The translations under genes were made by a program, and so were the position numbers. This document shows, piece after piece, positions 1 to 24,410 of a DNA stretch of 24,410 nt (position 1 is the stretch's first letter; every line of letters starts with the position of its first letter). This DNA comes from a virus. The notes below the pieces were generated by a model. That model worked only from the letters and a program-made list of their open reading frames with translations, searched no databases and had not been told where the DNA came from. The DNA is taken from the IMG/VR virus record IMGVR_UViG_3300006945_000006, positions 1 through 24,410 of that record; one strand, written 5' to 3'.

Positions 1-1060
1 CCAGCGACTCCAGGGCCATGTTGCCCTCGTCCGTGGCGAAGAGGACGGCAGCGGCGATGCCGCCCACGGCCGCGACCACGAGGCCGATGGGCGACAGCAG
101 GAAGCCAATGGCCGCGCCGAGCAGGCTCACGGCCGTCGTGGCCGCGGAGATGGCGAAGGTCACCAGCCCGATGGCCGTGCCGACCGCCGAGATGATCGGC
201 CCTAAGATCATCAGCGCCGCGCCCACTCCCACGAGCCCCGCGACCACCGCCGCGATGATCGTGATGACCTCGCGGTTCTCGTCGATCCAGGCCGCGCTGT
301 TGGCGGCGACGCGGGTGATCCACTCGGCGATTTGCTTGAGCGTCGGGGCCAGCGCCGCGCCGACCATGAACACGACTTGCTTGAGCGACCGCCACAGGCT
401 GGACAGGGCGTCGCCGAACTCCTCGGCGGCCTGGGCGTCCTCGGTGCTCATGGTCAGGCCCAGGCCGTTCGCCTCGCGGCGCAGCTCCTGGATGCCTTGC
501 GCCCCCGTGGACAAGAGCGGCAGCAGGTTGGCCCCCGAGCGGCCGAAGATCTCCATCGCAATCGCCGCGCGGTTGGCCGGGTTCTGGATGCGCGCCAGCC
601 GGTCGGCGATCAGCTCGAACTGCTGGTCGGGCGACAGGCCGGTCAGGTCGTCGATGGTCAGGCCAAGGCGGGCGAGGTCCCGCCGCGCCGACGCCGAGCC
701 GCGCGCCGCCTCGATGATGTTGCGGCTCATCGTGCGGAGGCCCTTCTCCAGGTCCTCCGCGCCGGAGCCCGACTGCTCGGCGGCGTAGCGCAGCTCGGAC
801 AGCGCCTCGACCGCCACGCCGGTCCGCTGCGACATGTCGAGCATGTCGCTGCCCATGTCTGCAAACAGCTTGGCCGCGCCCAGGAACGGCAGGGCGAGGG
901 TGACGCCCAGGCCCGCGATCCGGGCGCCCAGCGCCGTGATGCTCGCGCCGAACGCCTTCAGCCGGGCCGACGCGGCGTTGAGCCCCTTGACCAGCCGGCT
1001 GTCCTTGACGAACAGCTCGACGTAGGCGGCACCGGCACGAATCCCCGAAGCGGCGGCCAT
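1..1060 (-). CDS. Phage tail tape measure protein, N-terminal part (cut by window edge)
   Basis: The frame is open from an ATG at 1060 to the left edge (353 residues visible). The tape measure protein sets tail length and is threaded inside the tail tube. Residues about 160-185 hold the typical tape-measure stretch in which an A-x-x-x-FGRSG block is followed by LLPLL. Residues about 265-348 are a long run of hydrophobic, Gly/Ala-rich segments, as expected for the membrane-active part. A GGAGG sits 5 nt before the ATG, inside the end of the preceding T-like frame, so the genes are tightly coupled. The C-terminus lies outside the window, so total length and any lytic domain are unknown. The family call is confident. 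Confidence 0.9.
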   Translation of the reverse strand, partial: MAAASGIRAGAAYVELFVKDSRLVKGLNAASARLKAFGASITALGARIAGLGVTLALPFLGAAKLFADMGSDMLDMSQRTGVAVEALSELRYAAEQSGSGAEDLEKGLRTMSRNIIEAARGSASARRDLARLGLTIDDLTGLSPDQQFELIADRLARIQNPANRAAIAMEIFGRSGANLLPLLSTGAQGIQELRREANGLGLTMSTEDAQAAEEFGDALSSLWRSLKQVVFMVGAALAPTLKQIAEWITRVAANSAAWIDENREVITIIAAVVAGLVGVGAALMILGPIISAVGTAIGLVTFAISAATTAVSLLGAAIGFLLSPIGLVVAAVGGIAAAVLFATDEGNMALESL

Positions 1061-1062
1061 CG

Positions 1063-1347
1063 TCACCTCCGGTCCACGAACACCTGCCTGAGCACCTCAA
1101 TCGGCGCCTTGCCCACCGGCGGCTCCCGCCGGCGGAGGTGGGGGTTGAAGTCCGCCGGCCTGTAGGGTGACGGTTTCTTCCGGTGGTCGCGGTGGACGTT
1201 GGCAATCAGCGCCAGCAGGGCGGAGGTGTGCGCCCAGCGGTCGCGGCTGCGGGCCTCGGCCATCAGGCAGAGTTCCCGGAGGGTGAAGGGGCCGGGGTCG
1301 ATGCCGAGGACTCCGGCGCAATGCCAAATGAGCGTAACAACCTGTTC
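1063..1347 (-). CDS. T-like extension of the tail assembly chaperone, reached by -1 frameshift or coupled start
   Basis: This frame overlaps the 3' end of the G-like gene and stops 2 nt before the tape measure ATG. It carries the tape measure Shine-Dalgarno. Its codons have strong G/C third positions over about 90 codons, including a conserved-looking TLRELCLMAEARSRD...W..TS segment and a PADFNP segment, so it is very likely translated. Its frame is -1 relative to the G-like gene, the same arrangement as lambda G/GT. I see no good start codon near 1347 and no perfect canonical X-XXY-YYZ slippery heptamer. The alternative is an ATG at 1263 overlapping the G stop as TGATG, which would give only 66 residues and drop the conserved-looking first part. 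The left-hand limit of the extension is therefore approximate. Confidence 0.6.
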   Translation of the reverse strand, partial: EQVVTLIWHCAGVLGIDPGPFTLRELCLMAEARSRDRWAHTSALLALIANVHRDHRKKPSPYRPADFNPHLRRREPPVGKAPIEVLRQVFVDRR

Positions 1348-1763
1348 GCTTCGCGGTCGGCGTCGAACGTCTCCAGGACCTTCTCGGCCCGGCCCAGCAG
1401 CCGGTCCCGGACCTTCCGGCTCTCGGCCACGATCTTCCGCAGGCTGCTCCGTGCCCGCGCTTCGGGGAAAAAATCGATCAGCTCCTCCAGGAAGGCGTCG
1501 GTAGCCAGGGTGATCGCGTCGCCCGCCAGCGCCCGGCCGAAGTCCTCGTCGCTGACCTGCTTGGCGTCCGCCTCGTCCTTGCACAGGCAGTACAGCACGT
1601 CGGCGAGCATCACCGGGTCGCCGACGAGCGCCCCCAGCGGCTTGAAGCCGTCGTCCACCAGCTTGTACAGATCGACGTTGAGCAGACCCCGGACGCGCTT
1701 GATCGCCGCCACGTTGATGGCGATGGTCCAGGTCCGCCCCGCGTTGTCGGTGAAGGTCCGCAT
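1263..1763 (-). CDS. Tail assembly chaperone, G-like (166 aa)
   Basis: A small, partly acidic protein directly upstream of the tape measure gene, which is the conserved place of tail assembly chaperones (lambda G). The chosen ATG at 1763 has a GGAG about 9 nt upstream. A longer reading from 1820 would add 19 residues overlapping the protease gene and has no better ribosome site. It begins with MRTFTDNAGRTWTIAI, and residues about 120-150 are rich in charged helix formers. From about residue 143 onward codon third positions lose their G/C preference and the protein ends in a low-complexity Ser/Pro tail, while the -1 frame becomes well coded there. This suggests most of its useful sequence ends near 1345, where ribosomes may shift. 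Role is inferred from position and size. Confidence 0.7.
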   Translation of the reverse strand: MRTFTDNAGRTWTIAINVAAIKRVRGLLNVDLYKLVDDGFKPLGALVGDPVMLADVLYCLCKDEADAKQVSDEDFGRALAGDAITLATDAFLEELIDFFPEARARSSLRKIVAESRKVRDRLLGRAEKVLETFDADREANRLLRSFGIAPESSASTPAPSPSGNSA

Positions 1764-1780
1764 CGGCGTCTCCTGGTCTG

Positions 1781-2818
1781 TCACCTGGCCACACGGATCG
1801 GGATCGGGACTGGCTGCCACTCGTCATCGAAGTCGGCAGGCCAGGATCGGAGGGGGATCGGGACCGGCGTCCAGGCCTCCTCGGGGTCCGTTGCCTTGGG
1901 CCGGGTCCGCTGGGCGACTTCCGCCGAGCAGCCCCACATCGACACCTTGCGGCCCATGCCGCTGGTGCAGCAGACCACGGAAATAAGTTCGTTGGTGTCG
2001 CTACGGAAGATGCCGCCGCCGGAGTCGCCCGAGGAAACGCTGAGCGTCATCCGCAATTGGCCCTGGCCGTTCTCGCCCGCGACGACCGTGCCGTCCTCGC
2101 GGTTGCCCGGCTTGTCCACGCCGTAGCCCATGTGCCAGATCGCCGTGCCCGGTTCGGGGTTCTTCGCGGCGATCAGGGCGAAGGGGAGGTCCGCGACCTC
2201 CTCCTCGGTCACGCACCAGGCCACGTCAGGCGTCTTGTGGTGGGCGACCACCCGCAGGCCCAGCGTCCGGCCGTCCTTGAGGGTGAGCGTGCCGCGCTGC
2301 CCCACGCCCGAGACGCAGTGGGCGGCGGTCAGCACGTCCCAGCGGCCGTCGGGCCGGCGCGGGCCGACCACCGTGGCCGTGCAGCCGGCGTTGCCGAAGC
2401 GGATGCGGCCCAGGGCGCCCGCCGGGTCGAGCTTGCCGCCGCCGGGCGGCCTGGGCTCGGGCTTCGGCGGCGCCGGCGGGGTGGGAGGCACCGGCCGGCA
2501 CGGCTCGATCTCCACCGTGGCCCGCGCCTCGTCCACCTGCAGGCCGTCGCCCACGGCCCGAATGACGAGCAGCTCGACCTCGTAGGTGCCGGGGTGGGCG
2601 GCGAACTCCAGCACCCCGCGCGGCGCGGTCGCCCGCTGCACGTCCTTGGAGGGGTGGACCCGCCACAGGATCGCGGCCTTGGTGTCCACGCCCTCGGCGC
2701 GGAGGCGGACCAGGGAGTGGGGCTTGTACTTCGTCTCGCCCGCGATGCGGAGTGTGTCCGCCCGCGCCGCGGCGGGGGCGAGTGCCAGGACCAAACAGAC
2801 CGACAGCATCGAACGCAT
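1781..2818 (-). CDS. Secreted trypsin-like (S1 family) serine protease with N-terminal Ig-like region
   Basis: 345 residues with a clear signal peptide (residues 1-20, hydrophobic core then an Ala-rich cleavage site). A beta-rich Ig-like region follows (about 21-105), then a Pro-rich linker (108-127) and a trypsin-like domain. The catalytic triad can be placed at H167 in TAAHC, D198 in TPDVAW and S266 in GDSGGG. Cys pairs in the domain suggest disulfides, fitting an exported enzyme. The C-terminus carries two near-copies of a W-x-PVPIP-x-R motif (about 316-324 and 334-342). The ATG at 2818 has AGGAGG 5 nt upstream, and the gene sits in line between tail tube and tail chaperone genes. It is not a known tail component. 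It may be a lysogenic-conversion or virion-associated protease. Substrate unknown. Confidence 0.88.
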   Translation of the reverse strand: MRSMLSVCLVLALAPAAARADTLRIAGETKYKPHSLVRLRAEGVDTKAAILWRVHPSKDVQRATAPRGVLEFAAHPGTYEVELLVIRAVGDGLQVDEARATVEIEPCRPVPPTPPAPPKPEPRPPGGGKLDPAGALGRIRFGNAGCTATVVGPRRPDGRWDVLTAAHCVSGVGQRGTLTLKDGRTLGLRVVAHHKTPDVAWCVTEEEVADLPFALIAAKNPEPGTAIWHMGYGVDKPGNREDGTVVAGENGQGQLRMTLSVSSGDSGGGIFRSDTNELISVVCCTSGMGRKVSMWGCSAEVAQRTRPKATDPEEAWTPVPIPLRSWPADFDDEWQPVPIPIRVAR

Positions 2819-2836
2819 GGTGCCTCCTCAGGGGGA

Positions 2837-3277
2837 TCAGGGGACGATGATCCAGGACGGGGGGTTGACGGAGTAGGTCGGCTTCACCGTGACGCTGACC
2901 GTGATCGCTTCCTCCAGCGCCTCGTTGCGGCTGAAGTTGGTGACCATGCAGGTGGCCCGCAGGCCCTGCGAGCCGGCGGCCGTGATGTCTCCGTCCATCA
3001 CCGCGAACTCCATCGCGCCGCGGTTCAGGAAGGTGTCCCGGATCGCACCGAAGTCGTCGTCGGCGGTGTCCCAGACCATCTCGAACTCGATGGAGCCGTC
3101 CTTGAGCGTGGCGACCGTGGCCCGCCAGCCGGCGTTGCCGCGCGTGGTCACGTCGGCCTCGCCCGCTTCCAGGTTCAGGGTCACGTCCTTGACGTTCTTG
3201 ACCTCGTTCCACACCGGGGCGGCGAAGGTGCCCGTGTTGCGGTAAAGCTTGGCATCGAGGCCGAGTTTCACTGCCAT
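2837..3277 (-). CDS. Major tail tube protein (146 aa)
   Basis: A tail tube protein of the TP901-1/phi13 type polymerises into the tube through which DNA passes. The 146-residue protein starts at an ATG with GAGGAG about 9 nt upstream. It has the familiar plan: an N-terminal strand with KLYRNTG, a central segment DVTLNLEAGEADVTTRGNAG, then a domain describing a perturbation to be rejected (about 60-100), and a C-terminal strand with VTVKPTYS. Its position upstream of the chaperone and tape measure and downstream of completion proteins fits. The family assignment is by sequence feel and gene order. Confidence 0.82.
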   Translation of the reverse strand: MAVKLGLDAKLYRNTGTFAAPVWNEVKNVKDVTLNLEAGEADVTTRGNAGWRATVATLKDGSIEFEMVWDTADDDFGAIRDTFLNRGAMEFAVMDGDITAAGSQGLRATCMVTNFSRNEALEEAITVSVTVKPTYSVNPPSWIIVP

Positions 3278-3298
3278 GAGCGTGTCTCCTCACGTGCC

Positions 3299-3469
3299 CT
3301 ACTTGCCGCGCAGCAAGCGCGCCAACAATTCGATCAAGCCCGGCGTATCCACCAGCGCACGCAAGAAGGTCAACGCCTCGTCGTCCTTTTGCGTCGGGGT
3401 CCATTTCGCAACCCAACCGGCAAAATCCAACAGAGTCTGCAACCCTCTCCGAACCTCTTCAGGGTTCAT
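3299..3469 (-). CDS. Small unknown phage protein (56 aa)
   Basis: A short leftward frame fills the gap between the tail completion gene and the tail tube gene. It starts at an ATG at 3469 with GAGGAA 6 nt upstream and ends with TAG at 3299-3301. The product, beginning MNPEEVRRGLQTLL, is mostly amphipathic helix with Leu-rich C-terminal half (DTPGLIELLARLLRGK). Spacing on both sides is that of an operon gene (12 nt from the previous stop and 21 nt to the next start). Third codon positions are less G/C-biased than in neighbours. I do not recognise a family. A minor tail or chaperone-like role is only a guess from position. Confidence 0.6.
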   Translation of the reverse strand: MNPEEVRRGLQTLLDFAGWVAKWTPTQKDDEALTFLRALVDTPGLIELLARLLRGK

Positions 3470-3481
3470 GTGATTTCCTCC

Positions 3482-3913
3482 TTATCGGACCGAATCGCGC
3501 CACAGGGCCGGCAGCTTGGGTTTCTCCGCTTCAAAGGCCGGCCGCATGAACGGCCGGGGCCGGTAGCGCACCTGGCGGGCCTTGCCGGCCTCCTCCAACA
3601 CCGCGTCGCCGCCGTGCTCCAGCAGCCGCGGGGCCTGGGACTCTTCCTTCGTCAGCGTCGGGCCGATGACGACGCTCTGGTGCTGCGGGTCGTAGGCGAA
3701 CAGGATGAACTTCCGCAATAGGCCCACGTGCGAGTAAGGTGGCGCGCCCGGCGGGCTGGTCCCCTTGCGCTTGCGGATCGAGGTCTTGGCCCGCTGCCGC
3801 ACGAACGCGCCGAACTTCGACAGCACCTTCCGCGTGCCGGCGTCCACCGAGCGCTTGACCTTCTCGCGGTCGAAGAAGCTGCCCTTGGCGGCCTGGAACG
3901 TCATGCCGATCAT
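3482..3913 (-). CDS. Tail completion / neck protein, HK97 gp10-like (143 aa)
   Basis: 143 residues with a basic N-terminal half containing repeated short helices (VDAGTRKVLSKFGAFVRQRAK), the segment GAPPYSHVGLLRKFI, and a C-terminal YRPRPFMRPAFEAEK motif. The pattern of an N-terminal helix with RAKTSI, then PPG-P-x-HxG-xL, then RPFMxPA is what I know from HK97 gp10-like tail completion proteins that join tail to head. The ATG at 3913 overlaps nothing. Its GGAGG lies in the last codons of the upstream gene. A second in-frame ATG four codons later is possible. Confidence 0.75.
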   Translation of the reverse strand: MIGMTFQAAKGSFFDREKVKRSVDAGTRKVLSKFGAFVRQRAKTSIRKRKGTSPPGAPPYSHVGLLRKFILFAYDPQHQSVVIGPTLTKEESQAPRLLEHGGDAVLEEAGKARQVRYRPRPFMRPAFEAEKPKLPALWRDSVR

Positions 3914-3916
3914 GCG

Positions 3917-4342
3917 TCACCTCCAGACGCGAAAGGTCAGCGTGATGACGCTGGTGAACTGCCGCAGCTCGTCCAGGTGCTCCAGGGCGTAGACCGGCTC
4001 GTTCTTGACCTCGGTGCAGCGGGCGGCGGGGTAGCCGGCCAGCTTCTGCATGCGGAAGTGGTTGGTGATCTCCTCGACAAGCGCCATCAGGGCGTCGAGC
4101 GCCGCCTGGGTCATGTCGGTCTTCTTCTGCACCGCCACGTCGATCAGGTAATCGAAGCTGTCGCGGTTGCGGTCCAGCGACTTCGAGGCCAGCGAGCGGG
4201 GCACGACGCTGACCTTCAACTCGGTCATCTCGGACAGCTCGAACCGCGGCTGGTAGTGCCGCTCGGCGGTCAGCGGCTGGCTGAACGGGGTCGCGTTCAG
4301 CTGGTCAACCACCGCGTCGGCGATGTCGAGGATCACGGCCAT
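3917..4342 (-). CDS. Tail terminator-like minor tail protein (141 aa)
   Basis: 141 residues, mixed alpha/beta, with DIADAVVDQLN at the N-terminus, a central strand ELKVSVVPRSL, then YLIDVAVQKK, a long helix (AALDALMALVEEITNHF) and a C-terminal strand SVITLTFRVWR. This strand-helix-strand order, with paired beta segments around a helix, resembles tail terminator proteins that cap the tail tube at the head side. The start ATG at 4342 directly follows the previous gene's stop (TAGATG), so expression is coupled. The role is inferred from fold pattern and from its place between the head closure and gp10-like genes. Confidence 0.6.
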   Translation of the reverse strand: MAVILDIADAVVDQLNATPFSQPLTAERHYQPRFELSEMTELKVSVVPRSLASKSLDRNRDSFDYLIDVAVQKKTDMTQAALDALMALVEEITNHFRMQKLAGYPAARCTEVKNEPVYALEHLDELRQFTSVITLTFRVWR

Positions 4343-4723
4343 CTACTCGGTCCCCACCTGCTTCGTGTGAATCCGCAGCAGCTTGCGAAAGACGTCCGAC
4401 CAGCGCCAGGGCGGCTCCCTGCCCGGGGCCATGACCTCGTAAATGAAGGTCTTGGTCCCCTGTGTCTCGCGGATGACATCGCCTCGCTCGGGCAAAGTCG
4501 GCGTGCCGCCGAGAACGAGGTCGGCCGCATGGATCAGGAAATCGCGGTCGGTCCACTCCATGCGCACGCCGCCATAGCCATCGTCGAGCTTCAGGAGCGT
4601 CCGCCCGACCGTCGCCTGCACCGCGACCTGCAGCGCGCCGCGGCGGTAAACGACCGGCCGCGAGGCGTGCGTCTTGAGCTGGTCGGCCAGCCAGTCGGAG
4701 CCGGTCTGCAACAGGTCGGGCAC
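4343..4723 (-). CDS. Head closure (stopper)-like protein (126 aa)
   Basis: 126 residues starting at a GTG (4723) with GAGGA 5-6 nt upstream, the ribosome site overlapping the stop of the DUF2190 gene. No alternative ATG nearby fits the spacing. The protein has beta-rich halves (PVVYRRGALQVAVQATVGRT, then MEWTDRDFLIHAADLVLGG) and GDVIRETQGTKTFIYEVM, a pattern common in head-tail joining proteins of siphophages that seal the connector after packaging. Order (capsid, decoration, this gene, terminator) agrees. Assignment is by position and general pattern, not by a firm motif. Confidence 0.55.
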   Translation of the reverse strand: MPDLLQTGSDWLADQLKTHASRPVVYRRGALQVAVQATVGRTLLKLDDGYGGVRMEWTDRDFLIHAADLVLGGTPTLPERGDVIRETQGTKTFIYEVMAPGREPPWRWSDVFRKLLRIHTKQVGTE

Positions 4724-4730
4724 GGCGTCC

Positions 4731-5066
4731 TCACTGGCTGAGCTTCACGCGGACGGTCGTGTCGTTGTCGCTGGCGGCCCGCACCGACTTGCCGAGCAGC
4801 TTGTTGCCCGCGGCCACGGTGGTCGCCTGGTTGGCGGCGTCGTTCCAGTACACGACCGCCCCGACCGCGATGGCCGTGCCGGCCCCGGTCGCCTTGGCGA
4901 AGTCGAAGACGCCCTCGACCGCCAGCGCCCCGAGCTTATTGGCCTTGATGTCGAGCTTGGCAACGCCCACCAAGTCGCCCTGCACGACCACGTCCCCGGC
5001 GGCCACGTCGGCGGCCGGCGTGTAGTCGATGGACGCCCCCTCGTGGACGAAAACGGCTTGAGCCAT
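4731..5066 (-). CDS. DUF2190-family capsid decoration/cement protein (111 aa)
   Basis: 111 residues beginning MAQAVFVHEGASIDYTPAAD, followed by VAAGDVVVQGDLVGVA and VYWNDAANQAT, with a C-terminal VRVKLSQ. This is the typical all-beta DUF2190 pattern, in which a short protein encoded next to the major capsid gene binds the capsid surface. The ATG at 5066 has AGGAGA 8 nt upstream. The gene lies 32 nt downstream of the capsid stop, as usual for this family. Confidence 0.88.
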   Translation of the reverse strand: MAQAVFVHEGASIDYTPAADVAAGDVVVQGDLVGVAKLDIKANKLGALAVEGVFDFAKATGAGTAIAVGAVVYWNDAANQATTVAAGNKLLGKSVRAASDNDTTVRVKLSQ

Positions 5067-5098
5067 GAGTCAGTCTCCTGTCGTTGGGTGACGGCCCC

Positions 5099-7207
5099 TT
5101 ACGCCCCGGCGCTCTTGACCGCGGCCCGGAAGTCCTGCATCGCCACGCCGAAGTCGAAGTAGCCGCGCCACTTCATCCCCAGCGTGTCGAAGTCCGTCTC
5201 GCCGCTCTCCACGGTCGGCGTCCGCATGCCGCGCAGGTAGGCGATCTCGATGGCCGCCACGTCGGCCGGGTCGGCGAACAGATACCAGGCGGTGGCGCTG
5301 CCGCCGGCGATCCCCTGCGCGTTGAGGTACGGCGAGGCCAGCGGCTCCCACTTGCCCGCGTGCGGGTTGTTGGCCGGCTTGGGCTTGTCGGCGGTCGTCG
5401 TCTCGTTGACCCGCGTCTCGGTCATCAGCTGCTGGGCCGTGACCTTGAGCGAAGTCGGCACCAGCAGGATGGCCGGCGAGATCAGGATCGGCTTGCCGTC
5501 CTTATCGGTCTGGTCGAGGAACAGCTGCTCGGCCGTCGTCAGCGCGCTGATCTGCAGCGCCGAGCTGGCCCCGGAGAAGAAGTTCTTGTTGGCGGCGCTG
5601 AAGAAGCCGCCGGGGTTCGCCAGCAAGAGCGTGAACACCGCCGACTCGACGGCCAGGGCCGACTGCCGGCCGAGGATGCGCGGGATCTGCAGGAACGCCC
5701 CGAGGTCGTCGTTGATGATCATCTGCCGGGTCATGGCGATGATCTTGCCGTAGGTATCGACCTGGTTCGTGTACGATTCCTCGGTGAGCTGGGCGTGCTT
5801 CAGTTCGCCGTCGGGGCCGACCTTCTCGAACGTGCCCTGGCCGGTCAGGCGGTAGCGCGTCACCTGCTTGAAGTCGTTGACGTCGGCCTGGGCGGAGATG
5901 CGGGTCGCCACGCCCTCGACGGCGCTGTACGCCTCCAAGAGCGCCTTGTTGGCGACGTTGGAGAGGATGCCCGACAGGCTGATGGTGGAGAACCCGCCGG
6001 CGGCCGCGCGGAGGGCGCGGTCGGCCTCGAAGGCCGTGCGGATGGTGTCGTCGGTCATGCGGCCGGGCCGGGCGTGGCCGCCGGCGGCGTGGATGACGTG
6101 GTAGAACAGCTCGTGCAGGCCCAGGCCGCGCAGGTCGCGCGACTGGGCCGCCTCGACGGTCTGCGGGCCGTACCAGGTCAGGACCTTGGCCTCGGGCATC
6201 CGCACCGACAGGCACAGCGCCGCCTCGATGGCCGCCGCCGTGGGCGGCTTGCCGTTCGTCGTGTGGATGGCCGGGCCTTGCGGCCGGGACGCCCGCAGGA
6301 CCTCCAGCTCGGCACGGGTCGCGTCCCAGCCCTCCTCGATGGCCTTGGCCTCGATCTCGGGGTGCTTGCCGCCGCAGACCTTGCGGATCGCGGCAATCCG
6401 CTTGACCTCGGCCGCCGCTTCAGACCGGAGGCTGGAGACCGGAGACTGGAGGCTCGCAGCAGCCCTGGCCGGGGTGTGGCCTTCAACCTGGGCGCGATAC
6501 AGCGCCTGCAGGCTCTCTCGTTGCTGTTCGGTCAGCGTGTCCGCGATGAAGCCCTGCGCTTCGACCCACTGGGTAAAGTCCATGTCTTCGCCTCCGGTCT
6601 CCGGCCTCCGGTCTCCAGCCTGTTCCGCCGCGATCTGCGCCGAGGTGTTCTCGTCCGCCCCCAGCACGACGAAGCTGATCTCGCCCAGCGTGGCCCGACG
6701 GGCGATGTTGACGGGGCCGGCGAACTCCCGGCCGTTGGCCTGGGCCGTCTTGCCCTCCGGCACGAACTCGACCTGCTCGGCCCGCGCCCCGATGGACGCC
6801 TGCCAGGCGAAGCCCCGGTCGTTGAGCGCGATCACCTGCCGGGCCTTGGGCGAGTCGCCCATCACCTGGCCGGCGACCAGGAGCTGGTTGTTCATGACCG
6901 CGACGGAGTCGGTCTGCCCCAGTACGAAGTCCACGTCGCGAGTGTGGTCAAGGAGGATCGGCCGGCGCTGCCGGCCCACGTCGAGGCCGGCCAGGTCCAC
7001 GACGACCGGGTAGCGCCAGCCGGCGAGCTGCATGGCCCCGCCGGTGTAGGCGGTCATGGTGAAGCGCCGCAGCTTCTGCGCATCGCCCTCGGTGGGCGCC
7101 GCCTCCAAAGTGACCGCCTCCGCGAGCAGGTTGAGCCGGCCGTCAGGCGACGGCCGCTTCGCGCTCGCGCGGATCACCTTCGGCGTCTTCAGCGTCTTCG
7201 TCGCCAT
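5099..7207 (-). CDS. Prohead protease fused to major capsid protein (702 aa)
   Basis: Residues about 45-195 look like a U35-type prohead protease. Candidate catalytic residues are H88 (LLDHTRDV), S138 (WQASIGA) and E176 (LGEISFV). From about residue 209 a scaffold-like helical region leads to a capsid domain (about 330-702) with conserved features such as the helix MTRQMIINDDLGAF and a C-terminal DFDTLGMKWRGYFDFGVA. The start at 7207 (GGGGAG upstream) overlaps the portal gene by 65 nt. The junction contains low-complexity repeats (see the repeat entries), and an internal ATG at 6583 has GGAGG 7 nt upstream, so a separate scaffold-capsid protein could also be made. Protease-capsid fusions are known in phages. 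Self-cleavage at the junction is expected. Confidence 0.85.
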   Translation of the reverse strand: MATKTLKTPKVIRASAKRPSPDGRLNLLAEAVTLEAAPTEGDAQKLRRFTMTAYTGGAMQLAGWRYPVVVDLAGLDVGRQRRPILLDHTRDVDFVLGQTDSVAVMNNQLLVAGQVMGDSPKARQVIALNDRGFAWQASIGARAEQVEFVPEGKTAQANGREFAGPVNIARRATLGEISFVVLGADENTSAQIAAEQAGDRRPETGGEDMDFTQWVEAQGFIADTLTEQQRESLQALYRAQVEGHTPARAAASLQSPVSSLRSEAAAEVKRIAAIRKVCGGKHPEIEAKAIEEGWDATRAELEVLRASRPQGPAIHTTNGKPPTAAAIEAALCLSVRMPEAKVLTWYGPQTVEAAQSRDLRGLGLHELFYHVIHAAGGHARPGRMTDDTIRTAFEADRALRAAAGGFSTISLSGILSNVANKALLEAYSAVEGVATRISAQADVNDFKQVTRYRLTGQGTFEKVGPDGELKHAQLTEESYTNQVDTYGKIIAMTRQMIINDDLGAFLQIPRILGRQSALAVESAVFTLLLANPGGFFSAANKNFFSGASSALQISALTTAEQLFLDQTDKDGKPILISPAILLVPTSLKVTAQQLMTETRVNETTTADKPKPANNPHAGKWEPLASPYLNAQGIAGGSATAWYLFADPADVAAIEIAYLRGMRTPTVESGETDFDTLGMKWRGYFDFGVAMQDFRAAVKSAGA
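6430..6620. repeat. Inverted low-complexity repeats inside the protease-capsid junction
   Basis: A 15-bp identical inverted pair (6430-6444 against 6606-6620, unit GGCTGGAGACCGGAG) lies within two GGAG-rich tracts, 6424-6454 and 6590-6622. They code for AGDRRPETGGED and LQSPVSSLRS in the capsid fusion and surround the internal start at 6583. The tracts resemble the intercistronic repeats at 11226-11276 and 12066-12138 in style (short units of GGCYGRAGG). Confidence 0.7.
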
Positions 7208-8666
7208 CCGCGGGCTCCCCTTCTTCGTCCGGCCCCTGTTCGTCGTCCGGCGGTTCTTCGTCTGGCGGCGTCGGCGGCGCGGGCGCCGTCGTCAGCCCCA
7301 GCTCCTGCATCAGCGCCAGCTCCTTGGCCCGCTGGCGCAGGGCCTCTTCCCAGTCCCGGCCCTGCTTGGCGTACTCGTGGGCCAGCGTCGTCGTGTGGTT
7401 GCCCAGCCGTGTCGCCTGGGCGCTGGCTTCCTTGGTCGGATCGACGTGCTCGTGGCCGTCCCAGAACCACTGGTGCGGCCAGTCGGCGATCAGCCCCAGG
7501 CCGGCGGGCAGGAGACCGGGGATCAGCGCCGCCTCGTCGAACCAGGCGGCGAGGATGCGGTCCAGCACGGCGCACTCCAGGTGCGCCTGCTCGACGCGGA
7601 TCGCCTTGAAGTAGGTCTGGTGGTCCAGCCGGCCGGAGGCGTAGTTGTAGCCCGAGCTGTTGCCCGCCGCGACGTTGAACGGCATGTTGAGGCACCGCGC
7701 GATCTCGTTGAGCACCTCGCGCTTGAACTCGGCGTAAGTCGTGGCCGGCTGCTCGGCCTGCAGCTGGCTCATCTTCCAGCCGCCGGGCATGGTGACCAGC
7801 GCCCGCTGCTCCAGCTCAATGGGCTCGAACGGCTCGGCGGCGTCCGCCTCACCGCCGGCCGGGGCGTCGGTGTAAAGGATGCCGGCGAAGTCGGCGGCCG
7901 TCTCCGCGGCCGCGAGCACCGCCAGCGTAAAGCGCCGCAGCTGGGCGAACAGCGGCAGGGCCGGCGTGATGTCCGGGATGCCGCGGGCTTGGCCGGGGCG
8001 GTCGGCCCGGAACCAGTGGATGACGGAGGCGGCCGGCACCCGGTCGTAGTCGAGGAAGGTGCGCCGGCTCGTCTCGCCGGGGTGCTCTTTGAGCACGTGG
8101 TACTCGACCGGGTTGCCGGCGGCGTCAAAGACGATCCCGTCGATGGCGTTGGCGTCGAGGGCCGCCAGGTCCGGCGTGCAGACCTGGTCGGCCTCCAGCA
8201 GCCGCAGGTCGAGCTGCACGGGCGTGGGCAGCTTCGGGTTGCTGGTCAGGACGGCGAAGGCCTCGCCGTCGTGGGCGCGGGCCATCCGCAGGGTCCGGAG
8301 CTTGCCGGCCAGGCTGACCGCCTTGGCCCAGGCCGCGAACGCCTGCTCGATGCGGCGGTTGGCCTCGGCGTCGTCCGTGAGCATCTGCAGCCGCGGCCCG
8401 GTGCCGATCACGTCGTTGGCGAGGGTCAGCACGATGCCGCGGGCGTAGCTGTTGTTGGCGACCTCGTAGCGCGCCCGGTTCCGCAGCACGCGGCGGACTT
8501 CGGCGCTGTTGGCGGCGTTGGCCGACAGGCCGTCGGCGTTGGCCCAGTGCCGGCGGTTGTCGTCGTTGGTCACCGCCGCGTCGTAGCGGGCGCGGATGGC
8601 CCGCACTGCGCGGCGCGGCGCGCACCGGGAGCGCCGAGCAAACAGATTGGTCAACCAGTTCAGCAA
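7143..8666 (-). CDS. Phage portal protein, lambda-like family (507 aa)
   Basis: The portal is the dodecameric ring at one capsid vertex through which DNA is packaged. Features of the lambda-type portal family are visible: RARYDAAVTNDDNRRHWANAD near the N-terminus, NNSYARGIVLTLANDVIGTGP, HWFRADRPGQARGIP in the middle, and SSGYNYASGRLDHQTY, a strongly conserved portal motif. The last 45 residues are a Pro/Asp/Glu-rich tail. The start is a TTG at 8666 with GGAG 5 nt upstream, immediately after the stop of the small upstream gene. The 3' end overlaps the protease-capsid start by 65 nt. Confidence 0.92.
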   Translation of the reverse strand: MLNWLTNLFARRSRCAPRRAVRAIRARYDAAVTNDDNRRHWANADGLSANAANSAEVRRVLRNRARYEVANNSYARGIVLTLANDVIGTGPRLQMLTDDAEANRRIEQAFAAWAKAVSLAGKLRTLRMARAHDGEAFAVLTSNPKLPTPVQLDLRLLEADQVCTPDLAALDANAIDGIVFDAAGNPVEYHVLKEHPGETSRRTFLDYDRVPAASVIHWFRADRPGQARGIPDITPALPLFAQLRRFTLAVLAAAETAADFAGILYTDAPAGGEADAAEPFEPIELEQRALVTMPGGWKMSQLQAEQPATTYAEFKREVLNEIARCLNMPFNVAAGNSSGYNYASGRLDHQTYFKAIRVEQAHLECAVLDRILAAWFDEAALIPGLLPAGLGLIADWPHQWFWDGHEHVDPTKEASAQATRLGNHTTTLAHEYAKQGRDWEEALRQRAKELALMQELGLTTAPAPPTPPDEEPPDDEQGPDEEGEPADGDEDAEDAEGDPREREAAVA

Positions 8667-8668
8667 GC

Positions 8669-8866
8669 CTACTCCGTTCCAGGTGGGACGAGCTTGTTGA
8701 AGCGCAGGCCGCGCTTCTTCGACTTGACCGCCTCTTTCGAGGTCAGGTAGCGGTCGGCCTCGATCTGGTCGGGCAGCGGGTGCTGCTCGACGCTGCCGGC
8801 GTCGCCCGAGGCCTTAGACGGCCCCTGGGCATTCTCACGGATCTTGTCCTCAAGGTCGTCCGCCAT
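8669..8866 (-). CDS. Small conserved phage protein, first gene of the structural operon (65 aa)
   Basis: 65 residues beginning MADDLEDKIRENAQGPSKAS, with a C-terminal half rich in Lys and the segment IEADRYL followed by RGLRFNKLVPPGTE. I recall similar short proteins between terminase and portal genes in other phages, but no function. Small head-joining proteins often occupy this slot, yet the sequence does not look like lambda gpW. The ATG at 8866 has GGAGG 5 nt upstream and is preferred over longer readings that would run through the regulatory gap. Its start is 22 bp from the left copy of the 41-bp inverted repeat. Confidence 0.72.
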   Translation of the reverse strand: MADDLEDKIRENAQGPSKASGDAGSVEQHPLPDQIEADRYLTSKEAVKSKKRGLRFNKLVPPGTE

Positions 8867-8888
8867 GCGTCCTCCGCAAATCACTCTC

Positions 8889-8929
8889 TCTACTTCTAAA
8901 GGACGCAGTGGCGCGGCGAGGTGACGGAT
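8889..8929 (-). promoter_or_regulatory. Left copy of 41-bp inverted element; likely leftward promoter/operator
   Basis: Matches the reverse complement of 10294-10334 at 40 of 41 positions (mismatch at 8919). On the minus strand it reads outward to the structural operon and ends 22 bp before the ATG at 8866. The outward strand contains GTCACC, 14 nt later CGTC, then TTTAGAAGTAGA. CGTC is a common -10 core of ECF sigma promoters. The promoter reading is an inference from placement. Confidence 0.6.
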
Positions 8930-9192
8930 GAAGGCCCGGCAATTCTGGACCAACACTGCAGCTGCCGGGGCTGCTGCGAATTTTCGCTGGACCTTTGGAA
9001 GAAAACCCGAAAAAAGTCGAATTCCAGAACCTCTTGATAGGCCAAGCCTTAGAGCGTCAACCCTGTGGCCGGCCCCGCGAAAAATCGCCCTCGCTGCGAA
9101 TTTTCGCCAGTCGGGGGTGACGGGCCGGCGATGGGCCAGCAGCAACCGTAAGCTGCGGCCGCTGGCCCCGGCGAGTAGCTGAGAGGTTCGCT
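8930..9192. promoter_or_regulatory. Gene-free control region with two 15-bp direct repeats (operator candidates)
   Basis: The sequence GCTGCGAATTTTCGC occurs at 8973-8987 and 9093-9107, exactly 120 bp apart. Each holds a small dyad (GCGAA-TT-TTCGC). A related dyad GCGAAAAATCGC is at 9077-9088. The stretch is more A/T-rich than its surroundings. A frame at 8930-9182 is open, but its codons lack the local third-position bias. The region likely holds binding sites for a repressor or activator. Confidence 0.55.
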
Positions 9193-9522
9193 ATGCAGAC
9201 CCCGTCCAGCAAGTCATCCCTGTCCCCGGCGCGGCAGCGCCTCGTCGAGCTGATGCAAGACCTCAACTTCGGCCACATCGAGCGGCTGGAGATCCTCGAC
9301 AGCCAGCCGGTCTTCGACCCGCCGCCCCGCGTCGTCCGCGAGATCAAGTTCGGCGCGCGGAACGGGCCGCGTCCCGAGGCCGCCCTCCGCGACTTCGTGC
9401 TCAAGGCCCAGCTCGTGGAGTTCTTCGCCTGCCTCGACACGCTCGGCGACGGCGTCATCGAGCGTCTGGAGGTGCAACACGGACTGCCGTTCCGCGTCGC
9501 CCTTGAGGAGGCCGCGGCCTGA
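9193..9522 (+). CDS. Conserved protein of unknown function (109 aa)
   Basis: 109 residues. The ATG at 9193 has AGAGG 6 nt upstream. It has a helical start (SPARQRLVELMQDLNFGHIERLEI), a central DPPPRVVREIKFGARNGPRPE segment, and a C-terminal helix with VEFFACLDTLGDGVIERLEVQHGLPFRV. I recall similar small proteins in planctomycete genomes and phages, without a known role. No metal ligands or membrane segment are visible. It is the first rightward gene and could be an early regulator, since it lies just after the operator-like repeats and before the sigma factor gene, but this is only positional. Confidence 0.7.
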   Translation: MQTPSSKSSLSPARQRLVELMQDLNFGHIERLEILDSQPVFDPPPRVVREIKFGARNGPRPEAALRDFVLKAQLVEFFACLDTLGDGVIERLEVQHGLPFRVALEEAAA

Positions 9523-9550
9523 CAGCGGCTCTGCCTTCCGTCGTTCCGTT

Positions 9551-9567
9551 TCCTGATTCCTGATTCC
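9551..9567 (+). repeat. Short tandem repeat TCCTGAT in the gap before the sigma gene
   Basis: Two and a half copies of a 7-bp unit (TCCTGAT TCCTGAT TCC) follow the stop of the preceding gene, in a pyrimidine-rich low-complexity stretch starting near 9530. It is another example of simple-sequence spacer in this genome. Confidence 0.6.
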
Positions 9568-9603
9568 ACCACCTGACAGCAGACCGGCCACACCGTGGAG
9601 GTC

Positions 9604-9638
9604 GTTGTGGGTGACGCCGCTTCGGCATCACACACGAC
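9604..9638 (+). other. Strong hairpin upstream of the sigma factor gene
   Basis: Positions 9604-9619 pair with 9623-9638 with two mismatches and one G-U, around a 3-nt loop (CTT). No U-run follows, so it is not a classic intrinsic terminator. It may protect or attenuate the sigma factor transcript, whose ATG is at 9719. Confidence 0.5.
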
Positions 9639-9718
9639 ACCTTCCCGGACAGGGCTGGGTCCGCGCCGACGACGGCTCACCCACGCGCCCTCCTCCGCGG
9701 CCGGCGGAGGAGCTTCCC

Positions 9719-10294
9719 ATGCAAGAGCTGTTCGACGACCTCGCCATGAAACTCGTCAAGGAGCGGGTCAAGCAGATGATCGGCCGCAACGGCTTCACCC
9801 CTTCCGACCGCGAAGACCTGAAGCAGGAGTTCGCCCTCCACCTCCTGGAGTGCCTGCGCCGGCTGAAGGAGCCGCCGCAGGACCGGCAGGCCTTCCTTCG
9901 GCGTGTGATCTCCCGCTTCGCCATCTCGCTGATCCGCCGCCGCGAGGCCCAGAAGCGCGACCACCGGCGCGTCAGCTCGCTGAGCAAGCGGGTGGTCGAT
10001 TGTGACGGGCAGCGCGTCGAGATGGCCAGGACCATTCCTGAGGACCATACGCACACTCGCCTCGGCATCGCCCCGCGCAGTCGTCTGGAAGACGTGGAAC
10101 TGGGCCACGACGTGGCCACCGTCCTGGCCATGCTGCCGCCCGACTTGCGCGACCTGTGCGAGCGGCTCAAGGACCATTCCATCGCCCTTGTGGCCCGCCA
10201 GGTCGGCGTCCCCCGCACCACCCTGCACGACGCCATCAGCCGGCTGCGGCAGCACTTCGAGGACGCGGGGCTGCGGGCCTATTTGAGCCGGTGA
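9719..10294 (+). CDS. ECF-like sigma-70 family factor (191 aa)
   Basis: Sigma factors direct RNA polymerase to specific promoters. The 191-residue product begins MQELFDDLAMKL and has a region-2-like helix set (DREDLKQEFALHLLECLRR, then DRQAFLRRVISRFAISLIRR) and a C-terminal region-4-like helix-turn-helix (LPPDLRDLCERLKDHS, then VARQVGVPRTTLHDAISRLR). Length is that of the ECF group. The ATG at 9719 has GGAGGAG 7 nt upstream. An upstream in-frame start at 9605 would add 38 residues with no similarity to the family. The stop overlaps the right 41-bp inverted element, and the gene lies between the two copies. A switch from early to late transcription is the natural role for such a gene in a phage (inference). 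Confidence 0.82.
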   Translation: MQELFDDLAMKLVKERVKQMIGRNGFTPSDREDLKQEFALHLLECLRRLKEPPQDRQAFLRRVISRFAISLIRRREAQKRDHRRVSSLSKRVVDCDGQRVEMARTIPEDHTHTRLGIAPRSRLEDVELGHDVATVLAMLPPDLRDLCERLKDHSIALVARQVGVPRTTLHDAISRLRQHFEDAGLRAYLSR

Positions 10295-10334
10295 TCCGTC
10301 ACCCCGCCGCGCCACTGCGTCCTTTAGAAGTAGA
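10294..10334 (+). promoter_or_regulatory. Right copy of 41-bp inverted element; likely rightward promoter/operator
   Basis: Reverse complement of 8889-8929 with one mismatch. Reading rightward it overlaps the last base of the sigma factor stop and ends 23 bp before the ATG at 10358. The leader between has GAGGG 5 nt before the start. The same GTCACC, CGTC and TTTAGAAGTAGA marks are present at the same spacing as in the left copy. Confidence 0.6.
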
Positions 10335-10357
10335 CACCCATCACGCCGAGGGACGCC

Positions 10358-11209
10358 ATGATGCTTGCATTTCCCTGGGCGCGCCGGAACGGTTGTTCCG
10401 GCGCGCCCGCCCTCGGCCGTCTCGACTTTCTGCTGCGCGAGCCGGCCGAAGTGTACCACGCCAAATCGAAGGAGTACCTGACCAGCCACGCCCTGGCCGA
10501 TTTCCGCGAGAACCCGCTCCTGTACCGCAAGCGACAGCTCGGCTTGGTCGTCGAGGAGGACCGCCCCGCCTTCCAGATTGGCCGCGCCGCCCACACGCTG
10601 ATCCTGGAAGGCCGCGACGCCTACCGGCGGCAGTACGCCTTCGGCGGGCCGACCAACCCGGCGACGGGCAAGCTGTTCGACAGCCGCTCCAAGGCCTACC
10701 AGGAGTGGGCCGAGCGCCAGGCCAAGCCGGTGCTCACCGACCGCCAGGCTGCCCTCGTCGAGGAGCTGGCCGGCGCGGTGCAGCGCCACCCCGTGGCCGG
10801 CGAACTCCTGGCCGAAGGGCTGCCGGAGAGTGTCCTCCGCTGCGACTACCGGGGCGTCCCCTGCCAGGCCCGGCTCGACTGGCTCAACCCCGCCAAGGGC
10901 CTCGTCGATCTCAAGACCTGCGACCACCTCAAGTACCTCGAGGCCGACGCCCGGTCGTTCGGCTACCTCCACCAGCTCGCCTTCTACCGTGCCCTGCTGG
11001 CACTGGCGGGCGGCGAGCAGGTCCCGGTCTACCTGATCGCCGTCGAGAAGCGCGAGCCATTTCGCTGCGGCGTCTGGCGGATCGACCCGAACGTCCTGGC
11101 CGTCGCGGAGCTGGATAACGAGGCCGCCCTGGAGCGCCTGGTGCGCTGCCGGCAGCTGGACCACTGGCCCACCGGCTACGAGGAGCTGCGCGTCTTCGAC
11201 CACCTGTGA
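10358..11209 (+). CDS. PD-(D/E)XK exonuclease, phage exodeoxyribonuclease VIII-like (283 aa)
   Basis: A RecB-fold exonuclease that resects double-stranded DNA ends to make single strands for annealing. It has EVYHAKSKEYLTSHALADFR near residues 31-50, H79 in GRAAHT, and the nuclease core GVPCQARLDWL (D174) then GLVDLKTC (D184, K186), with Q206 in HQLAFY as the QxxxY motif. The C-terminal REPFRCGVWR stretch is also usual in this group. GAGGG lies 5 nt before the ATG pair at 10358. It heads the recombination operon and is followed by a Sak4-like ATPase and a DUF669 protein, the common exonuclease-annealase-SSB grouping. Confidence 0.88.
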   Translation: MMLAFPWARRNGCSGAPALGRLDFLLREPAEVYHAKSKEYLTSHALADFRENPLLYRKRQLGLVVEEDRPAFQIGRAAHTLILEGRDAYRRQYAFGGPTNPATGKLFDSRSKAYQEWAERQAKPVLTDRQAALVEELAGAVQRHPVAGELLAEGLPESVLRCDYRGVPCQARLDWLNPAKGLVDLKTCDHLKYLEADARSFGYLHQLAFYRALLALAGGEQVPVYLIAVEKREPFRCGVWRIDPNVLAVAELDNEAALERLVRCRQLDHWPTGYEELRVFDHL

Positions 11210-11225
11210 GGCGGAAGGCCGAAGA

Positions 11226-11276
11226 CCGAAGGCTGAAGGAAGCCAAAACGGTCTTCGGTTGTCCTTCAGCCTTCGG
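11226..11276 (+). repeat. Intercistronic hairpin repeat, copy A
   Basis: A perfect 15-bp stem (11226-11240 with 11262-11276, arm CCGAAGGCTGAAGGA) and a 21-nt loop lie between the exonuclease stop and the next start. The whole 11210-11296 stretch is built from GGCYGAAGG-like units and resembles copy B at 12066-12138. It lacks a U-run, so it is more likely an mRNA processing or stability element than a terminator. Confidence 0.75.
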
Positions 11277-11308
11277 CCTACAGCCTTCAGCCTCCTGAGG
11301 AACCGACC

Positions 11309-12052
11309 ATGAGTCTCCTGGCACAAGTCCAGAGCGGCAAGCGGCCGGCCCCACGGCGCGTGCTGCTCTACGGCACCCACGGCATCGGCAAATCGACCTT
11401 CGGCGCCGGCAGCGACCGGCCCGTGTTCGTCCAGACCGAGGACGGCCTGGGCGAGATCGACTGCGACAAGTTCCCCCTGGCCCTGTCGTACCCGGACGCG
11501 CTAAAGGCCCTGGAAGCCCTCTACACCGAGCAGCACCCCTACCGCACGGTCGTCGTCGATTCGCTCGACTGGCTGGAGCGGCTGATCTGGGCCGAGGTCT
11601 GCCGGCAGCGCTCCGTCGAGAACATCGAGGACATCGGCTACGGCAAGGGCTACGTCTTCGCCCTGACGCCCTGGCGCGAGTTCCTGACCGGCCTGGACGC
11701 CCTGCGCAACGACCGCGGCATGACGGTCGTGCTCATCGCCCACGCCCGCATCGAGCGCTTCGAGAACCCCGAGACGGACAGCTACGACCGCTACGTGCCC
11801 CGGCTGCACAAGCTGGCCTCGCAGGTCATCCAGGAGTGGTGCGACGAGGTCCTGTTCGCCACCTACAAGGTCTACACCAAGCAGACCGATGAGGGCTTCA
11901 GCCGCAAGAAGACCAAGGGCATCGGCACCGGCGAGCGCGTCCTGTACACCAGCGAGCGCCCCTCGCACGTCGCCAAGAACCGCCTGGGCCTGCCCGACGA
12001 ATTGCCGCTCGACTGGCACGCTTACGCCTCGTTCTTCCACCAACCCAACTGA
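11309..12052 (+). CDS. Sak4-like RecA-family ATPase / phage nucleotide-binding protein (247 aa)
   Basis: Sak4 proteins are RecA-fold ATPases that anneal single strands in phage recombination. Walker A is GTHGIGKST (residues 22-30) and Walker B is VVVDSLDWLE (81-90). LIAHARIERFE follows in the middle, a sensor-like segment, and the C-terminal part includes KNRLGLPDELPLDW, a usual ending in this family. GAGGAA sits 7 nt before the ATG. Neighbours (exonuclease before, DUF669 after) agree with the known grouping in which Sak4 works with an SSB-like partner. Confidence 0.87.
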   Translation: MSLLAQVQSGKRPAPRRVLLYGTHGIGKSTFGAGSDRPVFVQTEDGLGEIDCDKFPLALSYPDALKALEALYTEQHPYRTVVVDSLDWLERLIWAEVCRQRSVENIEDIGYGKGYVFALTPWREFLTGLDALRNDRGMTVVLIAHARIERFENPETDSYDRYVPRLHKLASQVIQEWCDEVLFATYKVYTKQTDEGFSRKKTKGIGTGERVLYTSERPSHVAKNRLGLPDELPLDWHAYASFFHQPN

Positions 12053-12065
12053 GAGCGGAGGCCGA

Positions 12066-12138
12066 AGGCTGGAGGCTGAAGGAAGGCAAAGACCGTCTTT
12101 TGGTTTTCCTCCGGCCTACAGCCTTCAGCCTCCAGCCT
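12066..12138 (+). repeat. Intercistronic hairpin repeat, copy B
   Basis: A perfect 17-bp stem (12066-12082 with 12122-12138, arm AGGCTGGAGGCTGAAGG) closes a 39-nt loop. It shares the middle segment with copy A (GGCTGAAGGAA, then GGCAAA/GCCAAAA, a GTCTT stretch and CGGCCTACAGCCTTCAGCCTCC). Its right edge (GAAGGAG) supplies the ribosome site of the DUF669 gene. Confidence 0.75.
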
Positions 12139-12153
12139 GAAGGAGAGTGACCC

Positions 12154-12606
12154 ATGGCTGACCTGCACGGGTTCAACGCGAACGAAGTCGATCCGACGAC
12201 CGACCTGGAGCCGATCCCCGCCGGCAAGTACCTGGCGATGATCACCGACTCGGAGATGAAGCCGACCAAGAGCGGCGACGGCCGCTACCTGCAGCTGACC
12301 TTCCAGATCCTGGAGGGGCCGTACAAGAACCGCTTCGTCTGGGCGCGGCTGAACCTGCACAACGCCAACGAGACGGCGGTGAAGATCGCCCGCGCCGAGC
12401 TGTCGGCGATCTGCCGGGCGGTGGGCGTGCTGACGCCCAAGGACAGCTGCGAGCTGCACAACCTGCCGCTGGTCATCACGGTCAAGCTGAAGAAGCGCGA
12501 GGACACCGGCGAGCTGCAGAACGAGGTCCGCGGCTACGCCAAGAAGGAGGCGGCCGCCGGCCAGCCGCAGCAGGCGGCGACCAACGCGCCTCCCTGGCGG
12601 CGCTGA
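12154..12606 (+). CDS. DUF669 family, putative single-stranded DNA-binding protein (150 aa)
   Basis: 150 residues with an OB-like beta pattern: PIPAGKYLAMITDSEMKPTKSGDGRYL, LTFQILEGPYKNRFVWARLNL, then a helix with AELSAICRAVGV and LVITVKLKKRED. The C-terminus is a flexible tail rich in Gln/Ala ending PPWRR. DUF669 proteins regularly neighbour Sak4 or Erf annealases and are thought to act as SSB-like partners. AAGGAG precedes the ATG by about 9 nt. Confidence 0.85.
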   Translation: MADLHGFNANEVDPTTDLEPIPAGKYLAMITDSEMKPTKSGDGRYLQLTFQILEGPYKNRFVWARLNLHNANETAVKIARAELSAICRAVGVLTPKDSCELHNLPLVITVKLKKREDTGELQNEVRGYAKKEAAAGQPQQAATNAPPWRR

Positions 12607-12739
12607 TTCCCAACGCCTGGCTTGTGCCTTCTGGTGAACGGGCCTCCCCCGGCAGGCACCTGACTTGGTCCGCCGATGGTCCTGGTAGCGCCTACGCGAC
12701 CGAAGCATAGGCCAGGCTTCTATTACACGAAGAGGCCAC
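12607..12739 (+). other. Gap between DUF669 gene and resolvase gene
   Basis: 133 bp without a gene. A 7-bp inverted pair (GCCTGGC near 12617, GCCAGGC near 12710) brackets most of it. Nothing else with a recognisable function is seen. The hairpin repeat seen in the two previous gaps is absent. Confidence 0.4.
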
Positions 12740-13537
12740 ATGAGCCGCTTGATTGAGTGCTTGAACTGCGGTGCTGAGTGTCGCCGCCGCGGTCCTGTGC
12801 AAAAGTACTGCGAGGCCTGTTCCGAGCAGAAGGATTTGCTCCGCAAGCGCCTCTGGGCGCGGACACATCCGCGCTCCGTGGAGCAGAAGGCCCGCCAGGC
12901 GGAACACAGCCAGCGACGGGCCGGAGCAGACCGCCGCGCCGGCGCCATCGCCAACGAGCACGGCCGGCAGTCCATCTTCTGGAACGCTGCCAACCCGGAC
13001 CTGGTGTGGAGCCTGCGGGTGGCTGTCCCCTTTAGCTACGCGGCCTCGAAGAACCATCTCTTCGCCCTTCGGCGGCAGGGGCACGTGGCCCTGCGCCGGG
13101 AATCGCGGGCCATGCGGACGGAGATCACGCTCCGCCTCCGACAGGCCCTGGCCGGCCGGCGAATCGCCCACAACAAGGTCTGGCTGGACATCCTGGTGCA
13201 AAAGCCCAACCACCGCGGCGATGCCATCAACGTGGTCGATCTGGTCTGCGACGCCGTCAAGGATGCCATCCCGGTCGATGATCGCTGGTTTTGCATTCGG
13301 CGGTTGGACTGGGAAATCGTCAAGGCGAATCCGCAGTTGTTCATCGGCCTGGGGCAAGACTCGCTGGAGGACTGCCAGATCTGCTCTTACTGCGGACAGA
13401 TCAAGCCGTTGTTGGCGTTCAACAAAGCGAAGCATTGTCCGCTCGGCGTGGGCCGGCAGTGCAAGGACTGCCGGCGGCGGGGAAGAATCCTGGCCAAGCA
13501 ACACCAGGAACCGGCCGGGGGGAGAGCGCGTGAATGA
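12740..13537 (+). CDS. RusA-like Holliday junction resolvase flanked by two zinc-finger modules (265 aa)
   Basis: The middle (about 88-205) fits RusA: RVAVPFSYAASKN, then KVWLDILVQKP followed by GDAINVVDLVCDAVKDAIPVDD, with acidic residues D161, D167, D171, D180 and D181 as candidate metal ligands, and VKANPQLFIGL. The N-terminus holds C7/C10 with C24/C27, a small zinc ribbon. The C-terminus holds C215/C218 with C241/C244 in a pattern like HNH-type or recombination nuclease fingers. Length is roughly double that of classic RusA. The ATG at 12740 has AGAGG 4 nt upstream, and its stop overlaps the helicase start as ATGA. Function: resolution of branched DNA before packaging. Confidence 0.78.
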   Translation: MSRLIECLNCGAECRRRGPVQKYCEACSEQKDLLRKRLWARTHPRSVEQKARQAEHSQRRAGADRRAGAIANEHGRQSIFWNAANPDLVWSLRVAVPFSYAASKNHLFALRRQGHVALRRESRAMRTEITLRLRQALAGRRIAHNKVWLDILVQKPNHRGDAINVVDLVCDAVKDAIPVDDRWFCIRRLDWEIVKANPQLFIGLGQDSLEDCQICSYCGQIKPLLAFNKAKHCPLGVGRQCKDCRRRGRILAKQHQEPAGGRARE

Positions 13538-15279
13538 TCCTGCGACCGTACCAGCAGGCAGCGGTTGAAGCTGTTTACGCCTACCTGCGGACCCACGACG
13601 ACAACCCGGTCGTTGTGATCCCGACCGCGGGCGGCAAGACGCCGGTCATGGCGACCATCTGCAAGGACGCGGTGACGCGCTGGAACGGCCGGGTGCTGAT
13701 CCTGGCCCACGTCAAGGAGCTGCTGGAGCAGGCTGCGGACAAGCTGGGCAAGGTCTGCCCCGAGGTCCGGTTCGGCATTTACTCGGCCGGCCTGAGGCGG
13801 CGCGACACCGGTCGGGCGGTCATCCTGGCCGGCATCCAGTCGGTCTACCAGCGGGCCGTCGAGCTGGGCACGTTCGACCTGGTCCTGGTGGACGAGGCCC
13901 ACCTGATCCCGCCCGAGGGCGACGGGATGTACCGGCAGTTCCTGGCCGACGCCAAGGGGATCAACCCGCACCTTCGCGTCGTCGGCCTGACGGCCACGCC
14001 GTACCGGCTGAAGTCCGGCCTCATCTGCAGCCCGGACCACTTCCTCAACGCGATCTGCTTCGAGGTCGGCGTTCGGGAGCTGATCGTCCAGGGCTACCTC
14101 TGCCCACTGGTCACCAAGGCCGGCAGGGCGCGGGCGGACACCAGCGGCCTGCACGTGCGCGGCGGGGAGTACGTCGCCGTTGAGGTCGAGGACCTGATGG
14201 ACCAGGACGCGCTGGTGCGGGCGGCTTGCGCCGAGATCGTCGAGTACACCCGTGACCGCCAGACGGTCTTGATCTTTGCTTCGGGGATCAAGCACGGCCA
14301 GCACGTCGTGCATGTACTGAAAGAGCAGCACGGCATCGAGTGTGGCTTCGTCAGCGGAGAGACGCCGGACGGCGAACGGGACCGATTGATTGCCCGGTTC
14401 CGGGATCAGGGGTGGGCACGCCAGCTTCAGATCGACTTTGGAGCAAACGCCGCCGAGCCGCTGAAGTACCTGTGCAACGTCAACGTGCTGACGACCGGCT
14501 TCGACGCGCCGAACGTCGATTGCGTGGCCCTGCTGCGGCCGACGTTGTCGCCGGGCCTGTACTACCAGATGGTCGGCCGGGGCTTCCGACTCCACCCCGG
14601 CAAGCAGAACTGCCTGGTCCTCGACTTCGGCGGCAACGTGCTGCGGCACGGCCCGGTGGACCAGGTCCGGGTCAAGGAGGTCGGCGGCCAGGGCAGCGGC
14701 CAGGCTCCGGCGAAGGAGTGTCCGCAATGTCAGTCGGTCATTGCCGCCGGCTACGCGCGCTGCCCCGATTGCGGCTACGAGTTCCCGCCGCCCGAGCGCG
14801 GCAAGCACGATGCGAAAGCGAGCAGCGCCGGCATCCTGTCGGGGCAGGTGGCAACGACCAGGTACGCCGTGCGGGACGTGTCTTACAGCGTCCACAGGAA
14901 GCGCGGTGCGCCGGAGGACGCGCCGAGGACCATGCGGGTCGATTACAAGGTCGGCTGGCACGAGTACAAGTCGGAGTGGGTCTGCTTCGAGCACACCGGC
15001 TACGCCCGGCAGAAGGCGGTCGCCTGGTGGAGGCAGCGCTCGCACGAGCCGGTGCCGGAGACGGCCGAAGAAGCGGTCACTCTGGCGCAAAACGGGCGCC
15101 TGGCCCCAGCGCGGGAGATCACCGTTCGCAGCGTCACGGGTGAGGACTTCGACCGGATCATCGGCTACGAGTTGGGCGACATCCCGCCGCAGCCGGACAG
15201 CAAGGACCTGCCCGAGGACGCGTTCGACTTCCCATTCGGGGCCAACGCGGTCGCCGCGGAGGAGGAGATTCCGTGGTGA
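13534..15279 (+). CDS. SF2 DEAH-box helicase with zinc ribbon (581 aa)
   Basis: A superfamily 2 helicase or translocase of the type found in phage replication modules. Motif I is PTAGGKT (30-36), motif II DEAH (120-123), TATP (153-156), then helicase C with VLTTGFDAP (318-326) and QMVGRGFR (345-352). A zinc ribbon with CPQC and CPDC (about 396-413) follows. The last part (about 430-581) is an uncharacterised domain with a W-rich segment. About 17 residues before KYLCNVNVL (around 291-308) look like an insertion relative to relatives I remember. GGGGAG lies upstream of the ATG, which overlaps the resolvase stop. The end overlaps the PrimPol start. Confidence 0.9.
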   Translation: MILRPYQQAAVEAVYAYLRTHDDNPVVVIPTAGGKTPVMATICKDAVTRWNGRVLILAHVKELLEQAADKLGKVCPEVRFGIYSAGLRRRDTGRAVILAGIQSVYQRAVELGTFDLVLVDEAHLIPPEGDGMYRQFLADAKGINPHLRVVGLTATPYRLKSGLICSPDHFLNAICFEVGVRELIVQGYLCPLVTKAGRARADTSGLHVRGGEYVAVEVEDLMDQDALVRAACAEIVEYTRDRQTVLIFASGIKHGQHVVHVLKEQHGIECGFVSGETPDGERDRLIARFRDQGWARQLQIDFGANAAEPLKYLCNVNVLTTGFDAPNVDCVALLRPTLSPGLYYQMVGRGFRLHPGKQNCLVLDFGGNVLRHGPVDQVRVKEVGGQGSGQAPAKECPQCQSVIAAGYARCPDCGYEFPPPERGKHDAKASSAGILSGQVATTRYAVRDVSYSVHRKRGAPEDAPRTMRVDYKVGWHEYKSEWVCFEHTGYARQKAVAWWRQRSHEPVPETAEEAVTLAQNGRLAPAREITVRSVTGEDFDRIIGYELGDIPPQPDSKDLPEDAFDFPFGANAVAAEEEIPW

Positions 15280-17153
15280 CGCCGGCCGAGCTGCTGTCTG
15301 CCGCTCTCCGCTACGCCGAGCTGGGCTACCGGGTGTTTCCCTGCGCACCCTCTGGCAAAGCGCCGTTGACCGAACACGGCTTCCACGACGCGACCACGGA
15401 CCAGGAGGAGATCGAACGCTGGTGGACCCAGCACCCCAACGCCAACATCGGCATACCGGCGGCGGGGCTGGTGGTCATTGACATCGACGGCGAGGCCAAC
15501 CCGTGGCCGGGCGACCCGGAGCGCAGCGCCGACTTGGCCCAGACCGGCGCAATGGGGCTGACGCCCCGCGGCGGACGGCATTACCTCTTTCGCCGGCCGG
15601 CGGGCAAATCCTGGCGTTGCACCGAATCGCGCCTGGCGCCCCACGTCGATACCCGCACGGACGGCGGCTACATCCTCGTTCCGCCCTCGGTGGTCGAAGG
15701 GCGTGCCTACCGCTGGGCACCGGGTCTGGAGCTGGACGGCCCGCCGGACAGCCTGCCCGAGCCGCCGTCGTGGTTGGTCGGGTTGCTCAACTCCTTGGCC
15801 CAGGAAACGCCCACGTTGGCCCACGTCGCGGCCGGCGGGGGCCAGGCGAACCCGATCCCGGAGGGCCAACGGAACGCGACCCTGGCGCGCCTGGGCGGGA
15901 ACATGCGCCGGGTCGGGATGACCCTGGCCGAGATCGCCGCCGCCTTGCTCCAGACCAACAAGGACCGCTGCTTCCCGCCGCTGTCGCCCCGCGAGGTCGA
16001 GCGCATCGCCGCAAGTGTCGCCCGGTACGAGCCCGACCAGATCGCGACCGCGATGGCCGAAGGGCACTGGGACCAGTTGATGCAGGTCCAGGCGCCGCAG
16101 CTCGCCCCGGTCAGCCTGGCCGACCTGGTGGCGCGCTACCCCGACCTGCGCCGGCCGGTGATCCACGGCCTGCTGCGCCAAGGCGAGACGATGAACGTCA
16201 TCTCCGCCCCCAAGATCGGCAAGTCCTGGCTGGTCACCGACCTGGCCCTGGCCGTCGCCACGGGCCGGCCCTGGCTCGACACGTTCGCGTGCGAAGCCGG
16301 CGACGTGCTGATCATCGACAACGAGCTTCATGGCGAGACCTCGGCCAACCGCATCCCCAAGGTCGCGGCGGCCCGGCAGATCGGGCTCGGTGATGTTGGC
16401 GGGCACGTCTTCGTGCAGAACCTCCGGGGGCACTGGCAGGACATCTTCTCGCTGGGGCCGTACTTCCGCTCCCTCGACCCGGGGCGGTTCCGGGTGATCA
16501 TCCTCGACGCCATGTATCGCTTCATGCCCAAGGAGATGGACGAGAACGACAACGGCACGATGGCGAACGTTTACAACGCCATCGACCGCTACGCCGACCT
16601 GCTGGGCTGCTGCTTCGTGCTCATCCACCACACCAGCAAGGGGAACCAGTCCGGCAAGGCGATCACCGACGTGGGGGCAGGCGCCGGCAGTCAAAGCCGG
16701 GCGACCGACACGCACCTGATCCTGCGCCCGCACGAGGAGGACGACGTGGTGGTGCTGGAGGCGGCCGTGCGCTCCTGGCCGCCGGTCCTACCAAGGTGCC
16801 TGCGGTGGGCCTTCCCGGTGTGGACGCCGGCCGACGACCTCGACCCGACTCTGCTGCGGAGCGAACGTCCCAGGCGGGCACGCAAGGCCGAGGCGGACGC
16901 GGACGAAGCGGAACAACCCGAGCCCACCTGGGACGCGGAACGGTTCGCGGCGACGTTCGTGACGGGCAAGCCCAAGACGCGCGACGCCATCCTCGCCGAA
17001 GCGAATGCCGTGGGGCTGTCCGACTGGAAGGCGGAACGCCTGCTGCGTCGGGCGGAAGGACTGTCCCTTGTCCACCGCTGGGCGAGCGGGCGCAACCGAC
17101 CGTCGGCCTACGCGAACGTCCCCCAGCCGGCCAACGAGGAGGCTGACCCGTGA
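15273..17153 (+). CDS. Bifunctional primase-polymerase / RepA-like helicase (626 aa)
   Basis: The N-terminal PrimPol domain (about 1-170) has the usual GKAPLTEHGFHDATTD, catalytic-site D70 and D72 in VVIDIDGE, and H103 in GGRHYLF. A linker (175-192) contains a repeat-derived stretch. Residues about 195-252 resemble a PriCT domain. The helicase half (about 290-520) has Walker A SAPKIGKSWL, Walker B VIILDAMYR (408-416) and an HHTSKG motif (452-457) typical of RepA-type hexameric helicases. The C-terminal part is a small helical domain. The start is GTG at 15273 with GGAGGAG 6 nt upstream and overlaps the helicase stop. It is the main replication initiator candidate, directly followed by the iteron-like region. 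Confidence 0.9.
   Translation: MVTPAELLSAALRYAELGYRVFPCAPSGKAPLTEHGFHDATTDQEEIERWWTQHPNANIGIPAAGLVVIDIDGEANPWPGDPERSADLAQTGAMGLTPRGGRHYLFRRPAGKSWRCTESRLAPHVDTRTDGGYILVPPSVVEGRAYRWAPGLELDGPPDSLPEPPSWLVGLLNSLAQETPTLAHVAAGGGQANPIPEGQRNATLARLGGNMRRVGMTLAEIAAALLQTNKDRCFPPLSPREVERIAASVARYEPDQIATAMAEGHWDQLMQVQAPQLAPVSLADLVARYPDLRRPVIHGLLRQGETMNVISAPKIGKSWLVTDLALAVATGRPWLDTFACEAGDVLIIDNELHGETSANRIPKVAAARQIGLGDVGGHVFVQNLRGHWQDIFSLGPYFRSLDPGRFRVIILDAMYRFMPKEMDENDNGTMANVYNAIDRYADLLGCCFVLIHHTSKGNQSGKAITDVGAGAGSQSRATDTHLILRPHEEDDVVVLEAAVRSWPPVLPRCLRWAFPVWTPADDLDPTLLRSERPRRARKAEADADEAEQPEPTWDAERFAATFVTGKPKTRDAILAEANAVGLSDWKAERLLRRAEGLSLVHRWASGRNRPSAYANVPQPANEEADP
15808..15830 (+). repeat. 23-bp dispersed repeat, copy 1 (in PrimPol linker)
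   Basis: A 23-bp sequence, identical at 20541-20563 and 20610-20632, made of two 10-bp units GCCCACGT[T/C]G. Here it codes for PTLAHVA in the linker between primase and PriCT-like domain. Confidence 0.85.
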
Positions 17154-17158
17154 GCCGC

Positions 17159-17339
17159 CTGTGTGGTGAGAGCGTCGTGGCGACCACTGCTCACAGCGAT
17201 TGCCGTGTGGTGCGACTACTCACCACACAGCGAAAATGCGGTTCTGTGTGTGGTGTGAGTCCCCCTAATACCCCCTGCGTGTGCTCACGCCACAAGGCGT
17301 GAGCACACACTGTGTGGTGAGCATAGCCTCACCACACAG
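17159..17339. other. Putative replication origin with 12-bp iterons and two perfect hairpins
   Basis: CTGTGTGGTGAG occurs exactly at 17159-17170 and 17310-17321 (plus) and inverted at 17219-17230 and 17328-17339. Shorter matches lie at 17204-17211 and about 17244-17259. The last pair forms a perfect 12-bp hairpin with a 6-nt loop. Just before it is a perfect 13-bp stem (17279-17291 with 17296-17308, loop ACAA). The block begins 6 bp after the PrimPol-helicase stop, the usual place for iteron origins. A/T-rich patches lie beside it (17231-17243, 17410-17440). Confidence 0.6.
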
Positions 17340-17413
17340 ACGGCCGATAGGTACTTCCCGGGCGTCCTTCGGCCCGGCCCCGCGGCGGGAACAGCCGCAA
17401 AGGATAGCAGGCT
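17340..17413 (+). other. Leader downstream of the iteron block
   Basis: A GC-rich stretch with a short dyad (CGGGC ... GCCCG near 17359-17377) passing into an A/T-richer tract with runs of T near 17413-17440. It could include an unwinding element or a promoter for the following genes. No clear promoter boxes are recognised. Confidence 0.3.
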
Positions 17414-17443
17414 TTGTTTTCTTTGTCCGAACTTTTGGCTCCC

Positions 17444-17824
17444 ATGAAGTCGAACCACCCGCAACGTAACGCGTGGCAACGGGCGGCAGTGAGCCTGAAG
17501 GCCCGCCTGAACACCGATCATCGCAATCATCAAATGCTCGCCGATCCTTGGTCACGGGCAGCCCACTGCATGGTCCAAGGTTGGCGAAACATCGCGAGCC
17601 AAGGGCGGCTTGGTTACATCCCTCAACCCCGACGGAGACCGACAACATGGCAAGAGGCAGCCCAATCCATAAAGGCGTCGCTGGACAGCCGGAAGACCAG
17701 CCGGCTGCTGGACACCACGACCTGGCACTTCTGGGCGGGCCACCTACCCAACATGAAACTGCGGTACATCCCGTTACGGCGGCGCCGCGCCCCCGCGGCC
17801 CGATCACCACGGCCAACGTCCTGA
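17444..17824 (+). CDS. Repeat-containing N-terminal part of an apparently frameshifted HNH protein
   Basis: The frame from the ATG at 17444 (a TTG at 17414 is the other candidate, with AGGA upstream) codes for 126 residues with an internal duplication. AWQRAAVSLKARL and TWQEAAQSIKASL match closely, a third weaker PWSRAAHCM copy lies between, and LGYIP and LRYIP end the two units. G/C at third positions is strong up to about 17780, more so than in the overlapping HNH frame. From there the HNH frame is the well-coded one. The shift is -1, which equals loss of one base. A C5 run at 17790-17794 is a plausible site. Function of the repeats is unknown. DNA binding is a reasonable guess in an HNH protein. 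Confidence 0.5.
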   Translation: MKSNHPQRNAWQRAAVSLKARLNTDHRNHQMLADPWSRAAHCMVQGWRNIASQGRLGYIPQPRRRPTTWQEAAQSIKASLDSRKTSRLLDTTTWHFWAGHLPNMKLRYIPLRRRRAPAARSPRPTS

Positions 17825-18069
17825 AGCTGGTGGAGTGGCAGGGATACCGCTGTGCCCTGACCGGGCGACCGCTGACGCCTGAGACGGCGTCCCTGGACCA
17901 CATCGTCTCGGTACGCTGCGGCGGCGAACATTGCATGGAGAATGTGCAGGTGCTGCACAAGGAGGTCAACCGGGCCAAGGCCACGATGACCAACGAGGAG
18001 TTCATGCAACTCTGCCGCGAGGTCGTCGAGCACATGATGCGGCAACAGGCGGAAGGAGAGGAGCCATGA
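17647..18069 (+). CDS. HNH endonuclease (C-terminal HNH domain intact)
   Basis: The HNH core is clear in the last 85 residues: QGYRCALTGRPLTPETASLDHI with C-x-x-T, then DHIVSVRCGGEH, and NVQVLHKEVNRAK. These give the H-N-H metal and catalytic residues (DHI, then N in ENVQ, then H in VLHKE). The C-terminal helix has FMQLCREVVEHM. An ATG at 17647 has GGAG 9 nt upstream, but the first 45 codons of that reading have poor third-position bias, so the natural N-terminus is probably encoded in the overlapping frame (17444-17824). Its stop overlaps the methyltransferase start as ATGA. Phage HNH enzymes act as homing nucleases or in packaging. Confidence 0.75.
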   Translation: MARGSPIHKGVAGQPEDQPAAGHHDLALLGGPPTQHETAVHPVTAAPRPRGPITTANVLKLVEWQGYRCALTGRPLTPETASLDHIVSVRCGGEHCMENVQVLHKEVNRAKATMTNEEFMQLCREVVEHMMRQQAEGEEP

Positions 18070-19406
18070 AGATCGAACTGCGGAAGCTGTCCGACATCAA
18101 GCCCTACGCCAACAACCCGCGCCTCAATGACGACGCTGTGGAGGCCGTCGCGGCCTCCATCCGCGAGTTCGGCTTCCGCCAGCCGATCGTGGTGGACGCC
18201 GAGGGCGTTATCGTCGTCGGCCATACGCGCTACAAGGCCGCGCTGAAGCTGGGCCTGGAAATGGTGCCGGTCCACGTCGCCACGGACCTGACCCCCGAGC
18301 AGATCAAGGCCTACCGCATCGCCGACAACAAGAGCGCCGAGCTGTCCGACTGGGACTACGACCTGCTACCCGTCGAGTTGGGCGAGCTGCAGGGCATGAA
18401 CTACGACCTGGGCCTTCTCGGCTTCGACCAGGATGAGCTGGCCCGGCTGCTCAACCCCGGCGTCAAGGACGGGCTGACCGACCCCGACGAGGTGCCAGAA
18501 CCGCCCGACGAGGCGACGACCAAGCCCGGCGACCTGTGGCTGCTGGGTGACCACCGCTTGCTCTGCGGCGACAGCGGCAAGCCCGAGGACGTGGACCGCC
18601 TGCTCAATGGCGCGGTGATCCACCTGGTCAACACCGACCCGCCCTACAACGTGCGGGTCGAACCCAGGAGCAACAACGCCATCGCCGCCGGCCTCAGCTC
18701 GTTCGAGGTCACGCACCACCAGAAGATGGACGTGGTCCGGCACCCGGAGAAGGCAAAGCCGACCGGCAAGAAGCTGCGGGCCAAGGACCGGCCGCTCGCC
18801 AACGACTTCGTTTCCGACGAGGCGTTCGAGAAGATGCTGCACGCCTGGTTCGGCAACCTCGCCCGCGTGCTCGAGTCCGGCCGGGCCTTCTACATCTGGG
18901 GCGGCTACGCCAACGTCGCCAACTACCCGCCGGTGCTGAAGGCGTGCGAGCTGTATTTTTCGCAGGCAATCATCTGGGTGAAGGAGCATCCCGTCCTCAC
19001 CCGCAAGGACTTCATGGGCAACCACGAGTGGTGCTTCTACGGCTGGCGGGAAGGGGCGGCCCACGTCTTCCTCGGCCCCAACAACGCTGTCGATGTCTGG
19101 TCGGTCAAGAAGGTCAACCCGCAGAACATGGTCCACCTGACCGAGAAGCCGGTCGAGCTGGCCGTGCGGGCGATCCAGTACTCGTCGCGGCCCGGCGAGA
19201 ACGTCCTCGACCTGTTCGGCGGCTCCGGCTCGACGCTCATCGGCGCGGAGCAGACCGGCCGCAAGGCATACCTCATGGAGCTGGACCCGCTCTACTGTGA
19301 CGTGATTTGCGAACGCTGGTGCAAGTTCACCGGAAAGGAGGCATTCCGTGTTGATCCTCAAGGAAATCAAACCCCGCGCTCCGAGCTGCTCGCCGGGCGA
19401 GCGTAA
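18066..19406 (+). CDS. ParB-like nuclease domain fused to DNA methyltransferase (446 aa)
   Basis: Residues 1-90 form a ParB/Srx-type domain with KPYANNPR and GHTRYKAA (52-59). After a linker with GDLWLLGDHRLLCGD, the methyltransferase shows the catalytic DPPY (191-194, motif IV) and, much later, the AdoMet site FGGSGST (384-390, motif I), so motif order is that of the beta class of N6-adenine/N4-cytosine enzymes with a target-recognition region in between. Phages use such proteins to modify DNA and evade restriction. GGAGAGGAG precedes the ATG at 18066. No restriction partner is adjacent. Recognition sequence unknown. Confidence 0.9.
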   Translation: MKIELRKLSDIKPYANNPRLNDDAVEAVAASIREFGFRQPIVVDAEGVIVVGHTRYKAALKLGLEMVPVHVATDLTPEQIKAYRIADNKSAELSDWDYDLLPVELGELQGMNYDLGLLGFDQDELARLLNPGVKDGLTDPDEVPEPPDEATTKPGDLWLLGDHRLLCGDSGKPEDVDRLLNGAVIHLVNTDPPYNVRVEPRSNNAIAAGLSSFEVTHHQKMDVVRHPEKAKPTGKKLRAKDRPLANDFVSDEAFEKMLHAWFGNLARVLESGRAFYIWGGYANVANYPPVLKACELYFSQAIIWVKEHPVLTRKDFMGNHEWCFYGWREGAAHVFLGPNNAVDVWSVKKVNPQNMVHLTEKPVELAVRAIQYSSRPGENVLDLFGGSGSTLIGAEQTGRKAYLMELDPLYCDVICERWCKFTGKEAFRVDPQGNQTPRSELLAGRA

Positions 19407-19815
19407 GGTGGGCGGCAATCGCCGCCCACGCTCGTGGACGATCTGTCCGGTATGCCTGGGCATCTTCCCGCTGCCCCATTTGCGGCGTCGGTTCTGCTCC
19501 TACCCCTGCAAGGTCACGGCGCAAGCGACGGGACGACAGACCGTGCGACGAACGATTGCGAAAGCTCGCACCGCCCAGAGCCTGCTGCGCTACCACGTTC
19601 AGGCCGGGAACATTGTCCGCCCGGATGCCTGCGAGGAATGCGGGGCCACGGATCGACGCATCGAGGCAGCCCACTTCAACTACGACGAGCCGTTGCGGGT
19701 CCGCTGGCTTTGCGTTCCTTGTCATCGCCGGTGGGACAAGAGCGAACCCAAACAAGCCACGATCATCGTCCAGCGCCGGGAGAAGTTCACCGGCCGCAAG
19801 GTGGAAAGGGGGTAA
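19348..19815 (+). CDS. Zinc-finger phage protein with two Cys clusters (155 aa)
   Basis: Starts at a GTG (19348) with GGAGG 7 nt upstream, overlapping the methyltransferase end by 59 nt. Two Cys sets are seen: C33/C36 with C50/C54, and C95/C98 with H109 and C122/C125. The second set has the form C-E-E-C-x...AAHFNYDEPLRVRWLCVPCH, familiar from small HNH-like zinc proteins of phages. No catalytic HNH triad is obvious. It could be a DNA-binding protein or a degenerate nuclease. Function not assigned. Confidence 0.7.
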   Translation: MLILKEIKPRAPSCSPGERKVGGNRRPRSWTICPVCLGIFPLPHLRRRFCSYPCKVTAQATGRQTVRRTIAKARTAQSLLRYHVQAGNIVRPDACEECGATDRRIEAAHFNYDEPLRVRWLCVPCHRRWDKSEPKQATIIVQRREKFTGRKVERG

Positions 19816-19820
19816 TCAGC

Positions 19821-20210
19821 ATGCGCGACTACACGCTGCACGACTCCGGCGAGCGCCAGCAGTTTGCGACCGGGGCGGTGCGGGACCGGCAAGCCGGCAA
19901 GGGGCGGTTCGACCTGCTTCCCGCGCTGGCGGTGACCCGCCTGGCCCGGCACTTTGAGAAGGGCGCGGCCAAGTACGGCGACCGCAACTGGGAGCGGGGC
20001 ATCCCGCTCAGCCGCTTCCTGGACTCGGCCCTGCGCCACCTGTTCGCCTACCTGGCGGGCCGGGACGACGAAGACCACCTGGTGGCGGCCGCCTGGAACC
20101 TGCTGGCGGCCCTGGAGACGGACGCGCGGGCGGCCGGCGGCCGGCTCCCGCCCGAGCTGGTGGACATCGGCCCTCAGCGGCCGGACGGGACAAAGGAGGC
20201 GGAAGCATGA
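19821..20210 (+). CDS. DUF5664 / MazZ-like dATP/dGTP diphosphohydrolase domain protein (129 aa)
   Basis: 129 residues with the family pattern FATGAVRDRQAGKGRFDLLP, then EKGAAKYGDRNWERGIPLSRF and SALRHLFAYLAGRDDEDHLVAAAWN, rich in the E/D and H residues that bind metal in all-alpha NTP pyrophosphatases. Related MazZ of cyanophage S-2L hydrolyses dATP and dGTP, supporting 2-aminoadenine DNA. Many phages carry the domain without a Z-genome. AGGGGG lies 9 nt before the ATG at 19821. Overlap with the next gene is ATGA. Confidence 0.85.
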   Translation: MRDYTLHDSGERQQFATGAVRDRQAGKGRFDLLPALAVTRLARHFEKGAAKYGDRNWERGIPLSRFLDSALRHLFAYLAGRDDEDHLVAAAWNLLAALETDARAAGGRLPPELVDIGPQRPDGTKEAEA

Positions 20211-20650
20211 TCTACCTGGCCAGTCCCTACTCGCACCCGGACCCGGCGGTGCGCGAGCAGCGGTTCCGCGCCGCCTGCCGGGCGGCCGTTGCCCTGCTCT
20301 GTGCCGGCCAGGTGGTTTTCTCGCCCATCACCCACAGCCATCCGCTGGCGCAGCACGGGCTGCCGGGGAGCTGGCAGTTCTGGGAGCAGTACGACCGCAA
20401 GTTCCTGGAGCGGTGCGACGAGGTGGTGGTGCTAATGCTGGATGGCTGGGAGGAGAGTGTCGGGGTGCAGGCGGAGATCCGCATCGCGCGGGAGCTGGGC
20501 AAGCCGGTACGATATCTGGCCCCGGAGTTGGCCCCCGTTTCGCCCACGTTGGCCCACGTCGCGTCCGGTTCCCCGGAGGCGGACCCCACGCCAATCGGGG
20601 CCGATCGCCCGCCCACGTTGGCCCACGTCGCGTCGGAGGTGCCGGGGTGA
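20207..20650 (+). CDS. DUF1937 family, nucleoside 2-deoxyribosyltransferase-like protein (147 aa)
   Basis: Residues 1-107 match DUF1937: MIYLASPYSHPDPAVREQRF, FSPITHSHP, WQFWEQYDRKFLERCDEVVVLMLDGW, and VGVQAEIRIARELGKPVRYL, with the S-P-Y and Q-A-E segments of the Rossmann-like deoxyribosyltransferase fold. Residues 108-147 are a tail made of two copies of the 23-bp repeat (PTLAHVAS twice) plus spacer, so the tail is probably a late addition without catalytic role. The start overlaps the DUF5664 stop, so the two are co-translated, pointing to nucleotide pool or base-modification chemistry. Confidence 0.82.
   Translation: MIYLASPYSHPDPAVREQRFRAACRAAVALLCAGQVVFSPITHSHPLAQHGLPGSWQFWEQYDRKFLERCDEVVVLMLDGWEESVGVQAEIRIARELGKPVRYLAPELAPVSPTLAHVASGSPEADPTPIGADRPPTLAHVASEVPG
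20541..20632 (+). repeat. 23-bp dispersed repeat, copies 2 and 3 (in DUF1937 tail)
   Basis: Copies at 20541-20563 and 20610-20632, both identical to 15808-15830 and in the same reading frame of their gene as copy 1 is in PrimPol (PTLAHVA). The two are 69 bp apart, a multiple of three. Confidence 0.85.
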
Positions 20651-20672
20651 ACGCCAACGCGACCAACGAGAA

Positions 20673-20693
20673 GAGACCCCGCCGGGGGGTCTC
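20673..20693. terminator. Bidirectional terminator-like hairpin between convergent genes
   Basis: GAGACCCC (20673-20680), loop GCCGG, GGGGTCTC (20686-20693): a perfect 8-bp GC-rich stem in the 69-bp gap between the rightward DUF1937 gene and the leftward zinc-ribbon gene. It lacks a long U-run, but the position between converging genes fits a terminator. Confidence 0.65.
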
Positions 20694-20719
20694 ACGGGCG
20701 ATGGGGTTGTCGGGGCGGG

Positions 20720-20899
20720 CTACGCTTCCGCGTCCGGCTGGTTCGGGTCGTAGACGGTCCCGCAGCTGTCGCAGCGGACCTTATCGTCGTCGATCCAGAC
20801 CAGCGAGTCGATGTCGTCCTCGCCGCAGCTCGGGCAAGCAAAGCCGGGGGCCACGCGGTCGTAGCCGTCGGGTTCGATGGGGTGGTTATTGGTCGTCAT
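20720..20899 (-). CDS. Small zinc-ribbon protein (59 aa)
   Basis: 59 residues with one zinc ribbon, CPSC (22-25) and CDSC (43-46), and an acidic middle (EDDIDSLVWIDDDK). The ATG at 20899 has AAGGAG 8 nt upstream. It is the second gene of a leftward pair after the HARE-HTH gene. Such small ribbons often bind nucleic acid or polymerase, but no function can be named. Confidence 0.75.
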   Translation of the reverse strand: MTTNNHPIEPDGYDRVAPGFACPSCGEDDIDSLVWIDDDKVRCDSCGTVYDPNQPDAEA

Positions 20900-20913
20900 G
20901 GTCCGCGCTCCTT

Positions 20914-21249
20914 TCACTTGGCGAGGGCAAACTTGCCGCGCTCGGTCTTGGTGAAGCGGGACTCCTTGGCCTTGGTCGTGATCTCGCGGAGGATGGCGGC
21001 GTACAGCGTGGCGGCGGGCGTCTTGCCGTTGGGGCTGGTCCAGTACCCCTTCGCGGCCATCGCGTCGATCATCTCCTGGCAGGTCATCGCCTGGCCCGTC
21101 TCGCCCAGCACCTTGGCGGCGGCGTCCAGGCAGCCGACCTTCTTCGGCTTGGCCTCGGCTTCGGGCTTGGCCTTGGCGGGCTTCGCCTTCGGGGCCTTCT
21201 TGCCCGCGTCCGCCGGGGCCTCGGTCTTGGGGGTCTTCTTCTTCGCCAT
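20914..21249 (-). CDS. HARE-HTH domain protein with Lys/Ala/Pro-rich N-terminus (111 aa)
   Basis: The first 37 residues form a basic KAKPAKAKPEAE-like tail, histone H1-like in composition. Residues about 38-111 match the HARE-HTH winged-helix fold (LDAAAKVLGETGQAMTCQEMIDAMAAKGYW, then TPAATLYAAILREITTKAKESRFTKTERGKFALAK), the fold also seen at the start of the RNA polymerase delta subunit and in some restriction and chromatin proteins. The ATG at 21249 has GGGAG 8 nt upstream. It is transcribed against its neighbours, so it probably has its own promoter in the 21250-21389 gap. Likely a DNA-binding regulator or nucleoid protein. Confidence 0.8.
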   Translation of the reverse strand: MAKKKTPKTEAPADAGKKAPKAKPAKAKPEAEAKPKKVGCLDAAAKVLGETGQAMTCQEMIDAMAAKGYWTSPNGKTPAATLYAAILREITTKAKESRFTKTERGKFALAK

Positions 21250-21389
21250 GTTGCGTCTCCCTGTACGGGGTTGCGGAAATCGGCGACGCGACCGTCGCGC
21301 TGCCAACGTCAGGGCAGTCAGTTACCTCGCGTTCCGCCATACAGCAAGCGCAGTTCGAGCGGAATTCTGAAGGTTTTTCCGGGGGCGCG
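21250..21389. promoter_or_regulatory. Divergent gap between HARE-HTH gene and packaging genes
   Basis: 140 bp separating a leftward and a rightward start. It contains a 6-bp stem hairpin (21283-21288 with 21293-21298, GCGACG/CGTCGC) and an A/T-richer stretch near 21360-21378. Promoters in both directions are expected here. No clear consensus boxes or copies of the 41-bp element are seen. Confidence 0.45.
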
Positions 21390-21614
21390 ATGATGGCCGA
21401 GGACCGTGAACATTCGCCGACGGGCGGCCTGAACCCGAACGCCCTGAGCGTGGCGGACGCCGCCCGGCTGCTCACGCGGATCGGCGGCCGGCCGGTCACC
21501 GCGGAGATGCTCCAGGCCGACATCGGCGCGGGAGCACCGACCAACGCCGACGGGACGATCAACCTCGTCCACTACGCCGCCTGGCTGCTGAAGGAGACGG
21601 GCCGTGGCGATTGA
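21390..21614 (+). CDS. Small terminase-associated protein (74 aa), paralogous to TerL N-terminus
   Basis: 74 residues with SVADAARLLTRIGGRPVTAEM and ADGTINLVHYAAWLLKE. The same pattern (RLL, then an AG turn, then L-x-x-Y-x-AWLL) is found in the N-terminal 60 residues of the adjacent large terminase. An MerR/HTH-like DNA-binding role, such as a small terminase, is a reasonable inference but not shown. It overlaps the terminase start by 11 nt. The ATG has GGGGG about 4-8 nt upstream and a second ATG directly after. Confidence 0.7.
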   Translation: MMAEDREHSPTGGLNPNALSVADAARLLTRIGGRPVTAEMLQADIGAGAPTNADGTINLVHYAAWLLKETGRGD

Positions 21615-23871
21615 CCCGCGCAAGCTGCGACCGAGCGAGCTGTGCCGGCTGCTCAACTCGACCCCGCTGGGCGAGGTGATCAACGAGCGGCAGCTCCACC
21701 GCCATCGGAGCCGGGCCGGCCTGCGCATCGGCGACGCCCGGCACGTGGACCTGCTGCGCTACGTCGCCTGGCTGTTGCAGCTGCGACACGCGCCGAGGCC
21801 CGAGCCGGACGGCGACCCCTACGAGAAGCTCAAGGGGCGTGCCCGCGCCCGGAACATCGCCCTGTCGCTGGCCGGCCGGGACATCGGCGAGTTGCCGGCG
21901 GTTGTGAACCCGGGGCGGAAGGCGCAGGCCGAATCCAACTTCCGCTTCTTCTGCGAGTCGTACTTCCCGCTGACCTTCCACCTGCCGTGGTCCAAGGACC
22001 ACCTGAAGGTCATCGCCCGCATCGAACAGGCCGTGTTGCGCGGCGGCCTGTTCGCGCTGGCCATGCCGCGCGGCAGCGGCAAGAGCACCATCTGCGAGTG
22101 CGCCTGCATCTGGGCCGTGCTGTACGGGCACCGCGAGTTCGTGTGCCTGATCGGCTCGGACGAGGGGCACGCGATGGACATGCTCGACTCCATCAAGATG
22201 GAGCTGGACGGCAACGACCTCTTGCTGGAGGACTTCCCCGAGGTCGTCTACCCGATCCAGTGCCTCGACGGCATTGCTAACCGCTGCAAGGGTCAGCTCT
22301 ACAAGGGTGAGCGGACGCACATTGGCTGGACGGCCAGGGAGATCGTGCTGCCGACGGTCCCCGAGAGCAAGGCGAGCGGGGCCATCATCAAGGTCGCGGG
22401 CATCACCGGCCGCATCCGCGGCATGAAGTACAAGCGGGCCGACGGCAAGACGGTGCGGCCCAGCCTCGTCGTCCTCGACGACCCTCAGACCGACGAGTCG
22501 GCGCGGTCGCTGTCGCAGTGTGCCACGCGCGAGAGCATTCTGGCGGGAGCGGTGTTGGGTTTGGCCGGCCCCGGCAAGAAGATCAGCGGCATCATGCCCT
22601 GCACGGTGATCCGGCCGGGCGACATGGCCGACAACATCCTCGACCGCGACAAGCACCCGGAGTGGAACGGCGAGCGCACCAAGATGGTCTACTCATTCCC
22701 CGCCAACGAAAAGCTCTGGCAGCAGTACGCCGAGCTGCGCGCCGAGAGCATGCGCCAGGGGAACGCCGGCGAGGAGGCCACCGAGTTCTATCGTCAGAAC
22801 CGAGAGGCTATGGACGCGGGGGTGGTCGTCGCCTGGCCGGAGCGGTTCAACCACGACGAGCTGTCGGCCGTCCAGCACGCCATGAACCTGAAGCTCCAGG
22901 ACGAGGCCGCCTTCTTCGCCGAGTACCAGAACGAGCCCTTGCCCGAGGAGGTCGCCGGCGACGACGAGCTGACGGCCGACCAGATCGCCGGCAAGCTCAA
23001 CCGGATGAAGCGCGGCGAGGTGCCCATCGGCTGCAACCACCTGACCACGTTCATCGACGTGCAGGCCAACCTGCTCTTCTACGTCGTGGCGGCCTGGGAG
23101 GACGACTTCACCGGCTACGTCATTGACTACGGCACCTTCCCCGACCAGAAGCGGCCGTACTTCACCCTCCGCGACGCCCGCCTTACGCTGGCAGGAGTGA
23201 CCGGGGCGGCCGGCCTCGAAGGGGCCATCTACGCGGGCCTGGAAAAGCTGACCATCAACCTGCTCGGCCGCGCCTGGCGGCGGGACGACGGGGCCGAGCT
23301 GCGGGTCGAGCGCTGCCTGATCGACGCCAACTGGGGCTCGGCGACCGATGTGGTCTACCAGTTCTGCCGGCAGTCGGCCCACGCGGGGATCGTGCTGCCC
23401 AGCCACGGGCGGTTCGTGGGCGCGTCGAGTCAGCCGTTCAGCGAGTACAAGCGCCGGCCGGGCGACCGCGTCGGGCACAACTGGCGCATCCCCAACGTCC
23501 ACGGCAAGCGGGCCGTGCGGCACGGGGTCTTCGACACCAACTACTGGAAGTCCTTCGTCCACGCCCGCTTGGCCGTGCCGATGGGCGACCGGGGATGCCT
23601 GTCGCTCTTCGGCGACAAGCCGGAGATGCACCGTCTCTTCGCGGAGCACCTGACCGCCGAGTACCGGGTGAAGACCGAGGGCCGCGGCCGCACCGTGGAC
23701 GAGTGGAAGCCGCGGCCGGAGCGGGGCGACAACCACTGGCTCGACTGCCTGGTCGGTTGCGCCGTGGCGGCTTCCATGCAGGGCGTGGTCTTGCCGGGCA
23801 CGGACGGCCAGGCTCCCGCCAAGCGCGAGCGCCTCAGCTTCGCCAAGATGCAGAAAACCAAACGCCGTTGA
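21604..23871 (+). CDS. Terminase large subunit (755 aa)
   Basis: The motor that cuts and packages DNA. An N-terminal helical domain (1-80) is followed by the ATPase with Walker A MPRGSGKST (154-162) and Walker B SLVVLDDPQTDE (287-298). The nuclease domain begins near FIDVQANLLFYV (D485), with D574 in CLIDANWGS and D714 in HWLDCLVGC as candidate metal ligands. Length is in the range of gpA-type terminases. The start is GTG at 21604 with AAGGAG 7 nt upstream. It is unusual that it lies about 13 kb from the portal and on the other strand. Confidence 0.93.
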   Translation: MAIDPRKLRPSELCRLLNSTPLGEVINERQLHRHRSRAGLRIGDARHVDLLRYVAWLLQLRHAPRPEPDGDPYEKLKGRARARNIALSLAGRDIGELPAVVNPGRKAQAESNFRFFCESYFPLTFHLPWSKDHLKVIARIEQAVLRGGLFALAMPRGSGKSTICECACIWAVLYGHREFVCLIGSDEGHAMDMLDSIKMELDGNDLLLEDFPEVVYPIQCLDGIANRCKGQLYKGERTHIGWTAREIVLPTVPESKASGAIIKVAGITGRIRGMKYKRADGKTVRPSLVVLDDPQTDESARSLSQCATRESILAGAVLGLAGPGKKISGIMPCTVIRPGDMADNILDRDKHPEWNGERTKMVYSFPANEKLWQQYAELRAESMRQGNAGEEATEFYRQNREAMDAGVVVAWPERFNHDELSAVQHAMNLKLQDEAAFFAEYQNEPLPEEVAGDDELTADQIAGKLNRMKRGEVPIGCNHLTTFIDVQANLLFYVVAAWEDDFTGYVIDYGTFPDQKRPYFTLRDARLTLAGVTGAAGLEGAIYAGLEKLTINLLGRAWRRDDGAELRVERCLIDANWGSATDVVYQFCRQSAHAGIVLPSHGRFVGASSQPFSEYKRRPGDRVGHNWRIPNVHGKRAVRHGVFDTNYWKSFVHARLAVPMGDRGCLSLFGDKPEMHRLFAEHLTAEYRVKTEGRGRTVDEWKPRPERGDNHWLDCLVGCAVAASMQGVVLPGTDGQAPAKRERLSFAKMQKTKRR

Positions 23872-23944
23872 CCATTCCCAACCGCCGGACAGCGCACTGA
23901 TCGCTGGGCGAAGGTCGCTGTGGGCAACTCCCAGGAGATGTCCC

Positions 23945-24154
23945 ATGCGACCGTTCGATAACTCGGACCTTACCCCGCAAGACCGCTTCCGTGAGATCGC
24001 CGCTGTGCTCGCCGTCGGCGTGCTGCGCCTGCGCGCACGGGCCGCGACCTTTGCCGATCCGGACGAGCATTCCGCCCCGGAAAATCCCGAGAAAACCGGC
24101 GACAGTTGCCTTGAGCTTTCCGCGAAAACCGTGCTCAGTGTCCACACGGGTTAA
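23945..24154 (+). CDS. Small conserved unknown protein (69 aa)
   Basis: 69 residues: MRPFDNSDLTPQDRFREIAAVLAVGVLRLRAR, a Pro/Glu-rich middle, and a C-terminal ELSAKTVLSVHTG. I recall short proteins with this RFREIAAVLAxGVLRLR helix and LSVHTG end downstream of phage terminases in planctomycetes, annotated hypothetical. AGGAG is 7 nt before the ATG. No domain is recognised. Confidence 0.6.
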   Translation: MRPFDNSDLTPQDRFREIAAVLAVGVLRLRARAATFADPDEHSAPENPEKTGDSCLELSAKTVLSVHTG

Positions 24155-24189
24155 CCATTTCCGAGACACCGAGAAAGGAGAACAACGAC

Positions 24190-24410
24190 GTGGACCTGAA
24201 CATTGGCAAAGAACTAGCCGCACTCCAGCGGATGACCGTCAAAGAGCTACGAAACCGGTACGCCGAAGTCTTCGGCGAACCGACCAACGCCAACAACCGG
24301 GCCTGGCTCGTGAAGCGCCTCGCCTGGCGGCTGCAGGCCCTGGCCGAGGGCGACCTGTCTGAACGCGCCCGCCGGCGGGCCGCCGAGTTGGCCAGCGACG
24401 CCGACCTGCG
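24190..24410 (+). CDS. DUF2924 family protein, N-terminal part (cut by window edge)
   Basis: Starts at GTG 24190 with AGGAG 9 nt upstream and stays open to the edge (73 codons). The sequence LAALQRMTVKELRNRYAEVFGEPTNANN then AWLVKRLAWRLQALAEG is typical of DUF2924, a family common in phages and prophages, often near recombinase-type genes. Function unknown. The next genes, possibly a site-specific recombinase, would be beyond the window. Confidence 0.82.
   Translation, partial: MDLNIGKELAALQRMTVKELRNRYAEVFGEPTNANNRAWLVKRLAWRLQALAEGDLSERARRRAAELASDADL

Follow-up and report, generated by a model that had tools for sequence, protein, structure and literature searches.

A phage-encoded ECF-type sigma factor predicted to serve twin promoters before the structural and replication operons of a Planctomycetota prophage group

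Introduction

Phages phiEco32 and 7-11, which infect E. coli and Salmonella, encode sigma subunits (gp36 and gp47, respectively) with dedicated promoters 5' of their middle/late operons, of which six and eight, respectively, have been mapped by experiment (PMC8948821). The promoter differs with the sigma factor, being tAATGTAtA in phiEco32 and GTAAtg-16-aCTA in 7-11 (PMC8948821). The principle of a phage sigma factor with promoters of its own is therefore already known. The locus described here lies in an IMG/VR record of 24,410 bases that was analysed in its entirety (the window), and it resembles these two phages in carrying its own sigma gene with predicted promoters of its own before phage operons, in this case on sequence evidence. 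Unlike in phiEco32 and 7-11, the sigma factor of the window probably serves both the structural and the replication operon, one of the promoters starts where the sigma gene stops, and a structured RNA lies 5' of the gene in many members of the family. At the level of sequence comparison, no homology to gp36 or gp47 was detected in the phage collection (tblastn, E≤1e-3).

The product of this gene shares with bacterial ECF sigma factors (M. tuberculosis SigL, SigE and SigH) the possession of sigma2 and sigma4 only, predicted two-box promoters, fold matches, and profile matches that for the window protein lie close to the cut-offs. It differs from them in being phage-encoded, in the −35 box of its family, which is CGWCA and not the usual ECF sequence GGAAC, and in that no anti-sigma factor was recognized. 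The RNA preceding it is comparable to riboswitches and attenuators, in that two of its helices exclude each other and a hairpin covers the Shine–Dalgarno sequence, but it has no match in Rfam and precedes a phage sigma gene. No homologue of the sigma factor was found by tblastn (E≤1e-3) among 50,697 GenBank phage records, the leader RNA had no match in GenBank phages, and the literature searched yielded nothing relevant on sigma factors of Planctomycetota or Phycisphaerae prophages. Judged by the sources searched, the leader RNA is new, as are the sigma family with its host phylum, the coupling of the two operons and the set of co-variation data.

Results and Discussion

The locus is organized around two divergent operons, namely a leftward structural operon in the order g8669, portal and capsid, and a rightward operon encoding an exonuclease VIII-like protein, a Sak4-like ATPase, helicase, primase, methyltransferase and terminase (Table 1). 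The interval between them contains a control region, orf109, a gap of ~200 nt that encodes a conserved RNA, and the sigma gene. The original prediction had listed a control region, one gene and an ECF-like sigma factor in this interval, all of which are present, and had overlooked the leader RNA. Elsewhere in the window, a protein of the structural/tail gene cluster (1781–2818) contains a GDSGGG trypsin-like motif, and GC-rich inverted repeats of the GGAGGCYGAAGGC type occur at gene ends or between genes (6417–6622, 11208–11294 and 12050–12139), where they are also direct repeats of one another.

Table 1. Features of the locus, with the evidence or sequence elements on which each is based
Feature	Position	Strand	Basis
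Portal protein	7143..8666	-	Pfam Phage_portal_2, E 3.7e-62
g8669 (65 aa), gene 1 of left operon	8669..8866	-	tblastn matches in relatives; no function assigned
Left promoter element (inverted copy)	8889..8929	-	−35 8928-8922, −10 8907-8896
Control region	8976..9107	.	GCGAATTTTCGC at 8976 and 9096; GCGAAAAATCGC at 9077
orf109, small conserved protein 5' of leader RNA	9193..9522	+	Many relatives have a homologue ~500 nt 5' of sigma
Structured leader RNA of sigma	9575..9718	+	Covariation, covariance-model matches, folding
Leader hairpin P1	9597-9644	+	Covariation
Leader alternative pairing	9607-9614 with 9677-9684	+	Covariation
Leader hairpin over Shine–Dalgarno-like GGAGGAG (9706-9712)	9690-9712	+	Covariation, folding
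ECF-like sigma factor (191 aa)	9719..10294	+	Pfam Sigma70_r2, PHROG 1740, AlphaFold2, Foldseek
Right promoter element	10294..10334	+	−35 TCCGTCA 10295-10301, 14-nt spacer, −10 TGCGTCCTTTAG 10316-10327, AAGTAGA to 10334
Exonuclease VIII-like, gene 1 of right operon	10358..11209	+	PHROG 412, Pfam DUF3799
Sak4-like AAA ATPase	11309..12052	+	PHROG 124, Pfam AAA_24

The inverted element at the centre of the original prediction was recovered at the coordinates claimed for it, with arms of 41 nt that are identical at 40 positions when inverted (98 % complementary) and have 1364 nt between them. This is the longest inverted repeat in the window, and its ungapped arm match scored 38, whereas the highest score among 10 shuffled controls was 13. 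The distances given for it were likewise correct, with 22 nt separating the left arm from the ATG at 8866 (minus strand) and 23 nt separating the right arm from the ATG at 10358, so that the left element points at the g8669–portal–structural operon and the right element at the exonuclease/replication operon. The right arm starts on the base that completes the sigma stop codon. The predicted promoter, GTCACC and CGTC 14 nt apart, is present as written, but its box limits were shifted by alignment with relatives. GTCACC was rejected as the −35 box and the box was moved to CCGTCA, because the CC that follows GTCA varies (GTCAAG in L004 and GTCAGT in L013). The aligned boxes are a −35 TCCGTCA and a −10 TGCGTCCTTTAG separated by 14 nt, and scanning the window for sites with more than 14 of the 19 box bases returned the two predicted promoters and no third.

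Close relatives of the sigma factor (68–95 % identity) were found in six viral records and in one MAG contig labelled Phycisphaerae. Each contig that spans both arms has the pair, always in the same orientation and with a spacing of 1361–1365 nt, and the spacer between the boxes is kept within this clade (9–13 of 14 bases). The boxes read TCCGTCA-N14-TGCGTCCTTTAG in the window, L003 and L006, and TCCGTCA-N14-AGCGGCTTTTAG in L004, L008 and L011. The two copies are alike within a phage and different between phages, which on these sequences is a pattern of joint evolution.

The assignment of the sigma factor itself was based upon profiles and a structural model. The window protein matched Sigma70_r2 at 24.0 bits (cut-off 24) and fell slightly under the cut-off for TIGR02937 (39.8 vs 42.9 bits), a profile that was matched by all 36 of the 36 family members at E≤1e-3 (best 2.3e-16). 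The AlphaFold2 model (pLDDT 78, pTM 0.42) contains the helices of sigma2 (residues 7–87) and sigma4 (120–182) and no sigma3 domain, which as modelled is the composition of an ECF sigma factor, and the top Foldseek matches were the ECF sigma factors SigL, SigE, SigH and RpoE (E 2.5e-4). Whole-chain TM-scores were low because the arrangement of the domains in the model is uncertain.

A profile search (E≤1e-12) identified sigma homologues in 60 of 397 genomes of the class, many of them adjoining the same replication genes as in the window; we infer the class and phylum of these genomes from relative L006. At most loci a bipartite motif, (C)CGWCA-N14-NGSRTADGTAAC, overlaps the sigma stop codon or lies just 3' of it, and at 37 of 48 loci it scored higher than 99 % of 180-nt stretches drawn at random from these loci (the 99 % null). 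As the motif matrix was trained on these 48 loci, an independent check matters, and this was provided by 14 loci that were reached via the RNA model and had played no part in building the matrix, one of which is cut by a contig end. Of the remaining 13, 12 scored above the 95 % null (5.2) and seven above the 99 % null (10.4). The spacing of 14 nt holds throughout the family, and the two boxes at fixed spacing that characterize an ECF promoter are thereby found at the level of sequence. No clear motif at this spacing was seen in L055, L056 and L060. The −10 box of the window clade differs greatly from the consensus of the family, with a family-matrix score of 0.9; it was placed by its spacing and position, by the second copy, and through L013, an intermediate that scores 13.0.

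Co-variation between the sigma factor and its boxes was quantified using Mantel and partial tests on sequence distances for 33 sigma–promoter pairs, with 5000 permutations. Sigma region 2 was correlated with the −10 box (r=0.55, 0/5000) and not with the −35 box (r=0.00), while region 4 was correlated with the −35 box (r=0.19, 88/5000). Partial tests preserved the matched pairs (region 2 with −10, 0.54, 0/5000; region 4 with −35, 0.20, 58/5000), and the crossed pairs gave −0.05 (region 4 with −10) and −0.08 (region 2 with −35). The signal between region 4 and the −35 box is the weaker half of this evidence. Such domain-matched co-variation is the pattern expected were the sigma factor to contact both boxes; common descent by itself would not be expected to produce a pairing by domain.

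The second copy was sought in 20 phages with a homologue of g8669, which served to locate it, by scoring the best match to each phage's own boxes within 260 nt upstream. Sixteen of these carried a site 62–147 nt before g8669–portal that shares 16–19 of 19 bases with the sigma-proximal site of the same phage, a level (16 bases) that shuffled upstream sequences never attained in 2400 trials. Summed over 12 lineages, the own-match score was 186, which none of 200,000 permutations of phages equalled. The copy went undetected in G051, G083, G151 and G351, also by de novo search. Few long inverted pairs had been found in distant prophages when these were searched without gaps, because the boxes alone are conserved and a box matrix is required. 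The original prediction had proposed looking in related phages for the element beside the sigma gene and upstream of the portal operon, and in both positions its boxes proved to be conserved in most of the phages examined. In nine of the 16 phages (G241, G197, G103, G266, G021, G367, G391, G074 and G024) the structural operon lies 13–18 kb downstream and is co-directional with sigma; the copy therefore belongs to the operon, and the inverted geometry of the window arises because its operons diverge. Further copies lie 5' of a small 'LTPEQRLDEVA..' protein in six phages (G367, G067, G058, G265, G042 and G054), 5' of a primase-like gene in G058, and 5' of other genes. The window itself encodes a small 'LTPQDRFREIA' protein followed by a DUF2924-like gene (23945–24410); proteins of this kind sit after a third sigma promoter in several phages, and no such site is detectable in the window.

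It could be argued that the copies are operators of a phage repressor or activator and not promoters of the phage sigma factor, since near-identical sites near gene starts would fit such a role, as would the spacer kept within the window clade. Against this, the two-box architecture is invariant while the spacer varies in other phages, the sites are non-palindromic, one adjoins the 3' end of the sigma gene, and the co-variation is matched to sigma2 and sigma4, leaving operators an improbable explanation. We consider it slightly less probable still that the promoters are real but served by a host ECF sigma factor, with the phage sigma having another role; Planctomycetota hosts encode many ECF sigma factors, yet the promoters track the phage sigma domain by domain across different host genomes. 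That 8930–10293 is an invertible cassette between recombination sites, the alternative offered in the original prediction, is very improbable despite the long near-perfect inverted repeats and a serine-recombinase-like gene probably just past the contig end, as all clade records have a single orientation, the nine prophages above carry direct and distant copies with different spacers, and the preservation of the boxes without the spacer beyond the clade (3–9 of 14 spacer bases) is expected for a promoter and not for a recombination site.

By comparison, the view that the phage sigma factor serves a pair of promoters of its own is well supported by positional conservation, identity within phages and domain-matched co-variation, and we place its probability at roughly 86 %. 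The sites, their positions, their conservation and their co-variation with sigma can be read in the sequences; from these we infer that sigma binds at the sites and that transcription starts there. With the host core RNA polymerase, the sigma factor would recognize CGWCA-14 nt-NGSRTADGTAAC in the family and TCCGTCA-N14-TGCGTCCTTTAG in the window. The right copy, starting from the sigma stop codon, would fire rightward into the exonuclease, replication and terminase genes, and the inverted left copy leftward into the portal and structural genes, so that synthesis of sigma would turn on both halves of the genome together.

Synthesis of sigma may in turn depend on the RNA that precedes it. The gap before the gene (9523–9718) is 95 % conserved in the window clade, and the leader portion is recognizable in distant phages. 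For P1 and the Shine–Dalgarno hairpin, 82.6 % of cells are paired and 11 pairs show two-sided changes, with slid controls all far lower. A second helix, formed by the 5' strand of P1 and a segment just before the Shine–Dalgarno hairpin, is 97.8 % paired, and C-G, U-A and A-U all occur at one of its pairs; because both need the same strand, P1 and this helix are mutually exclusive. A covarying, conserved structure 5' of the gene to be controlled, as in riboswitches and attenuators, is thus found here. In folding, forcing the best alternative helix lowered Shine–Dalgarno pairing in 15 of 23 leaders, with a forced helix that differs from the covarying one in some leaders and costs mostly 4–10 kcal/mol (up to 24). 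The Shine–Dalgarno sequence is often freed because the 5' strand of P1 pairs also with the arm that hides it. These models suggest that the leader could mask or expose the ribosome-binding site of sigma, the direction of control being a matter of interpretation, and that it may control the amount of sigma made.

A covariance model trained on 15 leaders found matches, some of them weak, in 27 of 397 genomes of the class, and matches in 12 of 392 genomes of the phylum. At all 14 inspected loci outside the training set the leader is flanked by orf109 and by sigma, and 12 of these come from genomes missed by the sigma search. Among the weak matches, that of G034 adjoins orf109 and a sigma gene, that of G045 follows orf109 at a contig end, and that of G183 has no sigma gene in view nearby. 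A subgroup of phages (L061, L062, L065, L078 and L080) has another, unrelated-looking leader 200–260 nt before sigma, with a conserved CATAACC(C)GG segment that resembles a tRNA anticodon arm. The orf109 product gave a DUF2292 hint in few members, at most weak, and although the gene adjoins sigma, no anti-sigma match was found for it. The GCGAATTTTCGC and GCGAAAAATCGC palindromes of the control region are candidate repressor operators, and in some other phages this position is occupied by repeated or palindromic sites that differ from these.

The phage is probably temperate, as a serine-recombinase-like gene lies downstream in relative G003. There, a homologue of the last complete small gene of the window is followed by a DUF2924-like gene and then by the serine-recombinase-like gene (531 aa; 28163–30493 overall), both calls being read from the translation. 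The remark in the original prediction that no recombinase is seen is true within the window, but is probably an effect of where the contig ends.

Beyond recognition of the two sites by sigma, every step of the mechanism is proposed. In a lysogen, a repressor on the palindromes of the control region could keep the region silent; upon derepression, host polymerase would transcribe orf109, the leader and sigma from the region upstream of orf109. The leader RNA would then gate translation of sigma, and once this was permitted the replication and structural operons would start. Slightly short of even odds, in our estimation, is a broader proposal, that the operators, orf109, a bistable leader and an ECF-type sigma factor with promoters for both the replication and the structural operon form a decision module of Planctomycetota prophages across the phylum, in which the RNA is a new class that sets the lytic switch. 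One strand of this RNA would pair either inside the hairpin to which it belongs or with a segment beside the other hairpin, the one masking the ribosome-binding site of sigma.

A separate observation concerns the portal gene, which is interrupted in G004 (L130/L131) by an insert of ~15.7 kb (~8844–24560 of the record), the two portal pieces overlapping by 9 nt (gene positions 916–924). Portal similarity also ends at position 924 in L008 (near 1269) and at position 995 in L006 (near 431). Around 250 nt into each insert is a promoter-like site directed into it, GCGGACA-N14-GGCATATGTAAC in L006 and L008 and GGCGTACCTAAC in L003. The insert may be a satellite element that exploits the sigma factor of another phage.

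Conclusion

In summary, a regulatory logic is predicted here from sequence for a large group of Planctomycetota prophages, of which no description was found in the literature searched. The leader RNA offers a testable control point. The dozens of diverged sigma–promoter pairs, with their domain-matched co-variation, would help to derive a recognition code for ECF-type sigma factors and would supply orthogonal sigma–promoter pairs.
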